DNA from: Nitrospira sp.
GTDB lineage: Bacteria; Nitrospirota; Nitrospiria; Nitrospirales; Nitrospiraceae
Direction: 5' to 3'
NCBI GenBank assembly: GCA_024330945.1
Contig: JANDJJ010000005.1
Span: forward strand, 1 to 51,839
Length of the DNA stretch: 51,839 bases
This document shows, in pieces, positions 1 to 51,839 of this stretch. The position numbers were made by a program, and so were the translations under genes. Below the pieces are notes generated by a model that saw only the letters and a program-made list of their open reading frames with translations, was not told where the DNA came from and did not search any database. Each line of letters starts with the position of its first letter. Within the stretch, counting starts at the first letter, position 1.

Positions 1-1
1 C

Positions 2-211
2 AGGAAAGTTCGGACTCGCGTTCGAACGATCCACTGCACGTATGTGGGCGACTTTCTGATTCCTCCTACACGTAATCGCGTCTCCGACGCAATCAATGAA
101 GACGGGCGTCCGTTCATCAGCCTGACGAACGTGGTCATCGATGACAAGGACCGGGCTGATTTTGTGGCACTCAATAAGACGCTCATTGAATCGGTCATTC
201 ATCCAGACTGA
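2..211 (+). CDS. Hypothetical protein, C-terminal fragment
   Basis: The frame is open from the left edge to a TGA at 209-211, giving 69 residues; the start lies outside the window. The visible part is a compact mixed alpha/beta sequence with a YVGDFLIPP stretch, an RVSDAIN segment and a FISLTNV strand. This resembles small conserved bacterial proteins of the DUF6812 type, recalled by pattern only. No catalytic motif, membrane segment or cysteine cluster is visible. It sits about 100 bases upstream of the ABC exporter on the same strand, so co-transcription is possible. The reading frame is convincing; the function is unknown. Confidence 0.55.
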   Translation, partial: RKVRTRVRTIHCTYVGDFLIPPTRNRVSDAINEDGRPFISLTNVVIDDKDRADFVALNKTLIESVIHPD

Positions 212-317
212 GCGTCGCGCCCTTTTTCCTCCCTTGCCGCTCTTTCCCGCAGAGGCGGCATGACGAGCCAGGTTCTCCTTCCACAATCCGGTTCCGGACA
301 CCTCTTTCTAGCCCATC

Positions 318-2048
318 ATGTTGATCTTTAGACGCTTTTTGCCGTTCATTCAGCCGTATGTGACACGGATGCTGGCCAGCGGCCTGCTTGTCATGATCGT
401 GGCCGCCGTCAATTTGGCCTTGCTTCGATTGACGGGCGCGCTGTGGGACGTCATTACGGTCCGACAAGACGCCGACCGAATGACGGAACTGATCGGCGTC
501 TTGCTCGGGCTCGTGCTTCTCCAAGGCCTCTGCTCGATGGGGCACAGCTATCTGACCGCATGGGTGTCTCAGCGGATCATGGCCGACTTCCGCCGGCACG
601 TCTTCGCGCATTTGCAGACGCTGGACGTCAAATTCTTCGCCCGCCGCCGAACCGGCGAGCTGCTGTCGCGATTAATGAACGACGTGGGGGTCATCCAATC
701 GGTCGTCACGGAACTGCCGATCGACAGCGCAAAACAGCTTGTCACGTTCATCGGCGGTCTGGCGTTTCTTTTCATGATGAATTGGCGTCTCTCGCTTCTG
801 ATCTTGATTCTTCTCCCGTTGTTGGTGTTGGTCGCCAAACTGTTCGGGCGCAGGCTCAAAGCACTCTCCCTGTCACTTCAAGACCAGACCGCCGCTCTCA
901 ACACCTTAGCCGAGGAAGTGATTTCCGGCATCCGCATCGTCAAATCGTTCGTGCAGACAAAGCACGAAGAAGAGCGCTTTTCGGCGCAGATCGATCAAAC
1001 CCTCCGCGTCACCATGCGCCGAGCCGGCATCATGGCCCTATTCATTCCGACCATCAGCCTGCTCACTTTTTCCATTGCAGCCGCCGTCATCTGGTACGGA
1101 GGCCGGCAAGTGGTCGAGGGCGCCATCACCCCCGGCGATCTGTTCGCCTTCATCCTGTTTGCGGGCATTCTGATCGGTCCCTTCAGCTCGGCCGCCCGTG
1201 TCTTCTCGCAAGTAAAAGAGGCACAGGGTGCCATGCAACGGGTGTTCGAAATATTGGACGTGGAACCGGCCGTTCAAGACCAACCGGGAGCAATCGTCCT
1301 CTCCACGGTAACCGGCCATGTGCGGTTCGAAGACGTCGGTTTCGCCTATGATTCACGCGCCCCCGTTCTCTCGCACCTCTCGTTCGAGGCCAAACCCGGC
1401 GAGATCATCGCGATCGTCGGGCCGACCGGCGCCGGGAAGACGACCGTCGTCAATCTGCTCCACCGATTCTACGACCCGACCGAAGGCCGGATCATAATCG
1501 ACGGTTACGATCTGAAACAGGTGACCGTCGAGAGCTGGTATCGGCAATTGGCGTTGGTCCCGCAGGAAACCATGTTGTTCGGCGGCACCATTCTGGACAA
1601 CGTCCGTTATGGAAATCCCGCCGCCGATGAGCTGGAAATAGAGCGCGCTTGCAAGGCGGCGCATGCCCACGACTTCATTATGAGTTTCCCCGACAAGTAC
1701 CGCACCATCGTCGGGGAAAAGGGCATCAACCTCTCGGGAGGGCAGCGTCAACGTCTTGCGATCGCGCGGGCGATTCTGAAGAACCCGCGCATCTTGCTGC
1801 TGGATGAAGCCACGTCTTCTCTCGACAGCGAGTCGGAACGTCTGGTCCAAGAAGCCGTCGATCGCCTGATGCACGGAAGGACGACGTTCATCGTCGCCCA
1901 TCGGCTGTCCACCGTCCAGCACGCCGACCGTATTCTTGTCCTGGACAAGGGCCGTCTCGTTGAAGAAGGCACCCATGCCCAGCTCATGGAGCGCAAAGGC
2001 CTCTATCACTATCTGTACACAATCCGCCTGAACGATCCGGTGGGATAG
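318..2048 (+). CDS. MsbA-type ABC exporter (fused permease and ATPase)
   Basis: A 576-residue half-transporter with an N-terminal six-helix exporter domain (roughly residues 15-300) and a C-terminal nucleotide-binding domain. All ATPase motifs are intact: Walker A GPTGAGKT at 368-375, Q-loop in VPQETMLF near 415, signature LSGGQ at 472-476, Walker B LLLDE at 493-497 and switch histidine in VAHRLS near 528. Length and order match the MsbA/LmrA family, which flips lipids or exports hydrophobic compounds across the inner membrane as a homodimer. The substrate cannot be read from sequence; lipid A core flipping is possible, but no LPS genes adjoin. No strong ribosome-binding site precedes the ATG. 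It is a useful local comparison for the degenerate ABC protein at 13581-15257. Confidence 0.93.
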   Translation: MLIFRRFLPFIQPYVTRMLASGLLVMIVAAVNLALLRLTGALWDVITVRQDADRMTELIGVLLGLVLLQGLCSMGHSYLTAWVSQRIMADFRRHVFAHLQTLDVKFFARRRTGELLSRLMNDVGVIQSVVTELPIDSAKQLVTFIGGLAFLFMMNWRLSLLILILLPLLVLVAKLFGRRLKALSLSLQDQTAALNTLAEEVISGIRIVKSFVQTKHEEERFSAQIDQTLRVTMRRAGIMALFIPTISLLTFSIAAAVIWYGGRQVVEGAITPGDLFAFILFAGILIGPFSSAARVFSQVKEAQGAMQRVFEILDVEPAVQDQPGAIVLSTVTGHVRFEDVGFAYDSRAPVLSHLSFEAKPGEIIAIVGPTGAGKTTVVNLLHRFYDPTEGRIIIDGYDLKQVTVESWYRQLALVPQETMLFGGTILDNVRYGNPAADELEIERACKAAHAHDFIMSFPDKYRTIVGEKGINLSGGQRQRLAIARAILKNPRILLLDEATSSLDSESERLVQEAVDRLMHGRTTFIVAHRLSTVQHADRILVLDKGRLVEEGTHAQLMERKGLYHYLYTIRLNDPVG

Positions 2049-2056
2049 GATCGAGC

Positions 2057-2096
2057 GCCGACGGCAACGACACCGGCCTTTCGGGCATCGGCTTTT
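2057..2096 (+). terminator. Possible intrinsic terminator after ABC exporter
   Basis: A GCCGA arm at 2057-2061 pairs with TCGGC at 2088-2092, with a small inner CCG/CGG stem, followed directly by TTTT. It lies 9 bases after the exporter stop and before the convergent gene ending at 2115. The stem is short and imperfect. Confidence 0.3.
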
Positions 2097-2114
2097 CGAT
2101 CCAATGGGAATGTC

Positions 2115-2795
2115 TTATTTGACCTTGGAAAAGTCGGCGGGGATTCGCACTTCCTGGCCGTCTTGCAAGTTCACGACGAAGACCGACTTCGCATTCGGAT
2201 CAAATTGCTCATAGGCGAAGAGCGCGGTAAACCGAGAGCGAAACGCCGGCCCGTTGCCTTCTTCGTTCTTGCGTCCGCGTTCGGCCCGTCCGATATCGAC
2301 GGGCTTGATCCGTTTGGCGCCTTGATGCAATTCAACGAGGGCTCCTTCGGCAAAATATTCATCATCGCCGCACAGTTGGACTTCGACTTCCATGTTCGGC
2401 ATGTCCAACACTTTTTTCACGAATTCCTCCGGCATCCGCACTTCGACCTTGCGTTTCTTGGACTCTACCGCCTCTTGGCGACCGAAGGCCTCAAGCCGAT
2501 ACCGTTTGGTCCGTAAGATCGCGCTGGCGCCGCACGGATCTTTTTCAGGATCGGCCCCCACGCGGCTGGACAATGACGCCTGTTGCAACACTTTCTTAAT
2601 ATCTTCGGGCAGCTCGGCTTTCTCCATTGGAAGCCTCCCGCTTTCCAATGTTTTACGGGCCTCTTCAAGGGACAAGTTTACGTCGATGGCGTGCCCCTCC
2701 CCGCCTATGACGGCAGATGCCCCAACTAGAGCGGCCGCCAGCCACACTTTTCCGACTCGATGCGACGTCATAACTCTTTCTCGACTCCCTTTCAT
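2115..2795 (-). CDS. Hypothetical exported protein
   Basis: 226 residues from the ATG at 2795, chosen because GGAG lies 8 bases upstream; a second ATG at 2771 is also possible. The N-terminus has basic residues, then a hydrophobic stretch (WLAAALVGASAVIG) and a plausible signal-peptidase site after GEGHA, so it is probably periplasmic. The rest is charged and soluble, with a single CGDDEYF motif and an AILRTKRYRLEAF segment. No known domain is recognised. It is last in a leftward run behind maf, separated by about 70 bases, so it may be transcribed with the DUF692-dus-maf genes. The frame could be opened further upstream, but that region overlaps the maf stop and lacks a ribosome site. Confidence 0.65.
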   Translation of the reverse strand: MKGSRERVMTSHRVGKVWLAAALVGASAVIGGEGHAIDVNLSLEEARKTLESGRLPMEKAELPEDIKKVLQQASLSSRVGADPEKDPCGASAILRTKRYRLEAFGRQEAVESKKRKVEVRMPEEFVKKVLDMPNMEVEVQLCGDDEYFAEGALVELHQGAKRIKPVDIGRAERGRKNEEGNGPAFRSRFTALFAYEQFDPNAKSVFVVNLQDGQEVRIPADFSKVK

Positions 2796-2866
2796 TCGTT
2801 CAACTCCGGCTCCCGCGTCTCGCTGAAATACGGAGGCATTGTAGGGCAACCTTCTCCGGTATGCAA

Positions 2867-3502
2867 TCAGCTCGCAAACCGTGACCAGTTCGGATAAGGC
2901 TTTCGTCGATACAAGGCTTCCACTTCCTCTTGCACGACCGGATAACCGGCAATCCACAACAGACTTGCGACGACCTTCAAGGGAAGCCCTACGACCGTCG
3001 TGTAATCGCCGTCGATCCTTTCGATCAAATCCGCCCCTTGCCCCTGAATCGAGTAGCTTCCGGCCTTGCCCAAGAACTCTCCGGTCTCAAGGTACCGTTC
3101 AATCCCGCCGCCGCTGTCGGCTTTCATGTGGACGACGGCCGTCGCGACGTCCACCAATTCGATGGATCGCGCTTGATGACAGAGCGCCACGGCGGTGTGG
3201 ACCTGATGAGGTCGCCCTGCGAGACTTGTCAGCATACGGAGGGCGTCCTCCCTGTCGCGGGGCTTCCCCAGAAGGCGGCCATCGGACTCGATCACGGTAT
3301 CACCGCCCAACACAATGTCTCCGGATCGCGCCCCCGCAACGGATCGCGCCTTCTCCAGGGCGAAATGCGCAACCTGCTCGCGAGGGGCCAAGCCGGACAT
3401 CGGTTGTTCGACAAAACTCGGCTCACAGACGTCGAAAGGCACTCCCAAAAGACCGAGCAGCTCCTGACGACGCGGCGACGTCGATGCCAAGACTATCCGC
3501 AT
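2867..3502 (-). CDS. maf: Maf-family nucleotide pyrophosphatase
   Basis: 211 residues, the usual Maf length. The N-terminal LASTSPRRQELL is the family signature loop, followed by the GGDTVIE and GKPRDREDA motifs that bind the nucleotide and metal, and a C-terminal NVVGLPL-like segment (TTVVGLPLKVV). Maf proteins hydrolyse dTTP, UTP or modified nucleoside triphosphates to monophosphates and are linked to septum control and nucleotide-pool cleaning. The start overlaps the end of the dihydrouridine synthase gene by 10 bases, indicating translational coupling. The subfamily (YhdE dTTPase or YceF m7GTPase) is not resolved here. Cytoplasmic. Confidence 0.93.
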   Translation of the reverse strand: MRIVLASTSPRRQELLGLLGVPFDVCEPSFVEQPMSGLAPREQVAHFALEKARSVAGARSGDIVLGGDTVIESDGRLLGKPRDREDALRMLTSLAGRPHQVHTAVALCHQARSIELVDVATAVVHMKADSGGGIERYLETGEFLGKAGSYSIQGQGADLIERIDGDYTTVVGLPLKVVASLLWIAGYPVVQEEVEALYRRKPYPNWSRFAS

Positions 3503-4659
3503 CGCGAGACGGATTTCAGTTCATCCTCGACTTCCTCGGCCATGACGGCGGGAAGTCGATCGTTCAGACAATCCTCCAAAATGGATTCAAGTTCGCTGAT
3601 GGAAGACAGGCGCACCATCCGCGCCCGAAGCGCGGCCGCATGAGGAAATCCTTTACAATACCAGGCCAGGTGCTTGCGCATGCGATAGAACCGATTCGAT
3701 CCGCAGAACGCTTCGAACTGACGGGCATGATCCAGCAAGACCTCGAATCGCCGGCTCAGCGGGACCCGCTGCTCATCCCACCTGACTTTCGCTTCGTTCG
3801 TCCGCTGTGCAAACGTGCGGGCCCGTTCCTTCTCCTGAAAAAACCACGGCGCACCGAGAACGCCTCGCCCGACCAACACTCCGTCCACTCCCGTCTCACG
3901 AACACGCACGGCCGCTTCGTGAAGGCTCTGGATATCGCCGTTTCCGAACAACCGGATACCCGTCCCCCCGACCATCCTTGCCGCGCGAGCAATGGCCGAC
4001 CAATCCGCCGAGCCGCGATACATCTGCTTAAGCGTCCGCCCGTGAAGAGAGATCGCCGCCGGATGCTCCGCCGCCAACTGTTCGAGCCATGGCTCCACCG
4101 CCACGGCGTCATAGCCGATCCTCGTTTTGACGGAAAGCGGAATGGGGCGACGCTGGACCCGTGCTTGACCTCCACGGCGCTCATTGAGCCGGCGAAACAC
4201 CACCACCTTCTCGGGCTGGAACCCGGCTTGCTCCAGCGTCCGGCCGTTCGCCCAGTCGTCGATTCCGCGCTTCGCCGCTCGGAGAATGGCCCGTGCCAAT
4301 GCCGGAGTCCTGATCAACCCAGCGCCGGACCCGGACGAGGCCACGCTCTTGGATGGGCACCCCATGTTGATGTCCAGCCCGTCAAACCCCAGTTCGCACA
4401 CCGCGTAGGCGGCCCGATAAAACAGATCGGGATCGTTCCCGTAGAGCTGCGCCACGATGGGACGCTCGATCTCGCTGTAGATAAGGGTGTCCAGCAGATG
4501 CTCGGGGCCGCAGCAGATGTCGTGCACGTGCGTGAATTCCGTGAAGATGACGTCCGGTTTTCCCAGTCGCGCAACGATGGAGCGAAAGCTCACGTCCGTA
4601 ACGCCGTCCATGGGAGCAAGGCCGATGACGGGACGAGGCAACGTCTCCCAAAAGTTCAT
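3493..4659 (-). CDS. tRNA-dihydrouridine synthase family protein
   Basis: 388 residues, longer than typical DusB (about 320-340). N-terminal LAPMDGVTD is the flavin-binding TIM-barrel start. The catalytic loop reads NMGCPSKSVASSGSGAGL, with the active-site cysteine in GCPSKSV. HGRTLKQMYRGSADW and NGDI further on are standard Dus motifs, and GVLVGRGVLGAPWFF closes the barrel. The enzyme reduces specific uridines of tRNA to dihydrouridine using FMN and NADPH. An insertion of about 35 residues (around DWANGRTLEQAG to RPIPLSVKTRIG) adds to the length. The ATG lies one base after the stop of the upstream DUF692-like gene and the end overlaps maf, so the three are translated as a coupled unit. The exact Dus subfamily is uncertain. 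Confidence 0.92.
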   Translation of the reverse strand: MNFWETLPRPVIGLAPMDGVTDVSFRSIVARLGKPDVIFTEFTHVHDICCGPEHLLDTLIYSEIERPIVAQLYGNDPDLFYRAAYAVCELGFDGLDINMGCPSKSVASSGSGAGLIRTPALARAILRAAKRGIDDWANGRTLEQAGFQPEKVVVFRRLNERRGGQARVQRRPIPLSVKTRIGYDAVAVEPWLEQLAAEHPAAISLHGRTLKQMYRGSADWSAIARAARMVGGTGIRLFGNGDIQSLHEAAVRVRETGVDGVLVGRGVLGAPWFFQEKERARTFAQRTNEAKVRWDEQRVPLSRRFEVLLDHARQFEAFCGSNRFYRMRKHLAWYCKGFPHAAALRARMVRLSSISELESILEDCLNDRLPAVMAEEVEDELKSVSRCG

Positions 4660-4660
4660 A

Positions 4661-6154
4661 TCACGCCGACCCTACCGTCTGTGGAGACGGCTCGTTGGCA
4701 AAGTCATAGGCCCGTCGAAGTTCCTCGGCCTCCCGCTCGGCGATATCGATCAATTCCGGGGCCGTTTGGCGGACGAATTCCACGAACACCGATATCTTGA
4801 CCAGAAAGAAATCGTACGAGCCTTCTATCGTCCTGGGACGTTCGAACCAAAAGGATACGAACGTAGAGAGCGGCACCCCCTTTTCGTCGAGCCGGCCGCA
4901 GGATTCGGGAAACATTGCGCGCACATCGCCTCCCCAGAACAGGATCTCGTAAGGAAGATAGACGGATCGATACAGGTCCAGCTCATCAATGCAAGCTGTC
5001 GGCTGCGTCCACTCCGGTCCGACCGGTTCAGCTTGTCCGGAAAGGACACGGGCATATCGTTCATAGGCCGATTCGAGCGCGGACCTGACGGCGGCCGACA
5101 TGCACTGTTTCGGAGTCCTCTGTGTTTTCTCATCTGCAACGAGCGCCTTTTTGAGTCCACGCCCCTCCGAGAAGACCCCCGCATAGCGTTCCCGGAACTC
5201 CGAGAATTCTTCCACGATCAGCGGAACCGCCTTCGTGTCCACCTCCAGTGCAAGTCCTCGCAAATTGGTCAAGCGCGGGTTCCCAAGAATCCGATCCAGC
5301 ATCTCGAACAGAAACGGCGGAATGAGAGCGCCATGGGCGTCTATCCAAGAGGGCGGACGATCCGTTCCTTCCAGCCGCGGACAGACTCGTGGAACGCCCT
5401 TGTCGGCGGCATGGAGATCGAGCCCGGCGACGTGGATTTGGACGACGCGGTGCAAGGGAAACTCTTCAAGAAATCCGTCGACGAATTGCTCAAGGGAAGC
5501 CGTTCGCCAAGCCCCTGAGTAACGAAATACGGTCCACAGATGTCCGACATCGAGCACAAGCCCGCACGGAGCGGCCCGGGTGATAAGACGGAAAAACGTG
5601 GGGATCGGCAGGGTACCAGCCACAAAATAAGTCAAAGGAGGCAGCTCAAGAAGCAGTAACGGGGAGCAGCCGTTCACGAAGCCGTCATGCCGATCAAGCA
5701 TGGCTTGCGCGGCTATGGCATTTTCGGCCACCACGGCCGCGCCGGCTTCGGTATAAAGCGGCGGCAAATAAGTTCCGTACGAATAGCCGGCGATAGACTT
5801 GGCGGCGCATTCATGTGTCAGCCATGCACTGTCGAGCACCGACAGATGGCGCGCGATCTCATCCATTTCTTTATGAAACATCGGATCTTGATGAACGTCT
5901 GGCTGCGTCAGCCACAGCCCTTCTCCGTGGTACGGAGTCAAACGCTCGCCTATCCGGCTCCTGGCGGCGGCCAACGCTGCGGGAGCCGCGCGAAAGATCT
6001 CCATATAATCGGGAAACACTTGACGTTGGCGCAGGGTTCCAAGCAAGGTAAAGATGTCGGGGGAGTAGACGTCGAGGGAAAGGCCCAGCCCATGAAGCGG
6101 GACCTGCTCAAGACGACGGAGGAACGATTGCTCGACGAGGTCCGAAGTCCCCAT
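4661..6154 (-). CDS. DUF692-like (MbnB/TglH-type) metalloprotein with C-terminal extension
   Basis: 497 residues with AGGA five bases before the ATG. Residues about 15-315 follow the DUF692 TIM-barrel pattern in order: H76 in YHGEGLWLT, H114-E115 in THECA, E170 in LLLELPPL, D202 and H205 in LDVGHLW, H241 in IHVAGLD, D272 and H274 in DAHGALIPP, and E304 in LALEVD. In studied relatives (MbnB, TglH, ChrH) such residues bind two or three iron or other metal ions, and the enzymes oxidatively modify cysteine-containing peptides. Residues 320-497 are a mostly helical extension of unknown role. No short cysteine-rich precursor gene is visible nearby. It is the first gene of a tightly coupled set with dus and maf. 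The family call is by motif order; the substrate is unknown. Confidence 0.72.
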   Translation of the reverse strand: MGTSDLVEQSFLRRLEQVPLHGLGLSLDVYSPDIFTLLGTLRQRQVFPDYMEIFRAAPAALAAARSRIGERLTPYHGEGLWLTQPDVHQDPMFHKEMDEIARHLSVLDSAWLTHECAAKSIAGYSYGTYLPPLYTEAGAAVVAENAIAAQAMLDRHDGFVNGCSPLLLLELPPLTYFVAGTLPIPTFFRLITRAAPCGLVLDVGHLWTVFRYSGAWRTASLEQFVDGFLEEFPLHRVVQIHVAGLDLHAADKGVPRVCPRLEGTDRPPSWIDAHGALIPPFLFEMLDRILGNPRLTNLRGLALEVDTKAVPLIVEEFSEFRERYAGVFSEGRGLKKALVADEKTQRTPKQCMSAAVRSALESAYERYARVLSGQAEPVGPEWTQPTACIDELDLYRSVYLPYEILFWGGDVRAMFPESCGRLDEKGVPLSTFVSFWFERPRTIEGSYDFFLVKISVFVEFVRQTAPELIDIAEREAEELRRAYDFANEPSPQTVGSA

Positions 6155-6287
6155 GTCATTCCTGTTTTAGCGAGCCAAAGCGCCTAGAGTGTACGCCTTG
6201 AACCCCTTGAATCACAAGTGTTTCAGGGTATCATGGTGAGCAAGGACCGTCTGCTATACTTGGCATGCCACAGGCTCCGAAAGCCCG

Positions 6288-7088
6288 ATGGCCCGAAGCG
6301 GAAAAACCCGGCCGATCGATGCTAATAAGGGGAACGACCCACCGATGGCCGCCAACTCTAGGGACACAGTGGTCGCCCAGATGATGACACCAGGCGTCGT
6401 TCAAATTCCCGGCGACGTTTCCGTCACAGAAGCGGCCTCGCTTATGGAACGGGAACGGATGCCCTGTCTGCTTGTCAAGGACACGGAGGCGTCTTACGGG
6501 CTCATGACGCCTACGGATATCGTCAGGAAAGTAGTGGCCCAGGGCCTGGAACCGGATGATACCGAAGTGCGGACGATCATGACGCAGCCCGTGCAATTCA
6601 TTGAGTATGATCGTCTGGTCGACGAGGCCTCCACACTCATGATGTCCAGCGGCTCACCTATCCTGATCGTCACGAAAGCGCAACTGCCGGTCGGCGTCCT
6701 CACCGTCAGAGACTTGATTCTCTCTCCTCAACGGCGGGCGGTGCAGATCCCGGCCGTCCTTCAAGTGTTGGAAGGAAACGATCCGCCGCGTGAGTGCCAG
6801 GCCGTCATCGTGCAACTCAGTCACGTTGGCGCGCTGGTCCAGTCCCTCCTTTCTCTGCTGCCCGACACTCCCGTTCTCATGAGTTTTTCTCTTCCCAATT
6901 TTGTCAGACCATTGGCCATCCGAGGAACGGTCGTGGCCCAGCCCGTTCGAATGGGAGACGGCGGCGACGCCGTCAGATCCTCACAGTCAACCACCGAAAT
7001 TCAATTTTCCGACCTGTCCCCATCTGACCAGTCCACAATCAAGGCTTGGATGATCCAGAACACGACAACCGGTGGCGATCTCCCGTAG
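6288..7088 (+). CDS. CBS-domain protein
   Basis: Up to 266 residues. Two tandem CBS motifs are visible: VVAQMMTPGVVQIPGDVSVTE leading into the first, and VRTIMTQPVQFIEYDRLVDEA into the second, each followed by the usual VGVLTVRDLI-type strand. CBS pairs bind adenine nucleotides or S-adenosylmethionine and act as energy or ligand sensors. The C-terminal 120 residues carry no recognised domain. The start is unsure: 6288 gives the longest frame, but an ATG at 6345 sits behind AAGGGG and begins just before the first CBS. It is divergent from the DUF692 operon; a TATACT at 6255-6260 could be its -10 box, with a poor -35. Confidence 0.8.
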   Translation: MARSGKTRPIDANKGNDPPMAANSRDTVVAQMMTPGVVQIPGDVSVTEAASLMERERMPCLLVKDTEASYGLMTPTDIVRKVVAQGLEPDDTEVRTIMTQPVQFIEYDRLVDEASTLMMSSGSPILIVTKAQLPVGVLTVRDLILSPQRRAVQIPAVLQVLEGNDPPRECQAVIVQLSHVGALVQSLLSLLPDTPVLMSFSLPNFVRPLAIRGTVVAQPVRMGDGGDAVRSSQSTTEIQFSDLSPSDQSTIKAWMIQNTTTGGDLP

Positions 7089-7120
7089 TCGATCCGCCAC
7101 TTCGACTTCTTGACGGATCT

Positions 7121-7149
7121 TTGACCGTCAGGCGATCCGTTGATACAAT
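7121..7149 (+). promoter_or_regulatory. Sigma70-type promoter for the LOG-family gene
   Basis: TTGACC at 7121-7126 and TACAAT at 7144-7149 are separated by exactly 17 bases, close to consensus. Transcription would start near 7156, leaving a leader of about 26 bases before the ATG at 7182. Confidence 0.6.
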
Positions 7150-7181
7150 TTCCCTGAACTTTTTACGGCAGAGACTATACC

Positions 7182-8237
7182 ATGACTATATCCGCGCGAT
7201 CTCAACAGGTTCGTGAGCGCCTCTCCCCCTCCAAAGAGGAAATCCTCCAACTGGTCGGCGCCTTGCTCGACAGGCCGGAAGACGACCTGCGTCTCACGCT
7301 CATGAAAGAACTGTTGTGCAATCTCTTTAAGCTCCATGACGCAAATCTCGATCTGCTCGACCTCAAAATCGTCAACCGAGCTGTCAAAGAGCTCCGCCAC
7401 GCGTTTTGTGTGTTTCGAAGTTACCGCGACCGGAAAAAAATCAGCATCTTCGGCTCGGCCAGAACACCGTCGGATGATCCCAATTATCAATTGGCTTCCC
7501 GCTTTGCACGAGCCATCGTCCAAGCCGGGTTCATGGTCATCACCGGAGGAGCGGACGGGATCATGCGCGCCGCCCAGGAAGGGGCCGGACGCGAGAATAG
7601 TTTCGGCGTCAATATCATGCTCCCTTCTGAGCAAGGCCCCAACAACATCATCGCCGACGATCCGAAGCTGATCACGTTCAAGTATTTTTTTACCAGAAAA
7701 TTGATGTTCCAAAAGGAGGCGGATGCCATCGCGCTGTTTCCCGGCGGATTCGGCACCCATGACGAAGGCTTCGAGATCATAACGCTGGCCCAGACTGGGA
7801 AAAGCGATCCGCAACCGATTGTCTGCCTTCAGACGCCGGGCTGTGATTATTGGAACGATTGGGAGGCGTTCATCAGAAAGCAACTCTTAGATCGCCGGCT
7901 GATCAGCGAAGATGACTTGAGTCTGTTCGCGATCATGGATTCCGCCGATGCGGCCGTCGATCACATTCTCCGCTTCTATCGCCGGTACCACTCCATCCGG
8001 TTCGTCGGACGACAGTTGTCGATGCGGCTGAACTCGCCCATTTCCTTTGAACAGCTCGACTCCATTCAGGACCGATTTGGCGATCTCTTGGCCGAGGGCC
8101 GATTCGAATTGCGTGGCTCCTTGGAGGAAGAGCTCGACGAACCGGCGTTGCAGCACCTGCCTCGGCTGGTATTTACGTTCAACCGTCGAAGCGCGGGACG
8201 ACTCCGTCAGTTGATCGACCATCTCAACTCGATCTAA
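7182..8237 (+). CDS. LOG-family (lysine decarboxylase-like fold) protein
   Basis: 351 residues. A Rossmann-like core begins with ISIFGSART at 88-95, continues with TGGADGIM near 121-128 and contains the family motif PGGFGTHDE at 187-195. Proteins of this group (LonelyGuy type) are nucleoside 5'-monophosphate phosphoribohydrolases, although many were long misnamed lysine decarboxylases. The extra 80-residue N-terminal helical segment and about 100 residues after the core make it longer than plain LOG proteins and closer to the PpnN-like long forms, though far shorter than E. coli PpnN. It has its own good promoter upstream. Cytoplasmic; substrate inferred only from the family. Confidence 0.85.
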   Translation: MTISARSQQVRERLSPSKEEILQLVGALLDRPEDDLRLTLMKELLCNLFKLHDANLDLLDLKIVNRAVKELRHAFCVFRSYRDRKKISIFGSARTPSDDPNYQLASRFARAIVQAGFMVITGGADGIMRAAQEGAGRENSFGVNIMLPSEQGPNNIIADDPKLITFKYFFTRKLMFQKEADAIALFPGGFGTHDEGFEIITLAQTGKSDPQPIVCLQTPGCDYWNDWEAFIRKQLLDRRLISEDDLSLFAIMDSADAAVDHILRFYRRYHSIRFVGRQLSMRLNSPISFEQLDSIQDRFGDLLAEGRFELRGSLEEELDEPALQHLPRLVFTFNRRSAGRLRQLIDHLNSI

Positions 8238-8369
8238 CCACGTCCGAGACGGCCTGGCGAGAGTCCTGGCAACGCGGAACGTTCCCTTCAACCCTCCATC
8301 ACCATCCTGATGGATCTTTTCGTTTGCCAACAACTCATGATATTTTGTTATCCCTTGGATTGATTCCTC

Positions 8370-9242
8370 ATGACCGATTCGTCCCGCATACAAAAATTCC
8401 AAAGTCCGCCGGACGTCGTCCTGTATCATGCCGATTGCTCGGATGGATTCGGAGCGGCTTGGGCTATTTGGAAAAAATATCCCAGTGCCCGTTTTCTCGC
8501 GGTCAAGCACGGTGTTCCTCCACCGCCCGATCTCAAAGACCATCGGGTCGTCATTGTCGATTTCAGTTACGCGCCCTCGGTTCTTGACGTGATGGCGAAC
8601 GACGCAAAGGAATTGCTCATCCTGGATCACCACATTACGGCGGAGAAGGCCTTGGAGGGGCGCGCTTATGCATATTTTGATCAGAATAAGTCCGGTGCCG
8701 TGTTGGCCTGGGAATGGGCCCACGGCTCATCTCCGCCGTGGCTGCTTCGATACATCGAAGACAAGGATTTATGGCGATGGGCCTTACCGGCAAGCCGGGA
8801 AATCAACGCGGCGATTGCGTCGCACCCATTCGATTTTCAGGTATGGGACCGTTTTTCCCAATCAACACTTGAACAAGAGGGCCGCGCGATTCTCCGTTAC
8901 GAGCAGGAATTGGTGGGCAAATTGACAGCCCAGGTCGTGATGGTGGAGTTTCAAGGAGACATTGTGCCATCGGTTCACAGTGCGATTTTGACGAGTCAAA
9001 TCGGCGAACGGCTTTCTTCTGACCACCCGTTTTGTCTCATCTGGCACGACCGTGATGGACGGCGCTATTTCAGTCTGCGATCCCGCGCCGGCGGCAGAGA
9101 CGTCGGGGCGATCGCCGCCTCTTTGGGAGGTGGCGGCCACACCCATGCCGCGGGATTCTCCGTCCCGCTTGAACCCGATGGAACCCTCCCCCCCGATCCG
9201 CTGCTGCCACGCCTTGCCGCGACTCAATCCCGCTCTCGCTAA
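8370..9242 (+). CDS. DHH/DHHA1-family phosphoesterase
   Basis: 290 residues. The N-terminal half has YHADCSDGFGAAWA and VIVDFSY followed by the signature LILDHHITAE, the DHH metal centre. The C-terminal DHHA1 domain ends in SLGGGGHTHAAGF, the conserved glycine-rich substrate loop. This arrangement matches short DHH phosphodiesterases that act on oligoribonucleotides (NrnA-like), bisphosphorylated nucleotides or related substrates. Which substrate is used here cannot be told. The TAA stop overlaps the Shine-Dalgarno of the rhomboid gene 12 bases on, so the two are probably coupled. Confidence 0.87.
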   Translation: MTDSSRIQKFQSPPDVVLYHADCSDGFGAAWAIWKKYPSARFLAVKHGVPPPPDLKDHRVVIVDFSYAPSVLDVMANDAKELLILDHHITAEKALEGRAYAYFDQNKSGAVLAWEWAHGSSPPWLLRYIEDKDLWRWALPASREINAAIASHPFDFQVWDRFSQSTLEQEGRAILRYEQELVGKLTAQVVMVEFQGDIVPSVHSAILTSQIGERLSSDHPFCLIWHDRDGRRYFSLRSRAGGRDVGAIAASLGGGGHTHAAGFSVPLEPDGTLPPDPLLPRLAATQSRSR

Positions 9243-9254
9243 GGAGGGGGCGCC

Positions 9255-9965
9255 GTGATCCCTCTTCATGACGACAATCCCACCGAGCGGACTCCTTTCA
9301 TCACCGTTTTACTGATCATCATGTGCGTTGCGATTTTTCTTTATCAGGAATCGCTGCCAGACCGAGCGGGAGAACTGTTTGTGTTTCAATACGGCGCAAT
9401 CCCTGCCGTGATCTTCGGGAGCGCCACGTTCCCGGAGGACTTTTCCGTAGCCGTGCCGGCAAGTCTGACGTTGGTTACCAGCATGTTTCTCCATGGCGGA
9501 TGGATGCATCTGTTGGGCAACATGCTGTATCTCTGGATCTTCGGGAACAACATCGAGGATGCCATGGGACACGTGAGGTACATCGTCTTTTACGTGTTGT
9601 CCGGCATACTCGCGGCGCTGAGCCACGCCCTTATCGATCCTTCCTCGACAATTCCCATGGTGGGGGCAAGCGGAGCCATTTCTGCCGTGCTGGGGGCCTA
9701 TCTGCTGTTGTACCCCCGCGCCCACGTGCTGGTCTGGCTGATGGGACTGGGCATCGCTCGAGTCCCGGCCGGTCTTGTGTTAGGCATGTGGTTTGTCACC
9801 CAATTGGTGAGCGGCGGCATGAGCGTCGGCGCGTCTGGCGGCGGCGTGGCTTTCTTTGCTCACATTGGAGGGTTCGTGGCGGGCATGGCGCTGATCGGGT
9901 TTTTTAAACGGCCCGACGTCCCCTTCTTTTCACCGAGCCGCCCCTACGACAGATGGGAACGATGA
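9255..9965 (+). CDS. Rhomboid-family intramembrane serine protease
   Basis: 236 residues from a GTG preceded by AAGGAGG at good spacing. Six hydrophobic segments are visible. The catalytic serine lies in GASGAIS (S139) and the histidine partner in HIGGFVAG (H203); the HGGWMHLLGNMLYLWIFG loop (residues 80-97) is the family L1/TM2 signature. Rhomboids cleave single-pass membrane proteins within the bilayer. The GTG start after a strong ribosome site and the 12-base gap suggest co-expression with the DHH gene. The 3' end overlaps the convergent purK by 22 bases. Substrates unknown. Confidence 0.9.
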   Translation: MIPLHDDNPTERTPFITVLLIIMCVAIFLYQESLPDRAGELFVFQYGAIPAVIFGSATFPEDFSVAVPASLTLVTSMFLHGGWMHLLGNMLYLWIFGNNIEDAMGHVRYIVFYVLSGILAALSHALIDPSSTIPMVGASGAISAVLGAYLLLYPRAHVLVWLMGLGIARVPAGLVLGMWFVTQLVSGGMSVGASGGGVAFFAHIGGFVAGMALIGFFKRPDVPFFSPSRPYDRWER

Positions 9966-11137
9966 AGCGACCGTTCTTCCGACGGTTCCAATAGGCGCAT
10001 GAGCCGATCGGCTCGCTCGACGGTTTCTTCGGCGCGTTCGGCAAGAAAGGTGACGTGTCCCATTTTCCTCCCTGGACGCACAACCCGTTTCCCATATAGA
10101 TGTAGCACCGCTCCCGGGATGGAGGTCAGCTCCCGGTACTGCGGTCCAGTTGCCACAATTTGCGCCTCGGCGCCAAGCAGGTTGACCATTGCAGCCGGAC
10201 AGAGCAGGCGGATTTCTCCCAACGGCAACCCGCAAAGAGCACGAACTTGCTGTTCAAACTGCGAGACGGTACAGGCATCCAGGGTGTAGTGACCTGAGTT
10301 ATGGGGGCGCGGAGCGATTTCATTGATAAGAAGCCCGTCAGCCGTTTCAAAAAATTCGACGCAAAAGACGCCGATTCCGTTCAACTTCTCGACCGCTTGC
10401 CGAGCAAGGAACGCGACGGTCCGTTCGGTATCGAGCGGGAGGCAGGAGGGAACGCGCGTCAGACGCAGGATTCCGCCTTCATGCAGATTGTGGACGGCAG
10501 GGTATGTGCGACATTCGCCGTCGTGCCCCCGAACAACGAGGACCGATATCTCTCGCTTAAATGTCACCAACCGCTCGAGAATCCACTTGGAGCAAGAGGG
10601 TTTTGCTTGTTGCAATTCATGGGCAACCCTCTCGATTTCGGCCGGCTGACGGATGATCCACTGCCCTTTTCCATCATAACCGGACCTCACGGTTTTGCAG
10701 ACGGCCGGAAGACCGATCTGCTTCGTCGCTTCGGCCAGGTGCGTCGGCGAATTCAGAGCGACAAAAGCCGGAACAGGCAGAGAAACGGCCGAAAGGAACT
10801 GTTTTTGTGCCATTCGGTCTTGAATGGTGCGGAGGACTGCCGACGACGGCCTGACCGGGTGGCATTGCTCGAACCGCTCACATAGTTCGGCTGGGACATT
10901 TTCCCACTCGAACGTGATCGCGTGGACAAAACGGGAAAAGGCCTCAAAGCTCTGAGGATCCGAGAACGAGGAAATGAACGATCGATCCGCGCTAGCATGA
11001 GCCGGCGCATCGGGATCGGGATCCCACACGGCGACGCGATAGCCCATTCGCCTCGCCGCTCCGGCGAACATCGCTCCCAACTGCCCGCCGCCTAATACGC
11101 CGAGAACCGAGCCTGGTTCGAGAATCGCCTGTGTCAT
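9944..11137 (-). CDS. purK: 5-(carboxyamino)imidazole ribonucleotide synthase (PurK)
   Basis: 397 residues with ATP-grasp architecture. The N-terminal LGVLGGGQLGAMFAGAARRMG is the PurK-type nucleotide-binding loop; TFEWENVPAE, VCKTVRSGYDGKGQW and EIAPRPHNSGHYT are hallmark PurK motifs. It carboxylates aminoimidazole ribonucleotide with ATP and bicarbonate to N5-CAIR, which PurE then rearranges. purE lies immediately upstream, with a 9-base gap between the purE stop and this ATG, so the pair is an operon. It converges on and slightly overlaps the rhomboid gene. No strong Shine-Dalgarno is seen at the ATG, consistent with coupling to purE. Confidence 0.95.
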   Translation of the reverse strand: MTQAILEPGSVLGVLGGGQLGAMFAGAARRMGYRVAVWDPDPDAPAHASADRSFISSFSDPQSFEAFSRFVHAITFEWENVPAELCERFEQCHPVRPSSAVLRTIQDRMAQKQFLSAVSLPVPAFVALNSPTHLAEATKQIGLPAVCKTVRSGYDGKGQWIIRQPAEIERVAHELQQAKPSCSKWILERLVTFKREISVLVVRGHDGECRTYPAVHNLHEGGILRLTRVPSCLPLDTERTVAFLARQAVEKLNGIGVFCVEFFETADGLLINEIAPRPHNSGHYTLDACTVSQFEQQVRALCGLPLGEIRLLCPAAMVNLLGAEAQIVATGPQYRELTSIPGAVLHLYGKRVVRPGRKMGHVTFLAERAEETVERADRLMRLLEPSEERSLHRSHLS

Positions 11138-11146
11138 GCGGAATAA

Positions 11147-11656
11147 TCATCCACGGTGAGTGGCGGACGTGAATGCCTTGATTCCACCGGCCTCCGGAGA
11201 ATTGAGCACAGCCTCGGTCTGCCGATGCCGATACTGCTTGACACGCTCGGCAATGTCCGAGTATCGTCCGGCAAGAATCTGTGCCGCGAGCAATCCCGCG
11301 TTTTCACCCCCCCCAATCGCCACCGTCGCGACGGGAACTCCTTTTGGCATCTGAACAATGGACAACAAGGAATCCAAACCGCGTAGATTCTCAGTTGGAA
11401 TCGGCACACCAATGACGGGGAGATGGGTTTTGGCGGCGACCATCCCCGGAAGATGAGCCGCCCCTCCGGCACCGGCGATAATCACCTCAATGCCACGATC
11501 GGCGGCCGAGGCGGCATATTCGAATAATCGATCCGGAGTGCGGTGAGCCGAAACCACCAGCAGCTCATAGGGAATGCGCAATTCGGCCAAGATAGCACCG
11601 GCTTTTTCGAGGATCGGGAAGTCAGACTTGCTCCCTCCCAACACCCCGACGATCAT
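11147..11656 (-). CDS. purE: N5-CAIR mutase (PurE class I)
   Basis: 169 residues from the ATG at 11656, the usual PurE length. [26 protein letters not shown] and [18 protein letters not shown] are the substrate-binding motifs, including the catalytic histidine of SAHRTP, and [21 protein letters not shown] is typical of class I PurE. The enzyme moves the carboxyl group of N5-CAIR to make CAIR. The frame stays open to another ATG at 11746, adding 30 arginine- and histidine-rich residues with no family counterpart, so the shorter form is preferred, although neither ATG has a clear Shine-Dalgarno. It is followed by purK. Confidence 0.93.
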
Positions 11657-12011
11657 CCGGTGATGAGTGGCGGAGGGATTATGCCGATACGAGTGGGCCG
11701 ACCGTCCCCGTTCTGCCACACTTTTTTTGTTCTCTCTGTGTTTCATTCAATGGAGGTGCCGCATCCGGCAGAGATATTTCCTCCTTTTGGAGGTATCAGT
11801 GTTGGGGAACCTACCTTAGCGAATCTTTTATGGAAGGATCAAGCGTTTAGAGACGACATCTTGACTCCCCTTCGTGGAGGACAGACAGCGCAAGAGAGGC
11901 TCTCGTTGACAATTTCCTGGTTTCGCAGCTTTGCAAAGCAGATGGCAGATAAACCATTCTATCGTCTCCATTGTTTGGGCTTTTCGAGTGGAAGACCGGA
12001 AAGAGTGGGAT
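11657..12011. other. Intergenic region upstream of purE, no gene seen
   Basis: About 350 bases between the purE start and the hairpins after the secretion operon. Small open frames occur on both strands but none has a ribosome site, a domain or sensible composition. A CATAAT on the minus strand (11678-11683) could be a purE -10 box, without a good -35. Confidence 0.4.
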
Positions 12012-12041
12012 GCCGGGGAAACCATCCACGGTTTCCCCGGC
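12012..12041 (-). terminator. Strong 12-bp stem-loop downstream of the HlyD gene
   Basis: GCCGGGGAAACC at 12012-12023 pairs perfectly with GGTTTCCCCGGC at 12030-12041 around a 6-base loop. It lies about 60 bases after the HlyD stop. No clear U-run follows on the minus strand, so it may be an RNA 3'-end stabiliser or U-independent terminator. Confidence 0.5.
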
Positions 12042-12060
12042 AAATGTGACGGTAGGAAAG

Positions 12061-12091
12061 AGGAGGGGGATCGTCGTTTTCTCCCCCTCCT
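12061..12091 (-). terminator. 10-bp stem-loop next to the HlyD stop
   Basis: AGGAGGGGGA at 12061-12070 pairs with TCCCCCTCCT at 12082-12091, with an 11-base loop. It begins 8 bases after the HlyD stop in the direction of transcription and is followed by CTCTTTCC. With the second hairpin at 12012-12041 it forms a tandem end structure for the operon. Confidence 0.45.
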
Positions 12092-12098
12092 AGCGCGA

Positions 12099-13541
12099 TC
12101 ACTTAATCGCCTGTCCAGCCGTTCTCGGCATAAACATCTCAAAGATACTAGGTTCGCGCTCGGTATAATCAGGCGGGAAGAAGTTAAACCGCCGCCATAA
12201 TTCATACCACAGCGGAACGCGATTCAAAATCACCCAACCCAAGACCTTTGTCCCTTGCCGGACCCGCGACTGGTCTGGCCATGGCTGACCGTCTTCGGGG
12301 TCCGGCACCACCCAGAATCTAAAGTTGCCTTTCCCATCATCGATCTGATCGACGACCTTGATGATACCGGTCCTGGTGCCTGCCATCAATTCCGGCCATG
12401 CCGGCAATGGAATCGCCGGAACTCCAAAGAAGAGAATTTTCACCTTTCGTCCCGGTACCAAGAGCGGGGCATCCAACCCCTCGGCGACCATTTCGATCGC
12501 GACGTCCCCGGCTTTTGGAGACAGCGTGACGAGCGTTTCTCCCTGTTTGACGGTTTCCATGATCCCGATTCTCGCCTGCCGAACGACCGTTCCATCCATC
12601 GTTGCGTAGATCTTGGCTGCATCGATACGTTGCTGGTTGTTTTGCAAACGAACCGTGACGTCAGCCAGTTCGTCGGCCGCTTTTGAGGCAGCAGCCACTG
12701 CTTGGTCGCGAGCCGCTTCCGCCTCTATCAACCGCTGCCACACCTCAGCGGAGACCTGATCTCGGCCGAATGCCAACGCCGACCTTGCTTGCTCAGCGGC
12801 CTTCAGATTGGCCTGCGCAGCTTGCAAGGCGGCCTGTGCCGTCACCTCAGCTTGAATCGTCAACTCGAGCTCCCGTTGGGAAACCAACCCGTCCTTGACG
12901 AGCTGTCGGTGCCGATCAACGTTGAGCAGTGCGGTGGTCAAATCGATCTTGGCTGCCTCAAGCTTTTGTTGCGCCTCGCGCACCCTATTTTCCGCCTCGA
13001 CCACCCTTGCGTCAGCCGATGGGACCGCCGCCTTTACTAAGTTCCTCATTTCTCCAATCCGCTTATTTAACTGCTCAGCCCTAGCCAAAGCTGCCTGCCG
13101 CTGTTGTTGCAGCGCGAGCTTCCGCTGCTCTAACAGGGAAATAAGTTCCGGTGCCATAAAATTTGGGTCATAGTCTTCAAGCTCAGCGATGAGATCGCCT
13201 TTCTTGACCGGCATACCCTCATAAACATGCCACGCCTTCAATCGACCAGTGATACGAGACTCGATGTTTTGCGGTCGTTCATATGGCGTGTACGCCGAGA
13301 CTTTCCCCGTGGCGCTGATCGTCTGTGTCCACGGGACAAACTCGACGATAATCAGTATGAGAAGCAGAATGGTTAACGTTACCCGCGATGAGCCGAGCAA
13401 GCTTCTAGGCACTTTCACAGCCTGCCATGATGACATGCTGGCCACACTGCCCATCATGTCGATATCAGCAGCCGCAATCCCCGGACCCGGTTGTGATACC
13501 ACGAGCGCTCTTTCTTCCGAATTACCTTGTTGGCGAGCCAT
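12099..13541 (-). CDS. HlyD-family periplasmic adaptor (membrane fusion protein)
   Basis: 480 residues; GGGAGG lies five bases before the ATG. One N-terminal membrane helix (about residues 54-70, LTILLLILIIVEFVPW) follows a cytoplasmic tail. Then come a split lipoyl/barrel-sandwich domain (GKVSAYTPYERPQNIESRITGR region and the later ATMDGTVVRQARIGIMETVKQGE half) and a long alanine- and glutamine-rich coiled-coil hairpin at about 145-310. Such adaptors bridge an inner-membrane exporter to a TolC channel. It is the last gene of the operon tolC-tolC-ABC-hlyD, 39 bases after the ABC gene. An extended C-terminal part (YTEREPSIFEMFMPR) is not typical of HlyD. The export substrate is unknown. Confidence 0.88.
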   Translation of the reverse strand: MARQQGNSEERALVVSQPGPGIAAADIDMMGSVASMSSWQAVKVPRSLLGSSRVTLTILLLILIIVEFVPWTQTISATGKVSAYTPYERPQNIESRITGRLKAWHVYEGMPVKKGDLIAELEDYDPNFMAPELISLLEQRKLALQQQRQAALARAEQLNKRIGEMRNLVKAAVPSADARVVEAENRVREAQQKLEAAKIDLTTALLNVDRHRQLVKDGLVSQRELELTIQAEVTAQAALQAAQANLKAAEQARSALAFGRDQVSAEVWQRLIEAEAARDQAVAAASKAADELADVTVRLQNNQQRIDAAKIYATMDGTVVRQARIGIMETVKQGETLVTLSPKAGDVAIEMVAEGLDAPLLVPGRKVKILFFGVPAIPLPAWPELMAGTRTGIIKVVDQIDDGKGNFRFWVVPDPEDGQPWPDQSRVRQGTKVLGWVILNRVPLWYELWRRFNFFPPDYTEREPSIFEMFMPRTAGQAIK

Positions 13542-13580
13542 GGAGCCTCCCTTGATTCGCTGTTACATGACAAAAGTCAG

Positions 13581-15257
13581 TTACATATGGGCATGATGCA
13601 GCATCACACGGCGATCAGCATGATCCGTCAAATTGGGATCAGTGGATACAAAAATCACCGACCAAGGCTCTTCTTTCGCACAGAGCCGACGCAAGATTCT
13701 CTCCCGTAGCGACGGTTCGAGACTGTGAATGAGCCCGTCGAAAATCAGGACTTGAGGCCGACCAAGAATAGCCCTGGCAAGAAGGATTTGAACGGCATGA
13801 CTCGGCGAGATGGCTTCACCCAGTTCCGAGATATCCGATTTGATGCCTTGAGGAAGAACATCGATATCTTCTTCGAGTTCCGTGAAACGGAGCGCCCATA
13901 TAATGTCATCGTACGTCACGTAGGATCGTCCGAGCACAATGTTGTCTTCGATCGTCCCCTTCAGCAGAGAAAGCTGAGAATCGATCATGACGCTCCGACA
14001 TTGGCTGAGGACAGTAGGATCGATGTATCGCAAATCAACCCCATTATATTGGATAACGCCGCTGGTCGGCGCTTCCAACCCGCCCAACACCCTGGCCAAC
14101 GCCGTTTTTGCCGTGGTGGTACGAGCATAGATCCCAAGCTTTTCTCCCGGAGCAACGTCCAAATTGAAACTATCGAACACGGGCGCTCCGTCGTGGACCA
14201 GTCCCACGCTTTTACAGGTAACACGAATTCCCTCATTCAGATGCGAGGGCAATGCGACTGTCGAGGCAGTGGGGAGCGGATCCCTCTGAAGCGAGAAGAA
14301 ATCGCTTAGTTCCATGACGGCCGTAAAGAAATAATACACGTGGCCCATATTTTTGATCAGTGAGTCAAAATTCAGCACTAACGCGCCAACCACCACTTCG
14401 GCCGCCACTAACTGACCGAGCGTCATTTGCCCCTGCGCCATCAGCCATCCGGCGAGCGCCAACGCACCGGCCTGCGCGACCGCCTGTCCGGAGACGGAAC
14501 CGATATACTGACGCAACAACACGCGAATTCTGGCCTTTCGAGTCTCGGTGTAGCGGTTAACAAGCTGGTCGGTCTTCTGCATGATCCATGCGGAACTGTC
14601 CGTGGCCTTCAACTGCAAGACATTGCGCGAAATATCTTGCATCCAATCGAAGACTTCGTACTTGGCTTCGGCCATATCCATTGTGGTCCGCAACGCGCCA
14701 CGGGAAAGAACAAAAAAGGTGATGGCAAAGCCGACCATCAGCAGCATGTCGTACACAAGAAAATAGGGGTGATAAATCACCAGCAGGACCATGCCCACCG
14801 TGCCGCCCACGACGACATTCACCAAGTCGATGAGGAGCGTGGACAAGGCACGCTGCATGAACACGATCTCAATAAAGCGATTGGCCGCTTCCGGCCTAAA
14901 ACCTTGGAAGCGATAACGCGGCAGCTGTTGAGCCATGGCAATGGCCACCCGAGCAAAGATCCGCCGCTGCACGATTTCAACCGCATAGAAGTGAAACGTC
15001 TTAAACATGCCGACGAATAGCAAGACCGCCAGCATGATACCGGTCAAGGTCCAGATCATGACGGGCTGAACGGCATAGGAGAAGGTGCTGACGAGTTCTT
15101 GAACCGTTAAGGGGACGATAAGGGAGAACAATCCGATCGCGAGAGCATAGGCCAGGATGACGGTGAGCAATTTTTTCTCGACACGCGACCCTACAGAGAG
15201 CTGTCTCATCAGCGCTTGAAACAAGTTCGGATAGCTTGAACCGTAAGGCTCTTTCAT
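13581..15257 (-). CDS. ABC exporter with degenerate nucleotide-binding domain
   Basis: 558 residues from the ATG at 15257 (AGGGGG five bases upstream; an in-frame GTG at 15263 overlaps that site). Residues 30-320 form a six-helix exporter domain; 335-558 align along their length with an ABC ATPase, but the motifs are lost: Walker A reads ARTTTAKT (378-385; all three glycines replaced, lysine kept), the signature reads ISPSH instead of LSGGQ, Walker B is VLIFDG with glycine in place of the catalytic glutamate, and the switch histidine of the AHR motif is replaced (VSTDPN). Fold-defining stretches such as GTIEDNIVLG, LLARAILGRPQVLIFD and DHADRRVML remain, so this is not a frameshift effect. By family it should power type I secretion with the adjacent HlyD and TolC proteins; by sequence it probably cannot hydrolyse ATP by itself. 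No peptidase C39 domain is present. Confidence 0.85.
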   Translation of the reverse strand: MKEPYGSSYPNLFQALMRQLSVGSRVEKKLLTVILAYALAIGLFSLIVPLTVQELVSTFSYAVQPVMIWTLTGIMLAVLLFVGMFKTFHFYAVEIVQRRIFARVAIAMAQQLPRYRFQGFRPEAANRFIEIVFMQRALSTLLIDLVNVVVGGTVGMVLLVIYHPYFLVYDMLLMVGFAITFFVLSRGALRTTMDMAEAKYEVFDWMQDISRNVLQLKATDSSAWIMQKTDQLVNRYTETRKARIRVLLRQYIGSVSGQAVAQAGALALAGWLMAQGQMTLGQLVAAEVVVGALVLNFDSLIKNMGHVYYFFTAVMELSDFFSLQRDPLPTASTVALPSHLNEGIRVTCKSVGLVHDGAPVFDSFNLDVAPGEKLGIYARTTTAKTALARVLGGLEAPTSGVIQYNGVDLRYIDPTVLSQCRSVMIDSQLSLLKGTIEDNIVLGRSYVTYDDIIWALRFTELEEDIDVLPQGIKSDISELGEAISPSHAVQILLARAILGRPQVLIFDGLIHSLEPSLRERILRRLCAKEEPWSVIFVSTDPNLTDHADRRVMLHHAHM

Positions 15258-15311
15258 GAACACCCCCTGTGATTTAAAAATGAGGGATCGGCCTTTACCC
15301 TCACAAACTCC

Positions 15312-16910
15312 TTAATCACGCCCCTGCAGCTTTCGGCCTGACAAACCGGCCGCGGTGGCAGGATCACCGTACTTTGCCAAAATATTATGGGGCACAGGCT
15401 TCGACAGCGCTCCCTTGGCCCACAAATAGCCGCCCCGTGCCAGGTCATAATCATATTGCGCTTGATACAGCTCGTAGGCAGCCTCGACGGCGTTTCGCTC
15501 CCGTAGATTCACGAACAAGAGACTGGTGATACCCATGTCAAATCGTTTCTGCTCACCAGCCAATAGGGTTTGCGCCAATTGATACGCTTCCTTAGCAGCC
15601 CTCACGCGGTCCCTAGCCCGCACGATGGCGGATACCCAATTATCAACGTCGAGGCTGACTTTTTGCTCGGCATTCCACAGGTCATACGTCAGTCGTTCTT
15701 GCTCGGCCTCTGCATGGGCCACCTTGCCACGGGCTTCTCGGTTGAACAACGGCATGCTGAGTACGGTTCCTACCCGGTAGCCGAATCCTCCAATCCAATA
15801 GATACCGCCGGTCGATCGTCCTCCTTCCAAAGTCAGCTTGGGAAGCAGTTTGTTCTTGGCCAGTTTGAGATCAATGTTATTCATCCTGACATCGATTGCC
15901 AGTTTCCGCACTTCCGGCCGATCTTCCTTGGCGGACACTTTCGCCTCGACGATTTCGTCTTCGGTCGGCAAGGGTGTTTCCCCCCCAAACTCCGGCGCCC
16001 ACTCGGGGAGAGGCGTGATTGGTTCCTCCTTCTCCCAAAGGAATAAAGACAGTTTGTACTGTTCATATTCCAATTTTCGCTGAGCGGCAATGGCGGCCTC
16101 TCGGCGCCGCTGGACCTCTTGACCGGCTTCCACCACATCCAGTGGCGAGACCAATCCCGCCTTGGCTTGTCCTTCAATGAAAACCAGCCGATCCTCTGCG
16201 ACCCGCAACGCCTGTTTTTGAACATCAGCCTGCTTCACCGCAAGCTGCCAGTCCCAGTACTGAACGGCCCCGGCCAAAAAGAGATCCTGCCGCGTTTGAG
16301 CTACTTTCACCTCGGCCAGCGGCCCCGCGAGCTCGGCCTGCTGAAATTCGGCAAACTCGTCATTGATCATAAAGCCGCGCAGGAGATTGAGTTCTCCGCC
16401 AAAGATGGCCATTTGATTTGGATAAAAAAGTTCGAGATCCTCAGGGAACGCCACCGGCCCCCCTAATGGGGAGCGAAGGATCGCTCCTGAGCTCGAGATG
16501 GTCGCACGATCTCCAAAACCGTGACGGATACCGCCGAAAATATTGAACCCATAGGGGTGCCCAATCTTGAGCATAGTATCGCTATAACCAGCCACCAAGG
16601 TATTCGGCACGCCTTGCGCGTTCGTCAGATTCCACGTTTGGTAGCGGTCAACCTCGACCTCGTTCTTTAACTTCGGCTCCCAGGCCCCCAACGCTTTCAG
16701 GACCTTTGCTCGAGCCTGCGCCCGCTCCAATCCAGTTGCGCGGATCAGCGGGTGGGCCAACTCAATTCTGGCCAGCACCTCTTCAATGGTCAGCGGAGCG
16801 GTTCGCATCGAAGCCTGTCCTGATAACCCCATGACCGTTGTGGCCTCAGCCAGGACGGTCACTGGTATCCAGATCAACGAGACTAACAACGCTACCAACA
16901 AAGCGATCAC
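15312..16910 (-). CDS. TolC-family outer-membrane efflux protein (copy 2)
   Basis: 532 residues from a GTG preceded by AAAGGAG at 9 bases. A hydrophobic signal sequence (IALLVALLVSLIWIPVTVLA) is followed by TAPLTIEEVLARIELAHPLI, the usual start of the outer-membrane factor domain, and two long helical repeats (LAGPLAEVKVAQTRQDL, GLVSPLDVVEAGQEVQRRREAA, and in the second half SLDVDNWVSAIVRARDRVRAAKEAYQLAQ). These proteins trimerise into an outer-membrane channel with a periplasmic tunnel. It is a tandem paralogue of the gene just upstream, 25 bases away, with long stretches of nearly identical protein. The ABC gene follows after about 50 bases. Confidence 0.9.
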   Translation of the reverse strand: MIALLVALLVSLIWIPVTVLAEATTVMGLSGQASMRTAPLTIEEVLARIELAHPLIRATGLERAQARAKVLKALGAWEPKLKNEVEVDRYQTWNLTNAQGVPNTLVAGYSDTMLKIGHPYGFNIFGGIRHGFGDRATISSSGAILRSPLGGPVAFPEDLELFYPNQMAIFGGELNLLRGFMINDEFAEFQQAELAGPLAEVKVAQTRQDLFLAGAVQYWDWQLAVKQADVQKQALRVAEDRLVFIEGQAKAGLVSPLDVVEAGQEVQRRREAAIAAQRKLEYEQYKLSLFLWEKEEPITPLPEWAPEFGGETPLPTEDEIVEAKVSAKEDRPEVRKLAIDVRMNNIDLKLAKNKLLPKLTLEGGRSTGGIYWIGGFGYRVGTVLSMPLFNREARGKVAHAEAEQERLTYDLWNAEQKVSLDVDNWVSAIVRARDRVRAAKEAYQLAQTLLAGEQKRFDMGITSLLFVNLRERNAVEAAYELYQAQYDYDLARGGYLWAKGALSKPVPHNILAKYGDPATAAGLSGRKLQGRD

Positions 16911-16935
16911 GAAAGGATACTCCTTTGTTGTCGAA

Positions 16936-18489
16936 TTAATCGCGTCCAGACTTTTTGGAACCGTTCTTTCCTGCCGCCGTCAGAGGATCTCCATATTTCG
17001 CCAACACCGCATCCCCCACCGGCTTCGACAAGGCCCCTCTCGCCAAAAGAAGGCCGCCCCGTGCCAGATCATAATCGTACTGCGCTTGATAGAGCTCAAA
17101 CGCCGCTTCGACCGCATTTTGCTCACGTAGGTTCACAAACAAAATGCTTGAGATTCCCATCTCAAATCGCTTGCGCTCACCAGCTTCCAGCTCCTTGGCC
17201 AAACGGTACGCTTCCCTCGCTGCTCTGACCCGGTCCCTCGCCCGCACAATCGCCGAAAGCCAATTGTCTACATCAATACTCACTTGCTGCTCTGTATACA
17301 CCTGACTCAGAACCAACCGTTGTTGCTCCGCCTCCGCATACAGAACCTTCCCTCGGCCCTCCCGTTGGAAGAGCGGCATGGCAAACTGTGTCGCATAGCG
17401 ATATCCCACGCCTACGATCCAGTCCGCAGGCGCATCCGTTCGTCCTCCCTCAAAATCGAATTTGGGGAGCAGGTAGTTCTTGGCCAGCTTGAGATCGATG
17501 TTGTTCATCTTGGCTTCAATGTACAGGGCCCGCACTTCCGGCCGATCTTCCTTCGCCTCAACTTTGTAAGCGGCAATCTCGTCCTCGGTCGGCAAGGGGG
17601 TTTCGCCCTGAAACTCCGGCGCCCACTCCGGTCGCGGCGTCACCGGCTCGCCGTTTTCCCAGAGAAACAGCGACAGCTTGTACTGCTCATACTCCACCTT
17701 CCGCTGCGCGGCTATGGCCGCCTCCCGCCGGCGTTGAACTTCCTGGCCGATCTCGACCACATCGAGCGGCGACACCTTGCCCGCCTTGGCCTGCCCCTCA
17801 ATCTGTTGATATCGAGCTTCGGCCACCGCCAGCGCCTGCTTCACGACCTCCGCTTGTTTGACCGCTACCTGCCAATCCCAGTATTGGACGGCCCCCGCCA
17901 GGTAGAGATCCTGCCGTTTCTGGGCCACCTTCACCTCCGCGAGCGGTCCAGCCAGTTCGGCCTGCTGCAACTCGGCGTTCTCTTCGTTGATGATCAAGCC
18001 GCGCAAGAGTTGGAACGATCCGCCGAGGATAAGTTGCTGCTGAGGATAGAACAGTTGGAGATCGGGGATAATTGCAATGAAGTTCTGATTGATTCGGTCA
18101 CCCATGCCGTTTCGAATTCCACCTTGGATTCGGAATCCCCATGGATGTCCCACATCGAGCTTGGTGTCATTAAAGCCGCCGGTCTGAATTTTTGGTAAGA
18201 AGGGAGACGTCGTGAGGTTCCACGTTTCATATCGTTCAACCTCTGTAATATTTTTGAGCGTGGGCTCCCAAGCTCCGAGCGCTTTCAGAACCTTCGCACG
18301 AGCCTTCATGCGCTCGGCTCCGGTCGCCTGAAGCAGGGGATGGGTCAACTCGATTCTGGCAAGAACTTCTTCGATGGTGAGAGGAGCGGTGCGGATCGGC
18401 TGAGCCTGCGGGGTCCTCGAATCGCTTACCGGTTCAGCCAGTGCAATCATCGGCGTCGAGATGAGCACGACCAGCAGCAGGGCGATCAC
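16936..18489 (-). CDS. TolC-family outer-membrane efflux protein (copy 1)
   Basis: 517 residues, first gene of the operon, from a GTG with AAAGGAG seven bases upstream. A signal peptide (ALLLVVLISTPMIALA) precedes the same TAPLTIEEVLARIEL domain start as in the following paralogue. Typical TolC helical-repeat segments occur near residues 175-260 and 370-460. The main differences from copy 2 are in the N-terminal third (the loop after GFNDTKLDVGHPWGF), where copy 2 is longer by about 15 residues. Two channel proteins in one type I secretion-like operon are uncommon; they may form alternative or mixed trimers. A LysR-type regulator is divergently transcribed 150 bases upstream. Confidence 0.9.
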   Translation of the reverse strand: MIALLLVVLISTPMIALAEPVSDSRTPQAQPIRTAPLTIEEVLARIELTHPLLQATGAERMKARAKVLKALGAWEPTLKNITEVERYETWNLTTSPFLPKIQTGGFNDTKLDVGHPWGFRIQGGIRNGMGDRINQNFIAIIPDLQLFYPQQQLILGGSFQLLRGLIINEENAELQQAELAGPLAEVKVAQKRQDLYLAGAVQYWDWQVAVKQAEVVKQALAVAEARYQQIEGQAKAGKVSPLDVVEIGQEVQRRREAAIAAQRKVEYEQYKLSLFLWENGEPVTPRPEWAPEFQGETPLPTEDEIAAYKVEAKEDRPEVRALYIEAKMNNIDLKLAKNYLLPKFDFEGGRTDAPADWIVGVGYRYATQFAMPLFQREGRGKVLYAEAEQQRLVLSQVYTEQQVSIDVDNWLSAIVRARDRVRAAREAYRLAKELEAGERKRFEMGISSILFVNLREQNAVEAAFELYQAQYDYDLARGGLLLARGALSKPVGDAVLAKYGDPLTAAGKNGSKKSGRD

Positions 18490-18557
18490 GAGGATGCTCC
18501 TTTCGTATGTATGTCGCGTGTGTGTCTAGCGCGGCGGGAGAGTAGCAATCACAGGCC

Positions 18558-18578
18558 TTTTATGAAAAATAGATAAAA
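18558..18578. promoter_or_regulatory. Inverted repeat in the divergent promoter region (candidate operator)
   Basis: TTTTAT at 18558-18563 and ATAAAA at 18573-18578 form a perfect 6-bp inverted repeat around 9 bases, between the tolC copy 1 start and the LysR-type gene, just upstream of that gene's -35 box. It does not match the strict T-N11-A rule. Role inferred from position. Confidence 0.35.
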
Positions 18579-18582
18579 CGGA

Positions 18583-18612
18583 TTGGAATCTTCGTGAAAG
18601 ACGATGTATAGT
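18583..18612 (+). promoter_or_regulatory. Promoter of the NhaR-like regulator
   Basis: TTGGAA at 18583-18588 and TATAGT at 18607-18612 are spaced by 18 bases. A start near 18619 would place the GTG at 18611 outside the transcript, which favours the ATG at 18641 as the translation start. Confidence 0.45.
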
Positions 18613-18640
18613 GAAGGCGCCGCTTTTCGACGCATTCCGT

Positions 18641-19537
18641 ATGGAATGGCTCAATTATCACCATTTGCTGTATTTTTGGTCCGTCGCCAAGCACGGCACG
18701 GTCGCCAAAGCTTGCGAAGAGCTTCGCCTCGCTCAGCCAACCATCAGCGGACAGATCAGGCTCCTGGAACAGTCCTTGGGGGAAAAATTGTTCGTGCGCA
18801 CGGGACGCCGACTCGCGTTGACTGAGATGGGACACGTGGTGTTTGAGTACGCGGAAGCCATCTTCGCCATGGGACAAGAGTTACTGAACACGGTGAAAGG
18901 ACGCGCAGAGGGGCACCAGGCACGCCTGGTCGTCGGCATCGCCGATGTCGTGCCGAAGCCGCTGGCGAACCATCTTCTCCGAGCGGGACTAAACTTGGAT
19001 CAGCCCATGCACTTGGTCTGCCAAGAGGACAAACTTCATCGGCTCCTAGCCGATTTAACAATGCACCGATACGACCTTGTCATCTCCGACATGCCCGCGC
19101 CGCCGAACTTCAAAGCCCACGCCTATAACCATCCGATCGGCGAATCAGGAGTGACGTTCTTCGGTACGTCGAAATTGGCGTCGCTCTATAAACGTGAGTT
19201 TCCTCGTTCGTTGCACGGCGCCCCGATGCTCCTGCCCACCGCGGACGCAGCCCTTCGCCGATCGATCGACCAATGGTTGGTCCACCACCGCCTCCACCCC
19301 AGCATCGTAGGCGAGTTCGACGACAGCGCGACGCTCAAAGCCTTCGGTCAGGAGGGATTCGGCATTTTCCCCGGCGTCACTGCAATGGAAAAGGAAATCT
19401 GTCGTCAATATAGGGTCTCGGCCATCGGCCGCCTGGATTCCGTCAAACAGTACTTTTATGCGATCACTGTCGAGCGCCGCCTCAAACATCCGGCGGTTCT
19501 GGCGATCGTCCAAGCGGCCCGGCGGGAGCTGGACTGA
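18641..19537 (+). CDS. nhaR: LysR-family transcriptional regulator, NhaR type
   Basis: 298 residues from the ATG at 18641, which begins MEWLNYHHLLYFW, matching the NhaR subfamily start; a GTG at 18611 would add ten residues but lies within the inferred promoter. The winged helix-turn-helix covers residues 1-65 (AKACEELRLAQPTISGQIRLLEQSLGEKLF in several pieces), then a LysR substrate-binding domain with VGIADVVPKPLA and a C-terminal FGIFPGV segment. NhaR responds to sodium ions in E. coli; many homologues sit elsewhere with unknown ligands. It is divergent from the secretion-like operon, the usual arrangement for a LysR regulator and its target. No Na+/H+ antiporter gene is in view, so the symbol denotes family, not proven function. 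Confidence 0.82.
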   Translation: MEWLNYHHLLYFWSVAKHGTVAKACEELRLAQPTISGQIRLLEQSLGEKLFVRTGRRLALTEMGHVVFEYAEAIFAMGQELLNTVKGRAEGHQARLVVGIADVVPKPLANHLLRAGLNLDQPMHLVCQEDKLHRLLADLTMHRYDLVISDMPAPPNFKAHAYNHPIGESGVTFFGTSKLASLYKREFPRSLHGAPMLLPTADAALRRSIDQWLVHHRLHPSIVGEFDDSATLKAFGQEGFGIFPGVTAMEKEICRQYRVSAIGRLDSVKQYFYAITVERRLKHPAVLAIVQAARRELD

Positions 19538-19601
19538 AAGCAGGTGGCGTTCTGATCTTTTTTCAAGACAACCATCTCTTCGCCAAGGAAGTCAAGGTGA
19601 C

Positions 19602-20309
19602 TTATCCACGGCCCACGGCTTCCAACAGCTTCTCACGCTCCTGAGCGGTCAATTCGCGCCATTCTCCCACGGCAAGCTTATCAATGGTGATGTGCATGAT
19701 TCGCACGCGGTGAAGGCTTGTGACCCGATAGCCCAACACCGAACACATCCGCCTGATTTGGCGATTGCGTCCCTCCGTGAGAATGATTCGAAACCGATTG
19801 GGGCCGACGCGGGAAACCTTGCATGGTTTCGTCATGGTTCCAAGCACTTTCACACCCCCGGCCATATGATCAAGGAACCGGCGGTCGAACGGGCGGTCCA
19901 CCTCGACGACGTATTCCCGTTCGTGTCCGAACTCAGTGCGAAGGATTTCGTTGACGATGTCTCCGTCGTTGGTCAGCAGAATCAATCCGGAGGAATCTTT
20001 GTCCAACCGTCCGATCGGGAAAATCCGCTCCGGATGGCCGATTTCCGCGATGATGTTCCGTGGCACATGGGACTCGCTCGTCGTCACCACTCCGACCGGC
20101 TTGTGATACTTGATGTACACAGCCGCCTTCCCCCATGGAATCACCTGCCCGTCACAGGCGATCACGTCCGAGCGACTTACCCGGTCACCCAGTTTGGCTG
20201 CGCGTCCGTTGATTGTGACAGCTCCCGATTCGATCAACCGGTCCGCCTCGCGCCGGGAACAGATCCCCTGCTCGGTGAAAAACTTGTTGATGCGGATGAA
20301 AGCGGTCAC
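19602..20309 (-). CDS. rluF: 23S rRNA pseudouridine synthase, RluF type
   Basis: 235 residues from a GTG at 20309. The N-terminus starts directly before an S4 RNA-binding domain (RINKFFTEQGICSRREADRL in pieces). The catalytic motif is GRLDKDSSGLILLTNDGD with the catalytic aspartate in RLD. HEREYVVEVD, GTMTKPCKV and LTEGRNRQIRRMC fit RluF, which isomerises U2604 and also tRNA-Tyr U35 in E. coli, better than RluB. A longer frame to an ATG at 20366 overlaps speB and adds residues not found in the family. It follows speB with a 28-base gap on the same strand. Confidence 0.9.
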   Translation of the reverse strand: MTAFIRINKFFTEQGICSRREADRLIESGAVTINGRAAKLGDRVSRSDVIACDGQVIPWGKAAVYIKYHKPVGVVTTSESHVPRNIIAEIGHPERIFPIGRLDKDSSGLILLTNDGDIVNEILRTEFGHEREYVVEVDRPFDRRFLDHMAGGVKVLGTMTKPCKVSRVGPNRFRIILTEGRNRQIRRMCSVLGYRVTSLHRVRIMHITIDKLAVGEWRELTAQEREKLLEAVGRG

Positions 20310-20337
20310 GGCGATCCGTCGACAACCGTGCAAGAGC

Positions 20338-21288
20338 TTACAAGGCGGGAGATGGTTCTCGAACAAGCTTTGCGGCCTTGATGCGACCGAGCATGCGATA
20401 GATCAGCCGAGCCACCGAAAACTGGGGAGCCACAAACCCCTCGATAGGGGTCATTTCACTCACGTCCATTCCCACGATACCGGGGCCTCCAGCAAGAGCG
20501 GCGACCAGATTCAAGGTATCGTACCAGCCTATCCCCCCCGGTTCAGGGGTGCCCAACGCGGGAACGATGGAAGGATCAAGCCCATCGCAGTCGAACGTAA
20601 GATAGACCGGGCCGTTGCAAGCGGCCACGACGTCGGGAATCCATCGGGAAGCCTGCCCGCCGTAGGGGCCGGAGGGATCCACGAGGCTTGCGGCGAAAAA
20701 CGTGGTGATCCGATCCGTCGTTTTTATTCGGATCATCTCTTCCCGACTGATCGACCGTATGCCGACCTGGACCAGCGGATGCCCGTCCTCCACCACCCTG
20801 GCCATGACGCTGGCGTGGCTGAACCGGTTGCCCTGGTAGGCCTCGCGCAGATCGCCGTGTGCGTCGATCTGCACGACGCACATGTTCGGATGGCGCCGGG
20901 CATGGGCGCGGATGGCTCCCAATGCGCCGGTATGTTCCCCGGTCAATGTCACAAGAAATCGCCCGGCCTCGACGTGCGGACGAACGAACTGCTCAATGGC
21001 GGCGACAGCGGCCCGATCCACTTTTCCGTTCAGATCCAGAACCGACGCCGTGGCAATACCGCCCCACTCACGAAAGGGTTCACATTCAAGTTGCTCATCA
21101 TACAGCTCGACCTGGCGGGATGCTTCAAGAATGGCGGAGGGGCCGTGATCCGATCCTCGGATGTAGCTGGACGTATGTTCGTAGGGAATCGGCAGGACGT
21201 AAACACCGGCCTGATCCGGATGGCACCACGGTTCTTCGAGGCCGAGAAAATTGTGCTCCGGCCCTTCCCATCCGGCTGGCAACGTCAT
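20338..21288 (-). CDS. speB: Agmatinase (ureohydrolase)
   Basis: 316 residues from the ATG at 21288, which has AAGGA eight bases upstream; an upstream ATG at 21324 is less likely. All metal-binding motifs of the arginase/agmatinase family are present: TGEHTGALG (usually GGDH, here the histidine is kept), QIDAHGDL, and DCDGLDPSIVPALGTPEPGG with both aspartates. The FSHA and GYEP-like contacts also fit agmatinase. It hydrolyses agmatine to putrescine and urea with two manganese ions. The gene directly upstream (59 bases) encodes a pyruvoyl arginine decarboxylase that makes agmatine, so the two enzymes form a complete arginine-to-putrescine route. Confidence 0.9.
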   Translation of the reverse strand: MTLPAGWEGPEHNFLGLEEPWCHPDQAGVYVLPIPYEHTSSYIRGSDHGPSAILEASRQVELYDEQLECEPFREWGGIATASVLDLNGKVDRAAVAAIEQFVRPHVEAGRFLVTLTGEHTGALGAIRAHARRHPNMCVVQIDAHGDLREAYQGNRFSHASVMARVVEDGHPLVQVGIRSISREEMIRIKTTDRITTFFAASLVDPSGPYGGQASRWIPDVVAACNGPVYLTFDCDGLDPSIVPALGTPEPGGIGWYDTLNLVAALAGGPGIVGMDVSEMTPIEGFVAPQFSVARLIYRMLGRIKAAKLVREPSPAL

Positions 21289-21347
21289 GGTATGCGTCCT
21301 TATTATCAAGCCCTGGTCAAACACGAAGTGTCAGAACGGCGCGTCCG

Positions 21348-21917
21348 CTATCGACGATACCGCTTGGCCACGTTCTCGCCCGGAATGAAGACCGCGAGCG
21401 CGATGACCGTCGTCCACTTGCCGGCCTTGCCGATCGCCGACTGAGTGATGTTCGACGTTTTGACGATCTTGCCGCCCATCTTGAACACTTGCTCGCGCTC
21501 CTTCCAAGCGACATTGGGGTCAAATTCCAACCCCAGCGTGGTGGCCAACATCTGAGCCGCAAGATCCTCCGTGTACTCGCCGGTTTCCTCATCCGTCTCG
21601 CCATGGGCATGGTGTTCGGACAAGTAGCCGTAGCTGTTGCGGTCCGTCGGCTTCGCCAGGCCGACCGAGGCTGAAATCAGCCGATTTCGTTCATTGGTTT
21701 CGGACCGGGCCATGACACAAAACGTGATTTCCCCGGGACTCAGCAGTTTTTCGCCCCGCTTCCGCGAGATGATTTTGCAATTGGGCGGCAAAATGGACGA
21801 TACGCTGACGAGATTGCAGTAGGCAACCCCCGCGCTTCGCAGCGCCTCCTCAAAAGAGGCCAGTTTCTCCTTGTGTACGCCCACTCCTCTCGTCAAAAAC
21901 ATGTGCGTCGGTACCAT
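21348..21917 (-). CDS. pdaD: Pyruvoyl-dependent arginine decarboxylase
   Basis: 189 residues; GAGGGAG lies five bases before the ATG. The self-cleavage motif is VSVSSILPP, with cleavage expected between S40 and S41 to create the pyruvoyl cofactor and separate beta and alpha chains. [21 protein letters not shown] at the N-terminus and [24 protein letters not shown] (in pieces) match archaeal and bacterial PdaD. The enzyme decarboxylates arginine to agmatine without pyridoxal phosphate. The C-terminal [19 protein letters not shown] segment is typical. This form is best known from archaea, chlamydiae and a limited set of bacteria. It is cotranscribed with speB. Confidence 0.93.
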
Positions 21918-22033
21918 GGGTGCTCCCTCTCTTGGTGATTGAGTCGCGCGGGCTTTCGAGCTGTCGGCGGGCTTGCGTGGATCTCCGGCCCTCAGTCATC
22001 CGAATCAGAATCGGTTCCCGTACGAAGCGTGCT

Positions 22034-22062
22034 CTTGTATCAAGATTGATTCCGCTTCGCAA
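22034..22062 (-). promoter_or_regulatory. Candidate promoter for pdaD-speB-rluF
   Basis: On the minus strand TTGCGA (22062-22057) and TACAAG (22039-22034) are 17 bases apart. This would give a leader of about 110 bases before pdaD. Both boxes match consensus at four of six positions. Confidence 0.3.
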
Positions 22063-22089
22063 TATCCTGAAACAATTTTTACAATTTTC

Positions 22090-23532
22090 TTAGGCCGAAG
22101 TGTCCAGATCCTGGGCGTTCACGATCAGCAGCTTTGGTTCCGTCATCTCTTCAATAGCGGCCCGCACGCCCTCGCGCCCCAACCCGGAATCCTTGACACC
22201 GCCGTACGGCATGTGGTCGGAACGGAACGTCGGAATTTCATTGGCGAGCACAGCCCCGACTTCCAGATGACGGAACGCATAAAAGATTTTGTTGATGTCC
22301 TTCGTAAACACGCCGGCCTGGAGCCCGTAGTCCGATTGATTGAGCATGGCGATGGCGTCGCCGAACCGGCTGTACGGCGTCACCGTCACCACCGGGCCGA
22401 ACACCTCCTGACAGGACACTTTCATATCCGGTTTCACGTTCGACAAGACAGTCGCCTCGACCACCGACCCCGTTCGTTTCCCCCCCAGCAACACACGGGC
22501 CCCTTCCGCCACGGCTTCATTGATCCAGCTTTCGACGCGATGGGCGGCGGCTTGATCGATCAACGGCCCGATGGTCGTTGTCTCATCGGTGGGATCTCCA
22601 GCCTTCAACCTCGCGACGTGCATGAGCAACTTCGTCGTAAACGGATCCGCCACCGATTGGTGCACGAACACCCGCTGGACGGAAATGCAAGTTTGCCCCG
22701 CATAACCAAATCCGCCGGCCGCGCACCGTTTGGCCGCCAGATCCAGATCGGCGTCCGGTTCGACGATCACCCCCGCATTGCCCCCCAATTCCAACACGAC
22801 CTTTTTCTTGCCGCACTTCGCCTTGAGCATCCAACCCACGGCAGCGCTGCCGGTAAAACTCAAGAGCTTGAACCGAGGATCAACGACCAACCGCTCCGCC
22901 AACAGATTGTCGCAAGGCACGACATTGAACCCGCCGGGCGGAAGCCCCGCTTCCAGCGCCAATTCTCCCAACCGCAAGGCGGTCAACGGCGTCTGCGGAG
23001 CTGGTTTGATGAGAATCGGATTGCCTGCCGCAAGCGCTGGCGCCACCTTGTGGGCCACCAAGTTGAGCGGAAAATTAAAGGGGGTGATGCCGAGAACAGG
23101 CCCGATGGGAAACCGCCTGAGAATACCGACGTGGGAGTCCGAGCCCGGCGTCCAATCCAAGGGGACGACTTCACCGGCGATTCGCCGGGATTCCTCGGCC
23201 GCCACCGTAAAGGTTTGCACCGCCCGATCAACTTCCCGCTTGGCATCCGTGATCGGCTTGCCCGCTTCGGCGGTGATTGTGGAGGCGATTTCATCCCGGC
23301 GTTGCAACAGAAGAGCGGCGATGTGTTGCAGGACCTTATACCGGGCGTGTCCCGGCATACCCGCCATCACGGTCGCGGCTTCAACCGTGGAGGCGATTGC
23401 CTTCTCAAGGTCGGTCTCCGAAGCCTGAGCGACGGTGGCGATGGTCCGACCGGTAAATGGATCCGTGACCCTTGCCGTTCGATCACTCTGCTTCCATTGG
23501 CCGTGAATGAGAAAGGGACGCGACGGCTGCAC
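22090..23532 (-). CDS. NAD(P)-dependent aldehyde dehydrogenase
   Basis: 480 residues from a GTG with AGGT six bases upstream. The family motifs are intact: ITPFNFPLNLVAHKVAPALAAGN in the cofactor region, FTGSAAVGW, the general-base glutamate in VLELGGN and the catalytic cysteine in GYAGQTCISVQR. The arrangement with QTCISVQRVFVH and the C-terminal YGGVKDSGLGREGVRAAIEEMTE is typical of the group holding lactaldehyde, non-phosphorylating glyceraldehyde-3-phosphate and succinate-semialdehyde dehydrogenases. The substrate cannot be fixed from sequence. It lies upstream of the putrescine-making pair on the same strand, so an aminobutyraldehyde or succinate-semialdehyde role is possible but unproven. 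The zinc-ribbon gene is 24 bases upstream. Confidence 0.88.
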   Translation of the reverse strand: MQPSRPFLIHGQWKQSDRTARVTDPFTGRTIATVAQASETDLEKAIASTVEAATVMAGMPGHARYKVLQHIAALLLQRRDEIASTITAEAGKPITDAKREVDRAVQTFTVAAEESRRIAGEVVPLDWTPGSDSHVGILRRFPIGPVLGITPFNFPLNLVAHKVAPALAAGNPILIKPAPQTPLTALRLGELALEAGLPPGGFNVVPCDNLLAERLVVDPRFKLLSFTGSAAVGWMLKAKCGKKKVVLELGGNAGVIVEPDADLDLAAKRCAAGGFGYAGQTCISVQRVFVHQSVADPFTTKLLMHVARLKAGDPTDETTTIGPLIDQAAAHRVESWINEAVAEGARVLLGGKRTGSVVEATVLSNVKPDMKVSCQEVFGPVVTVTPYSRFGDAIAMLNQSDYGLQAGVFTKDINKIFYAFRHLEVGAVLANEIPTFRSDHMPYGGVKDSGLGREGVRAAIEEMTEPKLLIVNAQDLDTSA

Positions 23533-23556
23533 GAGAGACCTACGAGCAATGACCTG

Positions 23557-23829
23557 CTAGTCCGCCGCTTCGACCGAGGCGGAGGACTCGACAGGGGATT
23601 CCGACGTCGCCGACTCTTGCTGCGCCGCGACGGCCTTGGCGATCAATTCTTCCGTTCCCCAATCGCGAATGGCCTCGAGAGAAAACCCTTCATAGGTCGA
23701 GACCCCGTGACACGACGGACAATCGGGCATGGGAACTTTTCGATAGAACACCTCTCCCAGACAGGACATGCAGACCCAAAAATCATCGTCGCGATGGGAC
23801 ACCGGCCAGAACAACTGTGGTGATGCCAT
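23557..23829 (-). CDS. Small zinc-ribbon protein
   Basis: 90 residues; AGGA lies eight bases before the ATG. Two CxxC pairs, C20-C23 (CMSC) and C37-C40 (CPSC), are 13 residues apart, a spacing suited to a zinc ribbon. The remaining C-terminal half is acidic and alanine/serine rich. An aromatic N-terminal DDDFWVC segment precedes the first pair. No named family is recognised. It precedes the aldehyde dehydrogenase by 24 bases and probably shares its transcript. It could be a small nucleic-acid or protein-binding accessory. Confidence 0.7.
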   Translation of the reverse strand: MASPQLFWPVSHRDDDFWVCMSCLGEVFYRKVPMPDCPSCHGVSTYEGFSLEAIRDWGTEELIAKAVAAQQESATSESPVESSASVEAAD

Positions 23830-23970
23830 AAGATATTCCTATCTGGTTACACTGGTTACAAACGTGACCGACACAACAGAATCTCTCATCACACTCAGAC
23901 GGAGAAGCGGTCGAACCGCACGGGCATGACATCGCACTCGTCTTCGGGCATCATCGTTCATGATCTCACC

Positions 23971-24615
23971 CTAACGAACTTTACCGGCAAGAAGCTGTTC
24001 GATCTCCTCCGCAAACATCTCAAAAGGGAACGCCCCCGGAATGGCAATCGCCGGCTCCTTTTCGCTTGGCTGGCTGTGCGTCCGATACAGAATGAATCCT
24101 GGAGTCCCTCGGAATCCCCAGTTGTTGGCTTCCTGCCGATCTTCGAAAATCGCCTGGGCATAGCGTCCGTCTTTGACGCACTGCGCAAAGGCGGCAGCAT
24201 CCAGTCCGATCGCCGCTGCATGGCTGGCATACACAGTCGCGGCCAGCCGCCCTCCTTCCCCAAACAAGCGATCGTGCATCGCCCAATACTTGCCCTGCGC
24301 CCCGGCACAGCGAGCCGCCATCGCCGCATCGACCCCCGGCCCCTGATCGGCGCGCGGAAAGTCTCGATAAAGAAACTTCACCTTGCCGGTATCGACATAG
24401 CGAGCCTGAAGGCGAGGCCAGGTCTCCTTGAAGAACTTGACGCAGTACCCGCAGGTAAAGTCCGAATATTCGATCAGCGTGACTGGCGCATCCGCCTGCC
24501 CTCTAACCCGCACGTCCGGCTCGGCAGCTGCGGCCGGAACCGGCAGCGCCCCGACCAGGCCGCACCAGGCGGCCATCACAACCGCCAGACAGAATCGCCC
24601 TCTTCGCCGCTTCAC
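23971..24615 (-). CDS. DsbA-family thiol oxidoreductase
   Basis: 214 residues from a GTG with GAGG five bases upstream; an in-frame stop 18 bases upstream rules out a longer start. A basic N-terminus and hydrophobic stretch ending in AAAAEPD indicate export. The thioredoxin fold carries the active site C55-G-Y-C58 in YSDFTCGYC, followed by KFLYRDFPRAD and a helical insert, as in DsbA/BdbD-type or DsbG-like periplasmic enzymes with a short (KFFKETWPRL) first helix. A late GTPGFILY contains the cis-proline. It probably oxidises or isomerises periplasmic disulfides. No DsbB or VKOR partner is visible in the window. Confidence 0.87.
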   Translation of the reverse strand: MKRRRGRFCLAVVMAAWCGLVGALPVPAAAAEPDVRVRGQADAPVTLIEYSDFTCGYCVKFFKETWPRLQARYVDTGKVKFLYRDFPRADQGPGVDAAMAARCAGAQGKYWAMHDRLFGEGGRLAATVYASHAAAIGLDAAAFAQCVKDGRYAQAIFEDRQEANNWGFRGTPGFILYRTHSQPSEKEPAIAIPGAFPFEMFAEEIEQLLAGKVR

Positions 24616-25117
24616 CGACGCCTCATGGTGTCATACTCGTTTCTCGAACTTCCAGACTCTTTTTTCTATCGCCCTCTGATAATCAGATGAGACCACGTCC
24701 TGAGACGCCTCCCTGAACAGCCGGAGGTCTCCACCCAGAAACCTTCGTTGCGTCTTCCATATTATTTTAAAATATTCCGCATTAATATTCCGCCACCCTC
24801 GATCTCGCACACCTGCAAGAGATGGCACCCGCAACCTTTCGCACGCGACTTTCTTATACACAACCGTTGCCGGAAGCGTCAATGAATCGCGCGTCTCAAT
24901 TCATGACTTGTAAGATATACACCGCGATGAAGATGAACTTGAGAGGCTCCGGATGGAGCAACCAATTCGCACGCCATGCGATGTGAGGGTCCTCAGGAAT
25001 TCACCATTGTGTTGGAATGTGACATCAACTTTGCTTGTTCGTAGCGAGTTACCGTGAGTCAGAAGCAGGGGCGACGAAAACAAGCGGAGCGCATCCTGAA
25101 CGACCACAGGATAGATC
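24616..25117. other. Gene-poor spacer between DsbA-like and helicase genes
   Basis: About 500 bases with no convincing gene; short frames on the minus strand lack ribosome sites and domains. It is more AT-rich than its surroundings in the middle and holds a 10-base direct repeat AATATTCCGC at 24771-24780 and 24784-24793. It could be an old junction of an inserted segment. Confidence 0.4.
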
Positions 25118-28100
25118 TCAGAGTGCTACTTCCTGCCGCCCATGATGGAGAAGTCGTGTATCTAAATCTCGAAACACACCCGCCTCCCGCCAAAGCTGCC
25201 GGTTGCCGATGACATACATGACTTCTTTTGCGCGAGTCATTGCCACGTTCAGCAAGTTCGGTCGTCCGCCGGCCCAGTCGCGGGCCCCGGTTTGTGTCGG
25301 GCAAGGCGCCCCCAAAACGAGAATCACTGCCTCAGCCTCGCGACCCTGTACCGTGTGCACAGTGCCGATTCGCTTCTCAGTCCAGCGCCTCACGTCCTCC
25401 TCAACCCAGCCGTTGAGCACCCCGCTTTCACACACTATTTGGCGCAGCCGGTCGGCAACAATGACGAAGGGCGTGATAATATAGAGGTCAGGGTTCGCGC
25501 CGGCTTGGGCCATTTGACGAAGCAGGCGCAGCACCTCACTACCCTCTTCTCGGCACCACTTGTCCTCACCACTTCCTTCGACGTGAATCCATCTGGAAGG
25601 ACCGACCAAATCTCGGATGGCAGATGGTTTAGGTGATTTCGCCGGCACCATCAGCCCGGAATAGGCTATCGCGTTAGAGACACTGAACATCGGTTCTGAA
25701 CATCGCCGATGCACCAGCAAGGGCACGCCCACACTGCGACTGCTCACTCTGGTTTGGAACTCGCTGGCATAGGTGGATGCAGCGTCAGCGAGCGTCTGTA
25801 CTGAAGCCGATGGAGCTGCGTAGCGGTCAGGGTCCACGCCCAAACGACGGCAGATGGCATTTGTCAACATGTCAGGCAGCACAACCACCGGCTCAATCTG
25901 CATGGGGTCGCCAACAATGACGGCGCGGCGAGTTCGCAAGAGCGCGCCTACGGCAGCTTGCGGCACCGCTTGCCCTGCCTCATCCACAAGCAGCCAGCCA
26001 AGGCTTTCGAGGGGCAGCTTACCGAGCATTCGGTTGACGGAAGCAAAGGTCGTCGAGACCAACGGCACCACCAGGAAGAGCGTCGCCCATAAATCCGGCA
26101 ACAACACCTGCTTCTCAGCACCGGGCAGCATCTGCGTCGTAAACACGTTCATCAAGGCGCCAAGATTATGACGCACCGGCTTGGCAGCCGCGTCAATGAA
26201 GGCGCGGTGCACCGCCATAGCGGAGATGAACACCTCGTCGCGCAGGCGTTGGGCATCTGGAGGAAACCACGGCGTCATTTGGTGCCGCTTGCTGTGATCC
26301 AATTCAAAGAATGCAGCGTCCGCAAGAACGACCCCGTCCTTCTGCTGCGCCTCAGCGAGTCGTTGCTTCGTCTGTTCATGCTGAGCGCGAGCTGTTTGCC
26401 AGGCCGTCTCAGCCTCTTGCCATTTGAGAAGCGCTACCCGCAGTTCGACCCACTGACGAGCCGTGCGCGTTCTAAATAATCGTGCCCAAAACCCCGGTCT
26501 CTCCAAGTCGTGCTTGTCAAGCTCTTGAGCGACACGTTGAAGCTGCTCGGAACGTTCTACGCCTTTGAGCCTTCGAACATTTTCCATCGCAGCGTTGCGC
26601 TTCTCTTTGGCATTAGTCTCAGCCTGAACAAGGAGCGGCAATTTTGCGACGTCAGTTCGTAGCCCCTCTAACCGTATTTGCCACTGGCGGCTCTTCTCCA
26701 GCGCACAGCGAAATCGTTCCCGCGCCTCGTTCCAGCGGCGGAGGGCGTCCTCGCGGCTTGTTGGCGGCCGTTCAGCTTCGACAATGTGAGGTGCCCGCCG
26801 CTCGACGAGCCCTGTGTCCTGGTCGGTTATCTCCACTTCCCGGATCGAACCCGCAGCAGCGCGCAGATAGCTGTTTAGTCCGTTATCGTCGTCCCACCAG
26901 AAGGCTTGCTTGAATTGGCTGCGATTCTGCGCGTTTCCCAGCACAGCAGCGATGGCGCCCCATGTTTCCGATTGATGGAGTGCGTCAGACAACGTCTTGA
27001 AGTAGCGCAGCTCCAGAGCGTCGCTGGCGATAGCGTCAAGTCCCGGAATCTCTGCGCTCACGTTCTCGACAGCCTTGTTGTTTGATGATGCGACCACCAT
27101 CTCGAACCCGCGCAGAGATTGGTTCAACCGATAGAGGTGAATCCAGCCATCACCGGCTTTGAGCTTTTGCCCGGAATCCTCGAACGCCTTCTCAGGGTCG
27201 TCGAACGCCGCCATCGCCTCTGCTCTCTCGACAACTATGCCGGCGACTAGGTCTCGAAGCAACGTGGTCTTTCCAGTTCCGGGCGGTCCATTAACGCCGA
27301 GCAAGCCTCCGGTCTTTGTTTCATGAAATGCCAAGTTCACCGCAGCTTGCTGGAGTAAGACGAGCGGGTAACGGCCAGACCCTGGCCAGCGCGCCAACGG
27401 AGTGAATCCAGGACTCACCGCCTCTGCCAAGGCAGTGGTGTCGCGCAACAAATCCCGGCTGTGTTGCGGACGCTCAACGCCAAGATAGCGTCGGAGGTTC
27501 TGCGTCGCCTTCCCCTCGGAAAATAGCTTTCGAGCAAGCGCAAGATCCTCGAGGAAGAAGCTGTTCAGGAGCAGCGGTTCTGGAGGGTTTGGGTCTTTGA
27601 AAGAAGTATAGGAGCGAATGGCGAATTGTGGTGGCTCAACCCAGTCACTCGGTATTCCGAGTTCCTGAACGAGCGCTTCGTAGGCGGTGAACAATGCCTT
27701 TCCTGTGAGCGGCGTTCTCAATCGCTCTGCGTCTTCATTGTCTGCTGCCACACCGAGAAGCAGCTTCTCGATTCTCTCCACCAACTTTGGCTCAACATCC
27801 GGCCACCGTGCTAGATCTGCCAATTCACCATTCAGCGCGGACATCACGCCCCAGCCGAAACTGGAAATGCCGACCGCGGGCGACTCGACGAGCCGCCCAC
27901 GTTCGTCAACCACGACGACGGCGAGGACGGCCTTGCCTCTCGCGCTTGGCTTCTCTGGACGCGTGTCGCCATATCGCTCAACAAGCCGCTCTACGACCGG
28001 CTCCATCTTGATCGACCCGAGAACGACCTGATAGTAGAGGCGGTGATTGGGACGGGACCCTTCACCTCGTTCCCATGGGAGCGTTGATTCGCTCACCTGG

Positions 28101-28489
28101 GAGACGCGCGTCCGGTCACCGCCGGCCAATTCCTCAGGCCGGTCATAGGACTGCGGTGAGAGAACTTCCAAAGCCGTCCATGCCGATAAAATGTCTTCTG
28201 GCCGATTGGTAACTGGGAGCGGCGGGAGGGGTATTGTGTTTCGTTCTGCTGGTGCCACGCCGCTCGTAGAGAGGGCTTCATTGAGTGGCAGTTGCGGTTG
28301 AGGACGATCCGAAGGTTGTTTCTCAAAACGAGAAGTCGATGGGGATGAGTACGGTACAGAGTGTGCGAACTTCTGTGACTCCCGTTCTCCTGACGATGGC
28401 CCGGACTTCAACGTAACCAGTTGCTCCCCTACACGCTTCCGTAACCGGCCTGCACGCTCGGTTCTTCGCTTCGCCAGTTCCTCGTGCAA
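25118..28489 (-). CDS. Upf1-like SF1 DNA/RNA helicase (N-terminus frameshifted)
   Basis: 1123 residues from a TTG in this frame. Helicase core: Walker A GPPGTGKTT at 401-409, a long charged coiled-coil insert at about 580-730, Walker B in LLVDEAGQAVPQAA, a VGDPMQIEPVV motif III region, GTVHTVQGREAEAVILVLG (motif V) and NVAMTRAKE (motif VI). The N-terminal 350 residues are family-specific. This layout matches large AAA_11/AAA_12 helicases scattered among bacterial accessory and defence loci, but no partner gene is adjacent. The real N-terminus lies in another frame (28490-28575): a -1 shift at about 28501 joins the two, so as sequenced the gene is probably either mis-assembled, mutated or translated from a weak internal TTG. 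A tRNA-Glu gene lies about 250 bases upstream. Confidence 0.8.
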   Translation of the reverse strand: MHEELAKRRTERAGRLRKRVGEQLVTLKSGPSSGERESQKFAHSVPYSSPSTSRFEKQPSDRPQPQLPLNEALSTSGVAPAERNTIPLPPLPVTNRPEDILSAWTALEVLSPQSYDRPEELAGGDRTRVSQVSESTLPWERGEGSRPNHRLYYQVVLGSIKMEPVVERLVERYGDTRPEKPSARGKAVLAVVVVDERGRLVESPAVGISSFGWGVMSALNGELADLARWPDVEPKLVERIEKLLLGVAADNEDAERLRTPLTGKALFTAYEALVQELGIPSDWVEPPQFAIRSYTSFKDPNPPEPLLLNSFFLEDLALARKLFSEGKATQNLRRYLGVERPQHSRDLLRDTTALAEAVSPGFTPLARWPGSGRYPLVLLQQAAVNLAFHETKTGGLLGVNGPPGTGKTTLLRDLVAGIVVERAEAMAAFDDPEKAFEDSGQKLKAGDGWIHLYRLNQSLRGFEMVVASSNNKAVENVSAEIPGLDAIASDALELRYFKTLSDALHQSETWGAIAAVLGNAQNRSQFKQAFWWDDDNGLNSYLRAAAGSIREVEITDQDTGLVERRAPHIVEAERPPTSREDALRRWNEARERFRCALEKSRQWQIRLEGLRTDVAKLPLLVQAETNAKEKRNAAMENVRRLKGVERSEQLQRVAQELDKHDLERPGFWARLFRTRTARQWVELRVALLKWQEAETAWQTARAQHEQTKQRLAEAQQKDGVVLADAAFFELDHSKRHQMTPWFPPDAQRLRDEVFISAMAVHRAFIDAAAKPVRHNLGALMNVFTTQMLPGAEKQVLLPDLWATLFLVVPLVSTTFASVNRMLGKLPLESLGWLLVDEAGQAVPQAAVGALLRTRRAVIVGDPMQIEPVVVLPDMLTNAICRRLGVDPDRYAAPSASVQTLADAASTYASEFQTRVSSRSVGVPLLVHRRCSEPMFSVSNAIAYSGLMVPAKSPKPSAIRDLVGPSRWIHVEGSGEDKWCREEGSEVLRLLRQMAQAGANPDLYIITPFVIVADRLRQIVCESGVLNGWVEEDVRRWTEKRIGTVHTVQGREAEAVILVLGAPCPTQTGARDWAGGRPNLLNVAMTRAKEVMYVIGNRQLWREAGVFRDLDTRLLHHGRQEVAL

Positions 28490-28575
28490 CGCCCGAAGAA
28501 CTTCAGATTATTATTCTCTTCCTCGACCAGCCGTTCCAACTCTTCTATGGAGAATCGAAAGAACGGCCGAGGCAT
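28490..28575 (-). other. Out-of-frame N-terminal segment of the helicase gene
   Basis: An ATG at 28575 opens a frame encoding MPRPFFRFSIEELERLVEEE and then NNNLK. One base repeated (-1) at 28501 would continue it as VLRALHEELAKRRTERA, the N-terminus of the long frame, giving a smooth helical sequence. Without the shift this frame ends after 48 residues. The local bases (TCTGAAG) are not a standard slippery heptamer, so a one-base deletion or sequencing error is more likely than programmed frameshifting. Confidence 0.7.
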
Positions 28576-28821
28576 ATTCTCAGAGTTCCATCGCACTGAG
28601 CGCAATCCCCTGCGCCCCTGCCTGACAAGGCAGTATCACTCATCTACTCGGTCGCAAGTGAGGTTCCTCTAAAATCCACCGCTCTAGCCAATAGCAAGGA
28701 TTGAATGTATGTCCTTTACCTTTACCTTTTTCTTTATCGACGTTGAACACAACCGGTTCCTCGTGGAGTCCCCCCCCTACGTAGACAGGGAGGAAGAACA
28801 CACAGTATGCACAAGCGAGGA

Positions 28822-28899
28822 TGGTGGTCCCAACGGGATTCGAACCCGTGTTTAAGCCTTGAGAGGGCTCCGTCCTAGGCCAGGCTAGACGATGGGACC
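28822..28899 (-). tRNA. tRNA-Glu (anticodon CTC)
   Basis: The reverse strand folds as a tRNA: acceptor GGTCCCA pairs with TGGGACC, followed by A and an encoded CCA. The anticodon stem GAGCC/GGCTT encloses loop CTCTCAA, giving anticodon CTC at positions 34-36. The T arm is ACGGG-TTCGAAT-CCCGT. It reads GAG codons. glnS is about 1.5 kb and gltX about 5 kb away. Confidence 0.95.
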
Positions 28900-29115
28900 A
28901 CTTCTATTGTTAGGCCCCTGGCTCCAGCGCGGGACTGCGCCGAAGGGACGCCGACGGACAGACGACAAAACCGCCCAGGACGGTAGCATAGGGCCTTCGG
29001 GGTTTGCAACGGGAACGCCTGCGGCTCCTGCCCTCTTGACAGGAGATCCTCGCCGGCCTAGCCTGCTTCTCTGTCTCGTTCGCGTTGGCGATTGATCATC
29101 GGCTTACGGCACACT

Positions 29116-29691
29116 ATGAGCGAGCGTATCTTACAGCCTGTTCCTGCTGATAAATCCCCGACCCGAACCGGTCTAGAGAGGGACGGCGTGTCCCGCCAGT
29201 GGTTCGAACTCCTCATCGGCTCTAACATCTTCCGCGACACCAACGGCGTGGTGAAGATTCAGGGGAAAGAGCAGGTCGTTTTGGAATGGCGGCCTGACGA
29301 AGGGTTATTGCTCGTCACGATGGACTTATACGACGAACAGGGGATCCATACAGCGCATATGCGGCGAAATGTCTTGATGGTGAACGGGAGCGGGCAATTC
29401 GGCGTCGAGGTCCATCGCAGCACGGATGACATCGGCAACGATCCCCCATGGGTTCGACTGTGTGACACCCAGTCCGGCCTTGTGGTGCTCGACGTTCTCA
29501 TGACATCGGAGCGTCGAGCCCGTATCCGATCCGGTCGGTTCTACTCCCATCGCGGAACTCCGGTGGAGATTACTCCCCACTATTGCCGTCTGGGATCGCA
29601 AGCCACTCTGTTTGGCGAAATCGTCGAAGCGCGCGGCGGCATGGTCGTCCTGGGCTCTGAACGACCACGACCGTTTTCCCCCGCGCCATGA
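29116..29691 (+). CDS. Conserved hypothetical protein
   Basis: 191 residues from the ATG at 29116; a TTG at 29092 would extend it by eight. The body is rich in beta-strand pattern: IQGKEQVVLEW, LLLVTMDLYDEQGI, MRRNVLMVNG, and a final LFGEIVEARGGMVVLG. The alternation of hydrophobic and charged residues and the RRNVLM segment suggest a soluble beta-rich protein. There is no signal peptide, membrane segment or cysteine pattern. No family is recognised. It is the first gene after the tRNA-Glu region; 175 bases separate it from the next small gene. Coding status is supported by length and amino-acid pattern only. Confidence 0.6.
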   Translation: MSERILQPVPADKSPTRTGLERDGVSRQWFELLIGSNIFRDTNGVVKIQGKEQVVLEWRPDEGLLLVTMDLYDEQGIHTAHMRRNVLMVNGSGQFGVEVHRSTDDIGNDPPWVRLCDTQSGLVVLDVLMTSERRARIRSGRFYSHRGTPVEITPHYCRLGSQATLFGEIVEARGGMVVLGSERPRPFSPAP

Positions 29692-29866
29692 TCTTCAACG
29701 GCATTTTCATAGGGATCTTCGCAAGAACACGCCGCTGTTCCGGACGGAGAAGCCGCTTCCGCGCGATCGTGTCCCTGCCCCCTTGCTCCTGCCCTCGGTT
29801 CAGGGATTGGATCTCCTGACGGAACATTGATATGGAACGAACCGCTACCCCTTCCATGACCGATTC

Positions 29867-30307
29867 ATGATCGACTTTGTGAAACCCACCGTCCAGGCTT
29901 TCCTTGTCTGTGATCAGGTGATCGAGGACAGTTTGACAAGAAAGAAGAGCCTGATCGGCTTGTTTACCCATCTTCAGTCTCCGGTCTTTCCCTTCCACCA
30001 TCAACACATGGGGCTCTACTTTTGCCTGACGGATGTCGAGGGGACTCATCAGTTCGAAATCGATCTCGTGTATCTCAACGATGAACAGCTTGTGTGCCGT
30101 GCCGTTCTTCCCAACATCACCATCGGCGACCGGCTGCAAATTTCGGATTTCGGCATCAACATCCCTTCCTTGATCGTTCCTTCTCCCGGACGATACGAAT
30201 TTCGCCTGAAGATGGACGGACACTTGATCGCACAGAAGGACTTTAACGTGGTGCAGGCGATGCCGCCCCGCCTCGCACAACCGCCGCCCGAGAAACCGGC
30301 CTCATAG
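29867..30307 (+). CDS. DUF6941-like protein
   Basis: 146 residues. The start KPTVQAFLVCDQVIED and the following KKSLIGLFTHL match the recalled pattern of DUF6941 proteins, as do LYFCLTDVEG, FEIDLVYLN and a C-terminal PSPGRYEFRLKMDGHLI. It is predicted cytosolic, all-beta in its second half, with a proline-rich tail. The role of this family is unknown. No ribosome-binding site is obvious upstream. glnS follows after about 100 bases on the same strand. Confidence 0.65.
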   Translation: MIDFVKPTVQAFLVCDQVIEDSLTRKKSLIGLFTHLQSPVFPFHHQHMGLYFCLTDVEGTHQFEIDLVYLNDEQLVCRAVLPNITIGDRLQISDFGINIPSLIVPSPGRYEFRLKMDGHLIAQKDFNVVQAMPPRLAQPPPEKPAS

Positions 30308-30408
30308 GGTGTTCCGCCACAGCCATTCCCCGGCACACTCTTCTGTGATAGAACTGCGCGGAACGTACGCCGTGCCGACCCATACCGGTCATTGATGAAA
30401 GGAATCGC

Positions 30409-32106
30409 ATGACGACCCCGAACTCCACAGGCCCGTCGGATTTCGTTCGCGCCATCATTGCCGCAGATCAGGCCGCCGGCAAACACGGCGGGAGGATCGT
30501 GACAAGGTTTCCTCCCGAGCCGAACGGCTATCTCCATATCGGCCATGCCAAGTCGATTTGCTTGAACTTCGGCATCGCTCTGGAACACCCCGGCGGCCGC
30601 TGTCATCTGCGGCTCGACGACACGAACCCGACCACGGAAGACCCCGAATATGTCCAGGCAATCCAGGAGGATATCCGCTGGCTGGGGTTTGACTGGAACG
30701 GGTATCTCTTTTATGCCTCGGATTATTTCGAGCGGCTTTACGAGTTCGCCGTCACCCTCATCAAAAAAGGCAAGGCCTATGTAGACAGTCTCTCAGCCGA
30801 CGACATCCGCGCCTATCGAGGCACGTTGACCCAGCCGGGACGGGATAGCCCCTATCGCACTCGTTCCGTCGAAGAGAATTTGACGCTGTTCGCCCGCATG
30901 AGGGCTGGTGAATTTCCCGACGGCGCGCACGTCTTGCGCGCCAAAATCGACATGGCCTCGCCCAACATCAACCTCCGTGACCCGGTGCTGTATCGCATCC
31001 GCCATGTCGCCCACTACCGCACGGGCGACACCTGGTGCATCTATCCGTCCTACGATTTCGCTCATCCGCTTTCCGATGCCATTGAGGGCATCACCCATTC
31101 CATTTGTACCTTGGAATTCGAGGATCACCGCCCCTTGTACGATTGGGTTGTCGCCGAAGCCGAGGCGCCCCATCGCCCCCAGCAAATCGAGTTCGCCCGC
31201 TTGAACTTGAGCAGCACTGTCATGAGCAAGCGCCGTCTGCTCGAGTTGGTGGACAAGCGCCTGGTCGCCGGATGGGACGATCCTCGATTGCCGACGCTCA
31301 AGGGACTTCGCCGCCGAGGTGTTACGCCGGAAGCGATCCGTGCATTTTGCGAGCACATCGGTGTGGCCAAGCGGGACGCCGTCGTGGACACGCAGCTCTT
31401 CGAACATTTCGTCCGCGAAGATTTGAATCGGCGGTCGCCGCGTGCCATGGCGATACTCAGGCCGCTGAAATTGATCATCGATAATTATCCGGAGCACCTT
31501 GTCGAAGAACTGGACGCCGTCAATAACCCGGAAGATCCCTCGGCGGGCACCAGAAAGGTTCCGTTCTGCAAAGAACTCTACATTGAGCAGGACGATTTTC
31601 GGGAAGATCCACCCAAACAGTTTTTCCGCCTTGCTCCAGGCCGGGAGGTCCGGCTGCGTTATGCCTATCTCGTCACGTGCGTGGGATTGACAAAAGACCC
31701 CCGCACCGGCGAGGTGACCGAAGTGCATTGCGTGTATGACCCGGACACCAAAGGCGGATCATCACGGGACCAACGGAAAGTGAAGGCGACCATCCACTGG
31801 GTCTCGGCGGCCCACGCCGCCCCGGCGGAGGTTCGCCTGTACAGCCACCTGTTGACGGCGGAGCTCACCGATATTCCCGACGACAAGGAGTGGACGGCGT
31901 ATTTGAATCCCCATTCCCTTGAACGATTGACCGGTTGCCTGGTCGAGCCAAGTCTCCGGCACGCCCCGGTCGGAGCTCGGTTTCAATTCGAACGGCAAGG
32001 GTATTTTTGCGTGGACCCGGACTCGTCGGCGGAGCGGCCCGTCTTCAATCGAACCGTCTCCCTCAAGGACACCTGGGCCAAGATTCAAAAGGCTCAACAA
32101 CAGTGA
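30409..32106 (+). CDS. glnS: Glutaminyl-tRNA synthetase
   Basis: 565 residues, the usual GlnRS length; AAAGGA lies six bases before the ATG. Class I motifs are [14 protein letters not shown] (HIGH) and STVMSKRRL (KMSKS form), with [17 protein letters not shown]-like [17 protein letters not shown] and [17 protein letters not shown], the last specific to GlnRS. The C-terminal beta-barrel anticodon-binding domains run from about 345 to the end. It charges tRNA-Gln directly with glutamine. Two tRNA-Gln genes lie 1.5 kb downstream on the opposite strand, beside gltX. GlnRS is absent from many bacteria that use the amidotransferase route instead, so its presence here is informative. Confidence 0.96.
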
Positions 32107-32179
32107 CAAGGAGGCCTCACCGCCGTGGGAGGCGGCCCAGCCTGTCCATCACCGCCCCCCTTCTTGGTATTATGGTTTT

Positions 32180-32368
32180 ATGGTCTGTCCTCTGTGTCGC
32201 AAACCGACTACCTGGGACAAGAACCCGTGGCGGCCCTTTTGCTCCGAACGGTGTCAGATGACGGATCTGGGAAGCTGGGCGGCTGAAGAGTATCGGGTGG
32301 CGGGCCCTTCGCTTTCTATCGAATCCGCCGTTGAATCCAAGCCGCACGAATCGGAATCAACCGGCTAG
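32180..32368 (+). CDS. yacG: YacG-like zinc-binding protein (DNA gyrase inhibitor family)
   Basis: 62 residues. The four zinc ligands C3-x2-C6 (CPLC) and C21-x3-C25 (FCSERC) and the following [14 protein letters not shown] match YacG closely. In E. coli YacG binds gyrase B and blocks DNA binding. The C-terminal 20 residues are a disordered serine/glutamate tail. It lies 74 bases after glnS on the same strand, probably in the same transcript. No clear Shine-Dalgarno is visible. Confidence 0.88.
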
Positions 32369-32466
32369 GCACTTTTTTATCTTTCTTTCGCTTCACCATC
32401 CGGTTGGCAAATCTCGCAAAACTTGCTATGGTCCTGCCGTTCTTCTGGCCCATAAGGAGGTACTCC

Positions 32467-33510
32467 ATGCTGCCCACCAAAGGCTATGCGGCCCTGACCG
32501 CCAAGGCTCCGTTGCAGCCTTACTCGTTTGAACGCCGCGCCGTCGGCGAACACGATGTCCTGATTGAGATCAGTCACTGCGGCATCTGCCACTCCGACAT
32601 TCACCAAGCCCGCGACGAATGGGGCGGCTCGCTATTCCCGATGGTGCCGGGTCATGAGATCGTCGGGACGGTGGAGCGAGTCGGCGCCAAGGTCACGCGT
32701 TTCAAGGCTGGCGACCGCGCCGGCGTCGGCTGTTTCGTCGATTCGTGCAGAACCTGCGCCGCCTGCCGGGAAGGGTTGGAACAGTACTGCGAAGCGGGCA
32801 TGGTACTGACCTATAGTGGCCGTGATCGTGATGGACGAATCACCCAGGGAGGTTATTCGACCCAGATCGTGGTGGATGAGCAGTACGTCCTGCGCGTGCC
32901 TCCTTCCCTCTCGGCCGCCGGCGCTGCCCCGTTGCTCTGCGCGGGCATTACGACATATTCGCCGCTGCGACATTGGGGTATCGGGAAATATCACAAGCTC
33001 GCCGTGGTGGGACTGGGCGGGCTGGGCCACATGGCGGTCAAATTCGCCAACGCGCTCGGCATCGAAACCGTCGTGCTCAGTACGTCAGAAGAAAAACGCA
33101 CGGACGCGGAACGGTTGGGGGCATCCGACTTTGCCGTCACATCCGATCCACGAACCTTCGCCAAATTGCAGCGACGCTTCGATTTTATTCTCGATACGGT
33201 CTCCGCGCCGCACGATTACAACGCCTATCTCAACCTGCTCAAGACTGACGGCACGATGATTCTGGTCGGCGTGCCGGACAAACCCATGCCGCTTCATCCC
33301 TTTCCGCTGATTCTCAATCGGCGCAGGCTCGCCGGGTCCGTGATCGGCGGGATTCGTGAGACCCAGCACATGCTCGATTTCTGCGCAAGTCACGCCATTG
33401 AAGCCGATGTCGAAGTGATTCCCATCCAGCAGGTTAACGAAGCCTACGAACGGGTGCTGAAGGGCGACGTGCGGTTTCGGTTCGTCATCGATATCGCCTC
33501 GTTGTCGTAA
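32467..33510 (+). CDS. Zinc-dependent NAD(P) alcohol dehydrogenase (YahK/CAD type)
   Basis: 347 residues from the ATG at 32467, behind a perfect AAGGAGGT; the open frame continues upstream without a ribosome site. The catalytic zinc motifs are HCGICHSDIH and GHEIVGTVERVG; the structural zinc site is CRTCAACREGLEQYC. The Rossmann loop is VVGLGGLGHMAVKFA. Domain order and length match the cinnamyl alcohol dehydrogenase-like YahK group, which reduces a wide range of aldehydes with NADPH. Its Shine-Dalgarno is the best in the window, suggesting high translation. About 100 bases separate it from yacG. Confidence 0.93.
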   Translation: MLPTKGYAALTAKAPLQPYSFERRAVGEHDVLIEISHCGICHSDIHQARDEWGGSLFPMVPGHEIVGTVERVGAKVTRFKAGDRAGVGCFVDSCRTCAACREGLEQYCEAGMVLTYSGRDRDGRITQGGYSTQIVVDEQYVLRVPPSLSAAGAAPLLCAGITTYSPLRHWGIGKYHKLAVVGLGGLGHMAVKFANALGIETVVLSTSEEKRTDAERLGASDFAVTSDPRTFAKLQRRFDFILDTVSAPHDYNAYLNLLKTDGTMILVGVPDKPMPLHPFPLILNRRRLAGSVIGGIRETQHMLDFCASHAIEADVEVIPIQQVNEAYERVLKGDVRFRFVIDIASLS

Positions 33511-33569
33511 ACGTCGCCCTCAGAAATTCCGCGGCCAAGGGAATGCCGCGGGAGCGAGGAAGGGGGAAA

Positions 33570-33643
33570 TGGCTGGGGGACTAGGAATCGAACCTAGGTA
33601 GCCAGCTCCAAAGGCTGGCGTCCTACCGCTAGACGATCCCCCA
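33570..33643 (-). tRNA. tRNA-Gln (anticodon TTG)
   Basis: Minus-strand cloverleaf: acceptor TGGGGGA/TCCCCCA, discriminator G and encoded CCA. Anticodon stem CCAGC/GCTGG holds loop CTTTGGA, giving TTG. D and T arms are identical to those of the neighbouring tRNA-Gln(CTG), indicating local duplication. It reads CAA and, by wobble, CAG. Confidence 0.96.
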
Positions 33644-33691
33644 GCGTTGTTGGTGTAGCCAGGAGGATGAAGCCGAACGCTTTTTGATGAT

Positions 33692-33765
33692 TGGCTGGGG
33701 GACTAGGAATCGAACCTAGGTAGTCAGATCCAGAGTCTGACGTCCTACCGCTAGACGATCCCCCA
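33692..33765 (-). tRNA. tRNA-Gln (anticodon CTG)
   Basis: Minus-strand cloverleaf with the same acceptor, D and T arms as the tRNA-Gln(TTG) 48 bases downstream. Anticodon stem TCAGA/TCTGA encloses CTCTGGA, giving CTG. CCA is encoded. It lies only 36 bases after the gltX stop on the same strand, so both tRNAs may be processed from the gltX transcript. Confidence 0.96.
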
Positions 33766-33801
33766 ACCGACGCTCACCGTAATATAGGACGACGTGATCC
33801 G

Positions 33802-35223
33802 TCAAGCCTGGCTCTGTTTGGCACGCTCCAATCCCTGTTGAAGCCGCCACAAGATCCGTTCTCTCCCCAGCACCTCCATGACCTCGAACAAGCCGGGACT
33901 GGCGGATCGACCGGTGAGAGCCACCCGAACCGGCTGGGCCAGTTGTCCCATCTTGCTTCCTTCCTCTTGAACAAATTGCTTGAACGACTGTTCCCACTCG
34001 GCTTTGGAAAACTGTGGAAACACGGAGAACCGTTCGATCAACCGGCCGAGAGCGGGCGCGACGGCCGGGGTCAGAAACTTTTTCGCCGCCTCTTCGTCAT
34101 AGGTGACCGATCGTCCGAAATAGGGCTTGACCCACTCGACCATTTCAACCAGCGTCTTGGTCCGTTCCCTGACCAGGATCACCACTTGCGCCAGCCACTC
34201 GGCCGAGACTTCCTTGACCCGCTCGCCGAGACCGGCCTGCTCCAAGAAAGGGACCAACAAGGCGGCCACACGATCAGGCGAGCCGGTTTTGATGTATTCG
34301 GCGTTCATCCAGAGCAATTTGTCGGGGTTAAAAACCGCCGCCGATTTTTGCACGTGGTCCCATGAAAACTTTTGGATGAGCTCTTCTCTGCTAAAAATTT
34401 CTTGATCGCCGCAGGACCACCCAAGCCTGGCCAGATAATTGATCACGGCCTCCGGCAGATAGCCCATTTCCTTATAGGCCATGATGGACGTGGCACCGTG
34501 CCGTTTTGACAGTCTCGTCTTGTCTGCGCCAAGGATCATCGGTAAATGGCCGAAGCGGGGCACGGGGAAACCAAGCGCCTGAAAGATCGGGACTTGGCGC
34601 GGCGTGTTCGTGAGGTGGTCATCGCCGCGCACGACATGAGTGATTCCCATCAACGCATCATCGACGACGACTGAAAAATTATAGGTCGGGTACCCGTTGG
34701 ATCTGAGAATGATCAGATCGTCCAGCACCGCATTATCAAACACGACGGGGCCTTTGATCAGGTCGTCCACCAGGGTCTGCCCCGATTGCGGCGCCTTGAA
34801 CCGCAACGCCGCCTCCGAAGTCGGCTGCGTAATGTGTCGCTCGCGGCAGCGGCCGTCGTAGCGAGGAGATAACCCTTTCGCTTCCGCCTCCTTGCGCCGA
34901 GCTTCCAGTTCTTCCGGCTTGCACACGCACCAGTAGGCTTGCCCCTTTTCCAGAAGCTGGAGGGCATATTGTCGATAGAGCTCCATCCGCTCGGTTTGCC
35001 GAAACGGCCCCTCGTCCCAATCGAGACCGACCCACTGCATGCCTTCAAGAATCGCCCGGATAGACTCTTCGGTGGAACGGCTTTGATCCGTATCTTCGAT
35101 GCGCAAAATAAACGTGCCCCCTTGCTGGCGGGCAAACAGCCAATTGAACAGCGCCGTTCGGACCCCGCCAATATGGAGGTACCCCGTCGGACTGGGAGCA
35201 AAGCGAACTCGAACCTGCGTCAT
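33802..35223 (-). CDS. gltX: Glutamyl-tRNA synthetase
   Basis: 473 residues from the ATG at 35223 (GAGG nine bases upstream); the open frame extends 35 codons further without family support. The HIGH motif is in FAPSPTGYLHIGG and the KMSKS form is in DKTRLSKRHG. RVRFAPSPTG, LRIEDTDQSRS, DWDEGPF and THVVRGDDHLTNTPRQ are GluRS signatures. It charges tRNA-Glu with glutamate; whether it is discriminating or also charges tRNA-Gln is not visible, but the presence of glnS favours a discriminating enzyme. Two tRNA-Gln genes follow directly on the same strand, an unusual arrangement. Confidence 0.96.
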   Translation of the reverse strand: MTQVRVRFAPSPTGYLHIGGVRTALFNWLFARQQGGTFILRIEDTDQSRSTEESIRAILEGMQWVGLDWDEGPFRQTERMELYRQYALQLLEKGQAYWCVCKPEELEARRKEAEAKGLSPRYDGRCRERHITQPTSEAALRFKAPQSGQTLVDDLIKGPVVFDNAVLDDLIILRSNGYPTYNFSVVVDDALMGITHVVRGDDHLTNTPRQVPIFQALGFPVPRFGHLPMILGADKTRLSKRHGATSIMAYKEMGYLPEAVINYLARLGWSCGDQEIFSREELIQKFSWDHVQKSAAVFNPDKLLWMNAEYIKTGSPDRVAALLVPFLEQAGLGERVKEVSAEWLAQVVILVRERTKTLVEMVEWVKPYFGRSVTYDEEAAKKFLTPAVAPALGRLIERFSVFPQFSKAEWEQSFKQFVQEEGSKMGQLAQPVRVALTGRSASPGLFEVMEVLGRERILWRLQQGLERAKQSQA

Positions 35224-35360
35224 CTTTTGAATCCTCACACGACCGATCGTCGTCCGGACACGTCTATAACATGGAAGGAAACGGCCTGTATAGGATGATC
35301 CATCGCCGACGCTTTTCTTCCCGTCCATCCCTCTGATAAGAAGACTCTCTCAGAGGCATC

Positions 35361-36062
35361 ATGACCGAAGCCATCCAACCGGCCACCGTGCTGTCCGTGA
35401 CCGATCTCACCCCAAACGTCCGTCAACTTGTTCTGCTTCCACAACAGCACAAACTTGATTTTCTACCCGGCCAATGGGTGTCCCTCAAATTGCCGGTCGG
35501 CCCCCATCCTCCGCTAAACCGTGCCTATTCTATGGCTGAACCGGCGTCGCCGTCCGGCGAATTGACGTTGGTGTTCGATCGTGTGCCGCAAGGATTGGGG
35601 TCCAACTATCTCTATCATCTTCGAGCCGGCGACAGAGTCACCCTGTCGGGACCACATGGGAAATTCGTACTTCCACAGCCGTCGGAGCAAGCACTACTCT
35701 GCATCACCCGTTACACCGGCCTCGTTCCGATCCACTGCATGATAAAGGCGTTGGAGACGGCTCGCGATTACACACCGGTGTTTCTCATGGCGGTGGGACC
35801 GGCCGAAGATGAATTGCTGTATCACTTCGAGCTGCTCTCTCTCGCTGTAACCCGACCATCTTTTCAGTATTTGCCGTTGGCGGCTCCCACTGAAGAAGCC
35901 GCCGTGGCATTGGTCGCCGATGCGTTGTCTTCTTTGCTCCCCAACAAATCTAATGCCGTTCCTCTGCTCTGTGGAACAAAAACGTTCGTCCATCCCATCC
36001 GACAACACTTGATCGAAGCGGGATATCAGCGGAAGGAGATCAAGATAGAAAGCTACGGCTAG
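35361..36062 (+). CDS. Ferredoxin reductase-like flavoprotein with altered NAD motif
   Basis: 233 residues. The N-terminal FAD-binding barrel has FLPGQWVSLKLP and the flavin motif NRAYSMAEPASP; DRVPQGLGSNYLYHLRAGDRVTLSGPHGKF (read in parts) completes it. In the following NAD-binding domain the usual GGTGIAP loop is replaced by TRYTGLVPIHCMI, and the C-terminal CGP motif by LLCGTKTFV. Related proteins reduce ferredoxin, oxygenases or dihydroorotate dehydrogenase. The altered loop suggests weak or different cofactor use. A 2Fe-2S ferredoxin gene converges on it, 40 bases away, and the ISC operon follows. Confidence 0.8.
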   Translation: MTEAIQPATVLSVTDLTPNVRQLVLLPQQHKLDFLPGQWVSLKLPVGPHPPLNRAYSMAEPASPSGELTLVFDRVPQGLGSNYLYHLRAGDRVTLSGPHGKFVLPQPSEQALLCITRYTGLVPIHCMIKALETARDYTPVFLMAVGPAEDELLYHFELLSLAVTRPSFQYLPLAAPTEEAAVALVADALSSLLPNKSNAVPLLCGTKTFVHPIRQHLIEAGYQRKEIKIESYG

Positions 36063-36101
36063 AGTAGTGATTGCCATCCTGGATGATCGGCCGACGCGGT
36101 T

Positions 36102-36518
36102 TCAATGGCCCTCGCGAACAAGGTTCTTATTGACGGCCGGAATCTCCACGATGACGTCTTGTGTGCCGTCGGGGACACATTGGCAGCCCAGTCGGGATTG
36201 CAACGTGGTCATCGGCGCTTCTTCAAGCTGATCGAACTCGTCATCCGTTCCTTCGTTGCAACTTGCCAATCCCTGTTTGACGATCACATGGCACGTCGAG
36301 CAGGCGCAGACTCCCCCGCACACGTGTTCTAAATCCACCCCGTTTCCCATCGCAATATCGAGAATGCTTCCTGGAAGCCCCGTCGATCCATAAGGAATTT
36401 TCGTCGGGTCCACCGTCACTTTCGTGACGGTCCCTCCCGGATGAACAAACGTGACGGTGTAACTCGTTGTCGGCAATTTATAGTCGGCCTTCTCTATGTA
36501 GGGGTTCGTCCCTCCCAT
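36102..36518 (-). CDS. fdx: ISC-type (adrenodoxin-like) 2Fe-2S ferredoxin
   Basis: 138 residues; AAGGA lies nine bases before the ATG. The cluster ligands follow the ISC-ferredoxin pattern C67-x5-C73-x2-C76 (HVCGGVCACSTC) and C112 in RLGCQ, with EGTDDEFDQLEEAP between them, as in adrenodoxin-type proteins. The N-terminal 20 residues are an extra tail. ISC ferredoxins feed electrons to IscS/IscU during cluster assembly. Instead of lying inside the isc operon after hscA, as in E. coli, it is divergent from iscR across a 150-base region containing an IscR-like operator, so IscR may control both directions. Confidence 0.92.
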   Translation of the reverse strand: MGGTNPYIEKADYKLPTTSYTVTFVHPGGTVTKVTVDPTKIPYGSTGLPGSILDIAMGNGVDLEHVCGGVCACSTCHVIVKQGLASCNEGTDDEFDQLEEAPMTTLQSRLGCQCVPDGTQDVIVEIPAVNKNLVREGH

Positions 36519-36575
36519 TTGGTCGGTCCTTCCTCTAGGTTAAAAAATGCCTGAAATGCTACGTTCGGCACCATG

Positions 36576-36605
36576 TTGACAGAGTTTGTCTCTCCATGCT
36601 ACCTT
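36576..36605 (+). promoter_or_regulatory. Possible isc operon promoter
   Basis: TTGACA at 36576-36581 is a perfect -35 box; TACCTT at 36600-36605, 18 bases on, is a weak -10. An alternative -10 is the TATAGT at 36634-36639, inside the operator palindrome, with a poor -35. Confidence 0.35.
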
Positions 36606-36621
36606 AAGTGCGACCGATACG

Positions 36622-36646
36622 ATCGGAGATCATTATAGTCTCCGAT
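36622..36646. promoter_or_regulatory. Candidate IscR operator
   Basis: ATCGGAGA at 36622-36629 and TCTCCGAT at 36639-36646 form a perfect 8-bp inverted repeat with a 9-base spacer, 25 bases in total, the size of IscR/Rrf2 sites. It lies 23 bases before the iscR ATG, between iscR and the divergent ferredoxin gene. A TATAGT falls inside, so binding would block a promoter there. Inferred from position and symmetry. Confidence 0.5.
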
Positions 36647-36668
36647 TCAATCGATCGGCAATAGAGCG

Positions 36669-37142
36669 ATGCTGAAACTTTCTAAAAAAGCTGATTACGC
36701 GTTGATGGCGCTCCAGCACATCGCCTCCGTTCAGCCCGGCGATGTGACGCCGGGCCGTGTCGTCAACACCAAGGAGATTGCGGAAGAATACAACATCCCT
36801 CTGGAGCTGTTGGCCAAGGTACTTCAAACCCTCTCCAAAAACGGCATGATCGAAAGCCACAACGGCCCCAAGGGAGGGTACCTGCTGGCCAGGAGCGCGA
36901 GACACATCACGATCGCGCAGATTCTCGAAAGCATCGAGGGCCCGTTGGGCCTGACCGACTGTTCCCATGAGAGAAGCGGCGAGTTGTGTATGCAGCGGGA
37001 GCATTGCAACATCCGCACGCCGTTGCTCAAGATTCAAGACAGCATTTATCAATTGCTCAACAACATGACCTTGCAAGACATGCTGAGCGGAACGCCGCTC
37101 ATCACGATTCAGTCGCCGTCAGCGGAAGGAGTCACCCGATGA
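36669..37142 (+). CDS. iscR: Rrf2-family Fe-S regulator IscR
   Basis: 157 residues. The winged helix starts [15 protein letters not shown], with the recognition region [17 protein letters not shown] and the [12 protein letters not shown] wing. Three cysteines C98, C107 and C113 ([14 protein letters not shown]) are the cluster ligands; spacing C-x8-C-x5-C differs slightly from E. coli C-x5-C-x5-C. Holo-IscR represses isc when clusters are plentiful. The stop overlaps the iscS start (ATGA), so the two are translationally coupled. A palindrome 23 bases upstream is the likely autoregulatory site. Confidence 0.94.
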
Positions 37143-38356
37143 AGCTTCCGATTTTCCTTGATAACCATTCAACCACACCGATGGACCCCAGGGTCCTGGA
37201 GGCTATGCTCCCCTATTTCACCGAAAAATTCGGCAACGCCGCAAGCCGCAATCACGCCTTCGGCTGGGAAGCGGAAGAAGCGGTGGAACAGGCCCGCAAG
37301 TCCATCGCTAAACTGATCAACGCCGACGCCAAGGAAATCGTCTTCACCAGCGGCGCCACCGAATCGGACAATTTGGCGCTCAAGGGCGTGCTGGAAATGT
37401 ATCGCGAGAAGGGGACCCACATCATCACGTCGTCCACGGAGCACCGGGCCGTGCTGGATACGGCCAAATCGCTGGAGGCCAAGGGCTTGGCGACGGTCAC
37501 CTACCTGCCAGTCGACAAGTACGGGATGGTCAATCCCGACGACGTGCGGAACGCGATCACGGACAAGACCATTTTGATTTCCGTCATGCTGGCCAACAAC
37601 GAGATCGGCACGATCAACCCTGTTGCCGAGATCGGGAAAATCGCAAAGGCGAAGAGCGTGTTGTTCCATTGCGATGCCACGCAGGGCGTCGGCAAGATTC
37701 CGGTGGACGTCCAGGCCATGGGAATCGACCTGATGTCGTTCTCAGCCCATAAGATTTACGGTCCCAAGGGAGTCGGCGCCCTGTACGTCAGAAAGAAGAA
37801 TCCGCGTGTGAGGCTCGTGCCTCAGATGGACGGCGGCGGACACGAACGAGGGATGAGATCCGGCACCCTGCCGGTTCCCTTGATCGTGGGCTTCGGCAAG
37901 GCCTGCGAGCTGTGCGGAGCGGAAATGGCGACGGAAGCCCCGCGCATCGCCGCCATGCGAGACCGGCTCCAAGCCGCGATCATGAACGCATTGGAGGAAA
38001 GCTATTTGAACGGCCACCCCACCGAGCGGTTGCCGGGCAACCTCAATATTTCCTTCGCCTACGTCGAAGGCGAATCGTTGTTGATGGGCATGAAGGACAT
38101 CGCGCTCTCATCGGGCTCGGCTTGCACGTCGGCGACGTTGGAGCCGTCGTACGTGCTGCGCGCCTTGGGCGTCGGGACGGAGCTAGCGCACTCGTCCGTC
38201 CGCTTCGGCCTGGGCCGCTTCAATACCGACGAGGAAATCGACTACGCCATTAAGAAAGTGATCGAGGTCGTGACCAGACTGCGGGACATGTCCCCGCTCT
38301 ACGAGATGGCGAAGGAAGGCATCGACTTGAAATCCGTGCAGTGGGCCGCACATTGA
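37139..38356 (+). CDS. iscS: Cysteine desulfurase IscS
   Basis: 405 residues from the ATG overlapping the iscR stop by four bases, with AAGGAG eight bases upstream. [13 protein letters not shown] at the start, the PLP-lysine motif [11 protein letters not shown], and the active-site cysteine loop [10 protein letters not shown] identify a group I IscS/NifS enzyme. It removes sulfur from cysteine and passes the persulfide to IscU and other acceptors. The long flexible SSGSACTS loop is intact. Followed after 28 bases by iscU in the conserved isc gene order. Confidence 0.96.
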
Positions 38357-38384
38357 ACGACAAAGAACGTCGAAGGAGGGTTCT

Positions 38385-38789
38385 ATGGCCTATAGCGATA
38401 AAGTCGTCGACCACTTCAACAATCCCCGCAACATGGGATCTTTCAACAAGGATGAAGAGGGCGTCGGAACCGGCATGGTCGGAGCTCCGGAATGCGGCGA
38501 CGTCATGAAACTGCAAATCAAGGTCCAGAACGATCGGATCGTTGACGCCAAGTTCAAAACGTTCGGCTGCGGTTCAGCCATCGCCAGTTCCAGCCTGGCC
38601 ACCGAGTGGCTCAAGGGCAAGACGCTCGAAGAAGCCGAACAAATCAAGAACACGGACATCGTCCAGGAGCTGAACCTCCCGCCGGTGAAGATCCATTGTT
38701 CCGTGCTGGCGGAAGACGCCATCAAGGCCGCGTTGGCGGATTACCAGAAAAAGGCGGGATCCAAGACGGGAACGGGATCGGCTCAATAA
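38385..38789 (+). CDS. iscU: Fe-S scaffold protein IscU
   Basis: 134 residues; GAAGGAGG precedes the ATG. Scaffold cysteines are C37 (PECGD, with D39), C62 (FGCGSA) and C105 (IHCSVLAEDA). The HscA recognition motif LPPVK is at 98-102, so this is the chaperone-dependent IscU and not a SufU or NifU. A short glycine/threonine tail follows. It assembles 2Fe-2S clusters using sulfur from IscS and electrons from ferredoxin, and releases them through HscA/HscB encoded downstream. Confidence 0.96.
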   Translation: MAYSDKVVDHFNNPRNMGSFNKDEEGVGTGMVGAPECGDVMKLQIKVQNDRIVDAKFKTFGCGSAIASSSLATEWLKGKTLEEAEQIKNTDIVQELNLPPVKIHCSVLAEDAIKAALADYQKKAGSKTGTGSAQ

Positions 38790-38816
38790 AATCAGAGAGG
38801 GAAAAGGAGCGCGCCG

Positions 38817-39173
38817 ATGGATACCTCGAACACCACAACGTCGGAGCCGGTCATCACGGTAAGTGAGGCCGCGTTGAAAGAAATCAAGCGACTCATGAAC
38901 GTGCAAGGCATCGAGAGCGGCGGACTCCGTCTGGGGGTCAAAGGCGGCGGCTGCTCGGGGCTCAGCTATACGATCAATTTCGACGACAAGATCGGGCCGT
39001 ACGATCAAGTGATCGAGATGGACGGCGTCAAGGTGATCATCGACGCCAAAAGCGCCATCTACCTGCAGGGCACGCAACTCGACTATCAGAAGGACCTGAT
39101 GGGCGGCAATTTTAAATTCCTGAACCCGAACGCCAACAAGACCTGCGGATGCGGAGAATCATTTTCCACGTAA
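38817..39173 (+). CDS. iscA: A-type Fe-S carrier IscA
   Basis: 118 residues with the HesB/IscA fold. The three conserved cysteines lie in GGGCSGLSY and the C-terminal TCGCGESFS. The N-terminal 15 residues are a short tail before ITVSEAALKEIKRLM. A-type carriers take clusters from the scaffold to apo-targets, especially 4Fe-4S proteins. It follows iscU after 27 bases with GGAGCGC before the ATG. Canonical isc order. Confidence 0.94.
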   Translation: MDTSNTTTSEPVITVSEAALKEIKRLMNVQGIESGGLRLGVKGGGCSGLSYTINFDDKIGPYDQVIEMDGVKVIIDAKSAIYLQGTQLDYQKDLMGGNFKFLNPNANKTCGCGESFST

Positions 39174-39229
39174 GCCGCCCGCCGATTTCCGCTCGGTGCG
39201 CGTTCGTGTGAGACCGGCTTGAATAAACG

Positions 39230-39943
39230 ATGAATCAACCTTCCCTCAGCAGCGGTTCCCGTAACGTTCAGATGGCCAGAAGCATGTGCTGGCATTGCCA
39301 GTCCGAAGTGGCCGGCGAATACTTTTGCGAACGGTGCGTGAAGGTCCAACCGGTTTCGAAAGAGACGGATTACTTCACGTGCCTCGGCCTCCCACGGCGC
39401 TTGACCATCGATCCCGCCCTCCTGGAGGCCAAATACTACGAGCGAAGCCGCGCCTTTCACCCGGATTTTTATCTCAACAAGACGGAGGCCGAGCAAGCGA
39501 TCAGCCTGGACAACGCGGCGACCCTTAATACCGCCTATCGCACGCTTCGAGATCCCGTTCAACGCGCCGAATATCTTCTCGATCTGGAAGCCGGCTCGGC
39601 CAAGACGATCCGCACATCGCCGCCCGCGGATCTCTTCGAAGAAATTCTCGATTTGCAAGACACGCTCGACGCCTACCGGGCCGGCGATCATTCCTCCGAG
39701 ACGGGCCGGCAACTCCGCGCGCGGCTCGAAGCCGAGCGCGGGGCGTTGGAACGGCGTCAAGCGGAAATGGAGGATGAGCTTCAGAAGCTCTTCGTCGAAT
39801 GGGACGCCCTTCAGGACCGAGGCGAAGCCGACGACCCATCACGCATGGAACGGGATCGCCTGCTCAGACGCATACGAGAGATCCTGTCGAACCGGACCTA
39901 CGTCAAAAATATCGTCAACGACCTCGTTGAAACCATCGGATGA
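39230..39943 (+). CDS. hscB: Co-chaperone HscB with N-terminal zinc finger
   Basis: 237 residues, longer than E. coli HscB (171). After a 19-residue lead comes a tetracysteine motif, C20-x2-C23 and C33-x2-C36 (CWHC, CERC), absent from E. coli HscB but similar in layout to that of eukaryotic HSC20. The J domain follows with HPD at 77-79 (AFHPDFYLN), then the three-helix IscU-binding domain ending in IVNDLVETIG. It delivers IscU to HscA and stimulates ATP hydrolysis. The stop overlaps the hscA start. An internal ATG at 39272 or 39284 could be the true start; both keep the zinc motif. Confidence 0.92.
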   Translation: MNQPSLSSGSRNVQMARSMCWHCQSEVAGEYFCERCVKVQPVSKETDYFTCLGLPRRLTIDPALLEAKYYERSRAFHPDFYLNKTEAEQAISLDNAATLNTAYRTLRDPVQRAEYLLDLEAGSAKTIRTSPPADLFEEILDLQDTLDAYRAGDHSSETGRQLRARLEAERGALERRQAEMEDELQKLFVEWDALQDRGEADDPSRMERDRLLRRIREILSNRTYVKNIVNDLVETIG

Positions 39944-41769
39944 CGACCATGGCTCGTATCGTCGGCATTGATCTCGGCACGACCAACTCGCTTGTCGCAT
40001 ACATGGACAAGGGAGTCCCCAGGGTAATCCCGGGAGCCGATGGGCGTCCCATGGTCCCCTCCGTCGTCGCGATGACGGATCACGGCCTGCTCGTCGGCGA
40101 CGAAGCCAAAGAACATCTGCTTCGCAGCCCCGATCGAACCGTCTATTCCATCAAACGATTCATGGGCAAAGGCCTTGCGGATGTGCAGAGCGAGCTGGCC
40201 TACTTCCCCTACACGCTGACCGAGCAGGGCGGCGTCATCCGCATCACGCTGAACGGCAAAACCTATTCTCCCCCGCAGATCTCCGCGATGATTCTGAAGG
40301 AACTGAAACAGCGGGCCGAAGCTTACCTGGAAGAAGAGATCACCAAGGCGGTGATCACCGTCCCGGCCTACTTCAACGACAGCCAGCGCCAGGCCACCAA
40401 AGACGCCGGCTTGATCGCCGGGCTGGAAGTCTTGCGGATCATCAACGAGCCGACCGCCGCCTCGCTCGCCTACGGCCTTCAAGAAAAAACGCAGGGAACG
40501 ATCGCCGTGTACGATTTCGGGGGCGGCACGTTCGACATCTCGATCCTCAAGCTGAAACAGGGCATCTTCGAAGTCCTGGCCACGAACGGCGACACCCACT
40601 TGGGCGGCGACGACATCGACCGCCGGATCGCGGACCTGCTGCTCGACGAAATCCGCTCCGCGTATGGCCTCGATCTCGGCCCCTCCCCCGATTACATGCA
40701 GGTCCTCCGCCTGGAGGCGGAACGGGCCAAGATCCGGTTGTCGGACGAACTGAAGACGCTGCTTACCGTCGAGCTGCCCGACGGACGGGGCCGCTTCACC
40801 AGGGAGCTGACACGCGACCAGCTCGAATCATTGGTCGCGGACCTCATCGAACGCACGCTGGCTCCCTGTCGGTCGGCACTCAAAGACGCGGGGCTCACCC
40901 CCCAGCAGATCGACGAAGTGGTGCTGGTCGGCGGATCCACCCGCATGCCCCTGGTCAGGCGGCGGGTGCAGGAACTGTTCGGCAAACAGCCGCACTGTCA
41001 TCTCAATCCCGACGAAGTCGTGGCACTCGGAGCGGCGGTTCAAGCGGACATCTTGAGCGGAGGCACCACCGACATGCTGCTGCTCGACGTTACGCCGTTG
41101 TCCCTCGGCATCGAGACGATGGGCGGCGTCATGAGCTGCTTGATCCCACGCAACACGACGATCCCGGCCAACGCCAAAGAAATGTTCACCACCTACGTGG
41201 ACGGCCAGACCGGCGTGGACATCCACATTCTTCAGGGCGAACGGGAACTGGCGAAAGACAATCGCAGCTTGGCCCGCTTCCGGCTCAAAGTCCCGCCGCT
41301 GCCGGCCGGCGTGCCCCGCATCGAAGTCACGTTCTTGATCGACGCCAACGGCATTCTGCACGTCACCGCAAAGGACATGCGGACCGGCCGGCAACAGTCG
41401 ATCGAGGTCAAACCCTCATACGGTCTGTCGGAGACCGAAGTGGAGCGGATGATCGAGGAGTCGTTCAAATTCGCCAAAGAAGACGTCGCCTCCCGCAAGC
41501 TCATCGAAGCGAGGCTCGATGCCGGCTCGTTGCTCGCCGCGACAGAGAAATCCCTCTCGGAAGGTGGCCATCTTGTCCCCGATGACGTCCGGACCGCCGT
41601 CCGCGCGGCGGTATCGGCCCTGGCCTCGGCAAAAGAAGGCGACGACGTTCGAACGATTCGGACCCGCATGGCCGAACTCGAACAGACGGCCAAGCCGCTG
41701 TCGGTCGCCCTGATGGACGACTCACTCAAACGCGGTTTGGAAGGAAAGAAACTTTCAGACGTGACATGA
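39940..41769 (+). CDS. hscA: Hsp70-family chaperone HscA
   Basis: 609 residues, overlapping hscB by four bases (ATGA). ATPase motifs: GIDLGTTNSLVA, VYDFGGGTFDISIL and VLVGGSTRMPLV; the substrate domain starts near LLLDVTPLSLGIETMGGVM. The lid is shorter than in DnaK and the C-terminus lacks the DnaK EEVD-like tail, in line with HscA. It binds the LPPVK motif of IscU and releases the nascent cluster. Position between hscB and iscX supports HscA over DnaK. Confidence 0.95.
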   Translation: MTTMARIVGIDLGTTNSLVAYMDKGVPRVIPGADGRPMVPSVVAMTDHGLLVGDEAKEHLLRSPDRTVYSIKRFMGKGLADVQSELAYFPYTLTEQGGVIRITLNGKTYSPPQISAMILKELKQRAEAYLEEEITKAVITVPAYFNDSQRQATKDAGLIAGLEVLRIINEPTAASLAYGLQEKTQGTIAVYDFGGGTFDISILKLKQGIFEVLATNGDTHLGGDDIDRRIADLLLDEIRSAYGLDLGPSPDYMQVLRLEAERAKIRLSDELKTLLTVELPDGRGRFTRELTRDQLESLVADLIERTLAPCRSALKDAGLTPQQIDEVVLVGGSTRMPLVRRRVQELFGKQPHCHLNPDEVVALGAAVQADILSGGTTDMLLLDVTPLSLGIETMGGVMSCLIPRNTTIPANAKEMFTTYVDGQTGVDIHILQGERELAKDNRSLARFRLKVPPLPAGVPRIEVTFLIDANGILHVTAKDMRTGRQQSIEVKPSYGLSETEVERMIEESFKFAKEDVASRKLIEARLDAGSLLAATEKSLSEGGHLVPDDVRTAVRAAVSALASAKEGDDVRTIRTRMAELEQTAKPLSVALMDDSLKRGLEGKKLSDVT

Positions 41770-41779
41770 GGAAGCGCGG

Positions 41780-41992
41780 ATGAACCTGAAATGGCAGGAT
41801 GCCGACGACATCGCGATTCGCTTGCTCGAAGAACATCCGGACACGGACCCCCTGACCGTTCGTTTTACCGATTTGCACGCCTGGGTCGTCGCGTTGCCAG
41901 AATTCAAGGACGATCCCAAGAAATCCAACGAAAAGCTTCTCGAGGCTATCCAAATGGCCTGGCACGAGGAGTATCAAGATTCGCGAGCCTGA
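41780..41992 (+). CDS. iscX: IscX (YfhJ)
   Basis: 70 residues, all matching IscX: LKWQDADDIAIRLLEEHPD, RFTDLHAWV and the C-terminal KSNEKLLEAIQMAWHEEY (read in parts). IscX is a small acidic protein that binds IscS and iron and tunes cluster assembly. It lies 10 bases after hscA, the last gene of the operon, and ends 3 bases before the convergent PBP1A gene. Ferredoxin, usually between hscA and iscX, is absent here and is found upstream of iscR. Confidence 0.95.
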   Translation: MNLKWQDADDIAIRLLEEHPDTDPLTVRFTDLHAWVVALPEFKDDPKKSNEKLLEAIQMAWHEEYQDSRA

Positions 41993-41995
41993 CCG

Positions 41996-44437
41996 TCACA
42001 GGTCGCTTCCATCGGTCGCTGCCTGCCCTTCCGGAATCTGATCCAACTTGTAAAAGTCCATCGGATCGACGCGGCGGCGAAACGTCTGCGCCGGCTCGCT
42101 GCCCTTGACAAAGAGCTCCACCGCTCCGCCGGAGTCCTCGCCTTCCTGGTCGTCTCCCAAGAAGCCGGTCGATTCATCGATTTTGACGAACGTGACGCCG
42201 TCGGGAATCTCAAACGGCACGACGGGAAGCCGATTCAGGGCTTCTTTCATGAACCCCGTCCAGATCGGCAGGGCCGCGCGGGCGCCGGTTTCGCCGCGAC
42301 CGAGCGAGCGGCGATCATCAAACCCCACGTACACGCCAGCCACCAGGTTAGGGGCGCCTCCGATGAACCAGGCGTTGATGTAATCGTTCGTCGTCCCGGT
42401 CTTCCCCGCAATCGGGCGATTGAGGACTCGCGCGGCCTGTCCTGTTCCCTTTTGCACCACGTCTTCCATCATGTTGGTGATCAGATAGGCCGTTTCCTTC
42501 GTCATGACCTCGCGCGGCGCCGGCTCGGCCGCTTCCAAAACCTGTCCCGTATTATCGACGACTGATTTGATGGCGAACGGTTCCGCGCGAACGCCTTGAT
42601 TGAGAAAGACCCCGTACACCGCCGTCAGTTCCAACAGTCCGACGGACGATGATCCCAACCCCAAGGAAAGATCGGCCGGCAACGAACTGGTCACCCCGAC
42701 CGAACGGGCGAAGTCGATGACGTTCTTGACGCCCACCTTGTCGAGCAACCGCACCGTCGCCAGGTTGTGCGAGTGCGCCAACGCGTCGCGCAACGTCACC
42801 AGACCGTGAAACTTCCGCTCATAGTTTTCCGGTTTCCAAACCTTGTCATCCTCCATTTGTTCGTAGACGACCGGCGCGTCGAGAATTTGCGTGGCGGGGC
42901 TCAGCCCTTGATTCATCGCGGTCGCGTAGATGAGCGGCTTGAACGCGGAGCCCGGCTGCCGATGCGCTTGGACCGCCCGATTGTATTCGCTTCGTGAAAA
43001 ATCGACGCCTCCGACCATGGCGCGAATCGCCCCGCTTCTGGGATCGATCGCGATCAAGCCTCCTTCAACGAGCGGCACCTGTTCGAGCGTCAACTGAATC
43101 CCGTCCCTGCCGATCTTCTTGACCCCGACATCAACGACATCACCGGGCTTCAGGAGCTGCCTGACATTGGAGACCATCACGAAATCAACGGCGGGGTCCG
43201 ACCCCTTGAGCACGCGCTTCGCCCAGGCCATATCGTCCAAGGCCAATCTTCCGGTCTCCGTTCCCACCTGCACCACAAAATGATCCTTCCCCGCCTTCAC
43301 GACGATCCCTTCGACGATGTCACCTGGACGCAGCGGCTTGTCATAAGACGCAACCTGCGTAGGCTGAAGCGTGCCCAGATCCACCGTTCGTTTGGGACCT
43401 CGCCACCCCTGACGCTTGTCAAGTTCGCGCACACCGGAGGCGAACGCCTCTTCCGCCGCCTTTTGCATGGCCACGTTCAACGTCGTATAGACTTGGAGAC
43501 CGCCCTTGTACACCATGGTCTCCCCATATTTCGCCATCAGCACCTGACGGACGTATTCGACGAAGTACGGAGCCAAATGTTCATTGCCCGGACGGTGAAA
43601 GACGAGCGTTTCGGCGGCGGCGGCCTCCCGTTCAGCCGCCGTGATGAATCCGGCCTCCTGCATCCGGGCCAGCACGTGCTCTTGCCGTTTTTTCGCCCGT
43701 TCGTAGGCGGTAAACGGCGAGAACCGACTGGGTGACTTGGGCAGCCCCGCCAAGAACGCCGCCTCCGCCAGCGTCAGTTTGGCGAGGTCCTTTCCGAAAT
43801 ACGACTGGGCCGCCGACGCCACACCGTAGGCCCCTTGGCCGAAGTAAATTTGATTCAGATAGGTTTCGAGAATCTGTTCCTTTCCCGTCACCGCCTCCAT
43901 TTTATAGGCCAGGATGAGTTCGCGGATCTTGCGTTCATACGAACGTTCCGACGACAGAAACAACGACCGTGCCAACTGTTGCGTGATGGTGCTGGCCCCT
44001 TCGATCTTCCTCCCGCCGTGTCGGATGTTCGTCCATGCCGCGCGCAACATGCCGATGTAATCCAGCCCCGGATGGTCGAAAAACCGGGCGTCCTCCGTGG
44101 CGATCACAGCTTGGATCAGATGGGTGGGGATGCGGGTCAGCGGCGTCAAAATGCGGCGCTCGATGAAGAACTGACCGATCGGCTGCCGATCATCCGAATA
44201 GACGGTCGTCACCAGGCTGGGCTGATAGTTTTCGAGGAGATCGAGCGAAGGCAGGTCGCGAGAAAAGTACCAGATCACTCCTCCCACGATCGTCGTTCCG
44301 GCGATCGCGCAGGCCAAGATCCCGATCAGCGCGAATTGCCACCAACGCCGGCCTCTCTTCGCCGAACCGGGCGGTCTTCCGCGCCAGCGCGAACCAGGCC
44401 GTTCTTGAATTTCTATAAATCGATCATCGCCTGGCAT
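41996..44437 (-). CDS. mrcA: Class A penicillin-binding protein (PBP1A)
   Basis: 813 residues. A basic N-terminus and one membrane helix (about 34-56) are followed by a GT51 glycosyltransferase domain with the catalytic glutamate in IATEDARFFDH (E115), GASTITQQLAR and NQIYFGQGAYG. A non-catalytic domain of about 110 residues (345-455) lies between the two domains, as in PBP1A proteins. The transpeptidase motifs are SAFK at 497-500, SHN at 556-558 and KTG at 679-681. It polymerises and cross-links peptidoglycan on the periplasmic face. Divergent from typA across a 235-base region. Confidence 0.95.
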   Translation of the reverse strand: MPGDDRFIEIQERPGSRWRGRPPGSAKRGRRWWQFALIGILACAIAGTTIVGGVIWYFSRDLPSLDLLENYQPSLVTTVYSDDRQPIGQFFIERRILTPLTRIPTHLIQAVIATEDARFFDHPGLDYIGMLRAAWTNIRHGGRKIEGASTITQQLARSLFLSSERSYERKIRELILAYKMEAVTGKEQILETYLNQIYFGQGAYGVASAAQSYFGKDLAKLTLAEAAFLAGLPKSPSRFSPFTAYERAKKRQEHVLARMQEAGFITAAEREAAAAETLVFHRPGNEHLAPYFVEYVRQVLMAKYGETMVYKGGLQVYTTLNVAMQKAAEEAFASGVRELDKRQGWRGPKRTVDLGTLQPTQVASYDKPLRPGDIVEGIVVKAGKDHFVVQVGTETGRLALDDMAWAKRVLKGSDPAVDFVMVSNVRQLLKPGDVVDVGVKKIGRDGIQLTLEQVPLVEGGLIAIDPRSGAIRAMVGGVDFSRSEYNRAVQAHRQPGSAFKPLIYATAMNQGLSPATQILDAPVVYEQMEDDKVWKPENYERKFHGLVTLRDALAHSHNLATVRLLDKVGVKNVIDFARSVGVTSSLPADLSLGLGSSSVGLLELTAVYGVFLNQGVRAEPFAIKSVVDNTGQVLEAAEPAPREVMTKETAYLITNMMEDVVQKGTGQAARVLNRPIAGKTGTTNDYINAWFIGGAPNLVAGVYVGFDDRRSLGRGETGARAALPIWTGFMKEALNRLPVVPFEIPDGVTFVKIDESTGFLGDDQEGEDSGGAVELFVKGSEPAQTFRRRVDPMDFYKLDQIPEGQAATDGSDL

Positions 44438-44585
44438 GGGATCGCGACTCCCGGAGGAACGGTGACGTCCGAAGGCGGCTTTCTCACCTTACAACGCACC
44501 CCTCCAAAACTCAAGTTCGCCCCTGAAGCCGGCATCGAACGATCCCTCTCAGCTCGCGAGCCAACTCGCGGCGAACAGGCCACCT

Positions 44586-44614
44586 TGTGCAAGACCGGCC
44601 TGTGCGGTATACTG
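44586..44614 (+). promoter_or_regulatory. Promoter of typA
   Basis: TTGTGC at 44586-44591 and TATACT at 44609-44614 are exactly 17 bases apart. The expected start, near 44621, is the first base of the hairpin at 44621-44642, so the mRNA would begin with that stem. Confidence 0.55.
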
Positions 44615-44620
44615 GCTTCG

Positions 44621-44650
44621 ACGCCCGATAAGCGGGGCGTCTTTTTTTTG
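44621..44650 (+). promoter_or_regulatory. 5'-terminal stem-loop plus U8 in the typA leader
   Basis: GACGCCC at 44621-44627 pairs with GGGCGTC at 44636-44642 around an 8-base loop, directly followed by eight T. It has the form of an intrinsic terminator but lies at the predicted transcription start and 22 bases before the typA ATG. It may act as an mRNA 5' stabiliser, an attenuator or a read-through terminator of a very short RNA. Structure seen, role inferred. Confidence 0.55.
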
Positions 44651-44672
44651 CCCAAACGGAACCACGAACTCC

Positions 44673-46529
44673 ATGTCGCAACCATTTGTTTCCCGCAGCC
44701 GTCGCAACGATATTCGGAACGTCGCCATCATCGCCCACGTCGATCATGGCAAGACCACGCTCGTCGACGCCGTTCTTCGCCAAACCAGAGTCCATCGAAA
44801 AATCGACGAAATGGGCGAGCGGATCATGGACTCCATGGACCAAGAACGCGAACGCGGCATCACGATCCGGGCCAAGAACGCCAGCGTCCTCTACAACGGC
44901 GTCAAGATCAACATCGTCGATACGCCGGGCCACGCCGACTTCGGCGGTGAAGTCGAACGAACGCTTCGCATGGTGGACGGAGTGCTGCTCCTGATCGACG
45001 CCAAGGAAGGCCCCATGCCGCAGACCACCTTCGTGCTGCGCAAGGCCCTGGCGCTCGGGCACAAAGCCGTCGTCGTCATCAACAAGATCGACCGCCCGGA
45101 CGCCATGATCGACGACGTCGTCAACCGAACATTCGACCTCTTCGTACACCTGGGCGCCACCGACGAGCAGCTCGACTTTCCGATCGTCTACACGTCCGCC
45201 CTCAAAGGAATCGCCACGCTCGACGTCAACAAGCCGGGGCGCGACATCGCGCCGCTGCTCGACACAGTGTTGGAACAGATTCCCGCCCCGACCGTCAACG
45301 CCGAGGCGCCGCTCCAAATCTTGGTGCTGGCGCTCGCGCACGATCCGTACAAGGGCAAACTCGGCATCGGCAAAATTCAATCGGGTTCGATCGCCCGACG
45401 CCAGAACGTATTGGTCCTGGGAAAGGACGGAGCGAAACTCCCCGGCAAGGTCTCCGATCTCGCCGTCTATTCGGGCCTCGAGCGGGTGGACACGGAACGG
45501 GCCGAGGCGGGAGAGATCGTCGCCGTGGCGGGGCTCGATGACGTCGGCATCGGCGACACCATCGCCGACGCCGAGCGGCCGGTCGCCCTTCCCCGCGTCA
45601 TGATCGACGAGCCGACCGTTCAAATGACCTTTTCCGTGAACAACAGCCCCTTCGCCGGGCGCGAAGGGAAGTTTCTGACGTCGCGCCATCTGCGCGAACG
45701 GCTTTTCAAGGAGCTGGAAACCAACGTCTCGCTGCGAGTCGGCGAAACGGACAGCGCCGACCGCTTTCTCGTGGCCGGACGAGGCGAGCTGCATCTCGCC
45801 GTCTTGATCGAACAGATGCGGCGGGAGGGCTACGAGCTGCAAGTCTCTCAGCCGGAAGTCATTCTCCGCCGAGAAGGCGGCCAGGTCATGGAACCCTATG
45901 AAGAATTGACCGTCCAGGTGCCGGACGTCTATCAAGGGGCCGTGATCGAAGAGATCGGCAAGCGGCGCGGCGCCATGCGAAACATGAAACTTATCCATTC
46001 CGACGCCGGGACCGGCGAGCTTCACTTGGAATACGACATTCCCACGCGTGGCATCATGGGCTTGAAAAACGTCCTCATGGCCAAGACGCGGGGCACGGTC
46101 ATCCTGCACCACGTATTCAAGGACTATAAACCGGCGCAGGAACAAGACCTGCTCATCACTCAGCACGGGTCCCTTTGCGCCTTCGAGGACGGCGTCAGCA
46201 CAGCCTATGCGCTGTTCATGGCGCAGGAGCGGGGAGAGTTGTTCATCGGTCCGGGCGTCGAAGTCTACCGGGGGATGATCGTGGGGCAAAACAGCCGGGA
46301 CGAGGATTTGGACGTCAACGTGTGCAAGGAGAAACACCTGACGAACATGCGGGCCTCCGGCTCCGACGAAGCGCTGATTCTCACTCCGCCTCGGGAGCTC
46401 ACGCTGGAATTCGCGCTGGAATACATCGGGGCCGACGAACTGGTGGAGGTCACACCCAAGAGCCTGCGGCTTCGCAAGCGGCTTTTGAATCCGGAAGACC
46501 GGCGCAAAGCCAAAAAGGCGGGGAAATGA
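44673..46529 (+). CDS. typA: Ribosome-associated GTPase TypA/BipA
   Basis: 618 residues, the usual BipA length. GTPase motifs are AHVDHGKTT (G1), [10 protein letters not shown] (G2), [12 protein letters not shown] (G3), INKIDRPDA (G4) and the TSALKG G5 region. EF-Tu-like domain 2, EF-G-like domains III and V, and the BipA-specific C-terminal domain ([19 protein letters not shown] in parts, [12 protein letters not shown]) follow. It binds the 70S ribosome and aids 50S assembly and growth at low temperature or under stress. A hairpin with a U-tract lies in its leader, pointing to transcriptional or stability control. Divergent from PBP1A. Confidence 0.96.
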
Positions 46530-46598
46530 CGCAGTGCCCGCCACCCTGAGATCCGCAACGACAACGTGACACAAGGTAGATAAACGAAGGCCCGCACG

Positions 46599-47351
46599 AT
46601 GAGGATCCGCAAAAAAACGCCAAAACCCTCCGCCAACCGTCCGCCCCTCTACTTCATCGGCTACCGTGGAACGGCTCCTTCCGCCGAAGAGATCAAAGCC
46701 TGGTACGAGCAAACATACGGGGGGCCGTTGGCGCTTCGCCACGAAGAGGGCGCACCCGAATCCTGGCAGGCCAGCCATGGCCCCTGGTCGGCCTACGTCG
46801 TCATGCCCCTGCCGGCCAGCCACGCGGGCGAAATTATGAAACAATTGGCGTGGGAGCATGAGCTGATGGGCGCCGTAGCTCCTCCCGTTGCGACGCCGCG
46901 AGAGACACCGGACATGGTGCTGTTTGCCGCGAGACTGGCGCGAGGACTGACTCTCCTCTCGCAGGGGACCGCCTATGACGTCACCACGCAAGCCTACCGT
47001 AACCCCTCGGATTGGCAAGACCGACCCCTCACTGAGTTCGTCCTGGACGATCATCTGACCCTGACGCATGACGACACATCGAGACCGGATCATGTGTGGT
47101 CCTATTCGCTGGGGCTGAGCAAATTCGGCTTGGATGAACTTGAAACCTGGCAGCACAAAGGGCTTCCCGAACAGACAGCCCGGGAACTACTGGCCGAATC
47201 GGCCCGCGAATTGCTCAGTCTTGGACACTCTCCCAAAGTCGGGACCGAGCTTTTTCTTCCCACCCTGGGCCGCACCGTTCGAATCGTCAACTATCGCACG
47301 GCGGCCCCGGCGGGGCGTATGCTCGGATTCCGAGAACTGCGTATCGGGTGA
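46599..47351 (+). CDS. Conserved hypothetical protein
   Basis: 250 residues, 70 bases after typA on the same strand, with AAGG before the ATG. A basic N-terminal tail leads into PLYFIGYRGTAPSAEEIKAWYE. Aromatic and histidine-rich stretches follow (HGPWSAYVVMPLPASHAGEIMKQL in parts), and a C-terminal LGHSPKVGTELFLP and RIVNYRTAAPAGRMLG segment. No signal peptide or membrane helix. No family is recognised. The composition and length make it a real gene. It is possibly co-transcribed with typA. Confidence 0.7.
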   Translation: MRIRKKTPKPSANRPPLYFIGYRGTAPSAEEIKAWYEQTYGGPLALRHEEGAPESWQASHGPWSAYVVMPLPASHAGEIMKQLAWEHELMGAVAPPVATPRETPDMVLFAARLARGLTLLSQGTAYDVTTQAYRNPSDWQDRPLTEFVLDDHLTLTHDDTSRPDHVWSYSLGLSKFGLDELETWQHKGLPEQTARELLAESARELLSLGHSPKVGTELFLPTLGRTVRIVNYRTAAPAGRMLGFRELRIG

Positions 47352-47525
47352 CGAGTCGGCCCGCGCCATCGCCCCTGTTTCATTTCACGCAGCTTGCCCC
47401 CACCCTCTAGGCCTTCAGGCCCGTTGACAACCCTTGAAGACGCGGGGTACAAGGTCTGTCCGGGGAGGGATCTCGGATTTTACACATCATCAACATTCAG
47501 CGACGCTTACAAAGGAGGGCCGGAG

Positions 47526-47996
47526 ATGAGCGATGTAGCGCAGGAAATCAAGGTCGGCGACACCGCGCCGGATTTTACGTTGAAGGATCAGGATCAGAAG
47601 GACGTCAAACTCAGCGAGTACAGAGGTAAGAAAAACGTGGTACTGTGCTTCTATCCGCTGGACTGGAGCCCGGTCTGCCACGGCGAGAACAAATGTTTGT
47701 CGGACGATTTCCCCAAGTTTGAATCCGCCAATGCCGAGCTGTTCGGCATCAGTTGCGACAGCTTCTTCTCGCACAAGGCCTGGGCCGATTCCCTCGGACT
47801 TCGGCACCGGCTCCTTGCCGACATGCACCGGACCGTCTGCAAATCCTACGGGCTGTACTTCGAGCCCCTGAACTGCTCCAAGCGTGCGACCGTGATCGTC
47901 GACAAGAACGGCAAAGTCGCCTACGTGAAGGTGCAGGAAATTAAGACGGCGCGGGAAGACAAGGAAATTCTCGACGCTCTCGCCAAGCTCAATTAG
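47526..47996 (+). CDS. Peroxiredoxin (AhpC/TSA-Bcp type)
   Basis: 156 residues from the ATG at 47526 with AAAGGAGG eight bases upstream; the open frame extends upstream without support. [20 protein letters not shown] leads to the peroxidatic site [10 protein letters not shown] (C51), in the P-x3-S-x2-C form. A second cysteine at C57 (ENKC) and others at C77, C105 and C117 could be resolving. It reduces hydrogen peroxide or organic peroxides in the cytoplasm. Thioredoxin-like gene 110 bases downstream could supply electrons. Confidence 0.93.
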
Positions 47997-48029
47997 TGTC
48001 GTTGCGCTCCTGCTCGGGACGTACAGGGC

Positions 48030-48058
48030 TCGCCCCGTGCGTCCGTGAGCCGGGGCGA
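48030..48058 (+). terminator. Stem-loop after the peroxiredoxin gene
   Basis: TCGCCCCG at 48030-48037 pairs with CGGGGCGA at 48051-48058 with a 13-base loop, 34 bases past the stop. No U-run follows, so termination is uncertain. Confidence 0.35.
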
Positions 48059-48105
48059 ACTCGTGCGACCCAACGTCGCGTATCGCTCGATCACGATATG
48101 AGCAC

Positions 48106-48435
48106 ATGAGTACCGTTCTTGACGTCAGCGACGAGAACTACAAGGAATTTACCGACAGCTCCGGCGCCGTCGTGGCTTATGGTCTGGCCACCTGCGAGCC
48201 TTGCCAAGCCTATGATCCCATCCTGGAAAGCATCGCAGCCAAGTTTCCCTCCATCAAGGTCGGCAAGGCCAAGATGCACGTCCCTGGTCGTTGTCGTGAA
48301 ATCAAGCGGACCCACTCGTTCGAGACCTACCCCACCACCCACTTTTTTTCCTGCGGCAAGCTGCTCCTGACCCGCGAAGGCATCGTCGAGCCGGCTGAAT
48401 TGGCTGAACTTATTACGGCCCTCTTGTTAAAGTAA
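48106..48435 (+). CDS. Thioredoxin-like protein with CEPC site
   Basis: 109 residues, thioredoxin fold. The active site is C30-E-P-C33 in YGLATCEPCQ, unusual compared with CGPC of thioredoxin, and the cis-proline is P76 in FETYPTTHF. GRCREIKRTHSF adds a further cysteine. No signal peptide, so cytoplasmic. It could reduce the adjacent peroxiredoxin or serve another redox partner. Spacing and strand favour a shared transcript. The ATG choice is limited by the frame; the Shine-Dalgarno is weak. Confidence 0.82.
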   Translation: MSTVLDVSDENYKEFTDSSGAVVAYGLATCEPCQAYDPILESIAAKFPSIKVGKAKMHVPGRCREIKRTHSFETYPTTHFFSCGKLLLTREGIVEPAELAELITALLLK

Positions 48436-48460
48436 CCCCAATAATTCTCTCACGAAGACT

Positions 48461-48489
48461 TTGACAATTTGCCCACCATACCGGATAAG
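48461..48489 (+). promoter_or_regulatory. Promoter for the histidine-rich protein pair
   Basis: TTGACA at 48461-48466 is a perfect -35 box; GATAAG at 48484-48489, 17 bases on, overlaps ATAAGAT as -10. A start near 48497 gives a 75-base leader to the gene at 48573. Confidence 0.5.
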
Positions 48490-48572
48490 ATGTGCTGACG
48501 AGAGGCGCCCCAGGCCGGAGGAATGCCTCGCACCTTTGACTCATTGATCATCGGCGTGAAGGAGACCCTTGC

Positions 48573-49061
48573 ATGAAAAGAACGATGACCGGCCTGGTCC
48601 TTGCGGCAACGTTCGCCGCGGCACCGCTCGGTTGGGCGCACACGGATGAATACTTTGAATTTGTCGATGCTCCGCATGGCGGACAGTTGCGGATGACAGG
48701 ACCGTTTCATCTGGAGCTGGTCGCCAAGCAAGGCGACCTCACCGTGTACGTCACGGACCATGCCGACAACAGAATCAGCGTGGAAGGCGGCCTCGCCAAG
48801 GCGACCGTTGAAACGGGAGGGGCCAGAACGCAGGTGCACCTCCATCCCATCGGCAACAACGTCCTCAAAGGGTCCGGATCTTTCGCCCTCACACCGGAGA
48901 CGGTCGTCATCGTGTTCCTGAAATTGCCGAATCAGGACGGCTATGCCGCCCGTTTCATGCCGCTGAAACCGAAGACCGCCTTCACCGGACAGCAGCCCCA
49001 AGGGGGAGCCTCGTCGTCGGACGAGGAGCATCATCACCATCATCATTCACCGAAACACTGA
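48573..49061 (+). CDS. Exported histidine-rich protein (copy 1)
   Basis: 162 residues; AAGGAG nine bases before the ATG. A signal peptide (MKRTMTGLVLAATFAA to GWA) precedes a domain beginning HTDEYFEFVDAPHGGQ. The core HGGQ, GPFHLELVAK, DLTVYVTDHAD and KATV strands form a beta-rich unit shared with the next gene. The C-terminus carries six consecutive histidines and more in HHHHHHSPKH after an acidic run, a likely metal-binding tail. The HGG...HLELV pattern also occurs in N-terminal parts of metal-efflux adaptor proteins, so a periplasmic copper, nickel or zinc-binding role is plausible. No efflux gene adjoins. Confidence 0.75.
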   Translation: MKRTMTGLVLAATFAAAPLGWAHTDEYFEFVDAPHGGQLRMTGPFHLELVAKQGDLTVYVTDHADNRISVEGGLAKATVETGGARTQVHLHPIGNNVLKGSGSFALTPETVVIVFLKLPNQDGYAARFMPLKPKTAFTGQQPQGGASSSDEEHHHHHHSPKH

Positions 49062-49086
49062 CGGTCTCTGTGACGGAGCATCGACC

Positions 49087-49530
49087 ATGAAGAAACATTT
49101 GCCGGGACTTCTCGTTCTTCTTGCTCTAGCGGTATTCTCAACGCCGGCGGACGCACACAAGCAGGAGAAGAGGAAACACATCGAACCCGTGAAGGCTTAT
49201 CACGGCGGGCAGGCGCAGGAAGCGGGGCCCTATCACCTGGAACTGGTCGCCAAGGACGGAGAACTGACGCTGTACGTCGCGGACCATGACGACAAGGCCG
49301 TATCCACGGCAGGCGGAAAAGCCAAGGCTACGATTCAGCAGGGATACGAGAAAACCTCACGTATCGAAGTCGAACTGCGGCCAGCCGGCGACAACATGCT
49401 CAAAGGCACCGGCGCCTTTACAATTAACCAGAACAGCAAAGTCATGGTCTTCATCAAACTGCCGGACCACGAAGCCCACGCCGCTTCGTTCGCTCTGCCC
49501 GACGCCAAGTCATCCTCCCATCAACACTGA
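49087..49530 (+). CDS. Exported histidine-containing protein (copy 2)
   Basis: 147 residues; GGAG before the ATG. Signal peptide (KKHLPGLLVLLALAVFSTPADA) then HKQEKRKHIEP and the shared core HGGQAQEAGPYHLELVAKDG (in parts), LTLYVADHDD and ATIQQGYEKT. The matching core makes it a tandem paralogue of the upstream gene. Its C-terminus is shorter, with HAASF and a HQH end rather than a polyhistidine tail. Probably a periplasmic metal-binding protein. 26 bases separate it from copy 1. Confidence 0.75.
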   Translation: MKKHLPGLLVLLALAVFSTPADAHKQEKRKHIEPVKAYHGGQAQEAGPYHLELVAKDGELTLYVADHDDKAVSTAGGKAKATIQQGYEKTSRIEVELRPAGDNMLKGTGAFTINQNSKVMVFIKLPDHEAHAASFALPDAKSSSHQH

Positions 49531-49769
49531 TCGGCAATCCCTCTCTCCTGCACAAACCGCCGACCCTTCTCGACCTCCTCCGCCGTGACGGCCACGCCGA
49601 ACGGCACGCCCAGCACCTCGAAGTGGTTGTGACCGCAGCGGACCTTGTCGGCTTCAATCGTGCCAAGCTTCAGGAAGTCGGGCGTCCCATTCGGCTCGCG
49701 AACGAGATACAGCGTGTGGCCATCGTGTGTGACGATCGCCCAGAGCAAGAAAAAGGGAGCGGGAGTCAT
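49521..49769 (-). CDS. Small hypothetical protein, uncertain
   Basis: 82 residues overlapping the histidine-rich gene end by 10 bases. The sequence has plausible globular composition (VTHDGHTLYLVREPNG, then AEEVEKGRRFV) and a short hydrophobic N-terminus. No domain, ribosome site or partner is recognised. It may be a real small gene or a remnant in the decayed zone that follows. Confidence 0.35.
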   Translation of the reverse strand: MTPAPFFLLWAIVTHDGHTLYLVREPNGTPDFLKLGTIEADKVRCGHNHFEVLGVPFGVAVTAEEVEKGRRFVQERGIADQC

Positions 49770-49867
49770 TCCTTGAGTGTTTGTGCTCGATTCAGAGCCC
49801 CGCTCCCTTTCGACCTCTCCCGCCGGCGTCGATGGTCCTCTCTTCTACCGGAGCGCTGGAGATTCCG

Positions 49868-49936
49868 CCCTGCTCCATCTCTACCGCTTGAGCGACGGAC
49901 GCCACGCGCTGGTGAATCACGCCGTAATCGCCTGCC
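49868..49936 (+). repeat. 69-base direct repeat, left copy
   Basis: 62 of 69 bases match the copy at 50652-50720, same orientation. In one frame both read LLHLYRLSDGRHxLVNH; of the seven differences three are silent. It looks like a short piece of a protein-coding gene and flanks, with its partner, the DUF2283-containing pair. The stretch from 49770 to 50113 holds no other convincing gene. Confidence 0.75.
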
Positions 49937-50113
49937 GCTGGAATTTCAGATCCACCCAACGCGAGAACCGGGAAACGACAGGCCTCCGCAGAAGGCGTGA
50001 TTTCTCGCCCTGAAACAGGTAAGCTCCAGCACGAAAAATGAGGACAACTTCATCCCGTACTTCATCAGCGATCTCTCCGTGATCATGATGGATCTGTTTG
50101 GAGGGCGACTGGA

Positions 50114-50425
50114 TTGAAAATAACCCGCTCTATCGCCGGAGTTCCTATCCGCCTTACTCCGGAGCGGTTCCGCCATATTGCCGCGCGCCATCCTGAAATG
50201 GCCGATCAACAAGACCGCATTTTGGAAACGGTCAATCAACCGGATTATGTTCAAGAAGGGGACAGCGGTACGCTGATTGCGGTAAAGTCGTATCCGAAAA
50301 CGCCGCTGTCCCGGAAGTCGTGTGCGGTCGTCTATCGCGAGTTGGGCGACGGGGATGGTTTTGTAGTCACCGCGTATTTCACAAGTCGTCCGGCTGTCTG
50401 GAGGAGGATGATATGGAAGCCGTGA
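50114..50425 (+). CDS. Putative RelE/PBECR-like small protein
   Basis: 103 residues from a TTG; GGAGG lies about nine bases upstream and no ATG is available nearby. VPIRLTPERFRHIAARHPEM and the later CAVVYRELGDGDGFVVTAYF resemble small nuclease-like toxins of the PBECR/RelE-like superfamily, recalled by pattern. It overlaps the following DUF2283 gene by 13 bases, as toxin and antitoxin genes often do. This could be a toxin and antitoxin pair, although neither protein has a proven role here. Flanked by direct repeats. Confidence 0.65.
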   Translation: MKITRSIAGVPIRLTPERFRHIAARHPEMADQQDRILETVNQPDYVQEGDSGTLIAVKSYPKTPLSRKSCAVVYRELGDGDGFVVTAYFTSRPAVWRRMIWKP

Positions 50426-50640
50426 AGGTGTTCGAGAGAAAAGATGTCCCCCTGGATTGGGACTACGATGACGACGCAGATACGCTCTATCTGAGCTTCG
50501 GCCGACCAACAGCCGCGGTCGGCCTTGATATCGGCGAAGGGATCATTGTCCGATACGACGAGCAAGCCCAAGAGGTCGTTGGACTGACGATCGTCGGCGT
50601 CGGACGCCGATTAGAAGAATATGTAAAGAACAAGCCCTGA
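50413..50640 (+). CDS. DUF2283-domain protein
   Basis: 75 residues from an ATG behind GGAGGA. The DUF2283 pattern is clear: WDYDDDADTLYLSFG, followed by GLDIGEGIIVRYDEQAQEVVGLTIVG (in parts). Family members are small soluble proteins, often next to toxin-like genes. It overlaps the upstream gene by 13 bases, so the two are co-translated. Possible antitoxin; unproven. Confidence 0.82.
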   Translation: MEAVKVFERKDVPLDWDYDDDADTLYLSFGRPTAAVGLDIGEGIIVRYDEQAQEVVGLTIVGVGRRLEEYVKNKP

Positions 50641-50651
50641 AGACGATCCGA

Positions 50652-50720
50652 CCCTGCTCCATCTCTACCGCTTAAGCGACGGACGCCACGTGCTCGTGAA
50701 TCACATCGTGATCACCTGCC
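50652..50720 (+). repeat. 69-base direct repeat, right copy
   Basis: Partner of 49868-49936, 12 bases after the DUF2283 stop. Same strand, 62 of 69 identical. Together they bracket about 715 bases carrying the gene pair. Confidence 0.75.
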
Positions 50721-51167
50721 TGCCAGATGCCTGCTCAAGACCATCCCCCTTGCATTGTCTCCTCAAGCCATTGCGGTGTGGTGTTTGCCATCGCAGAGGA
50801 CAAGCCGGCAGCGCACAACCGCGATGAGGCCGGACCGTCTGCAAGCGGCCGGGCAGACGCAGCGCCGACCTTCCTCTCAAGTGCTGAATCGAGGCGGACA
50901 CGGCGTAGATACCCGTGCAGCCCGTCTCTGACATCGGGCGAGTGACCGGCATAGACGGCAGGCTGCTCGTCGGAGAGGCTGCACGATTCGCCGTCTCTCT
51001 CGGACAGCTTCTCGGCACGATGTCTTGATACGTGTCGGATTTTCTTTTAGACTGGCCATCCCGTGAGCTGCGTAGGTTCTCGTCCTAGGCGACGCAAGTA
51101 AGCTGTAGCAGAGTGGATCATTGGTCGCCGAACCAGAGCGCATGACACCAAAGATAGGCAGGACTTA
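50721..51167. other. Intergenic region, no gene seen
   Basis: About 450 bases between the repeat and the methyltransferase remnant. Frames on both strands are short or arginine/serine-rich without ribosome sites. No RNA gene or element is recognised; it may be decayed sequence. Confidence 0.35.
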
Positions 51168-51839
51168 ATGGCACGAAAGAAGAAGGCCGAGACCAAGCGA
51201 CCGACCAGCCTGCCGCAGCAGCGGCGCAGGCAGGTCGAATCCTACGAGCATCGGGACAAAGAGCGCATCAACAACCCGCCGGTCGGCCTGGTCACGCCCG
51301 AAACCGACCCGGACGCCGGGCAGAGAAAGATTTCTCGCTTCGCTCGAAACGTCACGCCTATGACCCGCACCTCGATCCACAACTGGTCTGGGCGGGCAAG
51401 GCCGAGCACACCTCCTTCGAGGTACCCACGGTCTCCCTCCACGTCCACGAGCGCCTCGACCCCAAGACGATCATCGAGGCGGTACGCATGCGCAAATCGC
51501 CCTCACCCCAACCCTCTCCCGGAGGGAGAGGGGGTCTGAAGCTGATGCAGCCCTCTCCCAGGGGGATAGGATGTTTGAAGCTGATGCTTCCATTGTCCGC
51601 TCCGGCGAAACCCTGCGCCAGGGCGAGTGGCGCGACGAACTGCTGAAAACCGGCATCCGCGGCAAGGCGTGGCAGTCCATCCGCTTCACGCGGCTGGAGC
51701 CGCTCCCCGGCTGCCGCTGGCTGCACGCCGACGGCGAGACCCGGCCTAGCGACGAAGGCGCAGACCATGTGCGCGAGACCGGCCCGGCCTACAGCCCCAT
51801 GCGGGTCGTGGTGTCGTTCGGTCCCGAGCACGCGCCGCT
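51168..51839 (+). pseudogene. Site-specific DNA methyltransferase (Type III Mod-like), broken N-terminal part
   Basis: Three pieces of one protein lie in three different frames. Piece 1 (from 51168) begins MARKKKAETKRP and runs through VESYEHRDKERINNPPVGL to DPDAG. Piece 2 (frame of 51359) reads YDPHLDPQLVWAGKAEHTS, then SFEVPTVSLHVHERLDPKT and IIEAVR. Piece 3 (frame of 51571) reads FEADASIVRSGETLRQGEW and continues to VSFGPEHAP at the window edge. These match the N-terminal part of adenine-specific methyltransferases of Type III-like systems, recalled by pattern. Between pieces 1 and 2 is an insert near 51324-51350; between 2 and 3 lies a palindromic repeat at 51500-51570. The 3' part and any restriction partner are outside the window. 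Confidence 0.75.
51500..51570. repeat. REP-like palindromic element inside the methyltransferase
   Basis: CCCTCTCCC at 51512-51520 pairs with GGGAGAGGG at 51524-51532 (3-base loop), preceded by CCCTCACCCC. A second, imperfect palindrome starts CCCTCTCCC at 51551. A 14-base direct repeat (TCTGAAGCTGATGC at 51535-51548, TTTGAAGCTGATGC at 51574-51587, 13 of 14 identical) brackets the second palindrome. The element breaks the coding frame. Confidence 0.65.

Follow-up and report, generated by a model that had tools for sequence, protein, structure and literature searches.

A conserved family of ATPase-dead ABC exporters encoded beside HlyD and TolC genes in the Nitrospirales

The window, which is the whole 51,839-nucleotide stretch of Nitrospira sp. 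DNA that was analysed (positions 1 to 51,839 of contig JANDJJ010000005.1, assembly GCA_024330945.1), contains a four-gene set on the minus strand, in the order TolC (16936–18489), TolC (15312–16910), ATPase-dead ABC exporter and HlyD. The HlyD gene is followed by genes which we take to be purE and purK. The features of the locus are the following; all motifs of the pseudo-nucleotide-binding domain (pseudo-NBD) were placed by an alignment of 94 homologues.

18611..19537, plus strand: divergent LysR-type regulator (NhaR model 240 bits, cut-off 219)
16936..18489, minus strand: second TolC-family outer-membrane channel (OEP), by profile
15312..16910, minus strand: TolC-family outer-membrane channel (OEP), by profile
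13581..15263, minus strand: ATPase-dead ABC exporter half-transporter (TMD and pseudo-NBD), 560 aa, by profiles, fold match and homologue alignment
14289..15182, minus strand: transmembrane domain (TMD), residues about 28–325
14592..14624, minus strand: second coupling helix region, residues 214–224, by AF2 model and column comparison
14397..14399, minus strand: Glu289 in the last TMD helix (TM6), by alignment
13596..14231, minus strand: pseudo-NBD, residues about 345–556
14094..14129, minus strand: Walker A remnant YARTTTAKTALA, residues 379–390
13965..13985, minus strand: Q-loop replacement IDSQLSL, residues 427–433
13797..13814, minus strand: signature motif replacement AISPSH, residues 484–489
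13716..13748, minus strand: Walker B / D-loop replacement LIFDGLIHSLE, residues 506–516
13635..13646, minus strand: switch-His region replacement STDP, residues 540–543
12099..13541, minus strand: HlyD-family periplasmic adaptor, by profile

The exporter gene starts with a GTG at position 15263, and several stops lie on the plus strand across 13581–15263. The first-pass annotation had placed the gene at 13581–15257; the open reading frame is real, but it runs on the minus strand and extends to 15263, the end at 15257 having been given because of an in-frame ATG there, two codons after the GTG. The operon with an HlyD adaptor and two TolC channels, also described in that annotation, is confirmed by the gene order.

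The window protein is a real ABC homologue with the TMD-NBD architecture of an exporter half-transporter, as established by Pfam and NCBIfam profiles and by PDB sequence and fold matches. Its match to Pfam ABC_tran scores 35 bits against a cut-off of 25, and the Pfam profile search gave no match to ABC_membrane. The NHLM, LssB, PrtD and HlyB exporter models of NCBIfam are the nearest, with an alignment that spans much of the protein and scores far under the cut-offs. The best Foldseek matches of the AF2 model are PCAT1 and HlyB; this low-confidence model, built from 16 sequences (pLDDT 61), was used only for the exporter fold and the helix breaks. A chance origin of the open frame is excluded because it is conserved across about 100 genomes.

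The protein does not possess the canonical motif set of an ATP-driven exporter (GxxGxGK[ST], LSGGQ, catalytic Glu, Q-loop Gln and switch His), and the same holds across its relatives, where counts refer to 94 distinct full-length Nitrospirales homologues. The Walker A reads YARTTTAKT (residues 379–387); its first Gly is found in 0/94 homologues and Lys386 in 83/94. The Walker A glycines and the A-loop aromatic residue are lost, Lys386-Thr387 is retained in the window protein, and the Walker A Lys and Thr are lost too in the sister family. The Q-loop Gln is replaced by Ser429, part of a DS pair whose Asp428 and Ser429 are each found in 86/94, and the first Gly of the signature motif occurs in none of the 94. 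Walker B is LIFDG (506–510), with Asp509 retained (an Asp is present here in 88/94), while the catalytic Glu is replaced by Gly510 and followed by His513 (DG..H) in 94/94. The switch region reads VSTDP (539–543), and no homologue has the switch His, all 94 having Asp542.

The earlier claim that every motif was lost at once thus goes slightly too far: Walker A, the signature, the catalytic Glu and the switch His are gone as stated, and the Q-loop Gln as well, but Lys386-Thr387 and Asp509 remain. Judged from its sequence, the pseudo-NBD is without what a normal ATPase needs, a condition that is uniform, long established and maintained by strong purifying selection.

The gene is present in 96/118 genomes of the window's family. 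In a sample of the phylum it was found in this family and in one other, sister family of the same order; the single further match is an intact exporter from a more distantly related family. No ortholog with intact motifs was found, the 94 full-length Nitrospirales members all being dead at the same positions. The dN/dS values are 0.013–0.036 against close relatives and up to 0.09 farther out (overall 0.01–0.09), with many dS values saturated at the larger distances. There is no consistent difference between the two domains, as dN/dS of the NBD is as low as that of the TMD and the mean column entropy is equal (1.33 and 1.31 bits for NBD and TMD). Decay or a frameshift is ruled out by the open frames, these dN/dS values and the same dead state in 94/94, and a relaxed decay of the ATPase in this lineage, which the motif loss and nothing more would favour, can be practically dismissed. 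The selected loss proposed in the first-pass annotation is strongly supported by the search of Nitrospirota for orthologs and the dN/dS comparison it had called for, the degeneracy being conserved with dN/dS below 1.

Dead ABC paralogues also occur in tandem, with both copies equally dead. Among the loci read, such pairs lie at L062, L063, L065, L051 and L054, and after most of them comes a gene for a membrane protein bearing a 4HB_MCP sensory domain; the L051 record is titled 'uncultured Nitrosospira', has typical Nitrospira loci and is probably a misnamed Nitrospira bin. The MAG Bin429 (L038, L045) has two gene copies with 100% and 92% identity to that of the window, perhaps from a strain mixture. 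Lone dead paralogues without HlyD or TolC were seen at L053/L066, L064, L070, L074 and L059; several lone paralogues adjoin a PAS histidine kinase and/or a sigma-54 response regulator, and one adjoins a Na+/H+ exchanger-family gene.

HlyD and TolC genes adjoin the dead ABC gene in 59/70 loci read. The type I secretion gene set of ABC exporter, HlyD adaptor and TolC channel is found together at the window locus, and a non-exhaustive search of the annotated neighbours revealed no gene of the RTX or leader-peptide kind. In the neighbourhoods read, neither a constant other energised pump beside the HlyD/TolC loci nor a recurring intact ABC partner was seen. Three tandem TolC genes, as against two in the window, are found at L040–L042, L044, L046–L050 and L052. 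Genes for a pyruvoyl arginine decarboxylase and an arginase-family protein recur near the operon (window 21348–21917; L040, 334–1314), which hints at a polyamine context or reflects only shared synteny.

The LysR-type regulator starts at 18611, 121 bases from the operon on the opposite strand, and its position makes it likely that it controls the operon. NhaR is a sodium/pH-responsive type of regulator, and the operon-adjacent regulator exceeds the NhaR cut-off in both families, whilst a LysR gene resembling OxyR lies close to several of the sphingomonad cousins; the loci concerned in these two observations are window 18611–19537, L121, L127 and L129–L131.

Relatives outside Nitrospirota were sought by tblastn of plasmid records only, with the full protein and the TMD alone as queries, and cousins located beside HlyD and TolC were found in Bacteroidota and sphingomonads (Persicobacter, Riemerella, Aureibacter and sphingomonads). 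The damage to the NBD differs among these cousins: a Walker A remnant persists in Persicobacter and Riemerella, near-normal in the latter, and the Walker A is entirely lost in the sphingomonads. In a tree of the TMD columns the clan stands apart from the active exporters included, with the Nitrospirota members together, the program cautioning that the base of the tree joins long branches. Cousins are automatically annotated as 'ABC transporter ATP-binding protein', and no paper on the present family was found in the open-access literature. In Sphingopyxis sp. 113P3 (L148, 6896–9631) the cousin gene is truncated beside an IS3 transposase gene.

One genus of the sister family includes three genomes in which the family members consist of the TMD only (337–346 aa). 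Their ORFs stop right after the TMD, inside longer contigs, the gene order is HlyD-TolC-TMD, and the sequence past one of these genes reaches a NuoL-like gene with no NBD ORF between them. A split gene is ruled out, as no separate family NBD was found elsewhere in the three genomes, where the best other matches are exporters of a type also found in a full-length relative. The two distinct TMD-only proteins in the tree nest within the full-length sister-family clade, and the loss of the NBD is counted as one event because the three species belong to one genus. All three members have dN/dS of 0.23–0.29, which indicates purifying selection and is above that of their HlyD and TolC neighbours. The TMD, conserved clan-wide, is the sole part that these members retain, and in this one branch the NBD has been deleted without loss of the rest of the system.

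A gene for DabA, an inorganic carbon transporter (PF10070), lies just past the NBD-less operon (L121, 997–7210, with the NuoL-like gene; L122, 8477–11731; and L123), and a DUF2309/DabA gene adjoins one Sphingobium cousin (L144, 1362–3914). In the window's family DabA occurs in 105/118 genomes but was not observed next to the operon; a functional link is therefore doubtful, and the adjacency may be a coincidence.

Six of the 78 conserved TMD columns are lost in the NBD-less proteins, and coupling helix 2 is enriched among these (3/6 versus 3/72 elsewhere, p=0.005). Its consensus residues His217, Lys219 and Ser223 are lost in all three NBD-less relatives (the window protein has Gln217), while another lost column, Pro115, lies in the first intracellular loop. 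The loss of the coupling-helix residues together with the NBD suggests that they serve the docking of the pseudo-NBD in the full-length members.

Position 289 in TM6 is Glu in 39/45 Nitrospirota representatives and in 13/13 cousins, and Gln in the remaining 6/45, whereas the active exporters included have Val, Tyr, Ile and one Gln. Glu289 is the candidate ion-coupling carboxylate, but the six Gln residues weaken its case: they leave the clan without a single strictly conserved membrane carboxylate that would mark proton coupling.

The closest known systems, by NCBIfam profiles and fold search, are the type I secretion exporters and their peptidase-containing relatives (HlyB, LssB, PrtD, PCAT1 and NHLM ABC). 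The type I secretion exporters have the same operon partners as the dead family, HlyD and TolC. All of these proteins bind and hydrolyse ATP, whereas in the dead family none of the motifs is complete and functional, and the scores fall far short of each family's cut-off.

According to one proposal, SbmA/BacA (SLiPT) proteins arose from ABC transporters by loss of the NBD and the coupling helices (PMC13316013). They share the ABC-exporter TMD fold with the dead family, and SbmA works without ATP. However, SbmA is a peptide importer with a glutamate ladder and an additional TM0, and it lacks HlyD/TolC, while most dead-family members carry a pseudo-NBD; the window protein keeps both its pseudo-NBD and coupling-helix residues, unlike the SLiPT arrangement of a TMD without either. 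With regard to the glutamate ladder, the dead family was compared at the one Glu/Gln position of TM6 (289). The NBD-less LmrA-MD (PMC2704374) and MsbA-MD (PMC4979069) were reported to be ion-driven and, like the NBD-less branch, are exporter TMDs without an NBD, but they are laboratory truncations of active ATPases, whereas the loss described here is natural and conserved.

Natural degeneracy under selection is known from heterodimeric exporters with one degenerate site, such as TmrAB, TM287/288, TAP and MRP1 (PMC7756269). These keep one working site, while in the dead family both composite sites would be broken, whether the dimer is formed by one protein or by tandem paralogues. The known degenerate partners retain the signature motif that completes the site of the other subunit, and it is this motif whose first Gly is found in 0/94 here.

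The window gene probably encodes the inner-membrane part of a tripartite export system resembling type I secretion, in which ATP was abandoned at the exporter's own NBD and drive by an ion gradient is favoured; from the comparisons above we assign this reading a probability of about 0.7. The dead exporter, the HlyD adaptor and the TolC channel would form the three parts, the exporter having descended from an ABC exporter of the type I secretion type. The pseudo-NBD would be docked on the TMD via the coupling helices as a structural or gating element, and, given Lys386 in 83/94, it may have residual ligand binding. The protein would pair with itself or, where two dead paralogues are in tandem, with the other copy, and the TMD dimer would do the work as a gated conduit or transporter feeding HlyD-TolC. 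Weighing against this reading are the Gln at position 289 in six representatives, the dN/dS of the TMD-only members, higher than that of their HlyD and TolC neighbours, the single event behind those members, and the full-length paralogues that lie apart from HlyD or TolC genes. An ion gradient as the source of energy is favoured over a passive scaffold by the precedent of SbmA, LmrA-MD and MsbA-MD. A channel powered otherwise, one of the suggestions of the first-pass annotation, is the sole one to survive (as a channel or a transporter), although the power source itself stays hypothetical.

In its strict form, in which the TMD dimer is a secondary-active transporter coupling proton or sodium flow to HlyD-TolC export, this explanation is quite possible, at somewhat less than even odds. 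It is consistent with the dispensability of the NBD in one branch, the clan-wide Glu/Gln at position 289, mostly absent from active exporters, the NhaR score of the divergent regulator, and the ion-driven NBD-less LmrA and MsbA and natural SbmA; the replacement of Glu289 by Gln in some members speaks against it, and an NhaR-type similarity leaves the signal unfixed. The adjacency of HlyD and TolC, the lack of a constant other energised pump in the loci read and a pseudo-NBD as strongly conserved as the TMD would also agree with a non-transporting scaffold, in which the dead exporter anchors and gates HlyD-TolC and the substrate arrives from the periplasm or from another transporter. Such a scaffold is doubtful, since many TMD residues, some of them charged, are invariant, the TMD is still conserved after NBD loss, and solo paralogues exist without HlyD or TolC.

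Both readings that give the pseudo-NBD a part of its own had been raised before, and neither fares well. A sensor that binds a nucleotide or other small ligand and gates the exporter could make use of Lys386 and of the fixed DS, DG..H and Asp542 that surround the former catalytic pocket, but the Walker A glycines and the A-loop aromatic are lost, the sister family also lacks the Walker A Lys and Thr, and one branch dispenses with the NBD, so that this is unlikely, and a conserved role as nucleotide sensor finds no support. Pairing with an active ABC half-transporter encoded elsewhere is very unlikely because both composite ATP sites would be broken, the Walker set as well as the signature being missing. 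The genome does contain intact exporters (e.g., 318–2048), and heterodimeric exporters often have one degenerate site (PMC7756269), but none of the 94 has the signature needed to complete the site of a partner, both genes are dead where two copies lie in tandem, the neighbourhoods show no recurring intact partner and one branch is entirely NBD-less.

Under the preferred reading of an ATP-independent tripartite exporter, the cousins with a remnant Walker A, the Nitrospirales pseudo-NBDs and the NBD-deleted branch could represent a natural series from primary to secondary transport within one clan, all serving an ion-gradient-driven HlyD-TolC exporter; this is possible, though we would lean against it. 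ABC exporters are defined by their use of ATP, which is also how type I secretion is taught to be powered. The existence of a conserved clan with the exporter, the adaptor and the channel but no ATP use suggests that the TMD is useful without its motor. Annotation of the cousins as 'ABC transporter ATP-binding protein' would mislead transport reconstructions. The conversion of pumps driven by ATP into ion-driven ones has so far been discussed on the basis of SbmA and of engineered LmrA and MsbA, and the members with a pseudo-NBD and with no NBD would provide natural intermediates for this question.
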